This document shows, piece after piece, positions 1 through 64,000 of a stretch of 64,000 nucleotides of DNA. The stretch is taken from assembly GCA_015056795.1 (NCBI GenBank), contig SVFO01000006.1, positions 11,658 through 75,657 on the forward strand, in the 5' to 3' direction. This DNA is from Lachnospiraceae bacterium (lineage in GTDB: Bacteria > Bacillota > Clostridia > Lachnospirales > Lachnospiraceae). Below the pieces are notes generated by a model, which was not told where the DNA came from, did not search any database, and saw only the letters and a list, made by a program, of their open reading frames with translations. Position numbers and translations under genes: made by a program. Every line of letters begins with the position of its first letter. Within the stretch, counting starts at the first letter, position 1.

Positions 1-82
1 CAGCACAGCACAGCACAGCACAGCACAGCACAGCACAGCACAGCACAGCACAGCACAGCACAGCACAGCACAGCACAGCACA
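1..82. repeat. Pentanucleotide tandem repeat (CAGCA), about 16 units
   Basis: The unit CAGCA repeats without error from the window edge to position 82, so the true array may be longer. None of the three forward frames of the repeat contains a stop. One forward frame stays open past the repeat to a TAA at about 234-236; another stops at 127-129. A five-base unit shifts frame with each unit gained or lost, as in phase-variable loci. Whether it lies inside the end of an upstream gene or in the leader of the polysaccharide operon cannot be decided here. Confidence 0.95.
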
Positions 83-257
83 TAACTGTGCCTATTTTAG
101 CTTCATATGTATTCTTAACCGTCAGGTAAAGGGAGTATCGTTGAACTCTCACGCCAGACGGTTTTTTTGTCTGGAAAATGGGTGTAAAGCCTCTGGCAAA
201 GGGGGCATTATCGAGCAGACTTTCACATTGTGGTAATAAGTAGAATCGGAGCTTAAC

Positions 258-1583
258 ATGAATATGGAAAAACATATTATTCGCTTTAGTCCACCTGACA
301 TTGGTGAACAGGAAATTATGGAAGTTGCAGAAGCACTTCGTTCCGGTTGGATTACTACGGGGCCGCGCACGAAATTACTGGAACGTCGCATTGCTGCATA
401 TATTGAGACAGGCAAAACGGACATCGATTGCTCAACTGAGGAGGCCATAGAGAAGTACGGTAATAAAGTTGCATGTTTGAGTTCTGCAACGGCAGCAGAG
501 GAGTTAAATCTTAGATTACTTGGCATTGGCCCTGGCGATGAAGTCATTGTCCCGGCTTATACATATACTTCGACCGCATCGGCGGTCGTACATTGTGGAG
601 CTTCAGTGAGATTCGTAGACATTCAAAAGGATGGAGCCCCTTTTTCACATATGCCGGAAATGGACTACGAGGCTTTAGATCGCGTCATCGGACCTAAGAC
701 AAAAGCAATAATCCCTGTGGATCTTGGCGGTATGGTCTGTGATTATGAGCGTATCTTCGAGATTGCGGAAAAAAAACGGGAATACTTTCGCCCCATGGAC
801 GACCACGACAATCCTCTCAATGATCTTTCATCGCGGATTCAGCAGACGATTGGGCGCGTAGCAATTGTAAGTGATGCCGCCCATGCGCTTGGAGCAAACA
901 GAGATTTCCGCGGTCAACGTAAAAATGCCGGTGCCATCGCTGATTTTACGTCTTTCAGTTTTCATGCCGTAAAGAATTTTACAACGGCAGAGGGAGGAGC
1001 GGCGACCTGGCTTCCGTTAGTGGGAATTGAGGATGCTGAGATATACAAGATGTTCCAACTCCTGTCTCTTCACGGTCAAAGTAAGGACGCATTGGCGAAG
1101 GAAAAGATTGGCACTTGGGAATATGATATCATCGGACCGTGGTACAAATGCAATATGACTGACATAATGGCTGCCATTGGCCTTCGGCAGCTTGATAGAT
1201 ATCAAGGACTTTTGAATCGAAGAGCGCAGATCATGGCTGAGTATGATAAGGCATGTGATGAGCTGGGGATTAGCTATTTGGTGCATCATTTGGAAAATAT
1301 GAACAGCTCTAATCATCTCTACCTCATTCGCATTCCGGGGATAGACATTGAACAAAGAAATGAAATTATCAAAAAAATGGCGGAACGAGGTGTGGCTACA
1401 AATGTCCATTATAAGCCGTTACCGATGATGACGGCTTATGGAAAGGATTGCTCAGCTTATCCGAATGCATATGATTACTATCATAATGTTATCACGCTTC
1501 CACTCCATACATTGTTGTCAGATGAGGATGTTAAATACGTGTGTGAAATGTTAAGTGAGGTAGTGCGCGAGGTTCGGGGGTGA
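258..1583 (+). CDS. DegT/DnrJ/EryC1/StrS family PLP-dependent sugar aminotransferase
   Basis: This 441-residue protein has the family opening GWITTGPRTKLLERR, the substrate/PLP region around SSATAAEEL and VPAYTYTSTASAV, and the internal lysine K239 in FSFHAVKNF that would form the Schiff base with PLP, followed by TTAEGGA. Such enzymes transfer an amino group from glutamate to a nucleotide-linked keto-sugar, giving amino-sugar precursors for surface polysaccharide. It is slightly longer than the usual 370-400 residues because of extra segments near residues 52-65 and 170-195. The start ATG at 258 follows GGAGC. It is the first gene of the polysaccharide locus visible here and reads in the same direction as the sugar transferase that follows. 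The exact sugar substrate is not predictable from the sequence. Confidence 0.9.
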   Translation: MNMEKHIIRFSPPDIGEQEIMEVAEALRSGWITTGPRTKLLERRIAAYIETGKTDIDCSTEEAIEKYGNKVACLSSATAAEELNLRLLGIGPGDEVIVPAYTYTSTASAVVHCGASVRFVDIQKDGAPFSHMPEMDYEALDRVIGPKTKAIIPVDLGGMVCDYERIFEIAEKKREYFRPMDDHDNPLNDLSSRIQQTIGRVAIVSDAAHALGANRDFRGQRKNAGAIADFTSFSFHAVKNFTTAEGGAATWLPLVGIEDAEIYKMFQLLSLHGQSKDALAKEKIGTWEYDIIGPWYKCNMTDIMAAIGLRQLDRYQGLLNRRAQIMAEYDKACDELGISYLVHHLENMNSSNHLYLIRIPGIDIEQRNEIIKKMAERGVATNVHYKPLPMMTAYGKDCSAYPNAYDYYHNVITLPLHTLLSDEDVKYVCEMLSEVVREVRG

Positions 1584-1664
1584 AGGGGCATTGATACGTG
1601 AAAAGATAGACTTTTGGAAAAACAGAGACGAATGCAGAGTGAAGGCAGAGAGGATAGTTGAAGC

Positions 1665-2414
1665 ATGATAAAAAAATGGGAGGATCTTCCGGCATTCATG
1701 AAGATTCCTGAAGTACGCCCCTATTGGGAGGTGCTTTACAAAAAACGTGGTCAGCTGGCGCTGAAAAGAGTGTTCGATTTTTCGCTTTCGATTATTCTTC
1801 TCATAATCCTTGCCATCCCAATGGCGTTTATTGCATTCATGGTCAAGAGGGAAGACCATGGACCGGCCCTATATCGACAAGAAAGAGTGACAACCTACGG
1901 CAAGCATTTTAGAATCCACAAGTTTCGAACAATGGTTATGAATGCGGATAGTATTGGTACTGCAGTCACGGTTGGCAATGACAGTAGGATTACCAGGATT
2001 GGCGCCAAGCTCCGGCATTTCAGGCTTGACGAGGTGCCCCAATTATTTGACGTGATTTCCGGGAACATGAGCTTTGTAGGCACCCGGCCGGAAGCCGTGA
2101 AATACGTAGAAAAGTATCAGCCTGAATTTTATGCAACGTTACTGATGCCTGCGGGCATAACAAGTGAGGCAAGCATCAGATATAAGGATGAAGAGACGCT
2201 GTTAAGCGTTGCGGACGATGTTGACAAAGTGTATGTTGAAGAAGTATTGCCAGCGAAGATGGTGTGGAATTTGGAGTCTGTCCGCCGCTTTCGCTTTCTA
2301 AGGGAAATATTGACGATGTTCCGCACCGTATTGGCAGTAATGGGAAAGGATTACAGAAAATTCCAAGTTACGGAGAAGCATAATGAGACAACTAAAGGTT
2401 TGGCTGGTAAATGA
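1665..2414 (+). CDS. Initiating sugar transferase (membrane phosphoglycosyl transferase)
   Basis: This 249-residue protein belongs to the bacterial sugar transferase family (PglC/WcaJ/EpsL type). These enzymes put the first sugar phosphate onto undecaprenyl phosphate at the inner face of the membrane. Visible hallmarks are the KRVFDF start of the domain near residue 35, one hydrophobic re-entrant/membrane segment at about 38-60, FRTM near residue 88, the catalytic Asp-Glu pair D122-E123 in LDEVPQL, and VGTRPE. The N-terminal 30 residues precede the domain and are not recognised. The following glycosyltransferase starts 32 bases before this stop, so the two are probably translationally coupled. 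This gene defines the locus as lipid-linked (Wzx/Wzy-type) polysaccharide assembly. Confidence 0.92.
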   Translation: MIKKWEDLPAFMKIPEVRPYWEVLYKKRGQLALKRVFDFSLSIILLIILAIPMAFIAFMVKREDHGPALYRQERVTTYGKHFRIHKFRTMVMNADSIGTAVTVGNDSRITRIGAKLRHFRLDEVPQLFDVISGNMSFVGTRPEAVKYVEKYQPEFYATLLMPAGITSEASIRYKDEETLLSVADDVDKVYVEEVLPAKMVWNLESVRRFRFLREILTMFRTVLAVMGKDYRKFQVTEKHNETTKGLAGK

Positions 2415-3639
2415 AGGTGAGAATCTGCCGGGGGATGATAATAACCCAAGACTTCAAAGAATGGGTCTCCTCGCTTTTGAACTTGAAAAGCTCGGGCCGG
2501 AAGTAACCTGGTGGCAGTCCACGTTTAATCACTACCAGAAGAAGTTCAGGTATCATGAAGATAAGGATATAAAAGTCACGGAGAATTTGGAAATGAAGCT
2601 GATTCATTCCTGTGGATACAAAAAGAATGTCTGTGTCCGGAGAATGATTCATGAATGGAAGACAGCAAAAGGCTTTTATATACGGGCTGAGAAAGAGGAA
2701 TTGCCCGATGTTATTGTATCTGCGATGCCGACGGTCGCTCAAGCGCATTTTACGGTGAAGTTTGCCAGAAAGCACAATGTTCCCGTAATCGTTGATTTGA
2801 GGGACCTCAACCCCGATGTATTTGTTTCTCCATTTCACGGATTGATGCGAACAGCCGTTTCAATTGGAATCCTGCCCTTAAAAAAGATGCTGGGTAATGC
2901 GCTAAGGCATGCGGATGGTCTTGTTGGTACTACTGATCCGTATCTGAATTGGGGACTGGGTTATGCTAAGAGAAGCAGGGGAAAAAACGACCGAGTTTTC
3001 TTTGTGTCTTATCCGGATCAAGGTGTTGCGACGGCATTAAGTGAGAATTCCAGATGGAAAGAATATGAAAACTATCCTGGAATCGTCTGCTGTTTCTTTG
3101 GTCAATTTGGGCAGCTTGTTGACTTTGACACGCTTATGGAAGCTGCCGCTCTTTGTAAAGTGAGGAAGACGGATGTTCTTTTTTTGCTATGCGGAAAAGG
3201 GGAATTGCTTGAACATTATCAGCGGGTTGTAAAGGATAGAGGGCTGGATAATGTTGTCCTTCCTGGTTGGGTGAATCAGACGGATATAGCCGATTTGGGT
3301 TATCTTTCTGATATAGGGCTTATGGCATATAAGAAAAACGAAAACTTTGACATGCAGATGCCAAACAAATTCAGCGAATCCTTATCACTGGGATTAGCGG
3401 TCATGCTTCAGCCGACGGGAGTTATGTTGGATGTTGTTACTAAGAATCAATGCGGAGTGCATTATGAAAATGCGGAGGAGCTTTTTCAGGCATTAAAAAG
3501 ACTCTCCGATGATCGTGAATTACTAAATCAAATGAAGAAAAATTCAAGAAAATTATTTGAAAGCGAGTTTTCCGTAAGCAATGTTTATAAAGAGTATGGG
3601 AAATATATCATGGAGATGGCCAGGGAGAGGAAACGATGA
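2383..3639 (+). CDS. Glycosyltransferase, GT4-like (GT-B fold)
   Basis: This 418-residue protein shows the two-domain GT-B layout. The N-terminal part contains WLVNEGENLPGDDNNPR and VIVDLRDLNPD. The C-terminal nucleotide-sugar domain has LLCGKGELLEHY, then NVVLPGWVNQTDIADL and the acidic loop MPNKFSESLSLGLAV. It resembles the WbuB-like group of capsule glycosyltransferases that act directly after the initiating sugar. The start overlaps the sugar transferase by 32 bases, with GGAGAAG upstream of ATG 2383, and the end overlaps glf by an ATGA. Donor and acceptor are unknown. Confidence 0.88.
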   Translation: MRQLKVWLVNEGENLPGDDNNPRLQRMGLLAFELEKLGPEVTWWQSTFNHYQKKFRYHEDKDIKVTENLEMKLIHSCGYKKNVCVRRMIHEWKTAKGFYIRAEKEELPDVIVSAMPTVAQAHFTVKFARKHNVPVIVDLRDLNPDVFVSPFHGLMRTAVSIGILPLKKMLGNALRHADGLVGTTDPYLNWGLGYAKRSRGKNDRVFFVSYPDQGVATALSENSRWKEYENYPGIVCCFFGQFGQLVDFDTLMEAAALCKVRKTDVLFLLCGKGELLEHYQRVVKDRGLDNVVLPGWVNQTDIADLGYLSDIGLMAYKKNENFDMQMPNKFSESLSLGLAVMLQPTGVMLDVVTKNQCGVHYENAEELFQALKRLSDDRELLNQMKKNSRKLFESEFSVSNVYKEYGKYIMEMARERKR

Positions 3640-4727
3640 AGTTCAAATATGTTGTAGTGGGGGCAGGACTTGCCGGGATTACGGTTGCTGAGCGGATTGC
3701 AACCCAGCTTCACGAAAAAGTGCTTATTATTGAAAAACGTGATCACGTCGGTGGAAATATATACGATGAATATGATGCTGCCGGTATTCTTGTTCAGAAA
3801 TATGGTCCGCATACCTTTCACACAAATGATAAGGAAGTATTTGATTATATTTGTCAATACTGTGACTGGCATGAATACCAGCACAGGGTGCTTTCCTATG
3901 TGGATGGGAACTTTGTTCCCGTGCCAATCTCACTGGAGACCATCAATCAGCTCTATAATTTGAACCTGTCTGAGGATGAGATGGAAGGATTCATTGAAAG
4001 TCGCAAAGTGAAGATTGACGAAGTTAAGACAAGCGAAGACGTGGTGTTGAGCCAAGCCGGCCGGGATATTTACGAGAAGTTTTTCAAATTCTTTACGATG
4101 AAACAATGGGGAACAGACCCTTCGCAGCTTGATAAAAGCGTTATTGGCAGGATTCCATTTAGAAAAAATCGCGATACCAGATATTTTACGGATCAGTATC
4201 AGGGGAATCCAAAGGGTGGCTTTACAAAGATGTGTCAAAAAATGCTTGATCATCCTGAAATCAAAGTCCTGTTGAACACTGACTATAAAGAGGTGCTGGG
4301 TGATATCCAATATGAGAAATTGATATACACGGGTCCTCTTGACTACTATTTTGATTATCAGCTTGGTAAACTCAAGTGGCGCAGTCTCAAGTTTATCTTT
4401 GAAACCCATGACTGTGAATCATACCAGCCCGTTGCCAGCACACGTTGGCCTAGGGACTATGCATACACAAGAATTACAGAGTTCAAGAAGATGACCGGTC
4501 AGAAAAGCGACAAGACAACCATCCTGAAAGAGATCCCTTACGATGGAGATGAGCCATTCTACACATTCCCGACGGCAGAGTGGAAAGCCCTGGCCCAGCA
4601 ATACAGGGATATGGTAGCCAGAGAAAAGAATGTTATTTTCTTGGGAAGACTGGCTGAATACAAGTACTACGACATGGACGATGTTGTAAGAAGGGCGCTT
4701 GACGTGTTTGAGGAAGAGATCAGGTGA
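3636..4727 (+). CDS. glf: UDP-galactopyranose mutase
   Basis: This 363-residue flavoprotein interconverts UDP-galactopyranose and UDP-galactofuranose, so the polymer made by this locus probably contains Galf. The N-terminal FAD-binding Rossmann motif VVGAGLAGITVAERIA is intact. It is followed by EKRDHVGGNIYDEYD, the Glf signature YGPHTFHTND, and KQWGTDPSQLDKSVIGRIPFR. Length matches the family norm of 360-390 residues. The ATG overlaps the preceding stop (ATGA), which fits coupled translation within the operon. The next gene begins four bases after this stop. Confidence 0.96.
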   Translation: MKFKYVVVGAGLAGITVAERIATQLHEKVLIIEKRDHVGGNIYDEYDAAGILVQKYGPHTFHTNDKEVFDYICQYCDWHEYQHRVLSYVDGNFVPVPISLETINQLYNLNLSEDEMEGFIESRKVKIDEVKTSEDVVLSQAGRDIYEKFFKFFTMKQWGTDPSQLDKSVIGRIPFRKNRDTRYFTDQYQGNPKGGFTKMCQKMLDHPEIKVLLNTDYKEVLGDIQYEKLIYTGPLDYYFDYQLGKLKWRSLKFIFETHDCESYQPVASTRWPRDYAYTRITEFKKMTGQKSDKTTILKEIPYDGDEPFYTFPTAEWKALAQQYRDMVAREKNVIFLGRLAEYKYYDMDDVVRRALDVFEEEIR

Positions 4728-4731
4728 GAAA

Positions 4732-5946
4732 ATGAATATCCTTTGCCTTACAAATGAGTATCCAAACAAGAATTATCCCAAAAAGGATTCCCCTTGGATC
4801 GTTCCATACTTTGCAAGAGAATGGGTAAAGCAAGGAAATAGAGTCATCGTTATTGTAAATTCGACCAAATTCCCTTTGATTTGCTACTGGGGAGTCAATT
4901 TCATTAGGCCGTTCCTAATGAGAAAATACAATATCACAGAATCGAATCTGTCAAGCCGGATTTGGGCAAAGCCTTTTGAGCTTATTGATGAAGGCGTTTG
5001 TGTCTATAACAGACCGATGCTCAAATACATTCCGAGTGCAAACTTTACCGAAGCTAGGTGTAAGCGTCAGGTAGAGAGCATTGCAGGTATTCTGGAGGAA
5101 AACGGCTTTGTTCCTGACATCATTACGGGACACTGGCTGAATCCTCAATTGCGTCTCATTTCGATGTTGACGGAGTATTATAAGTGTAAATCTGCGTTTG
5201 TATTCCATAGTGAAGTTACAAGGAAATACATAAAAAAATACAATGTCAGACAATATGTAAAGAACATTCACCGGATAGGCTGCAGATCGAAAACCAATGC
5301 TGAAATACTTAAGGCAAACCTGAATTTGAACGATGATCCTTTTGTTTGTCCTTCCGGCATTCCTGATCAGTATATCGAGAAACGGCAGATTTCAGGCAAG
5401 ACCATAAGAGATCGTGAACTGCAAATCATATGTGCAGGCAGATTGGTGAATTATAAGCGGATTGACGCGGTTATCGCTGCCTGCGCTGAATTTGGTAAGA
5501 ATGAGATTCGTCAATTAAAAGTTGTTGGGGAAGGCCAGCTCAGGGAAGACTTAGAAGAACATGCAAAGAAAAAAGGCTTTTCTGATAGGATCGTGTTCAC
5601 GGGGAAAGTTGAAAGAGATGCCTTGATTACAATGATGTATCAAAGTGATGTCTTTGCCTTGATCAGCGAGAGGGAGGTCTTCGGACTGGTCTACTTGGAA
5701 GCCATGCTTCAGGGATGCATCGTTATCGCGGCAAAGGGCGGTGGAGTTGACGGAATCATCATTGATGGAGTCAATGGTTTCTTATGCGAACAAGGTAATT
5801 CCAAAGAGCTGTCAGAGATTATTTCAAAAATACTCCGGATGACGGATGCTGAAAGGAAACAAATCTCAGAAAAGGCAATAGCAACTGCAGCTCAGTATTC
5901 AGACAGTCAGGTTGCGGAAACATATTTGTCAAATATATTGGAGTGA
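4732..5946 (+). CDS. Glycosyltransferase, GT4 family
   Basis: From ATG 4732 the protein has 404 residues and begins MNILCLTNEYPNKNYP. An in-frame ATG 33 bases upstream would lie inside glf and is less likely. The C-terminal half has the GT4 donor-binding pattern: IICAGRLVNYKRID, VVGEGQLREDLEEHA, IVFTGKV and a segment ending EREVFGLVYLEAMLQG, where the EX7E-type glutamates sit. It is a cytoplasmic or membrane-associated enzyme that transfers a sugar from a nucleotide donor to the growing lipid-linked repeat unit. It directly follows glf and could be the galactofuranosyl user, but nothing in the sequence proves this. Confidence 0.9.
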   Translation: MNILCLTNEYPNKNYPKKDSPWIVPYFAREWVKQGNRVIVIVNSTKFPLICYWGVNFIRPFLMRKYNITESNLSSRIWAKPFELIDEGVCVYNRPMLKYIPSANFTEARCKRQVESIAGILEENGFVPDIITGHWLNPQLRLISMLTEYYKCKSAFVFHSEVTRKYIKKYNVRQYVKNIHRIGCRSKTNAEILKANLNLNDDPFVCPSGIPDQYIEKRQISGKTIRDRELQIICAGRLVNYKRIDAVIAACAEFGKNEIRQLKVVGEGQLREDLEEHAKKKGFSDRIVFTGKVERDALITMMYQSDVFALISEREVFGLVYLEAMLQGCIVIAAKGGGVDGIIIDGVNGFLCEQGNSKELSEIISKILRMTDAERKQISEKAIATAAQYSDSQVAETYLSNILE

Positions 5947-5951
5947 TTGTT

Positions 5952-7172
5952 ATGAAGGACAGTATTATTCTCTTTAGTCACAATATACACGCATTCATTT
6001 CCAATGAAATTCAATTTGCATCGCAGGAATACGAGATAGTAGTGCTTATTGCTCCACAAGACGATGAATTACAGGCAGTCTGCAATCAATATGCGAACGT
6101 AACATATGAACCATTTATGCGAAGCTGGGGAATGAAAGAATTGGCGGAATCTTTTTTTCAGGTAGATCGCAGAATTCTAAAGGAAGTATTTCGTGCAACA
6201 TTTCATAAGGTTGTGACGGTTGATTATCTCAAGGATATGATGTACTTCTTGCGTTGCAAATCAGTTCTGAACAGACTATGCAGGAAGTATATAAAAGACC
6301 AGGGGGACAGATGGGTGATCGTATCTTTATGGTTTTATGAAACGGCGTATGCCGTTAGTTTATTAAAAGATACATATCATAAAGCGACTCTTGTTTCTCT
6401 GGCACATGCTTTTGAAATAGATGGCTCTCGGAATAAGCAGATCGATTACTCATGCAAAGAATTCTGCCATGAACGGCTGGATTACATTTCCTTCATTAGC
6501 AAAAAGCGAATGGATGAGTATATGAATGATCATGCGAAGCATTGGAAGTGGAGAGTGGATAACTGTCATTTGGATTATCTTGGGACAACAAAGGAAAATC
6601 AGGCCGTTTCATCTCCAACAGACGGGAATCCATATCATATTGTAACATGTAGCAGATGTGTAGAATTAAAGAGAATTGATTTATTAATAAAGGCACTTTC
6701 CTTGACTGAGAAAACACGCATACATTGGACGCATATAGGTGATGGCGTTCTGTTTAATGAACTGCTTGAAATGGCGAATACGTTGCCAACGAATATTACT
6801 GTGTCTTGGTTGGGGGCTTTACCCAATGCGGAAGTTCATGCATTCTACAAAGAACATGCCGTAGATATTGCAGTGAACCTAAGTACAACGGAAGGAATTC
6901 CCGTGGCATTGGTTGAGGCCTTGTCCTATGGAATACCAATCATTGCAACCGACGTGGGAGGGAATTCTGAGGTATGTGATAATAATGTCGGTTTTCTTCT
7001 TCCATCGGATCCCTCGCCGGAAGAAATCATAAAATCAATAGAAGATTTCTTAAGCCTTGAACATACAAAAAGGGATGAGATCAGAAAAAATGCCTTGGAC
7101 AAGTATGAGAAATTCTTTAACTCATATAAGAACAGGTCAGACTTTTATCATAAAATTGCTATGATTGAATGA
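5952..7172 (+). CDS. Glycosyltransferase, GT4 family
   Basis: About 406 residues from ATG 5952; a GTG at 5943 is also possible. The preceding stop overlaps this region. The N-terminal half (residues 1-210) is poorly conserved and rich in aromatic residues. The C-terminal half is clearly GT4: IVTCSRCVELKRIDLLIKAL, WTHIGDGVLFNEL, VSWLGALPNAEVHAFY, and LSTTEGIPVALVEALSYGIP followed by IIATDVGGNSEV, where the family glutamates bind the nucleotide sugar. It lies between another GT4 gene and the polymerase, so it probably adds one sugar of the repeat unit. Confidence 0.88.
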   Translation: MKDSIILFSHNIHAFISNEIQFASQEYEIVVLIAPQDDELQAVCNQYANVTYEPFMRSWGMKELAESFFQVDRRILKEVFRATFHKVVTVDYLKDMMYFLRCKSVLNRLCRKYIKDQGDRWVIVSLWFYETAYAVSLLKDTYHKATLVSLAHAFEIDGSRNKQIDYSCKEFCHERLDYISFISKKRMDEYMNDHAKHWKWRVDNCHLDYLGTTKENQAVSSPTDGNPYHIVTCSRCVELKRIDLLIKALSLTEKTRIHWTHIGDGVLFNELLEMANTLPTNITVSWLGALPNAEVHAFYKEHAVDIAVNLSTTEGIPVALVEALSYGIPIIATDVGGNSEVCDNNVGFLLPSDPSPEEIIKSIEDFLSLEHTKRDEIRKNALDKYEKFFNSYKNRSDFYHKIAMIE

Positions 7173-7224
7173 CATTTTTTGAGATTTCGTTTGCTTGGCC
7201 TTTTGAAATCTAAAGGATACGCTT

Positions 7225-8502
7225 ATGAAAATTCGCTTGAACTGTCGACGAATATTTACTGTTCTTATGACTGCGTATTTAATGAATATATTCTATCTGA
7301 ATAGATACGAAACAGTGCAGAAGCTACTTGTTTGGGCGTTGGTTGCCGTATATCTTGTATTGAATGCAGGAATCATTTCAAAGATTATCAGTAGAATGAT
7401 TCTTTGCCATTCAAGGAAGAAAATGGTTCTCCTGCTGTTTGCTGTATGGGGAGGCATGATTCTTCTTACTCCCATTCTGCACGGAACGCAGGATTATTCA
7501 TATTTTGGAGAGTATATTACGATCATCGCGACAGTACTTACCTGCCTGGTAATTTGCGTCAGAATTTATAAGACAGAGGGCGAAAATGACCTGTGCGAAA
7601 AGTTTATGCTAAATTTTATTTATGCGATGATGCTGTATGTTTTCTCTTCTGTTATTGCCATAGTTTTTCCGTCATACAGGGAATTCATCATAAAGAACGT
7701 AAGCATGTCTGATTATGCGCGCAGTATCATGCAAGTAGAAAAATACAGAACCAGAATCGGATTTGCCGGGCTGTCTGTATACAGCTCCGGAATTAAGTGT
7801 GCGCTTGCAAATCTGTTTGTATTGTTCTTTGCATTTAAGAGCTTACGAGAAAACAACAGAATCAGATTGGGAATATGGATTTTATATGCTTGGACAATCC
7901 TCGGAGAATTCTTGTATTCCAGAACAAGCCTTCTGCTCTCGATCCTCTGCCTCTTATTATTTGTTATTTTGGTTTTAACGAGGCTACACCGTATAACAAC
8001 ATTTCTCAAGTTTGTACTGTTGGGCGCTTTTGCTACTCTTCTTGTGATTCTGCTCGTAGGTCAATTTAAGGGAGATAATGCAAGTTTGGCCTGGCAATTG
8101 GAAGTGCTCGTAAATATGTTAAACGGAAGAGGGTTCAACGCAATATCACTGAATATCATGAGGCGTATGGCGTTTGTTCCCAGCATCCCAACCTTGCTGT
8201 TTGGAGACGGCCGATATGCGGGCGTAAATGGCGGATACTATATGTCTACTGACCTTGGTTACATGCGTTCAATTCTATATTATGGATTATTTGGATCCTT
8301 GTTTGTTATTATTCTGGTTGCAATTACATTGAAAACCATTCCGAGAATCAGAAAAGAATCGGAGTATCGCATGCTTGCCATTATGAGCTTTATTGCTTTT
8401 ACGGTATTTGAAATTAAGGGTGAATGCATGGGTGTTTTCTTTCCTGTCATATTCGCACTGATGTGTTTCACCTCGCACGGCAAAGAAGATACACTCCATT
8501 AA
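7225..8502 (+). CDS. wzy: Wzy-like polysaccharide polymerase (multi-pass membrane protein)
   Basis: This 425-residue protein is almost entirely hydrophobic helices, about ten to eleven by eye. A large loop around residues 285-350 contains MLNGRGFNAISLNIMRR and GDGRYAGVNGGYYMS. Wzy polymerases have little sequence conservation, so the call rests on topology, length, and position between the glycosyltransferases and the flippase. It would join lipid-linked repeat units on the outer face of the membrane. AAAGGA lies upstream of ATG 7225. A ligase of the WaaL type has a similar shape but is unlikely in a Gram-positive locus. Confidence 0.75.
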   Translation: MKIRLNCRRIFTVLMTAYLMNIFYLNRYETVQKLLVWALVAVYLVLNAGIISKIISRMILCHSRKKMVLLLFAVWGGMILLTPILHGTQDYSYFGEYITIIATVLTCLVICVRIYKTEGENDLCEKFMLNFIYAMMLYVFSSVIAIVFPSYREFIIKNVSMSDYARSIMQVEKYRTRIGFAGLSVYSSGIKCALANLFVLFFAFKSLRENNRIRLGIWILYAWTILGEFLYSRTSLLLSILCLLLFVILVLTRLHRITTFLKFVLLGAFATLLVILLVGQFKGDNASLAWQLEVLVNMLNGRGFNAISLNIMRRMAFVPSIPTLLFGDGRYAGVNGGYYMSTDLGYMRSILYYGLFGSLFVIILVAITLKTIPRIRKESEYRMLAIMSFIAFTVFEIKGECMGVFFPVIFALMCFTSHGKEDTLH

Positions 8503-8504
8503 CC

Positions 8505-8812
8505 ATGAGTGTGTATCGGTGTTATTCTGAAGGATCATGGACAGCCAGAAATTTTGCCATCGGCGATGAGAGTAAAGCAATTGCCATGAACAACAGTAAT
8601 ATAAAGATGCTTGAAGGCTTTGATCGTTATTTTAACGGACTTTATCACGATATTTTCAGTGACGCGATTGATTTGAAAAGGATGAAAACCTCTATAAGCA
8701 AAAGAAATACAGAGAGATAATTCAATCGAAAAGAAATGTCAGACTGTACCATTCCCGATATGGAACACTCAGAACGATCTTGCTTTTTTCAGGGCAATTC
8801 ATTCAGCCATAG
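8505..8812 (+). pseudogene. Frameshifted C-terminal fragment, probable glycosyltransferase remnant (copy 1)
   Basis: An ATG two bases after the polymerase stop opens a 71-residue frame beginning MSVYRCYSEGSWTARNF, which ends at 8720. The next part of the homologous protein is found in another frame from about 8690 (LYKQKKYREIIQSKRN, then LYHSRYGTLRTILL) to a TAG at 8810-8812. It matches the intact second copy at 10194-10505 along its full length, so copy 1 has suffered a frameshift near 8690. The SVYRYYS-GSW pattern resembles the end of GT32/DXD-type capsule glycosyltransferases (IHH-GSW), which suggests a C-terminal remnant. That family link is tentative. Confidence 0.7.
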
Positions 8813-8965
8813 CGTCGTCATGAGGGGCATTTATGTCACGGTCTCAAAATTGATGCATATTAACAGCTATGAGTATGTAATGGGGCTGAACAGGAGTTAT
8901 ACAAAAAGGTAAAGCGAACTGGCAATCAGGTTGTATTGTCGTATTCCCACTTGGAGATGAACGCA

Positions 8966-10072
8966 ATGAATAAGATTTTGGTAACCAGATCATCCATGCC
9001 TGAATTGGATGAATACATAAATGAAATCAAGGAAATTTGGGATACACATTGGATGACCAACATGGGACCAAAGCACATGCAACTGCAGGAGGCGCTACGC
9101 AGCTTCATGGGCGTGGAGAACGTGGAGCTCTTTACGAATGGTCATATGGCGATCGAATTGACGCTTCAGGCCATGAATTTACGGGGAGAAGTGATCACGA
9201 CGCCATTTACGTTTGCTTCGACTACGCATGCAATTGTTCGAAATGGTCTGGAGCCGGTCTTCTGTGACATTGATCCCGTGACATTTACAATGGATACCGG
9301 GAAGCTGGAGGGCCTGATCACGGAGCGGACTTGCGCAATCCTTCCCGTGCATGTATATGGGAATGTCTGCAACATTGAAGAGATTGACGGGATTGCCCGC
9401 AAATACGGACTAAGGGTGATCTATGACGCCTGCCATACCTTTGGAGAAACCTATAAAGGAACAGGCGTAGGATGCTTTGGAGATGCGTCCTGCTTCTCCT
9501 TTCACGCGACGAAGGTTTTCAACACAATAGAGGGTGGAGCAGTCTCATTCCATGATAAAAGACTCGGGGATGCATTGTATGATCTGAAGAATTTTGGCAT
9601 TCATGGACCGGAAGAGGTAAGTGCCGTTGGGGCAAACGCTAAGATGAACGAGTTTTGTGCCGCAATGGGCCTTTGTAACCTGAGGCATCTTCAGGACGAG
9701 ATTTCCAAACGGAAAGCGGTGGCGGAGCGCTACAGAAGCCATCTGGCGGGGGTTGAGGGGCTTCAACTGAACGTGGTTCAACCCGAGGTGACATCCAATT
9801 ATGCGTACTTCCCCGTTGTCTTTAACGAGCAGCTTTTTGGATCCGACCGCGACCATGCGTATGATGCGCTGGCAGAACATGACATTCATGCCAGAAAATA
9901 TTTCTACCCGCTGACCAGCACATATTCTGCTTTTCATGGGAAGTACAATGCATTGGAAACGCCGGTTGCCCTTCAAGTCAGCAAAAGAGTACTGACTTTG
10001 CCAATGTATGCCGATCTGGCGCTTGAAGATGTTGACAGAATCTGTGAAATCGTATTATCCAGTAGAAAGTGA
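8966..10072 (+). CDS. DegT/DnrJ/EryC1/StrS family PLP-dependent sugar aminotransferase
   Basis: A 368-residue protein from ATG 8966 (GGAG lies nine bases upstream; ATG 8957 is the alternative). It starts MNKILVTRSSMPELDEY and has HWMTNMGPKHMQLQEAL, the cofactor region ELFTNGHMAIELTLQA, TTPFTFASTTHAI, the aspartate in YDACHTFGE, and the PLP lysine in FSFHATKVFNTIEGGA. It is the canonical length for the family. It aminates a nucleotide-keto-sugar in the polysaccharide pathway. It is clearly different from the first aminotransferase at 258-1583. The last 20 codons recur as a remnant at 20453-20529, evidence that a second related copy once stood in this locus. Confidence 0.92.
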   Translation: MNKILVTRSSMPELDEYINEIKEIWDTHWMTNMGPKHMQLQEALRSFMGVENVELFTNGHMAIELTLQAMNLRGEVITTPFTFASTTHAIVRNGLEPVFCDIDPVTFTMDTGKLEGLITERTCAILPVHVYGNVCNIEEIDGIARKYGLRVIYDACHTFGETYKGTGVGCFGDASCFSFHATKVFNTIEGGAVSFHDKRLGDALYDLKNFGIHGPEEVSAVGANAKMNEFCAAMGLCNLRHLQDEISKRKAVAERYRSHLAGVEGLQLNVVQPEVTSNYAYFPVVFNEQLFGSDRDHAYDALAEHDIHARKYFYPLTSTYSAFHGKYNALETPVALQVSKRVLTLPMYADLALEDVDRICEIVLSSRK

Positions 10073-10074
10073 AT

Positions 10075-10113
10075 AAGGTGGGATAAGTCGTGAGGGAAGA
10101 ATTAAAAGGAAAA
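10075..10113 (+). repeat. Direct-repeat copy A: 5' end of the ATP-grasp gene
   Basis: These 39 bases match 22401-22439 at 38 positions. At the distal site they form the ribosome binding site and first codons of an intact ATP-grasp gene (REELKGK). Here the homology stops at once and the frame closes after KGFSDRAIES, so this is a truncated gene start. It marks a recombination junction shared by two points about 12.3 kb apart. Confidence 0.85.
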
Positions 10114-10155
10114 GGCTTTTCTGACCGTGCAATTGAAAGTTGAAGGATGTGGAAG

Positions 10156-10185
10156 ATGAGTGACGTACTGGTTACTGTAGTCTAA
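10156..10185 (+). pseudogene. Truncated start of a probable GT2 glycosyltransferase
   Basis: GAAGGATGTGGAAG precedes an ATG that reads MSDVLVTVV and then stops. This is a typical opening of GT2 glycosyltransferases, whose first beta strand is followed by a C-x-T-Y/F-N motif that is absent here. Only nine codons remain, directly upstream of another fragment at 10194. The identification rests on a very short match and is tentative. Confidence 0.45.
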
Positions 10186-10193
10186 ATAAGACA

Positions 10194-10505
10194 ATGAGTG
10201 TGTACAGGTATTACTCCAAGGGGTCATGGACGGCAACTACTTTTACAAGGATCGATTCCGATAAAGCGATAATGCTGGATCGCGAGAAAATAGACATGCT
10301 TGAAAGATGCGATCAGTATTCCGGTGGCAAGTATACGGACATTTTCCGCAAAGTGATTATGGCAAAGGAAGCAGACATTTTGTTCAAACAAAAAAAGTAT
10401 CGCGATATAGTATTAAAAAACAAATATTTGAGGTTGTTCTATAAGCAATATGGTTTATTAAGAACCTGCCTGCTTTTGGTGAGGGCGGTGAGCTGCCATG
10501 AATAA
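10194..10505 (+). CDS. Small protein or C-terminal remnant, probable glycosyltransferase fragment (copy 2)
   Basis: This 103-residue frame begins MSVYRYYSKGSWTATTF and ends LLRTCLLLVRAVSCHE. It is homologous to the frameshifted copy at 8505-8812, and both begin at the same residue. The SVYRYYS-GSW segment resembles the closing part of GT32/DXD-type glycosyltransferases, so it may be a tail cut from a longer enzyme. A free-standing small protein is the alternative. It lacks a clear Shine-Dalgarno sequence and overlaps the flippase start by eight bases. No function is assigned. Confidence 0.55.
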   Translation: MSVYRYYSKGSWTATTFTRIDSDKAIMLDREKIDMLERCDQYSGGKYTDIFRKVIMAKEADILFKQKKYRDIVLKNKYLRLFYKQYGLLRTCLLLVRAVSCHE

Positions 10506-12018
10506 TCGGCAAAAATCAATTACAAGCAATTTTATATGGCGTTTTTTGGAACGAATCGGGGCACAAGGCGTTACGTTTATCGTGTCGGTAGTTCTTGCAA
10601 GAATACTTGATCCTGCCGTGTATGGTACGGTAGCAATTGTCACAGTCTTTACTGCCATTATGCAAGTATTTGTGGACAGCGGCATGGGAAATGCCCTGAT
10701 TCAAAAAAATGATGCGGATGAAGTGGATTTCTCGTCAGTTTTTTATTTTAATCTTATGATGAGTGCGCTTCTGTACATAGCCATGTTTTTTGTGGCTCCG
10801 TATATAGCCTTGTTTTATGAAATGCCGGAGCTTACAAAGCTGATCAGGGTCATGAGCCTTGTTTTGATCATAGCAGGAGTGAAGAATGTTCAGCAGGCAT
10901 ATGTGTCCAAACAGATGCTTTTTAAAAAGTTCTTTTTCTCCACGTTGGGAGGAACCATCGGGGCTGCGATCGTCGGTATCTGGATGGCCGGGAAGGGGTA
11001 TGGCGTTTGGGCTCTGGTGGTGCAAGGGCTCTTTAATTCTCTTGTTGATACAATAATTCTTTGGATTACCGTAAAATGGAGACCAAAACGGCTATTTTCA
11101 ATCCAGAGATTAAAGAATTTATTTGGCTTTGGGTGGAAGTTGCTTGCCTCGGCGTTATTGAACACCGGATATAGAGAAGTAAGACAACTGATCATAGGGA
11201 AAATATACACTTCTGATGATTTGGCTTTTTACAACAGAGGCAACCAATTTCCGCATTTGATCGTAACAAATATAAACACGTCCATGGACAGCGTATTATT
11301 TCCATCCATGGCGAAGGAGCAGGATGATCGGGAATTAGTAAGAGACATGACGCGTCGGGCAATTAAGATAAGTTCGTTTTTAATGATGCCTTTGATGATG
11401 GGATTAGCCGTGTGCGCTGAACCGATTGTACGAATAGTTTTGACTGAAAAGTGGCTTTCATGCGTATTTTTTTTAAGGATCTTTTGCTTTACTTACGCAT
11501 TTTTCCCGATACACACCGCTAATCTAAATGCCATCAAGGCAATGGGACGTAGTGACCTTTTCCTTAAATTGGAGATCGTTAAAAAGCTTTTTGAACTCGG
11601 GTTGCTATTGGCAACAATGTTCATTAGCGTTGAGGCAATGGCGCTAAGTTTACTGCCTGCAACCTTTCTCGGACAGGCCATCAACGCCTGGCCAAATCGA
11701 AAAATATTAAACTACGGATATGGGGAACAGCTGAAGGATTTGCTGCCGCAAATGATGCTGTCCTGTGTTATGGGGGGGATGGTATACGGCATAAGCTTTC
11801 TTCATTTGAGCGACTGGGTGACGTTATTGCTTCAAATTCCCGTGGGGATCGCAATTTATGTGTCAGCATCAATGATTTTTCATGTTGACAGTTTCGAGTT
11901 TTTGGTTAGCGCAGCGAAAGGATATTTCGGAAAGACTAATATTGGAAACGTAAAGCATTCCGTAGATAAGCGGATTATGAAAGGAGACACGGATCATGAA
12001 ACTACAGAAAACAGATGA
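10498..12018 (+). CDS. wzx: Polysaccharide repeat-unit flippase (Wzx/MOP family)
   Basis: This 506-residue protein has the opening SITSNFIWRFLERIGAQGVTF and about fourteen predicted membrane helices. The family feature FVDSGMGNALIQKNDADEVDFSSVFYFN sits near residues 60-85, and YAFFPIHTANLNAIKAMGRSD near 340. These lipid III flippases of the MOP exporter superfamily move undecaprenyl-linked repeat units across the membrane for Wzy. The gene is complete. Its last 25 bases overlap an ATG (11996) that opens a truncated downstream gene. It is the only intact flippase seen; remnants of two others are at 12221-12247 and 16098-16633. Confidence 0.92.
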   Translation: MNNRQKSITSNFIWRFLERIGAQGVTFIVSVVLARILDPAVYGTVAIVTVFTAIMQVFVDSGMGNALIQKNDADEVDFSSVFYFNLMMSALLYIAMFFVAPYIALFYEMPELTKLIRVMSLVLIIAGVKNVQQAYVSKQMLFKKFFFSTLGGTIGAAIVGIWMAGKGYGVWALVVQGLFNSLVDTIILWITVKWRPKRLFSIQRLKNLFGFGWKLLASALLNTGYREVRQLIIGKIYTSDDLAFYNRGNQFPHLIVTNINTSMDSVLFPSMAKEQDDRELVRDMTRRAIKISSFLMMPLMMGLAVCAEPIVRIVLTEKWLSCVFFLRIFCFTYAFFPIHTANLNAIKAMGRSDLFLKLEIVKKLFELGLLLATMFISVEAMALSLLPATFLGQAINAWPNRKILNYGYGEQLKDLLPQMMLSCVMGGMVYGISFLHLSDWVTLLLQIPVGIAIYVSASMIFHVDSFEFLVSAAKGYFGKTNIGNVKHSVDKRIMKGDTDHETTENR

Positions 12019-12042
12019 CTTAAAGGAGCAGATCGCGATGGG
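11996..12042 (+). pseudogene. Truncated 5' end of an unidentified gene
   Basis: AAAGGAG followed nine bases later by ATG 11996 opens a frame reading MKLQKTDDLKEQIAMG, after which it runs into unrelated sequence at about 12043. The start signals look genuine and the overlap with the flippase end is typical of operons. I read it as the stump of a gene whose body was lost at the junction with Bacteroidota-like sequence. The original product is not identifiable from 16 codons. Confidence 0.45.
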
Positions 12043-12216
12043 AAGGATGCTTTCCGCGAGATGGGCATCAACCTCCGCTTCCTGCGGCGCAACGAGGACA
12101 TCCGCTACAAACAATTTGGTGGCGAGTTCGTTCCCGACCTGAGCATTATCGACCTGATGATGTTCTGCTCACGCGACGAGTTGCATGACATGTTGAATCG
12201 TTATCATTTCTTATGA
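12043..12216 (+). pseudogene. 3' end of a WbqC-family gene (remnant)
   Basis: The frame reads MGINLRFLRRNEDIRY, KQFGGEFVPDLSIIDLMMF and DELHDMLNRYHFL before TGA 12214-12216. This aligns with the end of the intact WbqC-like protein at 21700-22395 (GIKLRFINTGEITYRQFG, DDFVGKLSILDVIMFNS, DEIKEMLGRYELIT). The upstream part of the gene is missing; the frame enters from the flippase stop. GC-ending codons differ from the local wzx gene, which points to a foreign donor. It is a C-terminal remnant with no start of its own. Confidence 0.8.
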
Positions 12217-12220
12217 TCCA

Positions 12221-12247
12221 ATGTCAGAATCACTGAAACAGAAAACG
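12221..12247 (+). pseudogene. 5' end of a second flippase gene (remnant)
   Basis: Immediately after the WbqC remnant an ATG reads MSESLKQKT and then loses homology. The same start, MAESLKDKTVKGLGWS, is found at the flippase pseudogene 16098. A frame continues to 13489, but the ATP-grasp protein has its own ribosome binding site and ATG at 12293. I therefore read the first nine codons as the stump of a flippase gene that once followed wbqC. Confidence 0.55.
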
Positions 12248-12292
12248 GATTATTTTTTTGTAATCATTCAATATTCAAATAGGAGAAAATGT

Positions 12293-13489
12293 ATGAAACT
12301 ATACGCAAGTGAAGACGAGGCCTATCAGATCCGCACAGGCCGTGAGATTGTAGAGGCTTATCCCGAAATCTACAATCAGTGGATCATCCAAGACATTAAG
12401 AAGAAGTTGGAAGCACGTGCCAAAACCAGACCCGACATAGCAGGCGGCAGAAGCATAGAGGACATCTTTGCCATTGCCACTTACGACTACTGGCAATATG
12501 GTATCGATACACCCGAAGAGTTCTCCCACGAGCAGTTAGGAGCTACCGACGAAAAGAAACGCCAGTACATCACCTTCCGAGGACGCTTCGACTACATATA
12601 CCATCTGAACAAGAAGGAGGACATGCACCTGCTGAGCAACAAGTGGCATGCCTACCAGCTGCTGAAGGATGCTTACCGGCGCGAGGTGCTGCTGCTCGAA
12701 AGCGAGCAGGACTTCCCTGCCTTTGCAGCATTCTGTCAGCGTCACCCCACGTTCGTCGTCAAGCCCGTCGGTCTCGGCCTGTCGTTGGGAGTCCGCAAAG
12801 TGGAGGTCGGAGACTACTCCCCTCTCCTTGGGAGAGGGGCTGGGGGTGAGGCTCTCCACACACTCTTCGACCAGTTGTTTATAGAAATAGAGACCGAAAA
12901 CAGCCATTGGAACTGTGGCACCGAAAAGGGCGTGCTGTTGGAGGAACTGATTGAGCAAGGCGAGGAAATGGCTATGCTTCATCCTGCCAGTGTCAACAGT
13001 GTGCGGATGCTCACCATCAATCTGGGAGATGGCGACATCCGTCTATGGTATCCTTACGTCCGTATCGGTGTGGGTGGGCATTTTATCAGTTCAGCAGCAA
13101 CCGGTAGCATTGTTGCAGGCATCAATGCGGGTACAGGCGTGGTGGAGACTACTGGTTTTGACAAGTTAGGAGGGATCACTGATGTGCATCCAGACACCCA
13201 TTTCACAATTAAGGGTATCAAGATTCCCCGATGGGGGCAGCTCTGCCAGAAAGCCATAGAGATGTCTAAGCGTCTGCCTACCCTGCGCTACATCGGCTGG
13301 GATTTTGTCTATGACAAGGACGGAGAGTGGATTGTGATGGAGGGCAATGAAAATGCCGGAATAAGCAGTTCTCAGCTGATTCATCACAGAGGAATGCGTG
13401 AGGAGTTTGAACAACTCATCGGCTACCATCCTATCAAAGAATACTGGTGGCAAGGCAAATACCCTTCAAGATTCGAAAACATTAAATAG
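12293..13489 (+). CDS. Sugar-transfer-associated ATP-grasp protein
   Basis: A 398-residue protein; AGGAG lies seven bases before ATG 12293. An N-terminal helical part (IDTPEEFSHEQLGATDEKK) precedes the ATP-grasp fold. The nucleotide-binding lysine region is FVVKPVGLGLSLGVRKV, then VLLEELIEQGEEMAMLHP, NSVRMLTIN, and the metal-binding IGWDFVYDKDGEWIVMEGNENAGI. Proteins of this type sit in capsule loci and are thought to attach amino acids or similar groups to sugar acids; the exact reaction is unknown. A palindromic element at 12817-12850 adds about eleven codons in frame. Codon use is richer in C-ending codons than in the flanking wzx gene, suggesting transfer from Bacteroidota. Confidence 0.85.
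   Translation: MKLYASEDEAYQIRTGREIVEAYPEIYNQWIIQDIKKKLEARAKTRPDIAGGRSIEDIFAIATYDYWQYGIDTPEEFSHEQLGATDEKKRQYITFRGRFDYIYHLNKKEDMHLLSNKWHAYQLLKDAYRREVLLLESEQDFPAFAAFCQRHPTFVVKPVGLGLSLGVRKVEVGDYSPLLGRGAGGEALHTLFDQLFIEIETENSHWNCGTEKGVLLEELIEQGEEMAMLHPASVNSVRMLTINLGDGDIRLWYPYVRIGVGGHFISSAATGSIVAGINAGTGVVETTGFDKLGGITDVHPDTHFTIKGIKIPRWGQLCQKAIEMSKRLPTLRYIGWDFVYDKDGEWIVMEGNENAGISSSQLIHHRGMREEFEQLIGYHPIKEYWWQGKYPSRFENIK
12817..12850. repeat. Palindromic element inserted in frame in the ATP-grasp gene
   Basis: CCCCTCTCC (12819-12827) pairs perfectly with GGAGAGGGG (12831-12839) around TTG, followed by CTGGGGGTGAG. In the gene frame it encodes SPLLGRGAGGE, which interrupts the protein between KVEVGDY and ALHTLFDQL. 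Short GC-rich palindromes of this appearance are common dispersed repeats in Bacteroidota and Cyanobacteria genomes, from my general knowledge. The frame is kept, so the product may still fold. Confidence 0.75.
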
Positions 13490-13497
13490 GAGGCATC

Positions 13498-14820
13498 ATG
13501 TCTGAAATGAATATTCTTGGAGTCGGAGACATCATTGTAGCAAAGCGACTGCCCTCAAAAGGCTACTGCGGCTATGACGAGATAAAGCACTTGTTAGATA
13601 GTCATGATGCCTGTTTCGGCAATCTTGAAACGACGGTTCATGATAATGAGGGCTATCCGTCGGCATTCCCTGGCGGTGCGTATTCGATGGCTAATCCCGC
13701 CGTTCTTGACGACTTAAAGCAGCAGGGCTTTAACGTGCTGAGCATAGCCAACAACCATGCTCTTGATTATTGTCAAAAAGGACTGGAAGCCACCATCCGC
13801 CACCTGAAGGATGCGGGAATGACTTACGTAGGGGCAGGCAGAAATCTGGCAGAGGCATCTATTCCTAAATATGTGGAATGTCGGGAAGGAAGGGTCGCCT
13901 TTATTGGCGTAACCAGTTCTTACCATGATTCGGACGCAGCCGGTCCTCAAGGCGGAATTGTGTCTGGGCGACCAGGCATTAACCCGCTCAGAAGAATTGA
14001 GTATTATGAGGTGACGGAAGAAAACTTTCATGCCTTGAGCAAAGTTGCAGAAGAGACGGACATGAACGATGGCTATAAATGGGCGGTGGCCTACGGCTAT
14101 AGAAGAGCCGGTGAGGTTTCGCCCGCGTCTGAGCAAAGCGAAGAGCTCTTCCTGCGGGAAATGAAGTTTGTAAAAGGCGGGTGCAACCGAAGGGTTAATC
14201 ACCCGCATCCAGCCGACATGGAGAGAATAAAAAACGCCATTCAGGAAGCAACCCTTCAGGCGGACTGTGTGGTGGTCAGCTTCCATTCCCATCAGATGAG
14301 CGGAAGTGCCGACAAACCGGCACCGTTTATCGTCGAGTTTTGTCACGCCTGTATTGATGCTGGTGCGAACGTTATATTCGGCCACGGTTCCCATGAACTA
14401 AGGGGATTGGAAATATACAAGAATGCTCCTATTTTCTATGGTCTCAACACCTACATCATGCATAATGAAATGCAAGAGGTGGAACCTTTCGAGTTTTATG
14501 AGCGGGTTGGTCAGGAACCATCTAAATATGATTATGTGGGATTAGGGATGAATCTCAGAAGCAAGGGCGGCACACGTGGGCTTTGTGCCGATCACAAGGC
14601 GTGGGAGTCCGTTGCGGCAAGTATTTCCATGAAAGATCATGAAGTAAAGGAAGTGAGAGTCTATCCCCTCTCTTTAGGATTTGAGAAAAGCAGAGCGCAG
14701 CGTGGCTGGCCGGTGATAGATAAAACAGGAAAGATCCTCGACAATTTCTGCAAACTGTCAAATAATCAATACGGAACCCAGTTTGAGTTAGCAGATGGTT
14801 ATGCCAGAGTGCTCCTCTAA
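13498..14820 (+). CDS. CapA-family protein (poly-gamma-glutamate synthesis/metallophosphatase-like)
   Basis: A 440-residue protein with the CapA/PGA_cap metallophosphatase-like motifs: LGVGDIIVAKRL near the start, FGNLETTVHD near residue 40, LSIANNHALDYCQKGLEATI near 80, VVVSFHSHQM near 260 and VIFGHGSHELRGLEIYKN near 295. It lacks a signal peptide or membrane anchor, unlike classical CapA, so it probably acts inside the cell. CapA proteins act in poly-gamma-glutamate capsule synthesis or export. Next to an ATP-grasp ligase it may serve in amino-acid decoration of the polymer, which is inference. GGAGG lies just before the ATG. Confidence 0.85.
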   Translation: MSEMNILGVGDIIVAKRLPSKGYCGYDEIKHLLDSHDACFGNLETTVHDNEGYPSAFPGGAYSMANPAVLDDLKQQGFNVLSIANNHALDYCQKGLEATIRHLKDAGMTYVGAGRNLAEASIPKYVECREGRVAFIGVTSSYHDSDAAGPQGGIVSGRPGINPLRRIEYYEVTEENFHALSKVAEETDMNDGYKWAVAYGYRRAGEVSPASEQSEELFLREMKFVKGGCNRRVNHPHPADMERIKNAIQEATLQADCVVVSFHSHQMSGSADKPAPFIVEFCHACIDAGANVIFGHGSHELRGLEIYKNAPIFYGLNTYIMHNEMQEVEPFEFYERVGQEPSKYDYVGLGMNLRSKGGTRGLCADHKAWESVAASISMKDHEVKEVRVYPLSLGFEKSRAQRGWPVIDKTGKILDNFCKLSNNQYGTQFELADGYARVLL

Positions 14821-14856
14821 TTTTCATTAACTATTTAACGAAGTATTGATTGAAAG

Positions 14857-16062
14857 ATGAACAGATTTTTAGAAAACCAAGTACAAAGCGATTGCTGTGG
14901 GTGCTCTGCTTGTGTAGAAGTATGTCCTGAGAACTGTCTTACTATAGGGAAGAATGATGATGGGATTATCGTTCCCCTTATTAGCAACAAGGATGCGTGT
15001 ATAGACTGCAGCCTGTGTTCAGAGGTGTGCCCTGTAGAAAACAAAATTACGACGAACTATAGCAATAAGTACTATGGTGCATATAGTGACATTCCGGAGG
15101 ATATTAATTTCAGTGCCTCCGGGGGCATTTTCCCGGCGTTGGCTCGTTGGGTTATAGAGCAGGGTGGCGTAGTATATGGCGCATATCTTGATGGCGAACA
15201 CGACTTGTATCATACTAAAATAACCGAAGCTAAAGATATCAAGAAGCTTCAGAATTCGAAATACTTCCAAAGCGAAATAAGAGCAGCATATAAGACATGC
15301 CAAGCAGACCTGCAGGAGGGTAGGCTCGTTTTGTTCACAGGTACTCCTTGTCAGGTGCAAGGATTGAAGTTGTTCTTAAAGAAAGACTTTGAGAATCTTC
15401 TTACTGCCGACTTAATCTGTCATGGGGTGCCCAGTAAGAAAATGTTTGATGCGTATGTGACATTCCTGGAAAAAAAGCATAGAGGTAAACTGATAGACAT
15501 TATTTTCCGTGATAAGAAGCGTAACGGATGGTCTCAAACCTTAAGATATACTATGGAATATCCGAACGGCAAACGGAAAGACTATTATTTACTCGGCAGG
15601 TTGTCTGAATATTTTGTTGCATTCCAAATAGGTGCAATTGAGAGAGAATCCTGCTATACTTGCCAATTCGCTTCAATGAACAGGCAGGGAGATATTTCTT
15701 TGGGTGATTTCTGGGGATATCATAAGAAACGACCGGACCTTAGGCACGACGAGGGCTTATCACTTATTATTTCAAATAGTGCTAAAGGAGAAAAGATTAT
15801 TAATGGACTAAGAAATTATGGTGCCTGTTTTATAGAAGTGGACGAAGAGAGTGTAAAGGTCACTGGGAATAGAAATATTTATCTCCCCTTAAAACGTCCA
15901 GAGATAAGAGACCATGTGTATGAAGAGTTGGACCAGCATGGCTTTGAGTATATTGCGAGAAAGTATTTTCGCAAAGCACATACATGGCAGAACAAGTTGA
16001 AGAATTTTCTGCCGCCAGTTATAGCCAATGCGTTCAAAAAAAAATACACTATTATAACTTAA
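14857..16062 (+). CDS. Coenzyme F420 hydrogenase/dehydrogenase beta-subunit family Fe-S protein
   Basis: A 401-residue protein with two 4Fe-4S ferredoxin motifs at the N-terminus (CCGCSACVEVCPENC and CIDCSLCSEVCPVEN). The FrhB-type N and C domains follow: GVVYGAYLDGEHDLYHTKI, LFTGTPCQVQGLKLFL, LICHGVPSKKMFDAY and a further cysteine pair in CYTCQFASMNRQGDISLGDFWG. This family recurs in capsule loci of gut bacteria, often beside pyruvyl transferases, where its redox job is not established. There is no Shine-Dalgarno sequence before the ATG, in contrast to the Clostridia-type genes around it. That, with codon use, suggests Bacteroidota origin. Confidence 0.88.
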   Translation: MNRFLENQVQSDCCGCSACVEVCPENCLTIGKNDDGIIVPLISNKDACIDCSLCSEVCPVENKITTNYSNKYYGAYSDIPEDINFSASGGIFPALARWVIEQGGVVYGAYLDGEHDLYHTKITEAKDIKKLQNSKYFQSEIRAAYKTCQADLQEGRLVLFTGTPCQVQGLKLFLKKDFENLLTADLICHGVPSKKMFDAYVTFLEKKHRGKLIDIIFRDKKRNGWSQTLRYTMEYPNGKRKDYYLLGRLSEYFVAFQIGAIERESCYTCQFASMNRQGDISLGDFWGYHKKRPDLRHDEGLSLIISNSAKGEKIINGLRNYGACFIEVDEESVKVTGNRNIYLPLKRPEIRDHVYEELDQHGFEYIARKYFRKAHTWQNKLKNFLPPVIANAFKKKYTIIT

Positions 16063-16097
16063 AATCAATCAAATTCTTTTGTAACTTGCTTTGAGGA

Positions 16098-16633
16098 ATG
16101 GCAGAATCATTAAAAGATAAGACGGTAAAGGGCTTGGGCTGGTCGGCATTAGACAATGCCGCCCGCTGATTTGTCTGAACAGTGCGCTTTACCCGCTCCA
16201 TGCCATCAACCTGAACATGCTGCAGGTGCAAGGACGCAGCGACCTGTTCCTCGGTCTGGAGGTTGTCAAGAAATTGATTGGCCTTATTCCTCTTGCGGTG
16301 TGCATCTTCTGGGGAATCATGCCCATGCTCTATGTGAATCTTGTCGTTGGAGTGGTGGCTTATTTCCTTAATTCGTATTATTCAGGCCGTCAGATAGGCT
16401 ATAGTTCATGGATGCAGGTAAAAGACATAGCCCCTTCTTGTCTGGTTGCCGCCATTGTAGCGATCAGCGTATTTTTCGTCAAGTATATCCCTGTAAGCTA
16501 CTGGGTGATATTGCCGCTGCAGATGGTAATGGGTGCCGTCGTCTTCATGGTGTTATGCCAGCTGACAAGAAACCCGGAATACATAGAGATGAAAACTATG
16601 CTTGCGCCATATCTAAGAAAGGCGAAAAGGTGA
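16098..16633 (+). pseudogene. Flippase (wzx) gene with large internal deletion
   Basis: The start MAESLKDKTVKGLGWSALDN reads from ATG 16098 and stops at 16167. From about 16161 a different frame continues as LYPLHAINLNMLQVQGRSDL and runs to LAPYLRKAKR and a stop at 16633. The second part aligns with residues from about 340 onward of the intact flippase (PIHTANLNAIKAMGRSD). About 320 central codons are missing and the two ends are joined out of frame. A 138-codon frame from ATG 16217 remains open but would be a non-functional tail. The gene is a deletion remnant, Bacteroidota-like in style. Confidence 0.85.
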
Positions 16634-16639
16634 AACCGC

Positions 16640-17671
16640 ATGGAAGAAAAACAATATAAATGGATGGTCTGCACAAGGTGTGTCACTTTCAACCAAGCAC
16701 CCTATATCGTGGATGCCATGAATGGCTTTACGATGCAGCAGACCACATTTCCATTTGTCTGCACGATTATTGACGATGCCAGTACCGACGGCGAGCCGGA
16801 AGTCATCCGCCAATATCTGCAGGAACATTTCGACTTGGATGACAAGTCTGTGGTACGTAACGAAGAAACAGACGACTATGTGCTTTGTTACGCCCGGCAT
16901 AAGGAAAACAGAAATTGCCACTTTGCTGTGCTGTGGTTGAAATACAACCACTACAGCAGGCATAAGTTGATTTTTCCGTATGAAGCAGAATGGAAGGAAA
17001 ACTCGAAATACTATGCCATATGCGAGGGTGATGATTATTGGACGAGTCCTCAAAAACTGCAGCGGCAGGTTCTTTTCCTTGAGCAGAATGACGATTATGT
17101 CATGTCGTACTCGCAAGCTGCGGTTCGCAGCGGCGACGACATTGTGGGGCTCAGAAAGTTCAAGACATGCGACTTCGAGTCGATTGTCTGTTTCAATGGT
17201 ATAACGACCTTAACCGTTTTATTCAGGGAGGAACTGAGGAAACGGTATAGGGATGAGATTAGACCGATAGCCCCCGGTGGTTGGCTGATGGGCGACTATC
17301 CTATATGGCTCTATCTGAGTCTGAAGGGTAAAATCCATTATATCGCAGAACCCTTAGGCGTTTATCGGCTGCAGTCAGAGAGTACTTCCCACAGCAAAGA
17401 CTTCCAGAAATCACTCCGCTTTGCAGAAAGTGTCTGTCAGGTCAGACAGTTCTTCCTTCAGTATGCAGAGAGACTGACGGGAACACAAAACCCGGGACTG
17501 AGGAAAAAGGTGGCTGTCGAGAATATGAAAAGAGTACTGTCGGTCTATTTCACATTTCATAAAATCAGAGAGGCAAACTCATACTTGAAGGAGCATGGAG
17601 GGGAGCTTTCCTTCCTTTCGCTTCTGCCCATGAGATTGCGAATCTTCAAACACAGCATGATGAAACGATGA
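16640..17671 (+). CDS. Glycosyltransferase, GT2 family
   Basis: A 343-residue GT-A enzyme. It opens WMVCTRCVTFNQAPYIVDAM, has TIIDDASTDGEPEVI near residue 45 and the DXD-type metal/nucleotide site ICEGDDYWTSPQKLQRQ near residue 125, and later PGGWLMGDYPIWLYLSLKG and YRLQSESTSHS. It transfers a sugar to the polysaccharide repeat unit at the cytoplasmic face. It begins six bases after the flippase pseudogene and its stop overlaps the ATG of a truncated gene. Codon use follows the putative Bacteroidota block. It is complete and probably functional, but its partners in that block are damaged. Confidence 0.92.
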   Translation: MEEKQYKWMVCTRCVTFNQAPYIVDAMNGFTMQQTTFPFVCTIIDDASTDGEPEVIRQYLQEHFDLDDKSVVRNEETDDYVLCYARHKENRNCHFAVLWLKYNHYSRHKLIFPYEAEWKENSKYYAICEGDDYWTSPQKLQRQVLFLEQNDDYVMSYSQAAVRSGDDIVGLRKFKTCDFESIVCFNGITTLTVLFREELRKRYRDEIRPIAPGGWLMGDYPIWLYLSLKGKIHYIAEPLGVYRLQSESTSHSKDFQKSLRFAESVCQVRQFFLQYAERLTGTQNPGLRKKVAVENMKRVLSVYFTFHKIREANSYLKEHGGELSFLSLLPMRLRIFKHSMMKR

Positions 17672-17760
17672 TAAAAAAGATAATATACATATTAACCCTT
17701 ATCCATATACCGAAAAGGATGGTGATGTGTATTCGACAGAAAGGAATGAACAGGCCATAA
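17668..17760 (+). pseudogene. Truncated start of the gene after the GT2 enzyme
   Basis: ATG 17668 overlaps the GT2 stop (ATGA) and opens MIKKIIYILTLIHIP, which ends after 30 codons at 17760. The tight overlap suggests a coupled gene whose body was deleted; the next intact gene starts 57 bases on with Clostridia-type signals. The fragment is too short to name. A genuine 30-residue peptide cannot be excluded. Confidence 0.4.
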
Positions 17761-17817
17761 AGGTTGTTAGTACCAAAGTACATCAATAAAAACAATGAGT
17801 CGAAAGGAGTATTTATC

Positions 17818-19194
17818 ATGAGTGAACTTGAATTTAAGAGTTTATACTCGCACGAAACAAATGTTTATTCTCTTCCGGATTTTAAGGCGGCCACAGTAGA
17901 TCTGGAATATCTGAAAGCGCTGGGGGTAGACATCGAGATCGCACCGGAAACCCTGGAAGGTCTTAGAAAGGGTTCAGAGGTTTTTAAGAAAAGGCTTGAA
18001 AACGGAACGGTCATTCCGGTTTCACACCTTGTTGTCGATGAGATTGATCCTGAGAAGGTTGATACTGAGATCCACAATTATACAGGGCGATGTCCGACTT
18101 TAACGTTTGAACTTAACCCGGTGAAGGGCTGCAACGTTGGCTGCCTTTACTGCCTTGTGACAGACGGCGTTCATGAGCAGACCTTGATCGCTCACAACAA
18201 TTACCATCTCTATGTTCGCAAGCTGCTTCGTGAAATGAACGGAACGCCTACAAAAGAGGTTACCGAGGAGGATATTAAACGTAAGGATCAGCTTCTCAGA
18301 GAACTGGCGGAAGCTATCGAGAAAGCTCCGGAGAAGAAAAAAGAGATTGAGAACCAGATTACAGAGCTTAGCAAAGGAAAGAACTGGAACCACTATTATT
18401 ATTTTTCACCGAAAACCGAAGCACTGCAGGAGCCTACGCTCTACACGGGCATTGCGCATCGCATTCTTAAAGAGTTTATCCGACATTATGAAGAATTTCC
18501 TGATTCGAATGCACGGCTTTTCATTGCATCCAAAGCCGGCGCAAAGCATCTTTTGTATGAGTATGAGGGAGAGACCATCCTTGATCTGATGAAACAGCTC
18601 AAAGGCAAGATGCAGTATAATGTCAGTGTTTCCATCATGCCGAAGGAATTCAGGGACATTCTTGAGCCCTATGCAGCTCCCATTGAGGAACGTATCGCTT
18701 CCGTGAAGCTTTGTCAGGAAAATGGCATTCAGGCAAATTCGGCGCTTGTACAGCCGATTTTCACGCCTTATCTTACGGAAGAGCGCATTCGGGAATTCTT
18801 TGGGATGCTTCACGATGCAGGAATTATTAATTACAAGCCGGAGTTTTTGACGGCCTGCATGGAGAACCTGGCAATGCTGGGACAGCTCCTTGGTCATTTC
18901 GATAAGGATTTGGAGCGAAAGCTGTATCTTGATTATGTTATGCCGTCCAACGCCGATCACCGCAAGCAGCGTGGACGTACTGCACCTGATCGTGCCCTCA
19001 GCATCGATAACATTCAGAAGATGATGAAAATCACCGATGAACTCGGAATGACGATCAGCATTTGCTATTGGGTTCGTAAGCAACTGAGGATTCCGGCAGA
19101 TATGATCCAGCTTATTAACAAGAATGGTTTCCAGTGCCTGGGTTATCAGTCAAAATTATTCTCAGCGGAGAAGGAATTACCCGGGCCATGTTAG
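17818..19194 (+). CDS. Radical SAM protein of unknown substrate
   Basis: A 458-residue protein from ATG 17818, eight bases after AAAGGAG. The 4Fe-4S/SAM site is C105, C109 and C112 in KGCNVGCLYCLV (CX3CX2C). A charged coiled-coil-like stretch lies at about residues 145-190 (LLREMNG to ITELSKGKNW). Then come YYFSPKTEALQEPTLYTGIA, ARLFIASKAGAKHLLYEY and a TIM-barrel-like remainder with NALVQPIF-type strands, faintly like the spore photoproduct lyase class. No SPASM cysteine cluster is obvious. It directly precedes an ATP-grasp-like gene, and both sit at the end of the polysaccharide locus. It may modify a sugar or an attached group by radical chemistry; the reaction is unknown. Confidence 0.82.
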   Translation: MSELEFKSLYSHETNVYSLPDFKAATVDLEYLKALGVDIEIAPETLEGLRKGSEVFKKRLENGTVIPVSHLVVDEIDPEKVDTEIHNYTGRCPTLTFELNPVKGCNVGCLYCLVTDGVHEQTLIAHNNYHLYVRKLLREMNGTPTKEVTEEDIKRKDQLLRELAEAIEKAPEKKKEIENQITELSKGKNWNHYYYFSPKTEALQEPTLYTGIAHRILKEFIRHYEEFPDSNARLFIASKAGAKHLLYEYEGETILDLMKQLKGKMQYNVSVSIMPKEFRDILEPYAAPIEERIASVKLCQENGIQANSALVQPIFTPYLTEERIREFFGMLHDAGIINYKPEFLTACMENLAMLGQLLGHFDKDLERKLYLDYVMPSNADHRKQRGRTAPDRALSIDNIQKMMKITDELGMTISICYWVRKQLRIPADMIQLINKNGFQCLGYQSKLFSAEKELPGPC

Positions 19195-19227
19195 ATTGTG
19201 AGCTTGGTTGAAAGGAATTATGATAGA

Positions 19228-20436
19228 ATGAAAGGGTATTACAGCACGGAATTTGATAAATTGCATAGGGAATCGGCACCATATTTTCTGAGATGGTATC
19301 ATGCAAAGCCGATGGCGTTAACGAGTGAGCGTAGAAACGAGCTGAAAGAGCTGCACCGTATTATGTATAAGTGTATCTCTTTTATGGCAGAGCATTACAT
19401 ACAATTCGTGCCTAAATATATGCCTCTTTCCGATGCAGAGATGGAGTTGCTTGCGCTGCAGGCCCGGTATCCTTACCGGGCCGGCGCATATCGCCCCGAT
19501 TACATCATTGCGGAGGATGGACGTTTACTTCTCTGTGAGATCACCAGCAGATTTTTTGCACACGGGATATTCTCGTCATTTTATGCGGAGTGCGCCGCAA
19601 AGCGTTTTATGGAACAGTTCCCAAATAAGACAGTCGATTCTGAATTTGAGGATATGCTTCGATACATGGCGGAGCATACCACGGAAAAGGAAACGATCAG
19701 TATACTGAAAAGCTCGGACAAGACCGGCGAGATTAAACTTTATGTTCCCTTTTATCAGCAGTTTGGGAAGAAAGTTTCGGTATTTGAGGCGCAGGAAGTC
19801 GAACAAAAGCGCAGCCAGTGGGCCGGAGGAGGTGTGATCAGCGCATTGAATCAGATGGATCTTATGTCCTTTTCCAGGGATACGGTCAAGGCCATGATCG
19901 ATGCCGGGATGATCAACGATCTGCGAACAATCCTGATCGTACATGACAAACGTTTCATGCACCTTTGGTTTGAGGATGACTTTACCGATAAATGCCTGAC
20001 TGCGGCAGAAACAGATTTTTTGCGTGCACATACCATCCCTACCTATCTGTATGGTTCCAGTGAGGAGATTTGGGAACACGCACGCAGGAACAAAGATGGT
20101 TACATTTTGAAGCATCATCGACTTGGAAAGAGTGAGAAGGTATATGGAGGTCCCATAACGGATCAGGCGGTCTGGGAAAGCCTTTGGAAAAACGGTGATA
20201 TACAGAACATGATCCTACAGCCGTTCATCCGCCAGCGGACATTTCCGACAATTTGGGAGGGAAAGAAATTTGAGGACTATATATGCGGTATGATGCTTTG
20301 CGTCGATGATCGTTATTTCGAGTCAGGAATGTTTCGTGCATCCAGCCTGCCCGTGACCAATATCGGGGATGACCGCAAGATTTGCCCGCTTTATACAGAC
20401 GATGAGGAACTGCTTAAAATGTGCGATGTTTTGTAG
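19228..20436 (+). CDS. Uncharacterised protein, possible ATP-grasp ligase
   Basis: 402 residues from ATG 19228 (AAAGGA eleven bases upstream); a GTG at 19198, three bases after the radical SAM stop, is the alternative start. The segment YRPDYIIAEDGRLLLCEITS near residue 85 looks like an acidic active-site strand. YILKHHRLGKSEKVYGG near residue 295 resembles the lysine/glycine nucleotide loop of ATP-grasp enzymes, followed by LQPFIRQRTFPTIWEG. I could not name the family with certainty. The short spacing to the radical SAM gene suggests the two act together. Position among polysaccharide genes points to ligation of a small group onto a precursor. Confidence 0.65.
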   Translation: MKGYYSTEFDKLHRESAPYFLRWYHAKPMALTSERRNELKELHRIMYKCISFMAEHYIQFVPKYMPLSDAEMELLALQARYPYRAGAYRPDYIIAEDGRLLLCEITSRFFAHGIFSSFYAECAAKRFMEQFPNKTVDSEFEDMLRYMAEHTTEKETISILKSSDKTGEIKLYVPFYQQFGKKVSVFEAQEVEQKRSQWAGGGVISALNQMDLMSFSRDTVKAMIDAGMINDLRTILIVHDKRFMHLWFEDDFTDKCLTAAETDFLRAHTIPTYLYGSSEEIWEHARRNKDGYILKHHRLGKSEKVYGGPITDQAVWESLWKNGDIQNMILQPFIRQRTFPTIWEGKKFEDYICGMMLCVDDRYFESGMFRASSLPVTNIGDDRKICPLYTDDEELLKMCDVL

Positions 20437-20452
20437 TTGGAAGAATTAAGAC

Positions 20453-20529
20453 GGCGCTTGCGGACATTGACAGAATCTGTGAAATCATTCGTTCGAGCGG
20501 AAAGAGAGGAAATCATGTCGGAACATAGT
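20453..20529 (+). pseudogene. 3' end of a DegT-type aminotransferase gene (remnant)
   Basis: The frame LADIDRICEIIRSSGKRG matches the last residues of the aminotransferase at 8966-10072 (LALEDVDRICEIVLSSRK), with an 18-base identical core (GACAGAATCTGTGAAATC). Only the end of the gene survives, between the ATP-grasp-like stop and the acyltransferase start. The frame runs to a TAG just inside the acyltransferase gene. It shows that this part of the locus was joined to a former aminotransferase gene. Confidence 0.75.
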
Positions 20530-21660
20530 GAAATTGCAATGGAAAGTGTTCCCGTGCAAGCCTTAAAGCTGAGAGATTCCAACCTGGAACTTTTCCGAAT
20601 TATAGTGATGCTACTGATCATCGCTCACCATTTTGTTGTCAATTCAGGATTGATGGCGGCAGAGGGACCGATTTATAAAGATCCGCTTTCCTGGAGATCC
20701 TTGTTTTTATTGGTGTTCGGTGCGTGGGGAAAAATCGGCATCAACTGCTTTGTGATGATAACCGGCTATTTCATGTGTACTTCAAATATTACCGTGAAGA
20801 AATTTATGAAGTTGCTTTTTGAGGCAATGTTTTATAGGCTTATTATCTATTTGATATTTTGGATTACAGGTTATGAGGCTTTTACTGTCACTGGGTTTCT
20901 GAGAGTGATGATCCCCATCAGAAACATATCCAATGATTTTCTGAATGCATTCCTGCTGTTTTATCTGCTGATACCATTCCTGAATATACTTGTTCAGCAT
21001 TTGAGAGAGAAACAGCATGTTTTTCTGATTTTGTGGTGCGGCTTTACATATATTTTTCTTGGAACGGTTCCTGGTTTTTCGGTGAGGATGAATTATGTAT
21101 CATGGTTTTGTGTTTTGTTTGTGATTGCTTCCTACATCCGCCTGTATCCTAAAAAAGAATATCAGAATCACAAAATTTGGGTTCGGCTGACAATTGTTTC
21201 TGTGTTGTTGTGTGTTATTTCTGTGATTGCCTGTGCCTGGTTGAGTGCGAAAACGAACCGCATGTTAGCATTCCGTTTTGTCAGTGATTCCAACACCTTC
21301 CTGGCTGTTGTGACCGGAGTGTGCTTATTTATGCTTTTTAAAAATTTGAACATCGGATACAGTAAGTTCATCAATATGGTAGCCTCTTCAACCTTTGGCG
21401 TATTGTTGATTCACGCAAACAGTGATACCATGCGTCGGTGGCTATGGGAGGATGTGATTGATGCGGTAGGTCATTACAATGCTCCGCTCATGCCGCTTTA
21501 TGCTGTCGGTTGCGTTGCAGCCATCTATGTCGTTTGTATGCTCATTGACCAGCTTCGCATCAGACTGATTGAAAAACCATTTTTTCAATTGTGCGATAGG
21601 CATTGGGACGCTATTTTGGAAAAGTATAGAAAAAGTGAAACGACATTTTTTCAAAATTGA
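20515..21660 (+). CDS. Acyltransferase family 3 membrane protein
   Basis: 381 residues from ATG 20515, five bases after AGAGAGGA; the upstream in-frame ORF is the aminotransferase remnant in another frame. The acyltransferase-3 signature RDSNLELFRIIVMLLIIAHH lies at residues 18-37, where the arginine and the histidine are the conserved catalytic-region residues. About ten membrane helices follow, then a polar end LIEKPFFQLCDRHWD. Such integral membrane enzymes O-acetylate (or otherwise acylate) surface polysaccharide sugars, taking the acyl group from the cytoplasmic side. It is part of the polysaccharide-decoration section of the locus. Confidence 0.9.
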   Translation: MSEHSEIAMESVPVQALKLRDSNLELFRIIVMLLIIAHHFVVNSGLMAAEGPIYKDPLSWRSLFLLVFGAWGKIGINCFVMITGYFMCTSNITVKKFMKLLFEAMFYRLIIYLIFWITGYEAFTVTGFLRVMIPIRNISNDFLNAFLLFYLLIPFLNILVQHLREKQHVFLILWCGFTYIFLGTVPGFSVRMNYVSWFCVLFVIASYIRLYPKKEYQNHKIWVRLTIVSVLLCVISVIACAWLSAKTNRMLAFRFVSDSNTFLAVVTGVCLFMLFKNLNIGYSKFINMVASSTFGVLLIHANSDTMRRWLWEDVIDAVGHYNAPLMPLYAVGCVAAIYVVCMLIDQLRIRLIEKPFFQLCDRHWDAILEKYRKSETTFFQN

Positions 21661-21699
21661 ATGCGCAAGATTAGTTTTAAGTCAGGAGGTTTTGAATCA

Positions 21700-22395
21700 A
21701 TGATTATTGCAGCGAATCAACCCTACTTTTTACCATATATATCCTACTGGCAGTTGATATATGCAGCGGATGTTTTCTTTGTTGGAGATAACTATGCTTA
21801 TATTAAACGCGGATGGATAAACAGAAACAGGATTTTGTTTCGTAGTGTCCCGGAGTATTTTGGGATAGCGGTAAGCAAAGCCAGTTCATTTAGTTTGATT
21901 AGTGAGCTACATGTGGCTGATACAGATAAACGTCGAAAAATGAACAAGCTTTACGAAGCGTACCACAAGGCTCCATATTATGATATCGGTGCTCAGCTTG
22001 TGGAAGAGATTCTTGACTGCAAGGAAGAAGTATTATCAGACTTTCTGATTTCTTCAATCAAAACAATATGCCGCTATCTTGATATCAATACGCCGATACA
22101 TAGGATTTCTGAACTTAAAGGTAATGATGCTTTTAAGCGGGAAGAACGCATATACGATATGTGTCACAGGCTTGGCGCGGACACATATGTAAATCCTATC
22201 GGCGGAAAATCACTTTATGACGCCGAAGAGTTCGCGAAGCAGGGCATAAAGCTTCGGTTTATCAACACAGGAGAAATTACTTATCGGCAATTTGGAGATG
22301 ATTTTGTTGGGAAGCTGTCGATTCTTGACGTAATCATGTTCAATTCAAAGGACGAAATCAAGGAAATGCTTGGACGATATGAGCTGATTACTTAA
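21700..22395 (+). CDS. WbqC-like family protein
   Basis: 231 residues from ATG 21700; AGGAGG at 21684-21689 supports this over the upstream ATG 21661. It begins MIIAANQPYFLPYISYWQLI, the characteristic WbqC opening in which histidine or asparagine and glutamine precede YLP. NPIGGKSLYDAEEFAKQGI and the tail follow the family. WbqC proteins occur in O-antigen and capsule loci, and their catalytic role is not well established; an amide-forming or glycine-transfer role has been suggested. A remnant of another member lies at 12043-12216. The ATP-grasp gene follows within about 20 bases. Confidence 0.85.
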   Translation: MIIAANQPYFLPYISYWQLIYAADVFFVGDNYAYIKRGWINRNRILFRSVPEYFGIAVSKASSFSLISELHVADTDKRRKMNKLYEAYHKAPYYDIGAQLVEEILDCKEEVLSDFLISSIKTICRYLDINTPIHRISELKGNDAFKREERIYDMCHRLGADTYVNPIGGKSLYDAEEFAKQGIKLRFINTGEITYRQFGDDFVGKLSILDVIMFNSKDEIKEMLGRYELIT

Positions 22396-22400
22396 GGGTC

Positions 22401-22439
22401 AAGGTGGGAAAAGTCGTGAGGGAAGAATTAAAAGGAAAA
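22401..22439 (+). repeat. Direct-repeat copy B at the ATP-grasp gene start
   Basis: This 39-base stretch, which includes GGTGGG and the GTG start region of the ATP-grasp gene, matches 10075-10113 with one difference. At copy A the difference (TAA) closes the frame from the GTG at 22404. This favours GTG 22416, downstream of the change, as the true start. The two copies delimit about 12.3 kb of the polysaccharide locus. Confidence 0.85.
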
Positions 22440-23651
22440 AGACTCGCTGTTTTTGGAGCGAATAACGTGATCAAGGAAGTAACCAGATTTGCAGAGGAGA
22501 ACGGAATCATACTGATTTCCGTGGGGGATGCCCCTGCGGCTGAAATGCACAAGGTTTCGGAAGAACAGTATTTCATTGACTGTACGGATGAAGCGGCTGT
22601 TAAGCAGTTGTTTGCTGAAAAGCATATCGACGGCTTGTTGTCTTGTTCGGGCGAAGCTGTCATACGAAAATCCGTGGGATTCATAGATCACATGGGCATC
22701 AGATATTATGCCACTGCCCGCCAATGGGACATTCTGATGAACAAGCAAAAGTTCAAGGAATATGCTGGCCGCTTCGGTATCAAAAAAATCCCGGATTATG
22801 ATCCTCAGTCAGCGGAGATTGAATTTCCCGTGATCGTTAAGCCGGTCGATAACGGTGGATCGTTTGGCATCAGTGTTTGTAATACTCGTGAGGAGCTTGA
22901 TAAAGCAGTAGAATACGCAAGAGAAAACTCCCTTTCCGGAAACGTGATCTGTGAAAAGTTCCTAAATGGGGATTATTTTCAGTTTGAGATCTGGCGGCAG
23001 AACGGCAAATCGTATTTCCCTTACACAAAGGAACGGCTTTTTTATGCCGCGGTCGGGGATTCCCCGCAGCAGCCGTTTGCAGATATTTATCCGTCCACTT
23101 CTGACGATTTGATCATGCGCGAGCTGTATGCCCCTATGTCAGAGATCTTTGACTCCCTTGGGGTGGATAACGGTTCCTGCATGTTCCAAGGGCTGATTTG
23201 GAACGGTTACCCGTATATCATGGACACAGCCTTCCGGCTCAGCGGAGGCATGGATTTCAGAGTCGTTGAAAAGGACAAGGGAGTTGATCTGGTTGCCAGC
23301 CATATGGAGTATGCCCTTACGGGTAAATTCGGTGGTGATTTTTCTGCGTTAAGCAGGCCGCTCGATATGTCTTACGCGACTTTGTGCATCGGATTGAAAA
23401 ACGGGAAAATCGGCAAGATCATCGGACTTGAAAAGGTTTCGCAGAAACCGTATGTATATAGTCTGTTCACCTATTACGCAGAAGGCGATGAAATGAAGCA
23501 TTCAGGGTTATTTCTTCAGGTGCTGAGCAGGATTTTTATATGCGGAGAGAATATTTGCGAAGTAAAGCGCCACATGGCAGAGGTAATAGAGATGATAGAG
23601 GTCTATGATGAAAATGGGGAGTCCATGCTTCGGGAGTTTCCTGAGATATAG
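22416..23651 (+). CDS. ATP-grasp carboxylate-amine ligase-like protein
   Basis: 411 residues from GTG 22416, seven bases after GGTGGG; GTG 22404 is the alternative. A preATP-grasp Rossmann-like part (KRLAVFGANNVIKEVTRFA) leads into the ATP-grasp fold: EFPVIVKPVDNGGSFGISV with the ATP-binding lysine, VICEKFLNGDYFQFEIW, and the metal site FQGLIWNGYPYIMDTAFRLSGG. This is the carbamoyl-phosphate synthase-like branch that joins a carboxylate to an amine or thiol at the cost of ATP. It is the last gene of the polysaccharide locus. With the WbqC-like and acyltransferase genes it probably builds or attaches a non-sugar substituent. Substrates are unknown. Confidence 0.88.
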   Translation: MREELKGKRLAVFGANNVIKEVTRFAEENGIILISVGDAPAAEMHKVSEEQYFIDCTDEAAVKQLFAEKHIDGLLSCSGEAVIRKSVGFIDHMGIRYYATARQWDILMNKQKFKEYAGRFGIKKIPDYDPQSAEIEFPVIVKPVDNGGSFGISVCNTREELDKAVEYARENSLSGNVICEKFLNGDYFQFEIWRQNGKSYFPYTKERLFYAAVGDSPQQPFADIYPSTSDDLIMRELYAPMSEIFDSLGVDNGSCMFQGLIWNGYPYIMDTAFRLSGGMDFRVVEKDKGVDLVASHMEYALTGKFGGDFSALSRPLDMSYATLCIGLKNGKIGKIIGLEKVSQKPYVYSLFTYYAEGDEMKHSGLFLQVLSRIFICGENICEVKRHMAEVIEMIEVYDENGESMLREFPEI

Positions 23652-23842
23652 ATTCGTTTCCTCTGCATTGCTTATGCTATTGACGAAGAAATCATCCACC
23701 TTCTTCGGAAGCGTGCCGGATGAAACGAAATGATCAATCGCTTCAGCTTCCTCAGGTTGCTGAGAGTCTGGCCTTCCTGAATCTTTCCGCGGCGCTTCGC
23801 ATCATCAATTCCAAGCCTTGTTTATTGGCGATGATTATGAAC
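23652..23842. other. Spacer between polysaccharide locus and luxS
   Basis: No convincing gene is seen. CGAAGAA (23684-23690) and TTCTTCG (23701-23707) can form a short hairpin without a T-tract. It could end transcription of the polysaccharide operon, but weakly. Short frames on both strands have no recognisable features. Confidence 0.4.
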
Positions 23843-23871
23843 TTGACCGAAGGGTGCAATTTTGCTATACT
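23843..23871 (+). promoter_or_regulatory. Sigma-A type promoter of luxS
   Basis: TTGACC (23843-23848), a 17-base spacer and TATACT (23866-23871) form a near-consensus vegetative promoter about 70 bases upstream of the luxS start. It makes luxS independent of the polysaccharide operon. Confidence 0.75.
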
Positions 23872-23940
23872 GAAAGGGCTGACAGTAGAGAAAAAGGTTG
23901 TTTTTTCGTACTTGAAAATGATCTTGAAGGGAGAAGAACA

Positions 23941-24465
23941 ATGGAATTAATTCAGAGCTTTTCAGTAGACCATACCAGGATTGTCCCCGGCATTTTTACC
24001 AGCCGCGTGGACGTGTTGGGTGATTATAAGGTTACCACGTACGATATCAGATTAAAAAAGCCAAACAGGGAGCCCGTGATCGACGTGGCGGCCATGCATT
24101 CCTTAGAGCACATTATCGCAACTTATCTTAGAAATGATCCGGACTGGAAGGATGAGGTGATTTATTGGGGCCCCATGGGATGCCTGACTGGATTTTATTT
24201 GATTCTCAAGGGGAATCGCGCTCCGCAGGAGATTTATGATCTGCTGTTAAACGCATTTAAATCGGTAGAAGCTGCGAAGGACGTGCCCGGAGCAACGGCG
24301 GAAAGCTGTGGACATTATCTGATGCATAACCTTGGAATGGCGAAATGGTATGCGGCAGAATTTGCAACCTATTTGGCGGCAAATGCTGGAAATCCTGCCA
24401 TTTTTGAGTATCCGAAGTCAGAGCGTCTTGTCACGGATGACGGTCAGCATTTCTTCGATTCATAA
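23941..24465 (+). CDS. luxS: S-ribosylhomocysteine lyase (LuxS)
   Basis: A 174-residue protein that cleaves S-ribosylhomocysteine to homocysteine and DPD, the precursor of autoinducer-2, as part of the activated methyl cycle in the cytoplasm. The metal-binding HSLEH motif (H53, H57) is present, along with the catalytic cysteine in WGPMGCLTGFY and the third metal ligand in ATAESCGHY. The N-terminal SFSVDHTRIVPG and IDVAAMHSLEH are typical. Length is slightly above the usual 150-160 residues because of the C-terminal tail. GGGAG precedes the ATG. It stands alone with its own promoter between the polysaccharide and purine loci. Confidence 0.97.
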   Translation: MELIQSFSVDHTRIVPGIFTSRVDVLGDYKVTTYDIRLKKPNREPVIDVAAMHSLEHIIATYLRNDPDWKDEVIYWGPMGCLTGFYLILKGNRAPQEIYDLLLNAFKSVEAAKDVPGATAESCGHYLMHNLGMAKWYAAEFATYLAANAGNPAIFEYPKSERLVTDDGQHFFDS

Positions 24466-24479
24466 TGGGGATAAATGTC

Positions 24480-24508
24480 TTGACTAATATTTGGAATTGT
24501 TTTATAAA
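24480..24508 (+). promoter_or_regulatory. Sigma-A type promoter of the xpt/purine operon
   Basis: TTGACT (24480-24485), 17 bases, then TATAAA (24503-24508), about 55 bases before the xpt start. The leader is too short for a purine riboswitch and shows none of its conserved core. Any purine control would therefore have to act otherwise. Confidence 0.8.
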
Positions 24509-24562
24509 TAAATCAAAGCTGTTCGAAAAACCATTTTAGGTACCAATGAAGGTGATTAATCA

Positions 24563-25138
24563 ATGAAACTTCTAGAGGATAAGATTCGCCGTGAGGGGAA
24601 AATCCTTCACGGATCTGTACTGAAGGTCTCTTCGTTCTTAAATCATCAAATGGATCCTGAGCTGATTATGCAGCTAGGCGACGAATTTGCGCGCCGTTTT
24701 GCAAATGATCAAGTCAGCAAGATACTCACGATAGAGTCTTCAGGGATTGCACTTGCTCTTGCGGCAGGTGTTGCTTTGCGTGTTCCTGTAGTGTTCGCGA
24801 AAAAGCATCGCTCCAGCAATGTATTCGGTGACGTGTATCAGACAACAGTGCACTCTTATACACATGATACCGATTATAATATTGTTGTGGAGAGTGAGTT
24901 TCTTCGCTCCGGAGATCGCATTCTTTTAGTCGATGATTTCCTTGCTAACGGAAAGGCCTTGGAGGGACTGCTTGAGCTTGTCCAGCAAGCAGGCGCTGAG
25001 GTGGTTGGCGCGGGAATAGCGATTGAAAAAGGATTTCAGGAGGGAGGTTCCATGCTTCGGCAGAAGGGCCTTCGCATTGAATCCCTCGCGATCGTGGAGA
25101 AAATGGAAGGATCGGACATCTTCTTTAGAAACACGTAA
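24563..25138 (+). CDS. xpt: Xanthine phosphoribosyltransferase
   Basis: A 191-residue type I phosphoribosyltransferase that converts xanthine and PRPP to XMP. The start MKLLEDKIRREGKIL and SFLNHQMDPELIM are characteristic of Xpt. The PRPP-binding loop ILLVDDFLANGKALEGLLEL lies near residues 122-141. AKKHRSSN near residue 82 is the flexible loop that closes over the active site. It is followed 20 bases later by the purine binding-lipoprotein gene, so it opens the purine salvage operon. GAAGGTG precedes the ATG. Confidence 0.95.
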   Translation: MKLLEDKIRREGKILHGSVLKVSSFLNHQMDPELIMQLGDEFARRFANDQVSKILTIESSGIALALAAGVALRVPVVFAKKHRSSNVFGDVYQTTVHSYTHDTDYNIVVESEFLRSGDRILLVDDFLANGKALEGLLELVQQAGAEVVGAGIAIEKGFQEGGSMLRQKGLRIESLAIVEKMEGSDIFFRNT

Positions 25139-25157
25139 TTTTAGGAGGAGAAGTATT

Positions 25158-26387
25158 ATGAAAAAGAGTTTTTTACGTATTGTTTCCCTCGCAGCAGCAA
25201 GTGTGCTGGCACTGACTGGACTTTGCGGCTGTGGCGGTTCTTCTGAGGGAAAGTCAAGTGGTGCTGCAGACAAGGATTTCAAGATTGGTCTGATCTGCCT
25301 GCATGATGAGAATTCCACCTATGACTTGAACTTTATCAATTCCTTGGAAGTAGCAAAGAAGAATCTGGGCTTAAGCGATGATCAGATTCTGATTAAGAAG
25401 AACATTCCTGAGAGCAATGAGTGTAAGGAAGCTGCAGCTGACCTTGCTGACCATGGCTGCGACATCATTTTCGCAGATTCCTTTGGTCATGAGCCTTATC
25501 TGCTTGAGGCAGCTGCTGAGTATCCTGACGTTCAGTTCTGCCACGCAACTGGTACGATGGCACATACTGAGGGCAAGGACAACTTCCACAATGCATTCGC
25601 ATCCATCTACGAGGGTCGTTATGTTGCAGGTGTTGCAGCTGGCATGAAGCTGAACGAGATGATCGATGCTGGCAAGATTACTGCTGACGAAGCGATCATG
25701 GGTTATGTTGGTGCATATACCTACGCAGAGGTTATTTCCGGTTATACCTCTTTCTATCTTGGCGCTAAGTCCGTATGTCCTTCCGTAACCATGAAGGTAC
25801 AGTTTACGGGTTCCTGGTATGATGAGACCGCAGAGAAGGAAGCTGCTACCAAGCTGATTTCTTCTGGCTGCGTACTGATCTCCCAGCATGCTGACTCCAT
25901 GGGTGCTCCCACCGCATGTGAGAACGCTGGCGTACCTAATGTTTCCTACAATGGTTCTACCGTTGATGCTTGTCCCAACACCTTTATCGTAAGCTCCCGT
26001 ATCGACTGGGCTCCCTTCTATGAGTACGCAATCAAGGCTACCATGGAAGGCAAGAAGATCGAGGCTGACTGGGTTGGCAACCTTTCCACTGGTTCCGTTG
26101 CCCTGACCGCAGTAAACGAGAAGGCTGCAGCAGCCGGCACCAAGGATGCCCTTGATAAGGTAATCTCCGATCTGAAGGCAGGCAGCGTACATGTATTTGA
26201 TACCGCAAACTTCACCGTTGGCGGACAGAAGCTGGACAGCTATCAGGCAGACGTGGATACCGATGCAAATTACACTCCTGATACCGAGGTTATCAAGGAT
26301 GGTTATTTCCACGAATCCGAATATCGTTCCGCACCGTATTTTGACCTTCGCATTGATGGCATTACGACTCTGAACGAGATGTACTAA
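25158..26387 (+). CDS. BMP-family purine/nucleoside-binding lipoprotein (ABC importer)
   Basis: 409 residues from ATG 25158, seven bases after AGGAGGAG; the longer upstream frame lies inside xpt. A signal peptide ends in a lipobox with the anchor cysteine probably C25 (LCGC). The mature part is of the BMP/PnrA/TmpC type: FKIGLICLHDENSTYDLNF, CDIIFADSFGHEP, FHNAFASIYEGRYVAGVAAG, and NVSYNG near the ligand site. It would bind purine nucleosides or bases outside the membrane and deliver them to the following ABC transporter. The very uniform C- and T-ending codons suggest high expression. It resembles the NupN/BmpA components of Gram-positive nucleoside importers. Confidence 0.92.
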   Translation: MKKSFLRIVSLAAASVLALTGLCGCGGSSEGKSSGAADKDFKIGLICLHDENSTYDLNFINSLEVAKKNLGLSDDQILIKKNIPESNECKEAAADLADHGCDIIFADSFGHEPYLLEAAAEYPDVQFCHATGTMAHTEGKDNFHNAFASIYEGRYVAGVAAGMKLNEMIDAGKITADEAIMGYVGAYTYAEVISGYTSFYLGAKSVCPSVTMKVQFTGSWYDETAEKEAATKLISSGCVLISQHADSMGAPTACENAGVPNVSYNGSTVDACPNTFIVSSRIDWAPFYEYAIKATMEGKKIEADWVGNLSTGSVALTAVNEKAAAAGTKDALDKVISDLKAGSVHVFDTANFTVGGQKLDSYQADVDTDANYTPDTEVIKDGYFHESEYRSAPYFDLRIDGITTLNEMY

Positions 26388-26458
26388 ATCAAAGGTTCAG
26401 AACCAGCATTCATAAGATGACCTAGTTCTGAATTGTCATAAAACTTGGACAACCGTGC

Positions 26459-26494
26459 AGACGGACATTCTCAGAATACTGTGGATGTCCGTCT
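26459..26494 (+). promoter_or_regulatory. Intercistronic hairpin between binding protein and ATPase genes
   Basis: AGACGGACAT (26459-26468) pairs fully with ATGTCCGTCT (26485-26494) across a 16-base loop, in a 216-base spacer. There is no proper T-tract after it. It may therefore stabilise the upstream mRNA 3' end or act as a partial terminator that lowers ATPase and permease expression relative to the binding protein. A weaker pairing (TTCAGAAC/GTTCTGAA) precedes it. Confidence 0.55.
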
Positions 26495-26603
26495 TCTCGT
26501 AAGAGACTAGTTCAGGGGGCGAAATATTCTTCGCTAAAATGGAGCCGAGAGAAATGGAGCCAATCATCGCGAAGCGATTCTAATTAAGAAGGGAAAAAGA
26601 AAA

Positions 26604-28172
26604 ATGACTAAGGCGCAGCAGGGTAAAGTTCCAGCGTTACGTTTGGAAGGAATTACAAAAGAATTCGTCGGCAAGGTTGTTGCAAATGACAACATTAGCC
26701 TCAGCGTAGATCATGGGCAGATCTTATCCGTGCTTGGAGAAAATGGCAGTGGTAAGACGACGCTGATGAATATCATCGCGGGCATTTATTTCCCAGATCA
26801 TGGACATATTTATATCGACGGCGAGGAAGTTGTCATGCGTTCTCCGAAGGACGCCCTGCGCCATAACATTGGCATGATTCACCAGCATTTCAAGCTGATC
26901 GACATTTTTTCTGCCACCGAAAACATCGTACTTGGCCTTGACGAAAAGGGACGCTTGGACATGAAGCAATGTTTAAATCGCGTTAAGGAAATTGCGACGC
27001 AGTACGGGTTTGAGATTGATCCTGAGAAGAAAATCTATGAGATGTCCGTATCGGAAAAGCAGACCGTTGAAATTATCAAGGTATTATATCGCGGCGCGGA
27101 CATCCTGATCCTTGACGAGCCGACGGCTGTTTTGACGCCGCAGGAGACGGAGAAGCTGTTCAACATTCTCCGCAAGATGCGTGATGACGGAAAGGCAATC
27201 ATTATCATTACGCATAAGCTCCATGAGGTGCTTTCACTCTCCGACAGAGTTACGGTTTTATGTAAAGGCAGAAACGTTGGTACCGTAAACACGGCTAAGA
27301 CCAATGAGACGGAGCTGACGGAGTTCATGGTTGGCAAGAAGGTGATGCTGAACATCAACCGTACGATGCCAAAGGATCCGAAGCCGAGGCTTGAGGTTAA
27401 GAACCTTTGCTGTAAGGACATCGAAGGCGTTGAGGTCTTGAAGGATATCAATTTCACGGTGAATTCCGGAGAAATCTTTGGTATTGCAGGCGTTGCGGGA
27501 AGCGGACAGAGGGAGCTTCTGGAGGGCATCGCTGGATTACAGAAATGTGAGGGCGAGATCATTTACTTGGATCCTAAGACGGGTGAGACGAAGGATTTAC
27601 AGAAAAAGACGCCCCTGCAAATCCAGGAGCTCGGCGTTCGTCTTTCCTTTGTCCCCGAGGACAGACTTGGCATGGGACTTGTCGGCAACATGAGCATTGT
27701 AGACAATGTCATGCTCAGAAGCTATAATAAGGGTAAGGGCATTTTCCTTCACCGCAGTGCTCCCACGGAGCTCGCGGATAAGATCATTAAGGAGTTGGAG
27801 GTCGTGACACCTGGAAAATCGACTCCCGTTCGAAGATTGTCAGGCGGTAATGTTCAGAAGGTCTTGGTAGGGCGTGAGATTGCCGCCTCCCCGACGGTGC
27901 TGATGACGGCATATCCCGTACGAGGCCTGGACATCAATGCCTCCTACACGATTTACAATTTGCTGAACAAGCAGAAGGAGGGTGGAACCGCCGTGGTCTT
28001 CGTCGGTGAGGACCTCGACGTGCTGCTCGAGCTCTGTGACCGTATTCTCGTGCTTTGCTCTGGTAAGGTGACTGGCATTGTAGATGCCAGAACGACCACA
28101 AAAGCGGAGCTTGGTCGACTGATGACCCAAAATACAAACGACAAGGATGGTGCAAGCGATGGCCAAGGTTGA
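26604..28172 (+). CDS. ABC transporter ATP-binding protein, double domain (purine nucleoside importer)
   Basis: A 522-residue protein with two ATPase domains in tandem, as in sugar and nucleoside importers (RbsA/NupO type). Domain 1 has Walker A LGENGSGKTTLMNIIAG and the signature-Walker B region MSVSEKQTVEIIKVLYRG then ILILDEPTAVLTPQE. Domain 2 has a degenerate Walker A (GVAGSGQRELLEGIAG), the signature RRLSGGNVQKVLVGREIA and an altered Walker B (TVLMTAYPVRGLDI), usual for this class in which only one site hydrolyses ATP. It energises uptake by the two permeases that follow, and it overlaps the first permease gene. Confidence 0.94.
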   Translation: MTKAQQGKVPALRLEGITKEFVGKVVANDNISLSVDHGQILSVLGENGSGKTTLMNIIAGIYFPDHGHIYIDGEEVVMRSPKDALRHNIGMIHQHFKLIDIFSATENIVLGLDEKGRLDMKQCLNRVKEIATQYGFEIDPEKKIYEMSVSEKQTVEIIKVLYRGADILILDEPTAVLTPQETEKLFNILRKMRDDGKAIIIITHKLHEVLSLSDRVTVLCKGRNVGTVNTAKTNETELTEFMVGKKVMLNINRTMPKDPKPRLEVKNLCCKDIEGVEVLKDINFTVNSGEIFGIAGVAGSGQRELLEGIAGLQKCEGEIIYLDPKTGETKDLQKKTPLQIQELGVRLSFVPEDRLGMGLVGNMSIVDNVMLRSYNKGKGIFLHRSAPTELADKIIKELEVVTPGKSTPVRRLSGGNVQKVLVGREIAASPTVLMTAYPVRGLDINASYTIYNLLNKQKEGGTAVVFVGEDLDVLLELCDRILVLCSGKVTGIVDARTTTKAELGRLMTQNTNDKDGASDGQG

Positions 28173-29262
28173 ACATAAAGTCAAGGAACCATTGATACAT
28201 ATCACAAAGCGAAGCCGCATCACCATATGGAAGGCGTGGTTGATCCGAATTGCGGCAGTCGCTTTGGCACTGGTGGTCAGCGGCATCGTTGCCTATTTGG
28301 TCACGAGCGAGAATCCCCTGCGAATCTATGCCGTCATCATTGATGGTACGTTTGGAACTTCACGAAGATTTTGGGGCATGCTGCAGAATCTTGCCATGCT
28401 GCTTTGCGTATCCCTTGGTGTTACGCCCGCCTTCCGCATGCGCTTTTGGAATATCGGCGCGGAGGGTCAGGTACTGATTGGCGGACTTGCCTGTGCAGCA
28501 TGTATGATCCTGTTCGGCGATAAGCTGCCGAACGCCGTCTTGATTATCGTCATGATCATTGCGAGCCTTGCGGCAGGAGCCATTTGGGCGTTTATTCCCG
28601 CATTCTTCCGCGCAAATTGGAATACCAATGAGACGCTGTTTACGCTGATGATGAACTATATTGCCATCCAGCTGGTGTCCTTTTTCACCTACAAGTGGTC
28701 TGTGCCGAAGGGCTCTGGTCAGATTGGCGTCATCAACAGGACGACGCACGCAGGATGGCTTCCCGTGATTGCAGGAAAGAACCATCTGCTCAATATTATT
28801 ATCGTGCTGGTCCTGACCATCGTGCTTTACATTTACCTTTGGTACAGCAGGCAGGGCTATGAGATCGCGGTTGTCGGTGAGAGTGAGAACACGGCCAGAT
28901 ACATTGGTTTATCCGTGAAGAAGGTCATTCTCCGCACCATGCTGATTTCCGGTGCCGTCTGCGGACTGACGGGACTTCTTCTGGTTGCAGGCACTGACCA
29001 CACGATTTCCCGTGAGACGGCAGCAGGAAGAGGCTTCACGGCAATCATGGTTGCCTGGCTTGCCAAGTTTAATCCCCTGGTGATGCTCCTGACTTCGTTC
29101 CTGATTGCATTCCTCGAAAAGGGTTCGACGGAGATTTCAACCACCTTCGGGTTAAATGAATCCTTCTCGGACATCATTACGGGTATTATCATTTTCTTCA
29201 TCATCGGCAGTGAGTTCTTTATTCAGTATCAACTGAAATTCAGGGAAAAGGAGGAAAAATAA
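28159..29262 (+). CDS. ABC transporter permease (purine nucleoside importer, subunit 1)
   Basis: 367 residues from ATG 28159, preceded by AAGGATGG, overlapping the ATPase end by 14 bases; ATG 28147 is the alternative. It is of the BPD_transp_2 (branched-chain amino acid/ribose permease) type with about nine membrane helices. The motif FWNIGAEGQVLIGGLAC is near residue 100 and the ATPase-contact loop AVGES-like segment VVGESENTARYIGLSV near 240. It corresponds to the NupP/YufP position of the operon. Confidence 0.92.
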   Translation: MAKVEHKVKEPLIHITKRSRITIWKAWLIRIAAVALALVVSGIVAYLVTSENPLRIYAVIIDGTFGTSRRFWGMLQNLAMLLCVSLGVTPAFRMRFWNIGAEGQVLIGGLACAACMILFGDKLPNAVLIIVMIIASLAAGAIWAFIPAFFRANWNTNETLFTLMMNYIAIQLVSFFTYKWSVPKGSGQIGVINRTTHAGWLPVIAGKNHLLNIIIVLVLTIVLYIYLWYSRQGYEIAVVGESENTARYIGLSVKKVILRTMLISGAVCGLTGLLLVAGTDHTISRETAAGRGFTAIMVAWLAKFNPLVMLLTSFLIAFLEKGSTEISTTFGLNESFSDIITGIIIFFIIGSEFFIQYQLKFREKEEK

Positions 29263-30240
29263 ATGTGGGCTGCATTTATACGACGTGCAATCATGCAGGG
29301 CATTCCCCTTTTATATGGCTCCACGGGTGAGATCCTGACGGAGAAATCCGGTAACCTGAACCTTGGTATCCCTGGAATTATGTATGTCGGCGGCATCGGC
29401 GGCGTGATTGGTGCATTCCTTTATGAGCAGCATGCCTCCACGCTGAATCCCCTGCTTGCCGTTTTGATTCCCTTGCTGTGCTCCATGCTAGGATCCCTGC
29501 TCATGGGACTGCTATACTGCTTCCTGACTGTTACCATGAGGGCAAATCAGAACGTAACGGGTCTTGCCATGACGACCTTTGGTGTGGGCGTTGGTAACTT
29601 TTACGGCGGCTCCCTTGCAAAGCTTGCAGGAAGCGACGTTCCTTCGATCAACCTGACGGCAACCAGTAGTTATTTTAGGGCATCCCTTCCCTTTGCCGAC
29701 AAGCTTGGATGGTTTGGGGAAATCTTCCTTTCCCACAGCTTCTTGGCTTATCTCGCAATTATCATGGCGCTGGTATCCTCCTTCTTTCTGGTAAAGACCC
29801 ACAGCGGACTTCGCCTGCGTGCGGTAGGAGAGAGCCCTGCCACGGCAGATGCGGCAGGTGTCAATGTCGCAAGATACAAATATTTCGCAACCTGTATTGG
29901 TAGCGTGATTGCTGGTTTGGGTGGTTTGTATTATGTCATGGACTATGCAAACGGCGTATGGTCGAATGATGGATTTGGTGATCGTGGCTGGCTTGCCATC
30001 GCACTGGTTATCTTTGCCGTATGGAAGCCAAATTACAGCATCCTGGGCTCCATCCTTTTTGGAGGCCTCTACATCATCCACAATTACATCCCGAATCTGG
30101 ACGTCAGCGGACAGGAGCTCTTTAAGATGCTTCCCTACGTGGTAACCATCCTGTTCCTGATCGTGACGAGCATTGGAAAGAAGCGCGAGGCACAGCCGCC
30201 TGCATCCCTGGGACTTCCTTACTTCCGAGAGGATCGCTAA
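29263..30240 (+). CDS. ABC transporter permease (purine nucleoside importer, subunit 2)
   Basis: A 325-residue membrane protein whose ATG directly follows the previous stop. It has the paired-permease pattern LYGSTGEILTEKSGNLNLGI PG at the start, about nine helices, and the conserved loop RLRAVGESPATADAAGVNV near residue 185. It forms the heterodimeric channel with the preceding subunit, corresponding to NupQ/YufQ. The downstream guanine deaminase gene follows after 37 bases with AAGGAGGG, so uptake is linked to base salvage. Confidence 0.92.
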   Translation: MWAAFIRRAIMQGIPLLYGSTGEILTEKSGNLNLGIPGIMYVGGIGGVIGAFLYEQHASTLNPLLAVLIPLLCSMLGSLLMGLLYCFLTVTMRANQNVTGLAMTTFGVGVGNFYGGSLAKLAGSDVPSINLTATSSYFRASLPFADKLGWFGEIFLSHSFLAYLAIIMALVSSFFLVKTHSGLRLRAVGESPATADAAGVNVARYKYFATCIGSVIAGLGGLYYVMDYANGVWSNDGFGDRGWLAIALVIFAVWKPNYSILGSILFGGLYIIHNYIPNLDVSGQELFKMLPYVVTILFLIVTSIGKKREAQPPASLGLPYFREDR

Positions 30241-30277
30241 AAAGGCGGTGTATGGGTTTGGTTCATAAGGAGGGCGT

Positions 30278-30721
30278 ATGAGCGAATATATGAAAATGGC
30301 AATTAAGGAAGCCTCTTTTGGAATTCGGCATGGGCACGGCGGCCCCTTCGGCAGTGTCATTGTCAAGGATGGCAAGATTGTTGGCAAGGGTCACAATGAG
30401 GTGCTTCATCAGCAGGATCCAACCTGCCACGGCGAGGTCATGGCGATTCATGATGCCTGTAAAACGCTGGGAACCTTTGACCTGACAGGCTGTGAGCTTT
30501 ATACGACGGCGCAGCCCTGCCCGATGTGCCTCGGTGCCATCATGTGGTCAAACATCAAGAAGTATTATTACGGCTGCACGATTTATGATACGGAGAACAT
30601 TGGCTTCCGAGATGCCGTGTTTTACAACAATCCTGAGTTTGTGGCAGAGCAGATAGATCACGAGGAATGTCTTGACTTGTTTCAGGAGTACCAATCGATA
30701 CAGGACAGGAAACTATACTAA
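30278..30721 (+). CDS. guaD: Nucleoside/base deaminase, probable guanine deaminase
   Basis: A 147-residue zinc-dependent deaminase of the cytidine/deoxycytidylate deaminase fold. The zinc site is H51 with catalytic E53 in CHGEVMAIHDA, plus C81 and C84 in QPCPMCLGAIMW. The start MSEYMKMAIKEA and the GGPFGSVIVKDGKIVGKGHN strand match guanine deaminase and tRNA adenosine deaminase-like proteins. IGFRDAVFYN at the end and the neighbourhood (xpt, purine importer) favour guanine deaminase, which makes xanthine for Xpt. A typical HAE is here HGE. tRNA adenosine deaminase is the main alternative but does not fit the operon. Confidence 0.85.
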   Translation: MSEYMKMAIKEASFGIRHGHGGPFGSVIVKDGKIVGKGHNEVLHQQDPTCHGEVMAIHDACKTLGTFDLTGCELYTTAQPCPMCLGAIMWSNIKKYYYGCTIYDTENIGFRDAVFYNNPEFVAEQIDHEECLDLFQEYQSIQDRKLY

Positions 30722-30743
30722 AGCATACAAGGAGATGGAAGTT

Positions 30744-31910
30744 ATGGAGAAAAAGCTTACGCTGGCATTGCCAAAAAGAGTGGATACGAACAATGCGGAA
30801 CAGGTGGCTCGGGAGCTCAATGCCGCCATTGCTGAGGGCGACGCCGGCAAGGGGATCGTTTTGGATGCGGATGCTTTGGAATACATTTCAAGTGCGGGAC
30901 TGAGGGTGCTGCTTGCCCTGAAAAAGAGTCATGCAGACTTGACCGTGGTCAACGTGTCGCGTGACGTGTATGACATTTTTGAGACGACGGGCTTTGACCA
31001 GATTCTTGGCGTACAGAAAAAGAAGCGGGTGGTTTCCGTAGAGGGCTGCGAGGTGATAGGCGAGGGAGGCTGCGGTACGGTTTATCGCATAGATCCTGAA
31101 ACCATCATCAAGGTTTACCGCGACGCGACGGAGGAGACCTTAGACGAAATCGAAAATGAAAAGAATATGGCCAAGCTGGCTCTGGTAAGCGGGATTCCGA
31201 CTGCCATTTCCTATGACATTGTCCGCGTGGGGGATTCCTATGGCGCGGTTTTTGAACTCCTGAATGCCGTGACCTTTAATGACATGGTCATCAAAAGGCC
31301 GGAGGATCTGGAGACAATCGTCCGGCAGTTTATCGCCTTCGTAAAGCTGATTCATCATACGGAGATCGTGGATCCGGCCGTCCCTTCCGCAAAGAAAAAA
31401 TTTTATCGATATCTGGACAACGTCCGGACAATTCTTGGAGAGCCCTTGTATGAAAAGCTTCGCGGCATGGTTGAGAAGATTCGGGACAGCCATAAGGTGG
31501 TGCATGGCGATCTGCAGATGAAGAATGTCATGCTGGTGGATGGAGAGCCGATGCTGATTGACATGGATACCTTAAGCACGGGTGATTTCATCTTTGATTT
31601 ACAGGCACTTTATGTTACTTATATCGCGTATTCGGAGGATGAACCGGAAAACCCCATGAATTTCCTTGGAATTAGCTGTGAAACCGCGCACGAAATATGG
31701 GAGAAGATTTTTGCCTATTATTTTGAGGATGGATATCCCGGGGGCAAGGAGACAGTGCTTCAAAAGATTCAGATTCTGGCATATATCCGTTTCATGTCCA
31801 TGATTGCCGTCGACAAGGACGCGGATACGCCGCTTAGCAAGCTGCGGATCGAGCATTCGAGGCAAAAGCTTGATGCGCTTACTAAGTTGTATGACGACTT
31901 AAATATCTGA
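30744..31910 (+). CDS. STAS domain fused to a phosphotransferase-like kinase
   Basis: 388 residues from ATG 30744, nine bases after AAGGAG. Residues 1-95 are a STAS/anti-sigma-factor-antagonist domain (VLDADALEYISSAGLRVLLAL), including the serine pair around the usual phosphorylation site. Residues 105-388 are an aminoglycoside/choline-kinase-like domain: GCEVIGEGGCGTVYRID as glycine loop, IKVYRD with the lysine, HGDLQMKNVML (D256) as catalytic loop and LIDMD (D273) as metal-binding aspartate. The combination could sense a state through phosphorylation of its own STAS domain. It follows the purine salvage genes and ends at a strong terminator. Its target is unknown. Confidence 0.85.
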   Translation: MEKKLTLALPKRVDTNNAEQVARELNAAIAEGDAGKGIVLDADALEYISSAGLRVLLALKKSHADLTVVNVSRDVYDIFETTGFDQILGVQKKKRVVSVEGCEVIGEGGCGTVYRIDPETIIKVYRDATEETLDEIENEKNMAKLALVSGIPTAISYDIVRVGDSYGAVFELLNAVTFNDMVIKRPEDLETIVRQFIAFVKLIHHTEIVDPAVPSAKKKFYRYLDNVRTILGEPLYEKLRGMVEKIRDSHKVVHGDLQMKNVMLVDGEPMLIDMDTLSTGDFIFDLQALYVTYIAYSEDEPENPMNFLGISCETAHEIWEKIFAYYFEDGYPGGKETVLQKIQILAYIRFMSMIAVDKDADTPLSKLRIEHSRQKLDALTKLYDDLNI

Positions 31911-31942
31911 TTTATTTCATAGTCTTTTTATGAATGCTTAAG

Positions 31943-31975
31943 AAAGCCCACTTTACAAGAAAGTGGGCTTTTGTT
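31943..31975 (+). terminator. Rho-independent terminator
   Basis: AAAGCCCACTTT (31943-31954), loop ACAAG, and AAAGTGGGCTTT (31960-31971) form a perfect 12-base-pair stem followed by TTGTT. It closes the purine salvage/STAS-kinase operon 33 bases after the stop. Confidence 0.9.
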
Positions 31976-32049
31976 AGAATATAAGACATGACGGATCACG
32001 GAGAAGACACAGGATAAGCATTCGAGAATAGAGAGGTTTGGAAGGCTGC

Positions 32050-33600
32050 ATGGCAAATAAGAATGATGACGACATGAAAATATTAAACTTTCGGGAAGAT
32101 TTTGAGGACGAGTCGGGCAAGGGCTTCGATGATCAGGGGGATGATGCTGCGACGGGCAAGGCCTCGGATGCTCACGGCGATGCTTCGGCAACCACGCGCG
32201 CAGGCAAGGGCGAGAACGAGGATTACGAGGACGTCTGCTTTATCTGCCGTAGGCCAGAGAGCAAGGCGGGGCGTATGTTTAAGTTGCCCAACCATATTTG
32301 CGTATGCGATGATTGCATGCATAAGACGATGGATACCGTGAGCCAGTTTGATTATCAGGGCATGCTGAATCACCCCGTGAATCCGCAGGGAAATGATTCG
32401 GAGCAGGGTTTTCCCAAGGGGTTCCCGAAGATCAGCTTTGTCAATCTGGCAGACCTGCAGGGCGACGGCGGCATCCCGAATAAGCAAAAGCTCAAGAAAA
32501 AGAAGGCAAATCAGACGCCGGCCATTGATATCAAGAACATTCCAGCACCGCATAAGATCAAGGCAAGCCTGGATGAGTATGTCGTAGGGCAGGAGCATGC
32601 CAAAAAGGTGATCTCCGTTGCGGTTTATAATCATTATAAGCGTGTGGCGACGAACACCATGGACGAGATCGAGATCGAGAAGTCAAACATGCTGATGATC
32701 GGACCGACCGGCTGCGGCAAGACCTATCTGGTAAGGACGCTGGCAAAGCTTCTTGACGTGCCGCTGGCGATTGCGGATGCAACCTCCCTGACGGAGGCGG
32801 GCTACATCGGTGATGACATTGAGAGCGTCGTAAGTAAGCTTCTTGCGGCTGCGGACAATGACGTTGAAAAGGCTGAGCGCGGCATCATTTTTATTGATGA
32901 GATTGATAAGATCGCAAAGAAAAAGGAGACCAGAAGCCGTGACGTCTCCGGCGAAAGCGTGCAGCAGGGCATGCTAAAGCTTCTGGAGGGCGCGGAGGTT
33001 GAGGTGCCCGTCGGAGCAAACAGCAAGAACGCCATGGTACCTCTGGCAACGGTGAATACGCGAAACATTCTCTTTATCTGCGGCGGTGCCTTCCCTGATT
33101 TGGATGGCATCATTAAGGAGCGACTGACAAAGACGGCATCGATCGGGTTTGGCGCGGATCTGAAGGATAAATATGACAATGACAAGAACCTGCTGTCGAA
33201 GGTGACGGTGGAGGATCTTCGGAATTTCGGCATGATCCCTGAGTTCCTCGGGAGACTCCCTGTGATTTATTCGCTGGATAGCCTGACGAAGGAGATGCTG
33301 GTAAAGATTCTGAAGGAGCCCAAGAACGCGATTTTGAAGCAGTATCAAAAGCTCCTGGAGCTCGACGAGGTGAAGCTGCAGTTTACGGATGGCGCGCTGG
33401 AGGCGATTGCGGAGAAGGCCATGAAGCGGGATACGGGCGCGAGAGCGCTGCGTTCCATCATCGAGGAGTTCATGCTCGACATTATGTATGAGATTCCGAA
33501 GGATGACAACATTGGCAAGGTCACCATCACCAGGGAGTACATCGAGGGTACGGGCGGCCCCGTGATTGAGATTCGGGGTGGCGCGGAGACACAGGAATAA
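32050..33600 (+). CDS. clpX: ATP-dependent Clp protease ATP-binding subunit ClpX (long form)
   Basis: 516 residues from ATG 32050, versus 400-430 for usual ClpX. Residues 1-60 are an extra acidic, low-complexity extension. The ClpX zinc-binding domain has C63, C66, C86 and C89. A linker of about 60 residues rich in lysine and glycine precedes the AAA+ module: LDEYVVGQEHAKKVISVAVY, Walker A GPTGCGKT (218-225), Walker B IIFIDEIDKI, the sensor-type R of RDVSGESVQQGMLKLLEG, and VGFGAD-like SIGFGADL. The C-terminal domain IEEFMLDIMYEIP is intact. It unfolds substrates for ClpP, but no clpP or trigger factor gene is adjacent, so this may be a second ClpX. Confidence 0.92.
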   Translation: MANKNDDDMKILNFREDFEDESGKGFDDQGDDAATGKASDAHGDASATTRAGKGENEDYEDVCFICRRPESKAGRMFKLPNHICVCDDCMHKTMDTVSQFDYQGMLNHPVNPQGNDSEQGFPKGFPKISFVNLADLQGDGGIPNKQKLKKKKANQTPAIDIKNIPAPHKIKASLDEYVVGQEHAKKVISVAVYNHYKRVATNTMDEIEIEKSNMLMIGPTGCGKTYLVRTLAKLLDVPLAIADATSLTEAGYIGDDIESVVSKLLAAADNDVEKAERGIIFIDEIDKIAKKKETRSRDVSGESVQQGMLKLLEGAEVEVPVGANSKNAMVPLATVNTRNILFICGGAFPDLDGIIKERLTKTASIGFGADLKDKYDNDKNLLSKVTVEDLRNFGMIPEFLGRLPVIYSLDSLTKEMLVKILKEPKNAILKQYQKLLELDEVKLQFTDGALEAIAEKAMKRDTGARALRSIIEEFMLDIMYEIPKDDNIGKVTITREYIEGTGGPVIEIRGGAETQE

Positions 33601-33620
33601 CAGGCAGAAGGGTGAAAGAA

Positions 33621-33649
33621 AGGGGCTTGCTTAGGGCATGCCCCTTTTT
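33621..33649 (+). terminator. Rho-independent terminator of clpX
   Basis: AGGGGC (33621-33626) pairs with GCCCCT (33640-33645), extended inside by TGC/GCA, followed by TTTTT. It lies about 20 bases after the clpX stop and just ahead of the PH-domain gene's ribosome binding site. Confidence 0.8.
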
Positions 33650-33671
33650 CAGTGATTTTGGGAGGATGCGT

Positions 33672-34244
33672 ATGTACGAAACAGATTTTCAGTCGGTTGT
33701 CGGCAGTGAGGAGACGATCCTGTGGCAGGGGAGACCAGAAAAGAAATGCTTTATCATAGAGAGCATCTTTAATCCGCTTTTGCCGTTTGCATTGTTCTGG
33801 GCGGCAATCGACCTGACCATTATGGGAGGTCTCTTTTTTTCAAAGGTTCATTTTGAGGACATATCCAGTGAGACAGTGATCCTCTTGGTGTTTTTTTTGG
33901 TACACATGATGCCTGTATGGATCTATTTGATCGGCATCCTTCGTTCCATTCGCAGCCATCGCAACGTGGAATACATTGTGACGGATCGCGCAGTTTATAT
34001 TTCTGGCGGTTCCAATCGGTATTACTATGAGAAGAAAACCTATCAAGAGCTGGAGGGCGTGACGCTGAATCAGGGTTTTTTTGATATCAAGCTTGGCGTT
34101 GCTGACATTGAGTTCAAAAAAGAGAAGGAGAAGCAAGGCCAAATTCTTCGAAATAATCTTAAGACCTTCGCCATTTGTGACATCTCGGATTATGACAGGG
34201 TATATCGTCTCGTGAAGGATACCTATGAAAAAGCAAAGGCATAA
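33672..34244 (+). CDS. PH-domain (bPH2-like) membrane protein
   Basis: 190 residues from ATG 33672; GGGAGG is six bases upstream, so the earlier in-frame ATGs are less likely. Two membrane helices lie at about residues 30-55 and 70-95. They are followed by the bacterial pleckstrin-homology-like domain with NVEYIVTDRAVYISGG and YQELEGVTLNQGFFDIKLG. Proteins of this build occur widely in Gram-positive membranes, and the function is unknown. It stands alone between the clpX terminator and the metal efflux promoter. Confidence 0.8.
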   Translation: MYETDFQSVVGSEETILWQGRPEKKCFIIESIFNPLLPFALFWAAIDLTIMGGLFFSKVHFEDISSETVILLVFFLVHMMPVWIYLIGILRSIRSHRNVEYIVTDRAVYISGGSNRYYYEKKTYQELEGVTLNQGFFDIKLGVADIEFKKEKEKQGQILRNNLKTFAICDISDYDRVYRLVKDTYEKAKA

Positions 34245-34268
34245 ATGGAAAAAATGCGAAATAACCTA

Positions 34269-34299
34269 TTGACATCTGGAGAAAATATGGTATTATAAA
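34269..34299 (+). promoter_or_regulatory. Promoter of the metal efflux unit
   Basis: TTGACA (34269-34274) with TATTAT at 34291-34296 (16-base spacer), or TATAAA at 34294-34299. The start of transcription would fall inside the adjacent palindromic operator, the usual layout for a repressed promoter. Confidence 0.75.
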
Positions 34300-34321
34300 C
34301 ATATGAACAGACATTCATATG
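34300..34321. promoter_or_regulatory. ArsR/SmtB-type metalloregulator operator
   Basis: CATATGAA (34300-34307) and TTCATATG (34314-34321) form an inverted repeat with a six-base centre. The sequence ATATGAACA...ATTCATAT is the imperfect palindrome bound by SmtB, CzrA and CadC-like repressors. It sits over the promoter of the HMA/P-type ATPase genes. The repressor gene is not in this window. Confidence 0.8.
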
Positions 34322-34364
34322 TAAAATGATTCAGATGAAAATAGAGACACGGGAGGATCACGAG

Positions 34365-34583
34365 ATGAAGAAAACCTATAAGATTGAAGTGGATTGCGCA
34401 AATTGTGCACTGAAGATGGAGGAAGCAACGAAGACAGTCGAGGGCGTTACGGATGCAACCGTGAGCTTTATGACCCAGAAGATGAAGGTAGAATTTGCTG
34501 ACGGAGCCGATGAGAAGGCGGTTATGGAAAAGGTCGTAAAGGCCTGTAAGAAGGTCGAAGATGACTGCGAGATTTTTCTGTAG
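34365..34583 (+). CDS. Heavy-metal-associated (HMA) domain protein, metallochaperone
   Basis: A 72-residue protein from ATG 34365, eight bases after GGGAGG. It is a single HMA ferredoxin-like domain with the metal-binding pair C11 and C14 in IEVDCANCALKMEEA, and the usual secondary-structure pattern (VEGVTDATVSFMTQKMKVEF). It would bind Zn, Cd, Pb or Cu in the cytoplasm and pass it to the following P-type ATPase, which lacks such a domain. It is the first gene behind the ArsR-type operator. Confidence 0.92.
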   Translation: MKKTYKIEVDCANCALKMEEATKTVEGVTDATVSFMTQKMKVEFADGADEKAVMEKVVKACKKVEDDCEIFL

Positions 34584-34608
34584 CATGAAAAAGGAAACGA
34601 ATGAAGAA

Positions 34609-34646
34609 CGCGCGGAAATGATGGGTTTCCGCGCGTGGTATTTTTT
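34609..34646 (+). terminator. Terminator or attenuator between HMA gene and ATPase gene
   Basis: CGCGCGGAAA (34609-34618) and TTTCCGCGCG (34626-34635) form a perfect 10-base-pair stem with a seven-base loop, followed by TGGTATTTTTTC. It lies 25 bases after the chaperone stop. It probably gives partial termination, so that more chaperone than pump is made. Confidence 0.75.
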
Positions 34647-34761
34647 CGGAAGAATCAGCGGCAGGGGGAGACGGAGTCGCTGGCGTGTCGGAGAGTCCGG
34701 CAAATGCGAATGAGCCATTCGGGAACGCACTACGGATTTGATGAGTGAATTGAGGCGAATT

Positions 34762-36831
34762 ATGACAAAGAAACAAAAAAAGGTATTGTATCGGATTATT
34801 ATTGCTGCAGCGCTGTTGGTTGTGCTGCACTTCCTGCCGGTTGATGGGATGCTGGCGTTTGCGCTGTATCTCATTCCCTATTTTGTCATTGGCTATGACA
34901 TTTTACGGAAGGCAGCTCTTGGCATTGTGCGCGGGCAGGTCTTTGATGAGAACTTCTTGATGGCGGTGGCAACGGTGGGTGCCATGGCACTCGGCGTCTA
35001 TGAGGAGCTTCGCGGCGGTGAGGGCGAGTTTGTGGAGGGCGTTGCAGTTATGCTCTTCTATCAGATCGGTGAGCTGTTTCAGGCGGTTGCCGTGGGAAAG
35101 AGCCGCAAGAACATCACGGCCCTCATGGACATTCGCCCCGATTATGCCAACATTGAAAACGAAAACGGCGAGCTGGAACAGGTAGATCCTGATGACGTGG
35201 AGATCGGTACGATCATCCTTGTGCAGCCTGGCGAGAAGGTGCCCATCGATGGAATCGTGGTCAGCGGATCCTCAACGCTCAACACGAGTGCGTTGACGGG
35301 AGAAAGCGTACCGCGCGACGTCAAGGAGGGTGAGGAGATCATCAGTGGATGCGTGAATCTCTCAGGACTTCTTAAGATTCAGACGACCAAGGAATTTGGC
35401 GAATCTACGGTATCGAAGATTCTGGATTTGGTAGAAAATTCCAGCATGAAAAAGTCGAAATCCGAGAACTTTATTAGCAAGTTCGCGAAGATTTATACAC
35501 CTGCGGTTTGTATTGGAGCCTTAGTGCTGGCACTATTGCCGCCCGTGGTGCTGCTGCTTTTGGGGAGACCTGCACAGTTCCCTACTTGGATCATCAGAGC
35601 GCTGACCTTCCTTGTCATCAGCTGTCCTTGTGCACTGGTGATTTCGATCCCTTTGAGCTTTTTTGGAGGAATTGGCGGGGCGAGCGCCTGCGGCATTTTG
35701 GTCAAGGGATCGAATTATCTCGAGGCCATGGCGGCAACAAAGTATGTAGTCTTTGATAAGACGGGAACCCTGACGAAGGGCGTATTTGAGGTGACGAAGA
35801 TTTGTCCCGCGAAGGAACTGCTTGCCGAGAGCGGGGAGAACCTGGAGGAGGCAAGACGCAGGCTCTTGGAATATGCGGCCTATGCAGAAAGCTATTCAAA
35901 TCATCCCATCAGTAAGAGCCTGAAGGAAGCGTATGTAAAAACTCTCTTGGAAGATGGGACATGCGAGAGTCAGACAGAAAACAGAGCTGGCAAGGATCAG
36001 GTGGGAAGCACGACGGAAGCGCGGATGGAAAGCATGCGTGTGGATGTTGAGGCAGACAGGAAAGCAATGTTTAGGACGGGAAATCCCTTGCAGCCTGGCA
36101 GGGTAACGGATGCACAGGAGATCAGCGGTCATGGCGTAAAGGCAATCGTAGACGGCAAAGAGGTCTGCGTGGGAAATGCGAAGCTGATGAAGAGAATGGG
36201 GCTTTCGTATGAGGAAGCCTGCGACGTGGGAACCGTGGCTTTCGTTGCCGTGGACGGTGCTTACGCAGGACATATTTTGATCTCTGACGTTGTGAAGGAG
36301 CATGCAAAGGAAGCCATGGAGGGGCTGAAGGCAGCAGGCATCAAGAAGACGGTGATGCTTACGGGAGACAGCAAGGCCGTGGCGGAGAATGTTGCCAAGG
36401 AGCTCGGATTGGACGAGGTTCACAGCGAGCTTTTGCCTGCGGACAAGGTGGAGGCCGTGGAGACACTGCTTGCGGCAAAGGGACCGAAGGAAGTGCTGGC
36501 ATTTGTCGGAGATGGCATCAACGATGCGCCCGTGCTGTCACGCGCGGACATTGGAATTGCCATGGGCGCGTTGGGATCGGATGCGGCGATTGAGGCGGCT
36601 GACGTCGTACTTATGGATGATAACCCTGCAAAGATTGCCCTTGCCATGAAGATTGCGAGAAAGTGCCTGCGGATCGTATATGAAAATATCGTATTTGCGC
36701 TGGCAGTCAAGGGACTTTGCCTGATTTTAGGCGCGCTGGGACTGGCCAACATGTGGATGGCGATCTTCGCGGACGTCGGCGTCATGGTGCTGGCAGTACT
36801 GAACGCCATTCGGTGTTTGAAGGTGAAATAA
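34762..36831 (+). CDS. cadA: Heavy-metal translocating P-type ATPase (CadA/ZntA type)
   Basis: 689 residues from ATG 34762, after GAGG; a TTG/ATG pair at 34738/34741 is possible. Transport motif C288-P-C290 is in SCPCALVIS, the phosphorylated D332 in VFDKTGTLTKG, TGES is in LTGESVPRDVKEG, and the nucleotide-domain HP motif is SNHPISKSL. MLTGDSKAVAENVAKELG and GDGINDAPVLSRADIGIAMG are also present. The end MWMAIFADVGVMVLAVLNAIR fits the Zn/Cd/Pb class. It lacks the usual N-terminal HMA domain, supplied as the separate upstream protein. An insertion of about 50 residues (near 405-455) interrupts the nucleotide domain. It exports metal across the cytoplasmic membrane. Confidence 0.93.
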   Translation: MTKKQKKVLYRIIIAAALLVVLHFLPVDGMLAFALYLIPYFVIGYDILRKAALGIVRGQVFDENFLMAVATVGAMALGVYEELRGGEGEFVEGVAVMLFYQIGELFQAVAVGKSRKNITALMDIRPDYANIENENGELEQVDPDDVEIGTIILVQPGEKVPIDGIVVSGSSTLNTSALTGESVPRDVKEGEEIISGCVNLSGLLKIQTTKEFGESTVSKILDLVENSSMKKSKSENFISKFAKIYTPAVCIGALVLALLPPVVLLLLGRPAQFPTWIIRALTFLVISCPCALVISIPLSFFGGIGGASACGILVKGSNYLEAMAATKYVVFDKTGTLTKGVFEVTKICPAKELLAESGENLEEARRRLLEYAAYAESYSNHPISKSLKEAYVKTLLEDGTCESQTENRAGKDQVGSTTEARMESMRVDVEADRKAMFRTGNPLQPGRVTDAQEISGHGVKAIVDGKEVCVGNAKLMKRMGLSYEEACDVGTVAFVAVDGAYAGHILISDVVKEHAKEAMEGLKAAGIKKTVMLTGDSKAVAENVAKELGLDEVHSELLPADKVEAVETLLAAKGPKEVLAFVGDGINDAPVLSRADIGIAMGALGSDAAIEAADVVLMDDNPAKIALAMKIARKCLRIVYENIVFALAVKGLCLILGALGLANMWMAIFADVGVMVLAVLNAIRCLKVK

Positions 36832-36921
36832 AGTAGAATGCCATATGTTCTGGGATAGGGCCGCAGGGGAGGGTTCCCTGCGCGGCCGCGGTGATTCGAA
36901 AAGCATAAGAGGAGAGCAAGT

Positions 36922-36953
36922 ACGGCGGAGCATTTAGCTCCGCCGTTCCTTTT
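36922..36953. terminator. Bidirectional terminator
   Basis: ACGGCGGAGC (36922-36931), loop ATTTA, GCTCCGCCGT (36937-36946), then TCCTTTT. It separates the ATPase gene from the convergent minus-strand gene ending at 36958. A second GC-rich hairpin lies just before it at about 36858-36890. Confidence 0.85.
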
Positions 36954-36957
36954 ATTG

Positions 36958-39900
36958 TTATGCTTTTTTGCGATATGTGATGGGTGGCATGTTCTCCAAA
37001 ATCTCCTTCCCCTCTTCTAGCTTGGCGCTGGCATAAGTTACAGTGTCTCTTGGGTCAGGGAGGGAAGAGGGATTTGACGTTGCAATGTTCCATAGATCCT
37101 CCATCCAGCCAAAACAGAAATCAAATACTAGGCCGATGACAACCAGGGCATTCTTTTCCAGCGAGATTTCTACAACATAGCCAAGGATTTCGATTGAGAG
37201 AATGCCGTTGCTAACTTTTATTCCCAAATCCAGTGGATTTTTGACTGCTGTATAAACTTTGTTTATATAGACGCCGAATCTGTCGAAGAATAATTCTTGA
37301 AGGACGTCCTCCACCGAAAGACCAAGCATTTCGTTTTCATCCTTCGTTCCTCCGAAACAGTAGTTGAGCACGAAGGCGAGTGCTGTGTTCATGCCGCTAG
37401 CCATTTCCTTGCCCAAGGATTCACTGTATTGTTTTAAAAGAATTTTTGAGGATTCCTCCTGTATCGCCTTAGCGCCTTCCTTTGCGAGTTTTGCCGTTGC
37501 ATATTTCAAGGAATCAACGCCGCCTGACTGAACCGCAGACCGAATGGAGGATTCGAAAGCTTTCTTTCCCGCGTTCTCGGCAGCCTCCTTTAAGGCACTG
37601 TTAAAGTAAGTGCGTACTACGCTGCCAAACAGTTGCCCGATTTTCTTCCACATTTCTTCTGAATATTCGGATATCTTATTCGAAAGCCATGCCTTGAACT
37701 TGGCTAATGTCAGGTCGCCTCCGGCTGCAATCATGGAACGGTAGATGTCCCCTTTTACATTGTCTTCGCCCTCGTAATAGTGTTTGACAAAGGAAACCAT
37801 GAGGTAGGCCGAAACAATGTAGCCGAGTTTTTCGGGATCGGGCTTTAGGTCACCGGTCATTGCCTCGGACAGCGCATCCTGGGTACCACTTAGTATGGTT
37901 TTGAAGAAAGGCATTTTCTCATAATCACCAGTTCCAGATTCGGATCCGGGACCAATGTACTGCCCAATATAGTTTGCCAGCATATTTTTTAAGGGATTGA
38001 CGAAGTTTGCCGTGATCTTTCCTGCCGTCTTTCCCCAATACATCGTAAGGAGTACCTCAACGGCGTAATCGCCAGCCTTTACAAAGGAGTTCGCCACGAT
38101 AATATACCGCGTCATCGTCTGGTCGATCTTTTGATACTGACGACTTTGTTCTGCGTAGAAATGCATGCCTGCTATGATGATCCATTTACGCGTGAAAGCA
38201 AGCTCTTCAGCGGAATGCTCATGCGCATGAGCGAGCAGGTATTTTGTTGTCGAATCATTTGTGTCAACGCCAAATAGTTTAATGTCTTTCTTAAGCTTTT
38301 CATAGGCCTTTTCCCACTCTTCCTGGCTTGGCGGTGTGGGTTCTTCGCCACCTAAACGCAAGGGCATTTCCACCTCTAGCTTTTTCTCACCCTTATAGGT
38401 AATGGGGAGTAGCGCCTCATAGGGTTCACAAGCCTGAGGCAGGGTATCAATCGGGAAAAATCCGTGAGTCCCGTCGCTTAAACGAGCCGTCTTAAAACGG
38501 AAGTTTTCTTTAAACGTGTTTCCGTACAGACCCTTGTCATTGATGTCGCCGAACGATACTTCAGGATTTTTTAGGATAACGGCGCCGTCTTTGCCTATGT
38601 AGCAGACGAGAACGTCAAACAGAACAGGCCTGATTTCAGAGAACGATACTCCTGAATTTTCAACGGGGAGAGTGTCGATCCAAAGTGCTTCCCGTTTGAT
38701 TTCCTTGGAAGATACAGTGATGCCCTCGTTGTGCATGCACATGGAAACATGTCCCTCGAGCGGCTTGTCCTCGCCTTGCACCTTAACATGAAAATCAAAC
38801 GTCATCTCTGTTGGCTTTGCGAACACACTTTGCTCTTTTTCAGGCAAGGTGGCCGTGTTGTTTTTGATGATCACCTTATAGACATATTGTCTGTCCGTTT
38901 CTTCAAATCTAACGTCAAAGCCATTGATCTTGTCGGCGGTGATATCCTTTACTTCCGGCATGACAGTCGCGTCAACTACCATAAATTTGGCGGTATACGT
39001 AAATTTATCACCATAGATCGCATCAATGTAACATCTGCTGGAGTTTAAAATATATTCACCAGGTTTTTCGGTCTCCTCAACAAATTTGATGGAAGGACCG
39101 TCAACCAGACGGAAGATGACGGTATTGGTAAACGTGCCGCCCTCGCCGTTAAAGGTAAAGATAATGTTTGCCGTGTCATTATAATTATTTTCAGGAACGC
39201 TGACTGTTGCCTCGCAATACCTTCCGACAAGTGCCGCATCATGGATGGTCATGCCGTCTCCAGAGACGCCAATCAATGCCGTCAAGTCATTTCGGTCACG
39301 CGAGACGCCATTCTCATCAACCTCCGCCATGCGCGCGCGAATCTTTACGGGCTTGGCGGCGCCGCGCCTAATGGCATCGCCAAAGTCCTTTTGCACGTAC
39401 ATCTTGTAGGATTTCTTTTTCTTGCCGTTATTGTTTTTTCCTTTACCGGAAGATGCGGCCGCCGCACCTGCGCCTACCGCGGCGCCCGTCGATAAAACGC
39501 CGACAGCTACTGCCCCGCCAACGCCCATACCATCGTCATCATAATCATGACTGGATTTCACGGAACCTGACTTCGAACTGCCCTTATCGGAGTCAGAGTC
39601 CTTCTTGCCACTGCCCTCCACGATATCGTCTGAAACGACAACGCCATCATCCTCGCCAGGATTTTGCTCTGCACTCTGTGTAACACCGATGTTTTGCGTG
39701 GTATCTTCCTCCTGATCGGAGCCTTTGTACGAAGGATCTATTTCAGGTTCGTTCCACGTAATGCTTATGCGTGAATCCATATCAAGAAATTTCTCTCCCA
39801 TATTCTCATTGAGAAATCCCGAGATTCGGTCAAGAGCGACATGATAATAGGGTTCCCAGTCGCCATTGGGGTAAGTATCACAAGGCTTCTTGTTTGCGCT

Positions 39901-40665
39901 GTCTCTAATCTCAAACGATTTATTGGCATACATGACATATACGGCTTTCACATATATTCCGGGAAGTTCTGAAAATGTCATAAAGCGTACATAAGTCCAT
40001 GTATCAATTACGCAATCAAAAATATCATAATCGAAACTAATTGGTTTTCCGTCACTGCGCATCCCGAAGACTGTCGGTTCCTGTTCATGCAGAATAATCG
40101 AATAACCGTCTCTCTCCTGCCTAATCGTAATCGGGTCCTCCACCGAATTAGTTTGTTTCATTTTCATGTTGCGGTATGTATCTACTTCTTTTTCCATAAG
40201 TTCAGCAGCTGATTTGCCCCGATCGTCGCCATATGGTTCCACTTCGTGTAAAGTCACGCTACAATCCTGATGTAGCGAATAATAAACACTATTAACAACA
40301 TATTCGTTATACCATGTATCGCTTTCCCAACAATCAAACCAATGATTTTCCGGATCCGTTTTATGAGATATTTTTAAATAGTCAAAATATCCATCCGGAA
40401 GCGTGATTTCCAGTCGCGCCGATTGGGTATACATCGGCCTGGCGCCCTCCGGACCCATCCCTTTATATTGTATTGTCCGCGCAAGCATCAAACCTTGATC
40501 CACAATGAATTCTTCGTAATCCGTGTAATAGTCATAAAGATCTGAAATGAAAAGAGTGTTGTCTGCTGTTTTGAATTCGTTAAACGGAAAAGCCAGTGCA
40601 GTTACAGACAGCGTTGATATAAGCCACAGTGTCAATATTATGCATGCCAAGATACGTTTTCTCAT
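36958..40665 (-). CDS. Large secreted/membrane protein of unknown function
   Basis: A 1235-residue protein with a signal peptide (RILACIILTLWLISTLSVTALA). Residues 30-310 are a mixed domain. Then comes a low-complexity acidic/serine linker to about 375, a glycine/alanine hydrophobic segment (VGGAVAVGVLSTGAAVGAG) around 380-400 that may span the membrane, and a lysine patch NGKKKKSYKMYV. The following 400 residues look like beta-rich, Ig-like modules (GEGGTFTNTVIFRLVDG). The last 400 are mainly helical and amphipathic (NAGKKAFESSIRSAVQ). No catalytic motif is recognised. It overlaps the zinc-ribbon gene upstream by four bases, so the two form an operon. Confidence 0.85.
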   Translation of the reverse strand: MRKRILACIILTLWLISTLSVTALAFPFNEFKTADNTLFISDLYDYYTDYEEFIVDQGLMLARTIQYKGMGPEGARPMYTQSARLEITLPDGYFDYLKISHKTDPENHWFDCWESDTWYNEYVVNSVYYSLHQDCSVTLHEVEPYGDDRGKSAAELMEKEVDTYRNMKMKQTNSVEDPITIRQERDGYSIILHEQEPTVFGMRSDGKPISFDYDIFDCVIDTWTYVRFMTFSELPGIYVKAVYVMYANKSFEIRDSANKKPCDTYPNGDWEPYYHVALDRISGFLNENMGEKFLDMDSRISITWNEPEIDPSYKGSDQEEDTTQNIGVTQSAEQNPGEDDGVVVSDDIVEGSGKKDSDSDKGSSKSGSVKSSHDYDDDGMGVGGAVAVGVLSTGAAVGAGAAAASSGKGKNNNGKKKKSYKMYVQKDFGDAIRRGAAKPVKIRARMAEVDENGVSRDRNDLTALIGVSGDGMTIHDAALVGRYCEATVSVPENNYNDTANIIFTFNGEGGTFTNTVIFRLVDGPSIKFVEETEKPGEYILNSSRCYIDAIYGDKFTYTAKFMVVDATVMPEVKDITADKINGFDVRFEETDRQYVYKVIIKNNTATLPEKEQSVFAKPTEMTFDFHVKVQGEDKPLEGHVSMCMHNEGITVSSKEIKREALWIDTLPVENSGVSFSEIRPVLFDVLVCYIGKDGAVILKNPEVSFGDINDKGLYGNTFKENFRFKTARLSDGTHGFFPIDTLPQACEPYEALLPITYKGEKKLEVEMPLRLGGEEPTPPSQEEWEKAYEKLKKDIKLFGVDTNDSTTKYLLAHAHEHSAEELAFTRKWIIIAGMHFYAEQSRQYQKIDQTMTRYIIVANSFVKAGDYAVEVLLTMYWGKTAGKITANFVNPLKNMLANYIGQYIGPGSESGTGDYEKMPFFKTILSGTQDALSEAMTGDLKPDPEKLGYIVSAYLMVSFVKHYYEGEDNVKGDIYRSMIAAGGDLTLAKFKAWLSNKISEYSEEMWKKIGQLFGSVVRTYFNSALKEAAENAGKKAFESSIRSAVQSGGVDSLKYATAKLAKEGAKAIQEESSKILLKQYSESLGKEMASGMNTALAFVLNYCFGGTKDENEMLGLSVEDVLQELFFDRFGVYINKVYTAVKNPLDLGIKVSNGILSIEILGYVVEISLEKNALVVIGLVFDFCFGWMEDLWNIATSNPSSLPDPRDTVTYASAKLEEGKEILENMPPITYRKKA

Positions 40666-41708
40666 TGTACTCGCTCCCCCTTTCTGCTAATTTTTATGAC
40701 ACCCTTTGCCTGGAGAATCATCATGACCACGCCACCTACGAATAGTACGGCTCCCAAGATGATAAGGATTAGGTTGACATCGGTCAGTCCGAGGAATGCC
40801 GCTGCCATGAAGCCAATGGTAAGACCACGGATAAAGGTCGCAGTGCCAGGACCTGCCGTCGCCTTGCCCTTGGAAGTGAAGGAGCTAAGGAGTCTGTGCA
40901 GAAAACCGTTATTTAGAACCGACTTTGCAGCCAGGTATGCCGCCGCGATGCCGCCCATGAAGGCAAGCCTTGCCGCGCCACCGGAGAAAAACAGGTACAG
41001 CAGCATTGCCGCGCCTGCGCCTGCAAGGTATGCCCAAAGGGTGTCAAGAGATACGCCAAAGGTGCCTGACAGGGTATCCTTGAAGGAGCGCTTGGCGCCA
41101 GTGTTTTTTCGCAGAAGTGCACCCAGCAGCGTGGTGACCGCGCCTGCAAAAATGCCCTTGCCAAGGATTCCGCCGACGGCACCAATGAAACCGCCGCTCA
41201 TGCCGCCGTTTGCGAAGGTGAGAAAGGAGAGTGCCTGCACAGGAGCGGCATCAACCTCGTTGACCTGAAGAAGGTTCAGTACCAGCCAGACAATCGCCAG
41301 CAGGACCGCAGGGATCAGGCTCTTCGGATTTTTTAGTACCGCGCGAAGCGATGAGAAGAACTGCTTGATGCCAGTTCCGATCACCTTCCATGGCCCAGGG
41401 ATGAGTTCCGTGACGGCGTTCATCGCAGTACTTCCAATGGTTCCATATGCCGCCTCGCCAGCCTCGTTTAGCGCAGTAAACAGAAACGCCTTCGGTTCAG
41501 ATGTCGCCATATTTGGTGAGGGATCTGTCGGCACCGTGACGGAAGCGCTTTCTGCCTGCTGAATCTGATCGGATGGAGACTGGGGCTGATTGGAAAGGGT
41601 ATCCTGTAGCGATGCATTTTCCGCCGTAGTTGTCTTCACCGGAGTTCCGCAACCTACGCAAAATTTCGCGTCATCTGGCAATTTATTTCCGCATTTTGTG
41701 CAAAACAT
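40662..41708 (-). CDS. Zinc-ribbon membrane protein of unknown function
   Basis: A 348-residue protein that starts with a zinc ribbon, CTKCGNKLPDDAKFCVGCG (C3, C6, C17, C20). A glutamine/serine/proline-rich linker to about residue 75 is followed by about eight hydrophobic segments rich in glycine and alanine (FIGAVGGILGKGIFAGAVTT). The ribbon would sit in the cytoplasm. AAGGAGG lies eight bases before the ATG, and its last four bases overlap the start of the large secreted protein. No named family is recognised. The pair looks like a membrane platform with a large surface partner. Confidence 0.82.
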   Translation of the reverse strand: MFCTKCGNKLPDDAKFCVGCGTPVKTTTAENASLQDTLSNQPQSPSDQIQQAESASVTVPTDPSPNMATSEPKAFLFTALNEAGEAAYGTIGSTAMNAVTELIPGPWKVIGTGIKQFFSSLRAVLKNPKSLIPAVLLAIVWLVLNLLQVNEVDAAPVQALSFLTFANGGMSGGFIGAVGGILGKGIFAGAVTTLLGALLRKNTGAKRSFKDTLSGTFGVSLDTLWAYLAGAGAAMLLYLFFSGGAARLAFMGGIAAAYLAAKSVLNNGFLHRLLSSFTSKGKATAGPGTATFIRGLTIGFMAAAFLGLTDVNLILIILGAVLFVGGVVMMILQAKGVIKISRKGERVQ

Positions 41709-41744
41709 CCATTATCCTCCTTGAATAATCATTCTATTAGTGAA

Positions 41745-41774
41745 ATTATACTATATTTTCACTCTTTTCCTCAA
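41745..41774 (-). promoter_or_regulatory. Promoter of the zinc-ribbon/large-protein operon
   Basis: On the minus strand TTGAGG (41774-41769), 18 bases, then TATAAT (41750-41745). It lies about 35 bases before the zinc-ribbon gene start. Confidence 0.6.
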
Positions 41775-41776
41775 TG

Positions 41777-41846
41777 GTTGCCATAAAAGTGTCATTGACA
41801 TTATTTCTGGCAACTCGTTGATCATTCCTTTTGTCCGTGGTAAAAT
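41777..41846 (+). promoter_or_regulatory. Promoter of the two-HTH regulator gene, with inverted repeat
   Basis: TTGATC (41818-41823), 17 bases, TAAAAT (41841-41846). Just upstream, GTTGCCA (41777-41783) and TGGCAAC (41808-41814) form a spaced inverted repeat between the two divergent promoters. It is a candidate operator for the regulator encoded downstream. Confidence 0.55.
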
Positions 41847-41912
41847 GATACCAGGATCAAAAGGTCAAAAGACACCAGAAAATACAGGGGAAATGAAAGC
41901 AGGAGTAAAATA

Positions 41913-43760
41913 ATGTTTGGTGAGCGTTTACGTGGCATGCTTGTGCTTTTGGAGATAACGGGTGCGGATCTTGCCCGCATGAGCGGATGCGATAAATCGA
42001 ACGTCAGCCGCATGGTGAGCGGCGTGAGAGTGCCGAAAAACGGAGGGGCAGGGGCGAGAAGGCTGGTCAATGCGCTCTATTTTTGTGCGGATGAGAAGGG
42101 AAGGGTTGACGAGCTTTGTGATTTGATCTCTTGTGAAAACAGGGATTCCGCTGATGACATCAAGGAGCAAATGATGTTATGGCTGTACGATGGGGAGAAA
42201 ACTGCCGTGAAGGCCGATTTCGTGAAGGAGAAAATACCCTACCGCGCGTTAGGGGAAAGGCTGGGGGCGGTCATGGAGCTTGCGGGGCTGTCCAACGTGC
42301 GGCTTGGAAAGCTGTTAAATCTGGATCCTTCCTATATCAGCCGCTTTCGGAGTGGCTTTCGTTCGCCGAAGGCAAATCAGAAAATGATGAACGATCTTTG
42401 TCTGATTCTTCTGGAGAGAATGGAGGCGCGGGATACACTGCCTGCACTTTGCAAATTGATTGACGCCGCGTCTGACGTTATGACCGACAAGGAAATGATC
42501 TTCGACCTTCTTTATCGATGGCTGTATCAAACGGACAGGACGGATCATACGTCCTTTGTTGAAGGTGTGATAGATCAAATTGGCTCAATTCAGGCAGACG
42601 TGAAGATGCCGCCGATTATGCCAGAGGGAGTGATGGTTGACGAGACCCTCCTGCCAGGGGGAGCGACTGCTGACGAGACCATGGAGGAAAATGTGCAGGT
42701 CTACTGCGGAGTAAACGGCCTTCGCCGAGCAGTGCTCCGTTTTCTAGGGAATGTGGTGAAGCGCAGGGAAAAGGAACTGTTTCTTTATTCCGATCAGAGC
42801 ATGGACTGGATGGTGTCCGATCCTGCCTTCCGTGCGAAATGGGCTTCGCTGATGATTCTTTGCATCACGGGCGGAACGCAGATCAATATCATTCACAACA
42901 TCAATCGCGACCTGGCCGAGATGGCGGATGCCATCAAAAGCTGGCTGCCGCTGTATCCTTCCGGAAAGGTCAAATCCTATTATTGTAAAACCAGGGGCAG
43001 CGAGCGGTTTTCCACAACGCTTTTTCTCTGTCCTGGGTATGCCTGCATTTCCGGCAGCAATGTGATCAGCGCGGAGGACGAGCATGGCATTTACCGTTAT
43101 GATACGGATCCGCAGCTGCTCAAGGCGCATGAGGCCGCCTATCAAGAGCTGCTCGGGCGCTCAGGCGAGCTTGCCCATGTATATAAAACAACGGACGTGG
43201 ATCCATTGGTTTCCTTGGAGCTTCCTTTTGCCACCATCCTCGGAAATACGCTTTCCCTCGCAACGATGCCAGAAAAAACGCTCAACGCGATCCTGGAACG
43301 CATGAAGGTGAGCGAAGAGGTAAAAGAGCATATTGTAAGCGTTAGGGAACAACGGAATTCCGTGCTGAGCAGGATCACAGGCAAGGGAGGCTTTCATGAA
43401 TATGCCCCACTTCCGAGGGAGGAAGAGTTGTTTGAGGAAAGGGTTCCGATCGATCTGCCAGGACTTCATGCCACGTATACGCCGAAGGAATACTCGGAGC
43501 ATATTCAAAATATTATTTCGCTGTCAGACAGGATGGCCAATTATCGCTTTCATGTCCTTCCGGAAGCGCCCTTTGAGGACATCAAGATCGTAATTTCTGA
43601 CAAGGGGGTCGCCGTCATCAGGCAAAAGGCGCCGTATTTGATCTTATTGTTTGAGCATCCTGATATCTGCCGCGCGTTTGCCGTTTATGTCGAGGGAATC
43701 AGGGGGCAATACCAGCAGGATAAGCTTTCAACAAAAAAACAATTGGAACGGTATTTGTAA
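41913..43760 (+). CDS. Putative regulator with two helix-turn-helix segments
   Basis: A 615-residue protein that carries two similar N-terminal HTH-like units: residues 1-42 (LLEITGADLARMSGCDKSNV then SRMVSGVRVPK) and about 107-152 (LGERLGAVMELAGLSNVRLG, KLLNLDPSYISRFRSGFRSP). The repeated pattern ending in R-x-x-SG-x-R-x-PK suggests duplication. The remaining 400 residues (from GLRRAVLRFLGNVVKRREKE) show no recognised ligand domain, though they contain LFLYSDQSMDWM and TTLFLCPGYACISG. AGGAG precedes the ATG. It is divergent from the unknown membrane operon and could control it. A non-regulatory role for the large C-terminal part cannot be excluded. Confidence 0.75.
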   Translation: MFGERLRGMLVLLEITGADLARMSGCDKSNVSRMVSGVRVPKNGGAGARRLVNALYFCADEKGRVDELCDLISCENRDSADDIKEQMMLWLYDGEKTAVKADFVKEKIPYRALGERLGAVMELAGLSNVRLGKLLNLDPSYISRFRSGFRSPKANQKMMNDLCLILLERMEARDTLPALCKLIDAASDVMTDKEMIFDLLYRWLYQTDRTDHTSFVEGVIDQIGSIQADVKMPPIMPEGVMVDETLLPGGATADETMEENVQVYCGVNGLRRAVLRFLGNVVKRREKELFLYSDQSMDWMVSDPAFRAKWASLMILCITGGTQINIIHNINRDLAEMADAIKSWLPLYPSGKVKSYYCKTRGSERFSTTLFLCPGYACISGSNVISAEDEHGIYRYDTDPQLLKAHEAAYQELLGRSGELAHVYKTTDVDPLVSLELPFATILGNTLSLATMPEKTLNAILERMKVSEEVKEHIVSVREQRNSVLSRITGKGGFHEYAPLPREEELFEERVPIDLPGLHATYTPKEYSEHIQNIISLSDRMANYRFHVLPEAPFEDIKIVISDKGVAVIRQKAPYLILLFEHPDICRAFAVYVEGIRGQYQQDKLSTKKQLERYL

Positions 43761-43779
43761 CAGGCAAACGGAGGGCAAG

Positions 43780-44817
43780 ATGGACGGTTTGTTTCGGAAG
43801 ATAACGGAAGAGTGTAGGAAGACAGGGTTTCTGGAGACGGTGCTGGAAAAGGCGCATTATGCGCCTGAGGACAGGGAGCTTTTGTGGTCCGTGCTGGAGC
43901 AGGTGCTTCAATGCATGGAGGGGGAAGCCTGCTGGAGTGCGAGGGCGATAGGCGATAAGGAGCCTGACGGGAGAGAGAAGGCGATAGGCAACAAGGAGCC
44001 TGACGGGAACGGGAAGACGATAGGTGACAGGGAGCCTGACGGGAGAGAGAAGGCGATAGGCGACAGGGAGCCTGACGGGAGAGAGAAGGCGATAGGCGCT
44101 AAAGAGCTTGGTGCTGGGAAAGCGAGTTGTGACGAGAAAGAGGTTGGCGCTGAAAATACTGATTGGAGCGTTATGGAGAATGCCGATGGAAATACTGATT
44201 TGAGTGTAAAGACGGTTGGCACAGGGGATGCTGGCGTACGAGCGGTTGTCATGACGCTGGGAGCAGGCGTGGACCAGCTGCAGGAGGATATGCTCGCCGC
44301 GGGGAAGCTCACGGAAGCCTACATGGTTGAGGTTCTGGGGAGTGAAATCCTGCTGTTGGCATACTCGGCGTTGAATGCCTGGGTGAAGGAACATACGGAT
44401 TTTGTGGTCAAAAGATATTACTTCCTTGGCGTGGGGGAGTATGTGACAATTTATGAAGCAGATCAGGACGGTATGGGTGGGGGGCATGAAGCCGAGGATC
44501 ATAAGACTGCAAGAACCCATACGGAGACGGCTGCTAGGATTTCGTTGGAGCTTGCAACGCTTCCTGACATGCTGGAAAGGAGCGGGCTGCCCGTGACCTG
44601 TACGGAGGGCTATTGTATGATGCCCAAAAAGAGCGTTGCCTTTTATGCGGAGCTGACAAAGGATAGGACGGTCACCTGCGAGGGCATTTGCATGGGGTGT
44701 GGACGCAAGGATTGCCCCAACCGAATGGATGCCTTGGAGCGCACCCGCGGCAACCGAACCCTCGACCGCCCCCTGACCTACGGCTACGCCAGGATCCTTG
44801 GACTGCGGGAATCCTAA
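43780..44817 (+). CDS. Cysteine-rich protein resembling the cobalamin-dependent methionine synthase activation domain
   Basis: 345 residues from ATG 43780, five bases after GGAGGG. A short helical start is followed by tandem 12-residue repeats (AIGDREPDGREK and variants, residues 56-115), then an acidic linker. From about residue 150 the pattern VMTLGAGVDQLQEDMLAAGK, EVLGSEILLLAYSALNAWV and the closing CEGICMGCGRKDCPNRM resembles the MetH reactivation domain of Clostridia, in which cysteines near the end are common. It may help maintain a corrinoid protein; this is inference. It follows the two-HTH gene by 19 bases, so they are probably cotranscribed. Confidence 0.65.
   Translation: MDGLFRKITEECRKTGFLETVLEKAHYAPEDRELLWSVLEQVLQCMEGEACWSARAIGDKEPDGREKAIGNKEPDGNGKTIGDREPDGREKAIGDREPDGREKAIGAKELGAGKASCDEKEVGAENTDWSVMENADGNTDLSVKTVGTGDAGVRAVVMTLGAGVDQLQEDMLAAGKLTEAYMVEVLGSEILLLAYSALNAWVKEHTDFVVKRYYFLGVGEYVTIYEADQDGMGGGHEAEDHKTARTHTETAARISLELATLPDMLERSGLPVTCTEGYCMMPKKSVAFYAELTKDRTVTCEGICMGCGRKDCPNRMDALERTRGNRTLDRPLTYGYARILGLRES
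43945..44124 (+). repeat. 36-bp in-frame tandem repeats
   Basis: Four near-identical 36-base units (43945-43980, 43981-44016, 44017-44052, 44053-44088) and a degenerate fifth encode AIGDKEPDGREK-like dodecapeptides inside the MetH-activation-like gene. Unit length is a multiple of three, so copy-number change keeps the frame. Confidence 0.92.
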
Positions 44818-44849
44818 CAAGATTTCTTTATGCATTTGTGTGGCTATAA

Positions 44850-45299
44850 ATGGAAAAAATGGTGTTTGTGAGGTGCAATAAGAAAATGGTGTTGACGTTA
44901 TCCGCTCAGGCTTTGCTTTGGATATGGTTTTTGGGGTGCACTACAACATGGCGTTTTGGAAAAGTATTGCTTGTTGAAGGAATGGGAATTAAGAGTGCAG
45001 AGTTCACTATGCTTTGTTTGTACAGCATAGGGCTGGTCGCACATTACTCTTTTCAGCCTAAAGGCAAATGGATTTTGTTCGTCATCCTTGCACTTTGGTT
45101 TGTTATTCAGTTTTTTTGCCACTGGTATTTTACAATCTTTGGTGCCTCCGAAGGAAAACTGAAAGGATACAATGAATGTTTCAAGGGTACTGCAAGGCTA
45201 ATTCCAATGAGTGAAAATCGTCTTATACCCGATTTATATCATATTGTTCTTCACATATTGATATTGTTGAATGGTGTTCTTTGCTTAATTACATGTTGA
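44850..45299 (+). CDS. Small membrane protein of unknown function
   Basis: A 149-residue protein with four hydrophobic segments (LTLSAQALLWIWFLGC, TMLCLYSIGLVAHY, WILFVILALWFVIQFF and LYHIVLHILILLNGVLCLI) and a polar loop EGKLKGYNECFKGTARLIPM. There is no strong Shine-Dalgarno sequence before the ATG. Its flanks, CATTTGTGTGG before the ATG and the hairpin array after the stop, recur at 54740-55223 without the gene. It may thus travel with that repeat cassette. No family is recognised. Confidence 0.6.
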   Translation: MEKMVFVRCNKKMVLTLSAQALLWIWFLGCTTTWRFGKVLLVEGMGIKSAEFTMLCLYSIGLVAHYSFQPKGKWILFVILALWFVIQFFCHWYFTIFGASEGKLKGYNECFKGTARLIPMSENRLIPDLYHIVLHILILLNGVLCLITC

Positions 45300-45325
45300 G
45301 GGACAGCGAAAAACAAACGCACAAA

Positions 45326-45815
45326 TCGCTGTTTGTTGAGCAAGTTTGTTTCAAAAATCGCTACTTGTAGATCCGTTTATATTTGACAACCCGGGGTTGC
45401 AAGAAGAAAGGCAACTTAAATAAGGTGCAGGGTGGCGCTGGGTTGCCTTTTGAGGAAGAATCAAGAGGAAAGGCAACATAAACAAGGTGTGGGGCGGTGC
45501 TGGGTTGCCTTTTGAGGAAGAATCAAGAGGAAAGGCAACATAAATAAGACGCGGGGCGCCGCTGGGTTGCCTTTTGAGGAAGAATCAAGAGGAAAGGCAA
45601 CATAAATAAGGCGCAGGGTGGCGCTGGGTTGCCTTTTGAGGAAGAATCAAGAGGAAAGGCAACATAAATAAGGCGCAGGGTGGCGCTGGGTTGCCTTTTG
45701 AGGAAGAATCAAGAGGAAAGGCAACATAAACAAGGTGTGGGGCGGCGACAAGTTGCCTTTTGACAAAGTATGGATCGAAATCGGAAAAAAATCGGCAACT
45801 TCGGGTTTGTTTCTG
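45326..45815. repeat. Hairpin repeat cassette, copy 1 (six 62-bp units)
   Basis: From 45407 to 45760 a 62-base unit repeats six times. Each has AAAGGCAAC and GTTGCCTTT as pairing ends of a 44-base hairpin, joined by the linker TGAGGAAGAATCAAGAGG. GTTGCC begins at 45442, 45504, 45566, 45628, 45690 and 45752. The last unit differs (GCGACAAGTTGCC). A conserved left flank (TCGCTGTTTGTTGAGCAAG from 45326) and right flank (GACAAAGTATGGATCGAAA) are shared with copy 2 at 54804-55223. It is intergenic, between the small membrane protein and AraC genes. Confidence 0.95.
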
Positions 45816-46050
45816 CGGTGCCCATTCGCATGCAGCTACGCCGCATTGCTCATGACGCGCTAGCGCGCTATGTGTCTGTCTGCATAAATGCGCTTGCGTG
45901 AGCATGCTCCCACCGCGCATTATGCGACATCCACGCACCGCTTGTAGAAACGCGCAACTTCCAGTTTATGGTTGGAAACGCTATTTGCAAAAAGGGAGAG
46001 ACAAGAAGCTACTGATCTTATACTATTCATAATGTACTAGACTTGCAGTA
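45816..46050. other. Intergenic spacer after hairpin array
   Basis: No gene is seen. A GC-rich stretch with the palindrome GCGCTAGCGC (about 45861-45870) is followed by AACTTCCAGTTTATGGTTGGAAA, which resembles a segment at 55253-55276 after copy 2 of the array. The cassette homology therefore extends beyond the array with an insertion here. Confidence 0.45.
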
Positions 46051-46128
46051 AACTCGAGGAGAGGGTTGTAGGGGTCTTTCTAGGTCAAAAGATTACTAGA
46101 AAGACCCCTACAACCCCCTCCCCGAGTT
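46051..46128. terminator. Long inverted repeat at the end of the AraC gene
   Basis: Two 33-base arms (46051-46083 and 46096-46128) pair at 31 positions, including 21 uninterrupted pairs, around a 12-base loop. It begins 12 bases beyond the AraC stop (minus strand). It would stop transcription arriving from either side, though it has no strong T-tract. Its length is unusual for a plain terminator. Confidence 0.75.
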
Positions 46129-46139
46129 CTTCCATATCC

Positions 46140-47057
46140 TTAGAATGGCGGGTAAAGCAGCTGTCCGCTTTCGGTTACGCTGCCGCCGAGGGTCAGATGG
46201 CGAGAGCTTTCTTCCTTGGGGAGCGAGAGCTTTTCGGCGTGCTCCCTGCGGTAGCGGCTGGGAGAAGAGCAGAGGAACTTGCGGAACTGACGGCAGAAAT
46301 GCTCCACGTTGTTGTAACCGCAATCCTCCGCAATTTCACGGACGGATTTCGAGGTGGAGACCAGCTGGTCCTGTGCATTTTTGAGGCGCTGTAGGATGAC
46401 GTCCTCCATGCAAGAGGACCCGAACATGGTTTTATAAAGTGCCTGAAGATAACCGCTGCTCAGGTGGAGCTCGCGGGCCATGGCATCAACGCTCCAAGGA
46501 AGCTCAGGATGGTTGTAGATGCGCCTATGGAGATCATACATTTCCTGCGTATGCGGGTTGCTTGCAGGGCGGGAACAGCTTTCCGCCAGCTTAAAAAAGA
46601 GAGCCTTTAATAGATGGGAGAGCACCTCGCGGCTCTCCGAATTTCCCAAAGTGGATTCCCAAGTCATCAGCTTGAACAGATCGTGACAGTACTGTGCGTC
46701 ACTGACCTGGAAGGGCTGATTTTTTAATGGGAGCTGTTCTGCAAAGGGCTCGTCGCAGCGGAAGCGGATCCAGTCGTTGACATAGGACTCCTCGCAGGCA
46801 CGATAAAGCACATGCGACCCAGGCGTGTATAGGATCACCGTTCCGGCGGGATAGCGGTGGAAGGACGCGCTGAGGCGCTCCTCCATGGACATGGGGGCAT
46901 GGGCTTCCCTGCCGAGCACCTCGTCGCCAGCCGTCAGGTAGATTTCCACGGGGGTTGAGGTCAGGAGCAATAGATAGGAATTATGGGCGTTCGGCAGGCC
47001 GTAGATGAAGCCGGAGGGATGGGTGCCGTCATATCCGATAAATTCAATTTCTAACAT
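46140..47057 (-). CDS. AraC-family transcriptional regulator
   Basis: A 305-residue protein. Residues 1-160 form a cupin-type sensing domain (YLTAGDEVLGREAHAPMSME, GTVILYTPGSHVLYR). Residues 195-290 form the AraC/XylS double HTH: PWSVDAMARELHLSSGYLQA, then VREIAEDCGYNNVEHFCRQF and RKFLCSSPSRYRREHA. It is transcribed away from the GH43 gene and is probably the activator of the glycoside hydrolase locus, responding to a sugar released from the polymer. The repeats at 47129-47230 between the two genes are candidate binding sites. Confidence 0.92.
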   Translation of the reverse strand: MLEIEFIGYDGTHPSGFIYGLPNAHNSYLLLLTSTPVEIYLTAGDEVLGREAHAPMSMEERLSASFHRYPAGTVILYTPGSHVLYRACEESYVNDWIRFRCDEPFAEQLPLKNQPFQVSDAQYCHDLFKLMTWESTLGNSESREVLSHLLKALFFKLAESCSRPASNPHTQEMYDLHRRIYNHPELPWSVDAMARELHLSSGYLQALYKTMFGSSCMEDVILQRLKNAQDQLVSTSKSVREIAEDCGYNNVEHFCRQFRKFLCSSPSRYRREHAEKLSLPKEESSRHLTLGGSVTESGQLLYPPF

Positions 47058-47128
47058 GCCGTTCTCCTTAAGAAAATTCAGTGATTTTTCACTTTATGTT
47101 CTACATTGTAACGATTTCTGTTTCATGA

Positions 47129-47230
47129 CATCATGCCACAGTAAAAGGCAGGAGATGCTTCTTTACATCATGGCATCATGCCACGGTAAAAGGCAGGAAA
47201 TGCTTCTTTGCGTCATGGCATCATGCCACG
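47129..47230. repeat. 45-bp direct repeats between AraC and GH43 genes
   Basis: CATCATGCCAC begins at 47129, 47174 and 47219, exactly 45 bases apart. The intervening GTAAAAGGCAGGA-ATGCTTCTTT is conserved, giving two full units and part of a third. The spacing is near four helical turns. They lie between the divergent regulator and its likely target, so they are probable regulator-binding sites. In one frame they would encode 15-residue repeats, which I consider accidental. Confidence 0.8.
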
Positions 47231-47252
47231 AAAAAAAGCCTCAAAATGGTTT

Positions 47253-47281
47253 TTGACTTTACATCATTGCGTCAATAATCT
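47253..47281 (+). promoter_or_regulatory. Candidate promoter of the GH43 gene
   Basis: TTGACT (47253-47258), 17 bases, TAATCT (47276-47281), just downstream of the 45-bp repeats. The remaining leader to 47521 is AT-rich with no gene and no obvious structure. An activator bound at the repeats could reach this promoter. Confidence 0.5.
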
Positions 47282-47521
47282 TGAAAATGAGATAATGTGC
47301 TTTCTAGTCAGTAATGATATAGAGTTCACCCAAATGCTTAAAAAATAAAGTGCACCAGGAATTCCAGCTAGAAAGGCGGATATCTTACAATATGAGAATA
47401 TATCAATTTTTTAAAAGTATAAATCATTGGAAAGAGGGCGTCAAGAAGGTACACTAAGAAATAGAATGAGAAAGTCTGTGAAATTGTATCATTTTGGATA
47501 AAGAGACAGGAGGAAATGGCA

Positions 47522-48919
47522 ATGAAGAAATTAGGATTCAATCCGTATCTGCCCTCATGGGAGTATATTCCCGACGGGGAGCCCTATGTATTTGACGGCA
47601 GAGTGTATGTTTACGGCTCTCACGACAAGTACAATGGGCATGTATTTTGCCTCGGGGATTATGTGACTTGGTCTGCTCCCGTGGACGATCTTGGAAATTG
47701 GAGATATGAGGGCGTGATCTATGAGAAGACGCAGGATCCCTTGAACAAGGAAGGCAAGATGTGCCTGTATGCACCTGACATGACGATCGGTCCCGATGGC
47801 AGATACTATCTTTACTATGCACTGGACAAGGTGCCTATCATTTCCGTTGCAGTTTGCGACAGCCCTGCTGGAAAGTTTGAATTCTATGGCTATGTTCATT
47901 ATGCAGATGGCACGAAGCTTGGAGAGCGCGCAGGAGATGAGCCTCAGTTCGATCCCGGCGTCATCACCGAGAATGGCAAGACCTATCTCTACACGGGCTT
48001 CTGCGGCCGCGGCGACAAGTCCAGAACCGGTTCCAGGCTGCAGGTGCTTGCTGAGGACATGCTGACCATCATTGAGGAGCCGAAGACCGTGGTTCCCGGC
48101 GTGGAATACCAGGAGGGAACGGGCTTCGAGGGACATGCATTCTTTGAGGCATCCTCCATCCGCAAGGTTGGCGACAAATATTATTTCATCTATTCCTCCA
48201 CCCCCATGCATGAGCTTTGCTATGCGACGGCGGATGATCCGAGGGGACCGTTCACCTATGGCGGCGTGATTGTCAGCAACTGTGACATTGGCATCACGAA
48301 GGACAAGCCTGCCGAGCTTCCCCTGGCCTATGGCGGAAACAATCATGGCAGCATTATTGAAATCAATGGACAGTGGTACATCTTCTATCACCGTCAGACG
48401 AACGGTACCTGGTACAGCCGTCAGGTTTGTGCTGAGAAGATCGAGATTCTTCCTGACGGTCGAATCCCTCAGGTGGAGCTGACGAGCTGCGGCTTGAACG
48501 GCGGACCGCTTCCCGGAAAGGGAACCTATGGCGGATATCTGGCTTGTAACCTCTTTACGGACAAGCCCATGCCGTACGTCGGCGGGGATGCCTTCCCGAA
48601 GATCATGCAGGATGGCCGCGACGGAGACGAGGAGCCCGGCTATATCGGAAACATCAAGAATAATGCGACTGCCGGCTTCAAGTATTTCGATTTCCGGGGC
48701 GTGAAGGCCATTACTCTTACGGTTCGCGGCTATGCGAACGGAGAATTTGAGGTGCGCACCAGCCGTGAGGGCGAGGTTCTGGCAAGAATCCATGTCGAAT
48801 ACACCAATGTCTGGGAGGATTATCGGAGCGAGATCAACATCCCTGATGGCGTTGGCGCGATCTACCTGACCTACAAGGGCGGCGGAATTGCAAGCCTTCT
48901 GCAATTTACCTTGGAGTAA
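47522..48919 (+). CDS. GH43-family glycoside hydrolase (arabinofuranosidase/xylosidase type), intracellular
   Basis: 465 residues from ATG 47522, eight bases after AGGAGG. It has no signal peptide. The five-bladed propeller catalytic residues can be placed: base D18 in YIPDGEPYVFDG, pKa-setting D86 in CLYAPDMTIGPDG and acid E209 in GHAFFEASSIRK. The domain ends near residue 330. The C-terminal 130 residues (FKYFDFRGVKAITLTVRGYA) form a beta-sandwich of the CBM6-like kind. It would remove arabinose or xylose from short plant-polysaccharide oligomers inside the cell. It is the first gene of the hydrolase locus opposite AraC. Confidence 0.9.
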   Translation: MKKLGFNPYLPSWEYIPDGEPYVFDGRVYVYGSHDKYNGHVFCLGDYVTWSAPVDDLGNWRYEGVIYEKTQDPLNKEGKMCLYAPDMTIGPDGRYYLYYALDKVPIISVAVCDSPAGKFEFYGYVHYADGTKLGERAGDEPQFDPGVITENGKTYLYTGFCGRGDKSRTGSRLQVLAEDMLTIIEEPKTVVPGVEYQEGTGFEGHAFFEASSIRKVGDKYYFIYSSTPMHELCYATADDPRGPFTYGGVIVSNCDIGITKDKPAELPLAYGGNNHGSIIEINGQWYIFYHRQTNGTWYSRQVCAEKIEILPDGRIPQVELTSCGLNGGPLPGKGTYGGYLACNLFTDKPMPYVGGDAFPKIMQDGRDGDEEPGYIGNIKNNATAGFKYFDFRGVKAITLTVRGYANGEFEVRTSREGEVLARIHVEYTNVWEDYRSEINIPDGVGAIYLTYKGGGIASLLQFTLE

Positions 48920-48936
48920 GATCACAAGGAATAAGG

Positions 48937-49045
48937 CTTCAGAAAAGGAACCAAGTAAGGCATCAGGAAAAGAATTAAGAAAGACTTCATGAAAAAATAA
49001 AGTAAGAATTCAGGAAAAGCATTAGGCAATACTTCAAGTAAGAGG
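48937..49045. repeat. Degenerate 24-bp tandem repeat
   Basis: Units beginning CTTCAGAAAAGG, CATCAGGAAAAG, CTTCATGAAAAA, ATTCAGGAAAAG and CTTCAAG follow at 24-, 24-, 23- and 24-base steps between the two GH43 genes. Homology between units is partial. No function is evident. Confidence 0.55.
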
Positions 49046-49148
49046 GCAGAGCCTTAGAAATGTGAGATTCCTTATGGGATGAAAGGCGAAACCTGAGAAA
49101 TGGTGCCTTGGGGGGCGGCATGATCAATAGAACGGGAAGTGTGAGAAC

Positions 49149-50828
49149 ATGAAACATCAGGAATGGAAACGATTGCTTTTAGGACTGAGCGCGGCAGCGC
49201 TTCTATTGGCGTCGGGATGCAGCGAAGCCTCTGGCAACGGAACAACGCCGAGCGGAAGCGGCAATACGGGGGCTTCCGTAACGGAAAGCGACGTAAATCC
49301 GTCTGGCAATGAACAGGACGGCACGGGCGAAGCTGGACAAAGTAACGAAAATAATCAAAATCAGGAGGAAAGCAGTATGGATTATGCGGAAATTTTTAAG
49401 GGTGTGACAATTGCGAAGAGCTACAAGGGAGTGATGAACAACAACCCCATCATTGAACAGCACTATGGTGCGGATCCCTTTGCACTGGTATATGGCGATG
49501 AGGTGTATTTTTACATGACGGCGGATGCCTATGAGTATGATGCAGCTGGTGCCATCAAGGAGAATACCTATGGCAAGATTCGTAGCCTTTACGTGGTATC
49601 CACGAAGGATATGATAAACTTTACGGATCACGGTGAGATTACGATTGCAGGCGCAGGCGGCGCAACCAAGTGGGCGCACAATTCCTGGGCTCCCGCAGCA
49701 GCTTGGAAGGAGATTGACGGCAAGCCGAAGTTCTTCCTGTACTTCGCAGACAATGGCGGCGGCATTGGCGTGGTAACCTCTGACAGCCCTGTTGGTCCCT
49801 TCGTGGACGAGCTCGGACATGGTTTGATCCGCAGGGACATGGAGAACTGCGGCAATGTAGAATGGCTCTTTGACCCCGCAGTTTTGGTGGATGATGACGG
49901 CAAGGCATATATCTACTTTGGCGGCGGCGTTCCCCAGGGCAAGGCATCCCATCCCATGACGGCGAGATGCGCACAGCTCGGTGACGACATGATGAGCCTC
50001 GTGGACGTGCCTACGACCATCGACGCACCTTACCTGTTCGAGGATTCCGGCATCCATAAATATGGCGACACCTATTATTATACCTATTGCTCCAACTTCA
50101 GCGTGGACAAGGAAGGTACCGCTGAGTATGGCATGGAGAACGGCGAAATCTGCGTGATGACCAGCAAGAGCCCCTTGGGACCCTTCACCTTCTCGGAGAG
50201 AATCCTGAAGAACCCTGGCTTCTACTTTGGTGTTGGCGGCAACAACCATCATGCCATCTTCAAGTTCAAGGATCAGTGGTACATCACCTACCACACCCGC
50301 ATGCTGGAGACCGCACAGGAGATCGTTAAGGGCTATCGTTCCACCAGCATTGACGAGTTCAACTTCAATGAGGACGGCACCATCGGCAACATCAAGATGA
50401 CCAAGGCTGACCGCAAGCAGGTTGGCACGCTGAATCCTTATGAGACCATCAACGGCGCTACCTTCGCAGTAATGGGCGGCGTGGACACCGCTCCCGCTGA
50501 TGAAACCAGCAAGAAATACGGCTGCGGCAACCTTCTCCTTACCGCCATCGACACTGGCGACTTCGTAAAGCTCCAGGGCGTGGACTTCGGTGACAAGGGT
50601 GCCACCACCATCAAGGCAACCGTAAAGACCAATGGCAAGGATGGCGTCATCCGCGTTACCACCAAATTCCCGAACGGCGAGGTTGCAGGCTACCTGCCCA
50701 TCAAGGCTGATTCCGCAGACACCACCACCTTCGAAGCTAAGCTCGACGCACCCATCACCGGCCTGCAGGACGTCTTCTTCACCTTCAGCGGCGAAGGCTA
50801 CGAAATCATCGACTGGATTTTCGAGTAA
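49149..50828 (+). CDS. GH43-family glycoside hydrolase, secreted lipoprotein
   Basis: A 559-residue protein with a lipoprotein signal (LLLGLSAAALLLASGC, anchor C24), then a Ser/Gly/Asn-rich spacer of about 55 residues that lifts the enzyme off the membrane. The GH43 propeller begins near D109 (YGADPFALVYGDEVYFYMTA) and contains WAPAAAWKEIDGKPKFFLYF and a later acidic strand FEDSGIHKYGDTYYYTY that should carry the acid. The C-terminal beta-sandwich (LLTAIDTGDFVKLQGVDFG) resembles a CBM6-like module. It would act on arabinoxylan, arabinan or a similar polymer outside the cell. C-ending codons dominate the second half, suggesting strong expression. Confidence 0.9.
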   Translation: MKHQEWKRLLLGLSAAALLLASGCSEASGNGTTPSGSGNTGASVTESDVNPSGNEQDGTGEAGQSNENNQNQEESSMDYAEIFKGVTIAKSYKGVMNNNPIIEQHYGADPFALVYGDEVYFYMTADAYEYDAAGAIKENTYGKIRSLYVVSTKDMINFTDHGEITIAGAGGATKWAHNSWAPAAAWKEIDGKPKFFLYFADNGGGIGVVTSDSPVGPFVDELGHGLIRRDMENCGNVEWLFDPAVLVDDDGKAYIYFGGGVPQGKASHPMTARCAQLGDDMMSLVDVPTTIDAPYLFEDSGIHKYGDTYYYTYCSNFSVDKEGTAEYGMENGEICVMTSKSPLGPFTFSERILKNPGFYFGVGGNNHHAIFKFKDQWYITYHTRMLETAQEIVKGYRSTSIDEFNFNEDGTIGNIKMTKADRKQVGTLNPYETINGATFAVMGGVDTAPADETSKKYGCGNLLLTAIDTGDFVKLQGVDFGDKGATTIKATVKTNGKDGVIRVTTKFPNGEVAGYLPIKADSADTTTFEAKLDAPITGLQDVFFTFSGEGYEIIDWIFE

Positions 50829-50997
50829 ATGACCTTTCTTGAGACAATACATGATCATATGTTCCCTGTGCAATCTTGCTCCATAAATGGTGCAGCATCA
50901 CCTGTACAGAAACAGATGAATAAACATGTCTCAAAAAACAATCGACAAACAAAATTCATTAAACATAACATAAAGAATTTAAATAACTCGAGTGTGA
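50829..50997. other. Spacer after the GH43 lipoprotein gene
   Basis: An AT-rich stretch without a supported gene or clear terminator. Frames seen here have no recognisable features. Confidence 0.4.
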
Positions 50998-51259
50998 TCG
51001 GGTGGAATCCTCTTGAAACAATTAGCCGGCAGCACTTAGCGAACCAAGAGGCTCAAAAGACAGGAGCGAGGCTTATAGACTCGCGAGTGCCTTTGCCTGA
51101 GCGTCGCAGGTGAGCTTAGTGCAGTCCGAGCCGTTTCAAGAGGATCCACCCGAAACGCGAGGGCAGTTAAGTGCAGTCCGAGCCGTTTCAAGAGGATCCA
51201 CCCGAAACGCGAGGGCAGTTAAGTGCAGTCCGAGACGTTTCAAGAGGATCCACCCGACC
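50998..51259. repeat. 52-bp direct repeats with an inverted copy, upstream of the GH39-GH43 gene
   Basis: GCAGTCCGAG begins at 51121, 51173 and 51225, giving a 52-base period with GTTTCAAGAGGATCCACCCG conserved in each unit. At about 50998-51041 the same motif is present in reverse orientation (CGGGTGGAATCCTCTTGAAAC). The inverted copy can pair with any of the direct copies to form long alternative hairpins, the last one ending about 40 bases before the gene start. Confidence 0.88.
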
Positions 51260-51300
51260 CACACGAGGTCTTTCAAGACATTTCAATGGGAGGTTACAAA

Positions 51301-54300
51301 ATGGATATACGCGTAAAGGTCGGTGACCGCGCAAGCTTCCACAACCAAGTGGACTACTGCATCGGTACCGGAAGAATGGGGCTTGCGCTCCACAAAGAAT
51401 ACCATGATCAGCTGAAAATGGCCCAGGATTACATCGGCTTCCAGCACATCCGCGGCCATGGACTCTTCTGCGATGACATCGGCATCTACCAGCAGCACAG
51501 AGAGAACCCCTGGGACAAAAACAGCCCCTACGAGGTTGAGTACAACTTCACCTACCTTGACAGAGTCATGGACGACTACCGCTCCATGGGCCTAAAGCCC
51601 TTCCTCGAGCTGGGCTTCATGCCCTACGGAATGGCGAGCGGCACCCAGACCATCTTCTACTGGAAGGGCAACACCACCCCGCCCAAGGACTACGAGGACT
51701 GGAAGAAAATGGTACAGGCACTCCTGCGTCACCTGATCGAAAGATATGGTGAGGATGCCTACACCTTCCCCATCGAGGTTTGGAACGAGCCCAACCTCCC
51801 TGGCTTCTGGTACAAGGCCGACATGGACGAGTACTTCAAGCTCTTCAAGGAAAGCTTCTATGCCATCAAGGAGGTTAGCCCGAGATTCCGCGTGGGCGGC
51901 CCTGCCGTTTGTGGCGGTACCGACGAGAAGTGGATCAGCGCGTTCATGGAGTTTTGCCACATGAACAAGATTCCCGTGGACTTCGTGACCAGACACCACT
52001 ACACCACCGAGCTGCCTGAGAGAGATGGTCACTATGGCTATGCCGAGCTGATGAATGAAGAGGATGGCTTCGCAAACCTGAAGACCACCCGCGACATCAT
52101 TGACAAATATGACGAATACAGAGGACTCCAGATCCACATTACGGAGTACAACACCTCCTACATTCCGAACTGCCCGCTGCATGACACGAACCAGAATGCG
52201 GCATATATTGCAAAGCAGCTCTCCAGATTGGGAGATGGCAACGAATCCTACTCCTACTGGACCTTTGGCGACGTGTTCGAGGAGCAGGGCATTCCCTTTA
52301 CGCCCTTCCATGGCGGCTTTGGCCTGATCGCCAACGGCTGCATCCCGAAGCCGACCTTCTGGACCTTCGTATTCTTTAAGAATTTGAAGCGTGCGCCGGG
52401 AGAATGCATCTTCAAAAATGACAATGCTGTCATTATGAAGATGGAGGATGGTTCCTTTAGAGGTGTTGTTTGGAATGATACAAGGAATCGCGCAGGAAAG
52501 GATTTCACCATGAACCTCTCTCTCGAGACGGAGGCAGGAGAGTACTGCATCCTCACGAAGCGCGTTGACGAGGATACCTGCAATCCCTTAAAGCTTTGGC
52601 ATGATATCGGCGAGCCTGCAAATCCTGATCAGGCGCAGATCGACCTAATTAAGGAGGCGGCACAGCCCTTCGTCAGAACCCTCCGCAGAAATGTGTCAAA
52701 GGGGACGGTTCTTTCTGACACGTTTTCAAACGGCGAAGCTCAGGGCGCTCTGGAGTTCTCCGTGGAGCTGAAGGAGAATGCCGTGGTTTACTTTGAGGCG
52801 AAGAAGGCTCCCGTGAAGTCCGATCGCGGCTATCGTTATGAGCACGTGACCCAGCAGGGCGGCATTAATCCTTTGACGAAGATGGATTATCCTGATCCTG
52901 ACATTCTCCGCGTGGATGATACCTACTACATGGTAAGCACCACGATGTACTTCATGCCTGGCTGCGAGATTCTGAGATCCTATGATCTCGTGAACTGGGA
53001 GCATGCGACCTATGTTTATGACAGATTGGATTCCACGCCAGGTCAGAAGCTGGAGGGCGAGGAGAACATCTATGGTCAGGGCATGTGGGCGGCAAGCATC
53101 CGCTACCATGAGGGCACATTCTATGTGATCTTCGTGGCAAATGACACGCACAAGACCTATCTTTACAAGGCAAAGAGCATTGACGGACCTTGGGAGAAGA
53201 GCGAGATTCAGGGCTTCTTCCATGACAATTCCCTGCTCTTTGACGATGACGGCCGCGTATATATCATTTCTGGCAACCGCACGATCCACCTGACTGAGTT
53301 AAAGCCTGATCTTTCTGGCCCGAAGGAGGGTGGACTTGACAGGATTGTCATAAAGGATCGCGATGATGCGTACCTTGGCTATGAGGGCGCACATATGTAT
53401 AAGATCAATGGAAAGTACTATCTCTTCTTCATCCACATGCCCAGAGAAACTGGACGCAGGACGGAGGCTTGTTTCATGAGTGATTCCCTCGAGGGTGAGT
53501 TCACGGGCGGCGACGTCATGGGGGATGACAGAGGCTATTGCGGCAGCGGCTGCGCGCAGGGTGGCATTGTTGACACGCCTGACGGAAAGTGGTATTCCAT
53601 TGTCTTCCAGGACAGCGGTGCCGTAGGCCGACTTCCTATTTTGATCCCTGTTCGCTTCAATGAAGAGACGGGCATGCCGGAGTTTGGCTTCCGCGGAAAG
53701 GCACCCCTGATCTTTAAGACGCCTGCAGCAAAGCCTGGCTATACATATGAGCCACTGGTTGGCAGTGATGACTTTAAGGATTGCGATGCGGGCGATGACA
53801 AGGAATATGCAAGAAAGCATGCAAGCTTTGGCTTCAAGAGTCGTTGGCAGTTTAATCACGAGCCTGATCTGACACTCGTGTCAAGAGATGAAAAGGCAGG
53901 CACCGTGACCGTGACGACGGATAAGCTCTGCAAGAACGTGGTTCAGGCAAAGAATGTTCTGACGCAGAGAACAACCTTCCCTGGAAGTGCTGCGGAGATC
54001 ACCGTGGACGGCTCCGCGCTGAAGGAAGGCGATTATGCAGGATTGGTGCTCTTAGAGAGCGCATATGCCTTTGCGGCGCTGACCAGAAGAAATGGCGAGC
54101 TTTGGATCGTGATGAAGAACCGCAAGGCGCCCGACGGAATGTGGGGTGAGCGTCATGATACGGAAGCTGGCGATGAGTGGGCGGCAGTGAAGGTGACGCC
54201 TTCCATGCTTGAAGCGGGCGAAGACGGCTCCAAGACTCGGATAACGCTTCGCGCAGAGACGGACTTCGCGTATATGAAGGACGTGGCGAACCTCTTCTAT

Positions 54301-54480
54301 GTGGAGCAAGGCGTAAAGAAGCCTCTTGGACCGACCTCCAAGCTGTGCTTTAAGCTGGATCACTTTACGGGTGTTCGCTTTGGACTCTTTGTCTATGCGA
54401 CGAAGGAGATCGGCGGCAGCGCAAGCTTTACGAACTTCCGCTATGAGACCAAGGTGGACGGCGCGTGGGAGAAGTGCTAG
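51301..54480 (+). CDS. Bifunctional GH39-GH43 glycoside hydrolase fusion
   Basis: 1059 residues from ATG 51301, seven bases after GGGAGG; the upstream in-frame extension reads through the repeats. There is no signal peptide. Residues 1 to about 480 are a GH39 beta-xylosidase-type barrel with acid/base E163 in EVWNEPNLPGFW and nucleophile E282 in HITEYNTSY. From about 520 a GH43 propeller starts (MDYPDPDILRVDDTYYMVST), and the end (from about 800, SFGFKSRWQFNHEPDLTLVS) is the beta-sandwich common in GH43 xylosidases. Both activities could trim xylan or xyloglucan oligomers inside the cell. Codon use changes near 52,380, within the GH39 end. Confidence 0.92.
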   Translation: MDIRVKVGDRASFHNQVDYCIGTGRMGLALHKEYHDQLKMAQDYIGFQHIRGHGLFCDDIGIYQQHRENPWDKNSPYEVEYNFTYLDRVMDDYRSMGLKPFLELGFMPYGMASGTQTIFYWKGNTTPPKDYEDWKKMVQALLRHLIERYGEDAYTFPIEVWNEPNLPGFWYKADMDEYFKLFKESFYAIKEVSPRFRVGGPAVCGGTDEKWISAFMEFCHMNKIPVDFVTRHHYTTELPERDGHYGYAELMNEEDGFANLKTTRDIIDKYDEYRGLQIHITEYNTSYIPNCPLHDTNQNAAYIAKQLSRLGDGNESYSYWTFGDVFEEQGIPFTPFHGGFGLIANGCIPKPTFWTFVFFKNLKRAPGECIFKNDNAVIMKMEDGSFRGVVWNDTRNRAGKDFTMNLSLETEAGEYCILTKRVDEDTCNPLKLWHDIGEPANPDQAQIDLIKEAAQPFVRTLRRNVSKGTVLSDTFSNGEAQGALEFSVELKENAVVYFEAKKAPVKSDRGYRYEHVTQQGGINPLTKMDYPDPDILRVDDTYYMVSTTMYFMPGCEILRSYDLVNWEHATYVYDRLDSTPGQKLEGEENIYGQGMWAASIRYHEGTFYVIFVANDTHKTYLYKAKSIDGPWEKSEIQGFFHDNSLLFDDDGRVYIISGNRTIHLTELKPDLSGPKEGGLDRIVIKDRDDAYLGYEGAHMYKINGKYYLFFIHMPRETGRRTEACFMSDSLEGEFTGGDVMGDDRGYCGSGCAQGGIVDTPDGKWYSIVFQDSGAVGRLPILIPVRFNEETGMPEFGFRGKAPLIFKTPAAKPGYTYEPLVGSDDFKDCDAGDDKEYARKHASFGFKSRWQFNHEPDLTLVSRDEKAGTVTVTTDKLCKNVVQAKNVLTQRTTFPGSAAEITVDGSALKEGDYAGLVLLESAYAFAALTRRNGELWIVMKNRKAPDGMWGERHDTEAGDEWAAVKVTPSMLEAGEDGSKTRITLRAETDFAYMKDVANLFYVEQGVKKPLGPTSKLCFKLDHFTGVRFGLFVYATKEIGGSASFTNFRYETKVDGAWEKC

Positions 54481-54803
54481 GAAGTATGACCAAGTAATGA
54501 AATCCATTTTATTTGACGCAGTTTGCAAATTTTTGACAAAAATGAGATGTTACAGGCTGAAAAAGAAGAACTATTTCATTAAGAAGAAAGTTTAGTTTTA
54601 AATGCGAGTTCTATGACAAGATAAAGGGGATGCCGGGCGTATGGGGGAAGCGCTTCTGCCATGTGCCCGGTATTCCGCTGTCATCACGCGAGGCGGACAA
54701 AGCAAGCTATCGCGAAGCGAATATAATTATTTACTTTTTACATTTGTGTGGTTGTAATGGATAATAAAAATCGCTGTTTGTAGGGGTGATTCTGTTCGCA
54801 AAC
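54481..54803. other. Spacer before hairpin array copy 2
   Basis: No gene is supported. A stem of CCGGGC (54633-54638) and GCCCGG (54665-54670) enclosing the palindrome GAAGCGCTTC could mark the end of the GH39-GH43 transcript, without a T-tract. At 54740-54760 the sequence ACATTTGTGTGGTTGTAATGG resembles the start region of the small membrane gene at 44830-44853, but the gene itself is absent. Confidence 0.5.
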
Positions 54804-55223
54804 TCGCTGTTTGTTGAGCAAGTTTGTTTCAAAAATCGCTGCTTGTAGATCCGTTTATATTTGACAACCCGGGGTTGCAAGAAGAAAGGCAACTTAAATA
54901 AGGTGCAGGGTGGCGCTGGGTTGCCTTTTGAGGAAGAATCAAGAAGAAAGGCAACATAAACAAGACGCGGGGCGGCGCTGGGTTGCCTTTTGAGGAAGAA
55001 TCAAGAAGAAAGGCAACATAAACAAGACGCGGGGCGGCGCTGGGTTGCCTTTTGAGGAAGAATCAAGAAGAAAGGCAACATAAATAAGGCGCAGGGTGGC
55101 GCTGGGTTGCCTTTTGAGGAAGAATCAAGAGGAAAGGCAACATAAACAAGATGTGGGGCGGCGACAAGTTGCCTTTTGACAAAGTATGGATCGAAATCGG
55201 AAAAAATCGGCAACTTCGGGTTT
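54804..55223. repeat. Hairpin repeat cassette, copy 2 (five 62-bp units)
   Basis: The same 62-base hairpin unit as at 45407-45760 repeats five times from 54885 to 55176, with GTTGCC starting at 54920, 54982, 55044, 55106 and 55168. Both flanks match copy 1 closely. The terminal unit is again the divergent GCGACAAGTTGCC form. Copy number differs from copy 1 by one unit, indicating slippage or recombination. It separates the GH39-GH43 gene from the GH95 gene. Confidence 0.95.
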
Positions 55224-55357
55224 GTTGATTGGAAACAGGGAAAGAGATTGGGTACTTCCAGTTTGTCGATTGGAAGTAGAAAAAGGAGTAGATATCTTCC
55301 AATTTACAAATTAGAAACACATTTGTAAAAGGGTAGTAAAATGAAGGAGATCAAGGG

Positions 55358-58042
55358 ATGAAGGAATTATGGTATCGCCAGCCGGCGAAGGTCTGGGAGG
55401 AGGCGCTCCCTTTGGGAAATGGGCGATTGGGCGCCATGGTGTTTGGAAATGTTGAGGCGGAGCGCCTTCAGGTCAATGAGGAGAGCGTGTGGTATGGCGG
55501 GAAGAAGGATCGCATCAATCCCGATGCCAAGGAATATCTGCCGAAGGTGCGCGAGCTGATTCGCGAAGGCCATATCAGTGCGGCGCAGGAGCTGATGGGA
55601 ACGGTGCTGACGGGGTGTCCTTGTAGCCAGAATCCTTATCAGACGCTGGGCGACGTAAAGATTTATTTCCGTCATGTCGGCGTAAAGGCTGAGGATGCAG
55701 AATCTCCAGACATGGTGCAGCCTTCCCTGAAGCCGGAGGACATCCAATTTCGCAGGAGTTTGTCATTGGAAGAGGGCGTTTGTCGGACAAGCTATGTGGT
55801 CGCAGGCGTAAGTTATCTTCGGGAATGCTTTATTTCGCAACCTGCGGATTGCATGATTCTAAGATTTACGGCATCGGAAAAGGGCAGGATTTCCTTTACG
55901 CTTAAGCAGGAGCGCGGGCATTTCTTCAAGGGCGTGAAAAAAACATACGCTGAAGCAAATGCTGTAAATGTGATCGGGCAAGCAGATGCAACTGAATTGA
56001 TTGAAAAGGGTAAGCTCGCTGAAACCAAACGGGAGGCAAACGGAGTCGTGCTCTATGGGCGTCCTGGAGAAGACGGACATGCCTTTGTCATGATGACCAA
56101 ATGTCGGGTCATTGGTGGTACGCGGAAGGTGCTTGGGGAGAGCCTGATCGTGGAGGATGCGGATGAGGTGCTCCTGTATTTTGGCGCGGTGACGCAGTAT
56201 CGTCATTCTGGAATGGACTATGCAGGCTTGGAGGAGGTCCTCTGCAGGCAGCTAGAGCAGGTGATGACGAAAAGCTATGAGGAGCTTTTCGCGGAGCATG
56301 TTTCCGATCATAGGTCACTCTTTGATCGCGTGGAGCTAAAGCTTCAAGAAGAGGAAGCAGCGGATGATAAAGCTGTAAATGATAAAGCTGTAAATGATAA
56401 AGCCGAAAATGATAAAACCGTAAATGATAAAGCTTTCTGTAGTAATGTGATAAGTGCGAAGACCGAAAACGATAAAACCAATAACGACGAAGCAAGAGAA
56501 AATAATGACATACGCGTCATAAAATGCAGTGCCCTTCCAACGGATGAAAGGTTAAAGAGGGTACAGGACGGAGGGGTTGATCTTGGCCTCGAAGAGCTGC
56601 TGTTCGATTATGGAAGGTATCTGATGATTGCCGGCAGCAGGCCGGATACGCTTCCCCTGACGCTGCAGGGAATCTGGAATAAGGACTTTACGCCCCCTTG
56701 GGAGTCGAAATATACGATCAACATCAATTTGGAAATGAATTATTGGCCGGCTGAGACCTGCAATTTGTCAGAGTGTCACCTGCCCATTTTGGCGCTTTTG
56801 AAAAAGATGGTGGCGGATGGCAGAAAGGTGGCGCGGGAGATGTATGGGTGCCGCGGCATCGTGGCGCATCATAACACGGACATCCATGGTGACTGCGCGC
56901 CGCAGGATCTTTGGCTGCCTGCGACCTATTGGCCCATGGGCATTGCATGGCTTTGCACGGATCTTTGGACGCATTATGAGTATACGCTGGATCAGGCATT
57001 TTTAAGGGAAGCCTTCCCCATCATGGCGGAGAGTGCGCTGTATTTTGTGGATGCGTTGGAGCCTTGGGGAGAGTATTTGGTGACGAATCCGTCCTGCTCC
57101 CCTGAAAATACTTACCTGCTTCCGAATGGAGATCACGGATGCGTTTGCTTCGGACCGACGATGGATAATCAGATTTTGCGCGATTTGTTCACGATCTGCC
57201 TGAAGGCTTGGGAGGTATTGCAAGCAGGGGATGCCGTATCGAAAGGCAACGCAAACGATGGAATCGTGGCAGATGACGAAAAGGCAGAGGGCAAGGAACG
57301 TGGCATTGCAACAAAGAAGTGCGCAGCGGAGCTTTTGAAGGACATTCCGGACCTTGGGGATGCGAAGGAGCTGATGGAGACGATTGCTCAGATGCTGACT
57401 AAGCTTCCGCCTACGAGGATTGGCTCGGACGGACGCATCATGGAATGGGTTGAGGAGTATGAGGAGCTGGAGCCTGGACATCGTCATGTCTCCCAGCTTT
57501 ATGGATTGTATCCCTCCAATCAGATGACCATGGATGGCACGCCAGAGCTGGCAGCGGCTGCGAGAAAGACCATCGAGACAAGGCTTGCGCATGGCGGTGG
57601 TCATACGGGCTGGAGTCGTGCATGGATCATGAATCACTACGCAAAGCTGTGGGATGGCGAGGCTGCCCATGAGAATATCTTAAAAATGCTTTCCCAATCG
57701 ACCTATCCGAACATGTTTGACAAGCATCCGCCCTTCCAGATTGACGGAAACTTTGGGGCGACGGCAGCCATTGCACAGATGCTCGTTCAGAGCGATTCAG
57801 ATCGCGTGGTTTTGCTGCCTGCGCTGCCGAAAACCTGGGGAAATGGGTACGTGAAGGGGCTGAAGCTCGTAGGAAACGCGGAGATTGATCTTGCGTGGTC
57901 GGAGGGGAAATTGACCTGCTGTGAAATCCGATGTCTGGGTGATGGCTACCATACTTTGATCAAATATGACAAAAAGTGCAGAATGGTAGCTCTTTCAAAA
58001 GGAGAAAAATTGTCAATTTCGACAAAGAATTTTGCGATGTAA
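55358..58042 (+). CDS. GH95-family alpha-L-fucosidase (or alpha-L-galactosidase)
   Basis: An 894-residue protein of full family architecture. The N-terminal beta domain starts WYRQPAKVWEEALPLGNGRL GAMVFG and contains VQNEES-like LQVNEESVWYGG. The (alpha/alpha)6 barrel has AHHNTDIHGD (N506, D508), the probable catalytic acid E583 in CSPENTYLLPNGD, and D796 in FQIDGNFGATAAIAQM. There is no signal peptide, so it acts on imported oligosaccharides. Pentapeptide repeats NDKAV (residues about 336-362) and another insertion near 625-650 enlarge it. It would release terminal fucose or galactose from xyloglucan-like or host-type glycans. AAGGAG precedes the ATG. Confidence 0.93.
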   Translation: MKELWYRQPAKVWEEALPLGNGRLGAMVFGNVEAERLQVNEESVWYGGKKDRINPDAKEYLPKVRELIREGHISAAQELMGTVLTGCPCSQNPYQTLGDVKIYFRHVGVKAEDAESPDMVQPSLKPEDIQFRRSLSLEEGVCRTSYVVAGVSYLRECFISQPADCMILRFTASEKGRISFTLKQERGHFFKGVKKTYAEANAVNVIGQADATELIEKGKLAETKREANGVVLYGRPGEDGHAFVMMTKCRVIGGTRKVLGESLIVEDADEVLLYFGAVTQYRHSGMDYAGLEEVLCRQLEQVMTKSYEELFAEHVSDHRSLFDRVELKLQEEEAADDKAVNDKAVNDKAENDKTVNDKAFCSNVISAKTENDKTNNDEARENNDIRVIKCSALPTDERLKRVQDGGVDLGLEELLFDYGRYLMIAGSRPDTLPLTLQGIWNKDFTPPWESKYTININLEMNYWPAETCNLSECHLPILALLKKMVADGRKVAREMYGCRGIVAHHNTDIHGDCAPQDLWLPATYWPMGIAWLCTDLWTHYEYTLDQAFLREAFPIMAESALYFVDALEPWGEYLVTNPSCSPENTYLLPNGDHGCVCFGPTMDNQILRDLFTICLKAWEVLQAGDAVSKGNANDGIVADDEKAEGKERGIATKKCAAELLKDIPDLGDAKELMETIAQMLTKLPPTRIGSDGRIMEWVEEYEELEPGHRHVSQLYGLYPSNQMTMDGTPELAAAARKTIETRLAHGGGHTGWSRAWIMNHYAKLWDGEAAHENILKMLSQSTYPNMFDKHPPFQIDGNFGATAAIAQMLVQSDSDRVVLLPALPKTWGNGYVKGLKLVGNAEIDLAWSEGKLTCCEIRCLGDGYHTLIKYDKKCRMVALSKGEKLSISTKNFAM
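56366..56437 (+). repeat. 15-bp in-frame repeats in the GH95 gene
   Basis: GATAAAGCTGTAAAT-type units at 56366, 56381, 56396, 56411 and (partial) 56426 encode DKAVN repeats between the N-terminal beta domain and the catalytic barrel. Degenerate units continue to about 56500. Unit length preserves the reading frame. Confidence 0.9.
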
Positions 58043-58127
58043 GCAAGATGTGTAAAAAAAATAGCACAATATGGGATGCAAGATTACATGGAAGATTGTA
58101 AAATAGTAACGTTTGGGAGGAAATTCC

Positions 58128-59222
58128 ATGTATAAATTTAGAAAAAACAAAACGAAAATTTGGTTACTTGCTGCAGGGCTTGCCATGACTGCAGCGTTTT
58201 CAGGTTGCACGCAGGAGTCTGAGGGAGAAGAGAAAAGGGTGATTGTGGAGCAGGAAGCGCCGGAGGTGGATTATAAGTTGGCGGCTGTTGTGCGTGGCGA
58301 CGTTGTCAGCAGCACGGGACTTCGTTGCACCTATACCCAATATAATGGAGAGAACCTTTCCTTTGGCGTCAGCGGAAAGCTGGTTTCGAAGGTGTATGTC
58401 AAGGATGGCGACACTGTGGCAAAGGGAACGCTTCTTGCGGAGCTTTCCGGCGGCAGCAGGGAGGCGGAAATTGAACAGCTGGAGTATCAGATTAAGAGAA
58501 ATCAGATTCTCCTGGAGCAGATTGATGACAATGAAAATTATGAAATCTCCAGAAGATGGCTGAATAAGCTGTATGGTCGCGGCTATGATCAGACGGGGGA
58601 CATCGAAAACCTTCAGAAGAGCAATGATTATACGCGTCAGGATTATAATGATGCGATTGCCGCAGATCAAAAGCAGCTGAATCAGGTAAAGACGCAGGTG
58701 CGCCAGAGTAAGCTGTATGCGCCCATCGATGGCATTGTTACCATTGTTAAAAAGAATTTGGAGGGCTCTACTTCCGTGCGCGATGAGGTTATCATGCAGG
58801 TGAAGGATAATTCGGAGTGCTTTTTCTCCACGAAGATTATGACCTATCAGTCCTCCGTTCATGAAGGGGATCAGCTGGAAATGAACGTGGTCAGCGGCCC
58901 TGGTAAGGGAACCTATAAGGTAGAGCCTTATCAGATTCAGGACTGGACGGATCAGATGTTTTTCACCATCGTAGAGGGTGCCGAGGGCGTGATTTTCAAC
59001 GCAGGAGACAATGGAACGGTAACCGTGATTCTGGACAGCAGGGAGAATGTGCTGACGCTTCCCATTGAGGCGGTGCACAGCGCAGACGATAAATGGTATG
59101 TTTACGTGATCAATGACGATGGCGCAAGAGATGTAAAGTGGATTGAGGTTGGACTTACCGGTAACGGCCTGGCAGAAATAGTTGGCGGGCTGGAAGAAGG
59201 GGAGAAGGTTATTCTGAAATGA
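58128..59222 (+). CDS. HlyD/RND-type membrane-fusion adaptor lipoprotein
   Basis: 364 residues from ATG 58128, seven bases after GGGAGG. The signal peptide ends in a lipobox with anchor C27 (AAFSGC). A barrel-sandwich lipoyl-like domain (VSGKLVSKVYVKDGDTVAKG) is split by a coiled-coil hairpin at residues 110-190 (IEQLEYQIKRNQILLEQIDD). Then come YAPIDGIVTIVKKNLEG and a beta-barrel domain with NVLTLPIEAV near the end. In Gram-positive bacteria such adaptors work with MacB-type ABC transporters in export of peptides or toxic compounds. Its stop overlaps the next adaptor gene by four bases. Confidence 0.88.
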   Translation: MYKFRKNKTKIWLLAAGLAMTAAFSGCTQESEGEEKRVIVEQEAPEVDYKLAAVVRGDVVSSTGLRCTYTQYNGENLSFGVSGKLVSKVYVKDGDTVAKGTLLAELSGGSREAEIEQLEYQIKRNQILLEQIDDNENYEISRRWLNKLYGRGYDQTGDIENLQKSNDYTRQDYNDAIAADQKQLNQVKTQVRQSKLYAPIDGIVTIVKKNLEGSTSVRDEVIMQVKDNSECFFSTKIMTYQSSVHEGDQLEMNVVSGPGKGTYKVEPYQIQDWTDQMFFTIVEGAEGVIFNAGDNGTVTVILDSRENVLTLPIEAVHSADDKWYVYVINDDGARDVKWIEVGLTGNGLAEIVGGLEEGEKVILK

Positions 59223-61396
59223 GAAGGAAAAGCATAACGTTATTACTCATAGGAAGTATGATCGTTTCCCTTGCCGGATGCAATGTGGGAACGGGAAAAG
59301 CGGAGCCTGCGAAGGCTTCCCAGGAAATTGAACTGATTGAGCCGGTGAATGCCGAGGTCAGCTTCGAGGAGGCTGCCATTCGCAATTTATATGCGGCTTC
59401 GGTTTATGCGGCAACGGTGGTGCCTTACGTCCAGGAATACGCGGCGGAATATGCATTTGCGTTCGGCTCCTACGGGGCATATCTGGGAGAGACCGTGAAG
59501 GCGGGGCAACAGCTGATCAGCTCAAACACGGAAAACATTGACGAGCAGATCAAGACGAAAAAGGAATCCATTGTCTCCATGCAGGAAGATTATAAGAAGT
59601 ACATGGAGCAGCAACAGAAATCCTTGGACGAGTATCGCAGGCAGGAGACCAATGCCAAGTGGGCTTACGAGCAGTATGAAAGCATTGAGGAGCCTGAGAA
59701 GATCCCCGCAGAGGACGGAAGCGGCGACATGGTGGAGAATCCTGAGTATGCAGCTTGGCGTGCAATGTATGATCGGTTCATGGGAGATTATCGCATCGCA
59801 AAGCATGCGGCAGATACCATTGAGCTTAACATGCAGCAGCGCACTGAGCTGTATGAATTGGATCTGGCACATCAGAAATACCTGTTAAAAACCCTGCAGC
59901 AGAACCGTCAAAATGCCATGATTACTTCGAACATGGACGGAGAGCTTGTTGCCTTGACGGAGTTTGGCAATAATCGCTGGCTTTCGGCGGATCAGCCCGT
60001 GGTCGCAGTGGGTGACTTAAATAAGAAGATTCTGAAATGTGACTATATTAATAAGAACACAATCAAGAATGCACAGGAAGTGTATGCGCTGGTGGACGGC
60101 GTAAAGTATCAGGTGGAATACGAAGCAATGTCCTCCGATGAATACGCAAGGCAGTCCGCTAACGGCGGCAAGGTGTACTCCACCTTCTATCTGCCAGAGG
60201 GAACGGGTGATGAGATTCAGGTCGGTGATTATGCCGTGATCACCGTGATTTCCAAGCGCTATGAGAACGTGCTTTCCATTCCCAAGGGGAGCATTCGCAA
60301 GGACGAGATGGGAAGCTTTGTTTATCTCTATCAGGATGGAAAAAGCATCCGCGCCAATATCCAGACGGGATATAGTGACGGAACCTATACCGAGATTCTC
60401 AGTGGCCTGAAGGAAGGGGACAAGGTGCTGTATACCGCTGCCCAGAAGCTGGATGGTTCGAAGACCGTGAAGATTGGCAGGGGAGAATTCCATACGGACT
60501 TTTCCGAAAGGGCGGAGCTGACCTATTCCAACAGCGAGGAATTAAAGAATCCCATCGAAAATGGAACGACCTATTTCGGAGAATATCAGGTGAAGCTCTT
60601 CCAGCACGTAAACAAAGGCGATGTCATTGCAACGGTACGCGTGGAGGCAGACAACATCGCGCTTTCCAGAAATGAGACGAGACTGACGCGTCTGCAGGAG
60701 CGACTTGCTGATTTTAAGAAGGAAAACGAAAAGAATACAGGGGACGAGTATTACGCCGAATCCGTAAAGAACTACGAGGAACAGATTGCAGACATTCAGA
60801 AAACGATTGCTCAGCAAAAAAAGGATTTTGCCACCAAGCAGATTGTGGCGCAGAAGACGGGCGTGATTTTGCGGATGGATAATAACCTTGTAAAGGAATC
60901 CATTGTACAGAAAAATGCCACGATTGCGGTGATTGCTGATGAGAGTAGCTGTTACGTTCAGGTGGAAGATGCCAATCAGATGCTTCAGTATGGCAATATG
61001 GTGACCGTGGAGTATACGGATGCAGAGCAGAAACCACAAAAGATTACCTGTAAGGTGGTTACCATGTCTAAGGTAGGCGTCGGAAGGGAGCTTCAGACGG
61101 ATACCAAGAAGATTCTGCTTCCTGAGGAAGCCGTGGAGGACGTCCTGCAGGGAGCGCTCGCAGGAGATTGGTGGGATCGTTATCGCTATACCGTTTTAGC
61201 GGAGGCCAGAACCATGGATAATGTTTTGATCGTGCCGAAAGCGGCGGTGTATGAAAATGGTGGAAAGACCTATGTCTATATTAAGGATGAAAATGGTAAG
61301 GTAAAGGCGCAGTTTTTCGTGTCTGGCGGTTATAATGACAGCTATTACTGGGTGGTCGAGGGACTGACGGAAGGGATGGAAATATGCTCAAAGTAA
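59219..61396 (+). CDS. Second HlyD-like adaptor lipoprotein, double-length
   Basis: A 725-residue lipoprotein with anchor C21 (VSLAGC). Two adaptor-like halves can be seen. The first has a coiled coil at about 100-230 (IKTKKESIVSMQEDYKKYME) and NVLSIPKGSIRKDEMGSFVY near 350. The second has a coiled coil at about 480-540 (ALSRNETRLTRLQERLADFK) and VLIVPKAAVYENGGKTYVY near 670. It looks like a tandem fusion of two adaptors, longer than the typical 350-450 residues. Its ATG overlaps the first adaptor's stop, and the permease starts 13 bases before its own stop. Confidence 0.85.
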   Translation: MRRKSITLLLIGSMIVSLAGCNVGTGKAEPAKASQEIELIEPVNAEVSFEEAAIRNLYAASVYAATVVPYVQEYAAEYAFAFGSYGAYLGETVKAGQQLISSNTENIDEQIKTKKESIVSMQEDYKKYMEQQQKSLDEYRRQETNAKWAYEQYESIEEPEKIPAEDGSGDMVENPEYAAWRAMYDRFMGDYRIAKHAADTIELNMQQRTELYELDLAHQKYLLKTLQQNRQNAMITSNMDGELVALTEFGNNRWLSADQPVVAVGDLNKKILKCDYINKNTIKNAQEVYALVDGVKYQVEYEAMSSDEYARQSANGGKVYSTFYLPEGTGDEIQVGDYAVITVISKRYENVLSIPKGSIRKDEMGSFVYLYQDGKSIRANIQTGYSDGTYTEILSGLKEGDKVLYTAAQKLDGSKTVKIGRGEFHTDFSERAELTYSNSEELKNPIENGTTYFGEYQVKLFQHVNKGDVIATVRVEADNIALSRNETRLTRLQERLADFKKENEKNTGDEYYAESVKNYEEQIADIQKTIAQQKKDFATKQIVAQKTGVILRMDNNLVKESIVQKNATIAVIADESSCYVQVEDANQMLQYGNMVTVEYTDAEQKPQKITCKVVTMSKVGVGRELQTDTKKILLPEEAVEDVLQGALAGDWWDRYRYTVLAEARTMDNVLIVPKAAVYENGGKTYVYIKDENGKVKAQFFVSGGYNDSYYWVVEGLTEGMEICSK

Positions 61397-64000
61397 TGTT
61401 GCAAAAGTTATGGCATAAAAAATGGATGGTCCTGTGCCTTCTGCTGGGCTGTATCCTTTTGATTGCTACGGTGGTGAGCTTTCCGCTGTATCGAAATGCC
61501 GCCTTTGACCGAATGATCAAGGATGAATTTGACGATTATGTTTCAGAAAAGGGCCTTTGGCCGGCCATGAATTCCATGCTGATGATTGCAAAGAATGACC
61601 GTGAAGGTAAATCCATTGTAAGGCTGGAGAATGCCATGGCGGAGATGGACGGCGTCATGGGCGTAACGGAGAGGGAGCGAATTTATTACTATTCCTTGGC
61701 AAAGGCTCCGCTCCAGTCGACCTGGAACAGGACGGACCTGGGAACGGATGGACTGCGACTTGGCTTTATGTCAAATCTGGAGAAGCATGCAAAGCTGCTC
61801 TCCGGTGAGATGTATTCTGAGAGTGGATATTCCGAGGATGGTGCCTTTGAGGTCGTCGTAAGTCAGGATTGTCTGGTGAATAATAACCTGCTTGTAGGCG
61901 AGACCTTTGAATTTACGGGACTCGCAGACGCCAATAAAAACATGATTCGCATTAAGATTGTTGGCGTATTTGCGGAGGAGGACAGCACGGACTTTTATTG
62001 GCAGGTGAAGCCCTCCGACATGGGAATTGTTGCACTGATGAAAGAGGATCTGTTTCGGGAATACTTCCTTGGAGAAAATGCTTATCACTATTCCATCACC
62101 TGTCAGTTCTTTAATTTATTTGAGTATGATGACATCACCGCCGAGAAGGTGGATCAGCTGATGGAAAAGACGATCTACTATACGGAGGAGAGTGGTATCC
62201 GTAAGACAATGTCTAAGCCGGAGTATCGCGAGCTTTTAGAGAATTATCTGGCAAAGCGCACGAGAATCGAGGCGGCGCTCTTCATTTTACAGGTTCCCGT
62301 CTTGATTTTGCTTTGCGCCTTCCTGTTTATGATCTCTGGTCAGATGTATGACATGGAGAGAAATGAGATTTCTGTTATGAAGAGCCGTGGCGGATCCAGC
62401 GGTCAGATGTTTAGGCTCTATCTGTACCAGAGCACGTTCCTGACGCTTCTTGGCGCAGCGGGGGGCATCCCTCTTGGAACGGTATTTTGCAGACTTTTGG
62501 GTTCCACTCAGAATTTCCTGGAGTTTAACGTAAGACGTCAGCTCAACGTGAAGTTTGACCAATCGGTATGGAGTTATGCCATTGCAGCCATGGTGGGATG
62601 CGTGCTGATCATGACAATCCCTGCGCTGAAGCACAGCCGACTGACCATTGTAAAGCTGAAGCAGTCCAATGCTTTGAGAAAGAGATCCTGGTGGGAGAAG
62701 ATTTTTCTCGACGTTATTTTGCTTGGCATTTCCCTGTATGGCTATTACAATTTCTCAAAGAACCAGGGCAGTCTGGCAGCCTCCGTCATGGAGGGACAGA
62801 CGCTGGATCCTTTGCTGTACTTAAGCTCTTCCTTATTTATTGTTGGCATGGGTCTTTTGTTCCTGAGACTTCAGCCGATCGTGATCCATCTGATTTATTT
62901 GCTGGGCAAGCGCTTCTGGAAGCCTGCCAGCTATGCATCCTTCATGGAGAACGTAAAGAATGGAAGGAAGCAGCAATTCATCATGCTGTTTATGATTTTG
63001 ACCATTTCCCTTGGTATGTATCATGCAGTCGTTGCTAGAACCATTTTGCAGAATGCCAAGGATAACGCAGAGTACTTAGAGCCTGTGGACATTGTCATCA
63101 AGGAGGTTTGGAACAAGGTTCCCTCCAGCACGGACAATCCCACGAATGAGGCGACTGCGGCTTACATGGAACCTGACTATAGTAGATTTGCCTCCATGCC
63201 TGGCGTGGAAGCATACACCAAGGTCTTCCTGGATGAGCGAGGTACCATCAAAACGGTAGACAAGACGCAGTCTGCTTGTACAATTCTTGGAATTCATACG
63301 AAGGAATATGGTACCATTACGAATTTGGATGCGGAGCTGAGCGGCAAGCCTTATCGCGAGTATTTGAATGAACTGGCCGTGGCGCCTGACGGCGTGCTGC
63401 TGTCTGCAAACTTCCGCGACGTATTCGGATTTAAAGTGGGAGATAGCGTCGATTATAAGGATCGCTATGGAACCTTGATTCAGGCAAAGATCGTTGATTT
63501 CTTTGATTATTGGCCTGGTTATGAGCCGACCTCCATCACGGTGGGCGCGGACGGAACGGCACAGAAGCAGAACAACCTTCTCGTGATTGCGAATTTTGCA
63601 ACCATCCAGAAGAATTTGGGCGTTTATCCCTATGAAATTTGGGCGAAGCTGGAGTCTGGCGCGACCTCCGATGCCATTTATGAATGGATCAAGGAGAAGA
63701 ATATTCACGTCGTGAAGTATGCGGATAAGTCCGCTGCCATGAGACAGGTGGTACAGGATCCTCTGCTTCAGGGTACCAACGGCGTGCTGACCATGGGCTT
63801 TATCGTGACGATCATCCTCTGTGCGGTTGGTTATCTGATCTACTGGATCATGTCGATTCGTTCGAGAGAAATGATCTTCGGTGTGCTTCGTGCATGCGGT
63901 ATGCATAAGGGAGAGCTGTTCCACATGCTGATCAATGAGCAGATTTTCTCTGGTGTGCTTTCGATCTTCGCGGGAATTGGCATCGGAACCCTGACGTCGA
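61384..64000 (+). CDS. FtsX-type ABC transporter permease (partial, cut at window end)
   Basis: The frame opens at ATG 61384 within the second adaptor's end and stays open to the last base, giving at least 872 residues. A first membrane helix (WMVLCLLLGCILLIATVVSF) is followed by a large extracellular domain (residues 35-290). A cluster of helices with the FtsX-type pattern FMISGQMYDMERNEISVMKS RGGSSGQMFRLY comes next, then a second extracellular domain and another helix cluster near the edge (SREMIFGVLRACGMHKGELF). This is the MacB/FtsX duplicated layout. The ATPase is not seen and probably lies beyond the window. With the two adaptors it forms an export system of unknown cargo. Confidence 0.9.
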   Translation, partial: MLKVMLQKLWHKKWMVLCLLLGCILLIATVVSFPLYRNAAFDRMIKDEFDDYVSEKGLWPAMNSMLMIAKNDREGKSIVRLENAMAEMDGVMGVTERERIYYYSLAKAPLQSTWNRTDLGTDGLRLGFMSNLEKHAKLLSGEMYSESGYSEDGAFEVVVSQDCLVNNNLLVGETFEFTGLADANKNMIRIKIVGVFAEEDSTDFYWQVKPSDMGIVALMKEDLFREYFLGENAYHYSITCQFFNLFEYDDITAEKVDQLMEKTIYYTEESGIRKTMSKPEYRELLENYLAKRTRIEAALFILQVPVLILLCAFLFMISGQMYDMERNEISVMKSRGGSSGQMFRLYLYQSTFLTLLGAAGGIPLGTVFCRLLGSTQNFLEFNVRRQLNVKFDQSVWSYAIAAMVGCVLIMTIPALKHSRLTIVKLKQSNALRKRSWWEKIFLDVILLGISLYGYYNFSKNQGSLAASVMEGQTLDPLLYLSSSLFIVGMGLLFLRLQPIVIHLIYLLGKRFWKPASYASFMENVKNGRKQQFIMLFMILTISLGMYHAVVARTILQNAKDNAEYLEPVDIVIKEVWNKVPSSTDNPTNEATAAYMEPDYSRFASMPGVEAYTKVFLDERGTIKTVDKTQSACTILGIHTKEYGTITNLDAELSGKPYREYLNELAVAPDGVLLSANFRDVFGFKVGDSVDYKDRYGTLIQAKIVDFFDYWPGYEPTSITVGADGTAQKQNNLLVIANFATIQKNLGVYPYEIWAKLESGATSDAIYEWIKEKNIHVVKYADKSAAMRQVVQDPLLQGTNGVLTMGFIVTIILCAVGYLIYWIMSIRSREMIFGVLRACGMHKGELFHMLINEQIFSGVLSIFAGIGIGTLTS

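Follow-up and report, generated by a model that had tools for sequence, protein, structure and literature searches.

Tandem hairpin arrays around a Lachnospiraceae hydrolase locus as probable copies of a modular non-coding repeat interspersed in the genome

Two arrays of tandem hairpins, referred to as A and B, enclose a hydrolase locus in the window, i.e. the whole stretch of 64,000 nucleotides of Lachnospiraceae DNA which was analysed. Both of them probably, albeit by no means certainly, belong to a modular non-coding repeat which is interspersed in Lachnospiraceae genomes and works like a bacterial interspersed mosaic element (BIME). This assessment is based on the observation of many copies per genome, of different sites being occupied in two species, of mosaics of modules, of ends shared by the copies and of conserved hairpins. 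The genome carrying the window (3.96 Mb, 67 contigs) is labelled G000, and G130 designates the second genome in which the cassette is found, a Lachnospiraceae MAG of a related species of the same genus.

Results

Anatomy of the two cassettes

Both arrays are composed of 62-bp units in exact register. Those of array A (n = 6) start at positions 45407, 45469, 45531, 45593, 45655 and 45717, and those of array B (n = 5) at 54885, 54947, 55009, 55071 and 55133, with Tandem Repeats Finder assigning scores of 574 and 485, respectively. The unit counts of a preliminary description of this DNA (six and five) are right, the arrays extending over 45407-45778 and 54885-55194, and sequence comparison also bears out the matching flanks and the same divergent last unit which it had ascribed to both arrays: the sequence common to A and B comprises about 85 bp ahead of unit 1, unit 1 itself and, at the other end, the divergent last unit together with about 33 bp 3' of it. 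Within array A the unit at 45593 is identical to that at 45655. A protein-coding reading of the units was rejected on the reasoning that 62 is no multiple of three.

The coordinates of all features are compiled in Table 1. The head of cassette A agrees with the contig end of C31 in 98.7% of positions over 77 bp; the DNA located 5' of the cassette head is not alike from copy to copy. No cap follows the tail of cassette B. The genes between the arrays are followed by one for a GH95 protein. A scan for tandem hairpins with a common arm returned eight arrays, five of them belonging to the 62-bp family, in a 523-kb set of G000 sequence into which loci with known arrays had been selected; a shuffled control (one shuffle) yielded no array.

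Table 1. Features of the two cassettes and of the DNA between them (positions in the window).
Feature	Position	Strand	Description
Head, cassette A	45323..45406	+	Two AAATCGCTGYTTGTWGA-type motifs at a spacing of 32 bp, followed by opening hairpin
Opening hairpin, cassette A	to 45415	+	Short degenerate GGTTGC-AAGAAGAAAG-GCAAC which starts the array; -3.5 kcal/mol
Array A	45407..45778	+	Six 62-bp units, the last one divergent
Array A hairpins	first at 45442-45477	+	Five conserved 36-nt GTTGCCTTT-18 nt-AAAGGCAAC with variable 26-nt spacers between
Tail, cassette A	45779..45814	+	Junction motif CAACTTCGGGTTTGTTTC from 45796
Cap	45815..45968	+	GC-rich covarying module adjoining cassette A; on the - strand its relatives show similarity to Rfam Clostridiales-1
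Intervening genes	46140..54480		AraC-type regulator (-), two GH43, GH39-GH43 fusion; context, outside the element
Head, cassette B	54768..54884	+	Three AAATCG-type motifs at a spacing of 32-33 bp, followed by degenerate opening hairpin
Array B	54885..55194	+	Five 62-bp units
Tail, cassette B	55195..55228	+	Exact junction motif CAACTTCGGGTTTGTTGA at 55211-55228

Predicted fold of the arrays

Each arm is able to pair in two ways, namely with a partner in its own unit, enclosing a 26-nt loop, or with one in the next unit, enclosing an 18-nt loop. Folded in isolation, the within-unit hairpin reaches -12.0 and -18.3 kcal/mol compared to -11.8 kcal/mol for the between-unit hairpin. When the array is folded as a whole, GTTGCCTTT prefers, in the ensemble, AAAGGCAAC of the next unit to the partner within its own unit. 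For array A the mean pair probabilities amount to 0.31-0.92 between units versus 0.00-0.13 within units, and for array B to 0.74-0.92 at three junctions versus 0.00-0.07, the between-unit value at the last junction of array B being just 0.02. The within-unit pairing proposed in the preliminary description is thus not the preferred one in the ensemble, although in isolation it is at least as stable as the between-unit hairpin.

The variation among units is unevenly distributed. Over 29 junctions the minor-base fraction is 1.7% in the 18-nt stretch versus 16.2% in the 26-nt stretch, and among 27 distinct units (from 40) the arm columns vary by 1.6% and the inner 26 nt by 15.5%. Compensatory changes were not found among 14 units folded together, so that the case for the array hairpin is made by conservation and by the predicted fold rather than by covariation. 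The repeat is described, following the modelled ensemble, as a predicted 36-nt hairpin plus 26-nt spacers with degenerate hairpins bounding both ends. We would like to add an observation made by eye with respect to integron attC arrays, whose core is GTTRRRY: there are no genes between the units, and the GTTGCCT present here misfits this core.

Copies, mosaics and junction motif

In G000, three arrays are complete, with 6, 5 and 4 units, respectively, and a further seven contig ends, located on six contigs, fall inside an array (three 5' and four 3' fragments); taking the three complete arrays together with the four contig ends which hold a 3' end, at least seven arrays are present. Three further contig ends of this genome (C59, C55 and C9) fall in what appear to be other hairpin arrays. 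In G130 at least nine arrays are present, eight being counted by their intact 3' ends and the ninth being degenerate. Under filters that drop weak matches, R1, the covariance model built for the unit, detects it in 2 of 138 genus genomes, namely G000 and G130, and a DNA search of 101 genus genomes gives a match in G000 only. In a pattern scan of one genome per species (84,980 species, a set which may omit the window's own genome) the unit turns up solely in a single MAG, uncultured Lachnospiraceae SRR10912535_bin.72, on seven of its contigs; this MAG appears to be G130. No such arrays were recognised in the parts of the literature which our searches brought up. To the preliminary description the two arrays had looked like duplicates of a single cassette, and it had proposed to count its copies in the genome and in relatives and to look for conserved ends; the counts given above agree with such a duplication, and head and tail turn out to be common to the copies.

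At four loci of G130 (L103, L104, L109 and L142) several array types are, on inspection by eye, strung together, in L103 and L104 along with the cap. Within these mosaics, arrays of differing stems are set apart by a motif which, as judged by eye, is close to CAACTTCGGGTTTGTTGA; the loop sequences are not the same among array types. Allowing for up to three mismatches, this motif is present 12 times in G000 and 9 times in G130, compared to 3 and 0 times, respectively, for the reversed motif used as control. According to our own reading, 9 of the 12 occurrences in G000 coincide with a cassette, a cap or another hairpin array.

Among 30 neighbouring proteins compared with Pfam, a scan which leaves out the neighbours of several contig-end copies of G130, there is no transposase, recombinase or cas family; an associated transposase, for which the preliminary description had suggested a search, was hence not encountered in this set. 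By eye, neither target-site duplications nor terminal inverted repeats were recognised in the copies, the flanks of which are too diverged for exact edges. With regard to carriage by phages or plasmids, BLAST gave no match for the array or for one G130 mosaic, and no carrier among viral contigs matches the exact patterns of array and cap.

Comparison of sites and sequence identity between G000 and G130

G130 carries the region of the window at 68-86% identity with unchanged gene order. Between the aligned gene ends site A measures 46 bp in G130 versus 1339 bp in G000, where it also holds a 149-aa ORF, and site B measures 104 bp versus 863 bp. At L106 of G130 an array plus cap lies directly ahead of a gene, while in G000 the gap between the homologue of this gene and its upstream neighbour is about 30 bp; this comparison covers one flank, the G130 contig ending within the array. 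The G000 homologues of some L104 genes show no unit or cap within 11.5 kb, with a differing gene order there. On the basis of these alignments, the three compared sites are unshared between G000 and G130. Because they lie in diverged intergenic DNA, insertion and loss are indistinguishable, and the edges of the element are defined solely by comparison of its copies. Since the cassette is found at several places, and at different sites in each species, it seems to spread from site to site and may also pass from one species to another. The mobile non-coding element which the preliminary description had listed among the conceivable roles gains support from the multiple copies in two genomes and from the unshared sites.

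The same description had linked the arrays, as direct repeats, to a possible deletion or amplification of the AraC-GH43-GH43-GH39/43 block. This link is not supported: G130 has the same gene order without either array, and no deletion or amplification is seen. As the block is intact in G130 without the arrays, the arrays do not define it. The notion that the arrays delimit a hydrolase block which is mobile was rejected for this reason, and the hydrolase gene block is a bystander.

For the comparison of identities, one length floor of 120 bp was applied to cassette stretches and other segments alike. Seven of the eight G130 stretches of cassette or cap which reach this length are 92.2-98.2% identical to G000 and one degenerate copy is 87.0% identical, while the other segments shared by the two genomes (n = 27) show a median of 78.4% and a maximum of 90.6%, the latter for a 223-bp gene segment. 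Each of the seven high-identity stretches therefore exceeds each of the 27 other segments, which points to recent sharing; matching to the best of several copies pushes the cassette identity upward. If the length floor is omitted, 10 of 12 cassette or cap stretches reach at least 92.2%, the remaining two being 89.5 and 87.0% identical. Gene conversion or selection could also hold the copies alike.

The cap module

By means of BLAST the cap is detected in 13 of 138 genus genomes, in many of them in multiple copies, some of the matches being short and weak. Inspection by eye reveals tandem hairpins 5' of many of the cap copies viewed, their sequence varying with the genome. A strict detector, which requires exact 7-base arms and passes over visibly imperfect arrays (G098, G122, G002), reports an array on the upstream side for 10 of 52 cap copies, with controls yielding 1/54 downstream, 0/39 far upstream and 0/52 in shuffled sequence. 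All ten are located within the genus (10/23 copies, possibly one too low as row L223 was scored in the wrong orientation), where they are distributed over 5 of 11 genomes, the table omitting two of the 13 cap-bearing ones (G006 and G018); four of the ten belong to the 62-bp family. Outside the genus the detector finds an array upstream in none of 29 cap copies.

An alignment of 18 cap copies supports 29 base pairs, 12 of which show changes on both sides. Paired cells amount to 93.0% compared to 83.2 ± 0.9% in shuffled alignments, and the covariation score is 0.287 compared to 0.116 (reached in 0 of 500 shuffles; slid controls ≤0.092), the structure having been predicted from the very alignment that was scored and related sequences being able to beat such shuffles without structure. 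The number of further pair types (20 versus 21.2 in shuffles) shows no excess, and a single cap copy is no more stable than its own shuffles (z = -0.30). A covariance model of the cap (R2) matches 143 of 397 genomes of the family and 126 of 334 genera at a threshold of E ≤0.001, the E-values being rough.

The Rfam family Clostridiales-1 (RF01699), derived from Clostridiales and human gut sequences, is tabled in its 2010 description as probably an RNA and probably not cis-regulatory (PMC2864571). Among the cap relatives, 9 of 17 loci cover model positions 1-166 of this family (4/7 at E ≤0.1 and 5/10 at E ≤1), all of them on the strand opposite to R2; the best score is 42.5 bits compared to a gathering score of 48. 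The remaining 8 of the 17 loci gave no match, including L103 of G130 (E ≤1), whose cap is near-identical to that of the window. The window cap itself obtains 15.1 bits (E = 0.46) in a scan of 221 bases and is not listed in one of 1201 bases at E ≤10. None of 20 family loci, some of which had been scanned before, passes the gathering threshold, nor does the window; we regard the cap as distantly related to Clostridiales-1 rather than as a member. The array gave no gathering match in Rfam; weak miRNA and snoRNA matches were taken as chance.

Discussion

A cassette consists of head motifs, a hairpin array and a tail motif, with or without the covarying cap. Copies of it would move as units into intergenic DNA, probably via folded single strands or via recombination at the common junction motif, with the mobilising enzyme presumably encoded elsewhere. 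Slippage or unequal exchange would then shift the number of units, and copies may pass between species. An effect on neighbouring genes, if any, is taken as secondary.

The proposed spread of the cassette has to be weighed against an old vertical inheritance with lineage-specific losses, in which gene conversion would keep the copies alike. This is unlikely. It would conform to our searches having brought up the unit in just two species, both belonging to the same genus, and to the indistinguishability of insertion and loss at the compared sites, but all three of these sites are unshared, and within-genome conversion alone would not give a cross-species identity which, in seven of eight stretches, lies above that of all 27 other segments. 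Quite unlikely is a function of the tandem hairpins as terminators or 3'-UTR stabilisers which end or protect upstream transcripts, even though both arrays are located between genes, the same two gaps in G130 contain, by eye, compact hairpins followed by T runs, and, by our own reading of the 11 copies whose upstream neighbour is readable, that gene is co-oriented with the array in 8. In the other three of these copies it is divergent; moreover, a local scan for terminators (loops of 3-8 only) finds no + strand site in either array region, which lends no support to the termination role considered in the preliminary description, and one - strand site which is within shuffle expectation. No T run follows the preferred hairpin, and termination leaves both the unshared sites and the cross-species identity unexplained. 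The conserved purine-rich loop TGAGGAAGAATCAAGAGG, a promoter-like site at 54737-54765 ahead of array B and the resemblance of cap relatives to Clostridiales-1, probably an RNA in the judgement of its authors (PMC2864571), would suit several copies of a small-RNA gene or of a protein-binding RNA sponge with purine-rich GAGGA loops. This assignment nevertheless seems decidedly improbable: promoter-like sites are no more frequent than expected from shuffles, GGA arises easily in a purine-rich loop, the loops differ among array types and the compared sites are unshared between G000 and G130.

A further alternative regards the hairpins as REPs moved by the Y1 transposase of the genome. One PF01797 (Y1) gene is indeed present in each of G000 and G130, and both match the NCBIfam REP-associated tyrosine transposase (E = 4.9e-13 and 1.5e-13), both below the cut-off. 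In G130 a cap copy lies about 3 kb from this gene, and the repeat flanking the gene is also encountered next to a different hairpin array (L104, about 1455-1500) and within a mosaic (C2, near 26 kb). This flanking repeat is, however, of another sequence (GGGGACGGTTCTTTTTGAC in G000 and GGGGACGGGGTT in G130), the Y1 flanks show no match to the 62-bp array, head, tail or cap, and the known REP tags GTAG and GGAG are absent from the feet of the hairpins. We consider the REP-RAYT assignment very unlikely; since the flanking repeat is found beside one other array and inside one mosaic of G130, the Y1 transposase may still have a role in the movement of modules. CRISPR repeats are of like length and possess GTT...AAC ends, which the array resembles, and a 36-nt repeat with palindromic ends plus a 26-nt spacer adds up to the 62 bp of the unit. 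That the arrays constitute a CRISPR or a relic thereof is nonetheless hardly credible, as it is already contradicted by the similarity of the spacers, which are mutually homologous (minor-base fraction of 16.2%) and in some cases identical; the same array is, in addition, present at many loci, and no cas family occurs among the 30 neighbouring proteins scanned.

Returning to the interspersed modular repeat, a far-reaching extension, which we put forward as tentative and on balance doubtful, would be a family-wide mobile system without genes of its own, in which a conserved, covarying, Clostridiales-1-related module and species-specific hairpin arrays are joined at a shared exchange-site motif, CAACTTCNGGTTTGTYGA, with an enzyme of the host copying the modules from site to site and from one species to another. 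If this modular system is mobile, Clostridiales-1 would belong to a mobile repeat rather than being a small-RNA gene. Provided that the preferred reading is right, a repeat class which breaks the G000 assembly (at seven contig ends) gains a recognisable anatomy, and its cap becomes traceable with one covariance model (143/397 family genomes). It would likewise suggest that an Rfam entry regarded as a probable, not cis-regulatory RNA is related to a mobile repeat. The comparison of G000 with G130 offers defined occupied and empty sites for studying the spread of a gene-less repeat.

Comparison with known systems

BIMEs are characterised as extragenic, multi-copy palindromic units which occur in clusters and as mosaics of motifs (PMC3733652), and the present repeat shares these features with BIME/REP. 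In contrast to them, its units are arranged head-to-tail in one orientation and possess 9-bp arms and long loops. The numbers of at least seven and at least nine loci per genome lie below those of typical REP families, and the cassette combines the lack of a flanking cognate RAYT with a covarying module of about 150 nt. With Clostridiales-1 (RF01699) it may be connected by the full-model matches at 9 of 17 loci of cap relatives and by the weak one of the window cap in one of two scans; the cap described here stays below gathering and forms a repeated module within mosaics. CRISPR arrays resemble it in the 36-nt repeat with palindromic ends and the 26-nt intervals; unlike in these, the intervals are homologous, the scanned neighbours are free of cas and the array recurs at many loci. 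MITEs and REPINs are small, non-coding, non-autonomous mobile elements in intergenic DNA, and the cassette is likewise small, non-coding, mobile-looking and intergenic. It differs from them by an internal tandem array whose length varies and by the lack of recognised terminal inverted repeats or target duplication. As an extragenic mosaic repeat the element is of an ordinary kind; what sets it apart is its anatomy and how widely its cap occurs.

Open reading frame and tandem repeats in the window

The 149-aa ORF neighbouring array A, the more upstream of the two tandem arrays of 62-bp hairpin units, matches no entry in Pfam or NCBIfam, both of which were searched. Comparison of the window's own genome with G130, a related Lachnospiraceae MAG, reveals that the equivalent of the array A site in the latter is devoid of this ORF. 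Further tandem repeats are present in the window (see the table), and parts of the region harbouring the 52-bp units are also found at locus L165.

Further repeats and an ORF of the window
Feature	Position	Location
CAGCA x16	1-82	extreme start of window
Tandem repeat, 36-bp unit, 4.8 copies	43926-44098	within overlapping ORFs
149-aa ORF	44850-45299	next to array A
Tandem repeat, 45-bp unit	47123-47230	outside main ORFs
Tandem repeat, 52-bp unit	51108-51263	outside main ORFs

Repeats flanking the Y1 transposase genes

In the window's own genome the flanks of the Y1 transposase gene carry the repeat GGGGACGGTTCTTT-TGACAC, one copy of which is also found within the GH39/43 ORF of the window (52690-52727). 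Several copies related to this repeat are present on contig C10 of G130. The repeat flanking the Y1 transposase gene of G130 itself directly adjoins a TGCAGTCA hairpin array (locus L104, about 1455-1500).

Second array type and neighbours of the cap

A second type of array, CCAGGCAAGC...GCTTGCCTG, accompanied by a shortened version of the cap, the GC-rich covarying module of about 150 nt adjoining array A, is observed in L221 of G018, another genome of the same genus, as well as in L157 and L144 of the window's own genome. Array and shortened cap look near-identical between these two genomes. In several other genera (L255, L256, L257 and L263) the cap, judged from sequence, seems to adjoin the 3' end of a putative ribosomal protein S9 gene.
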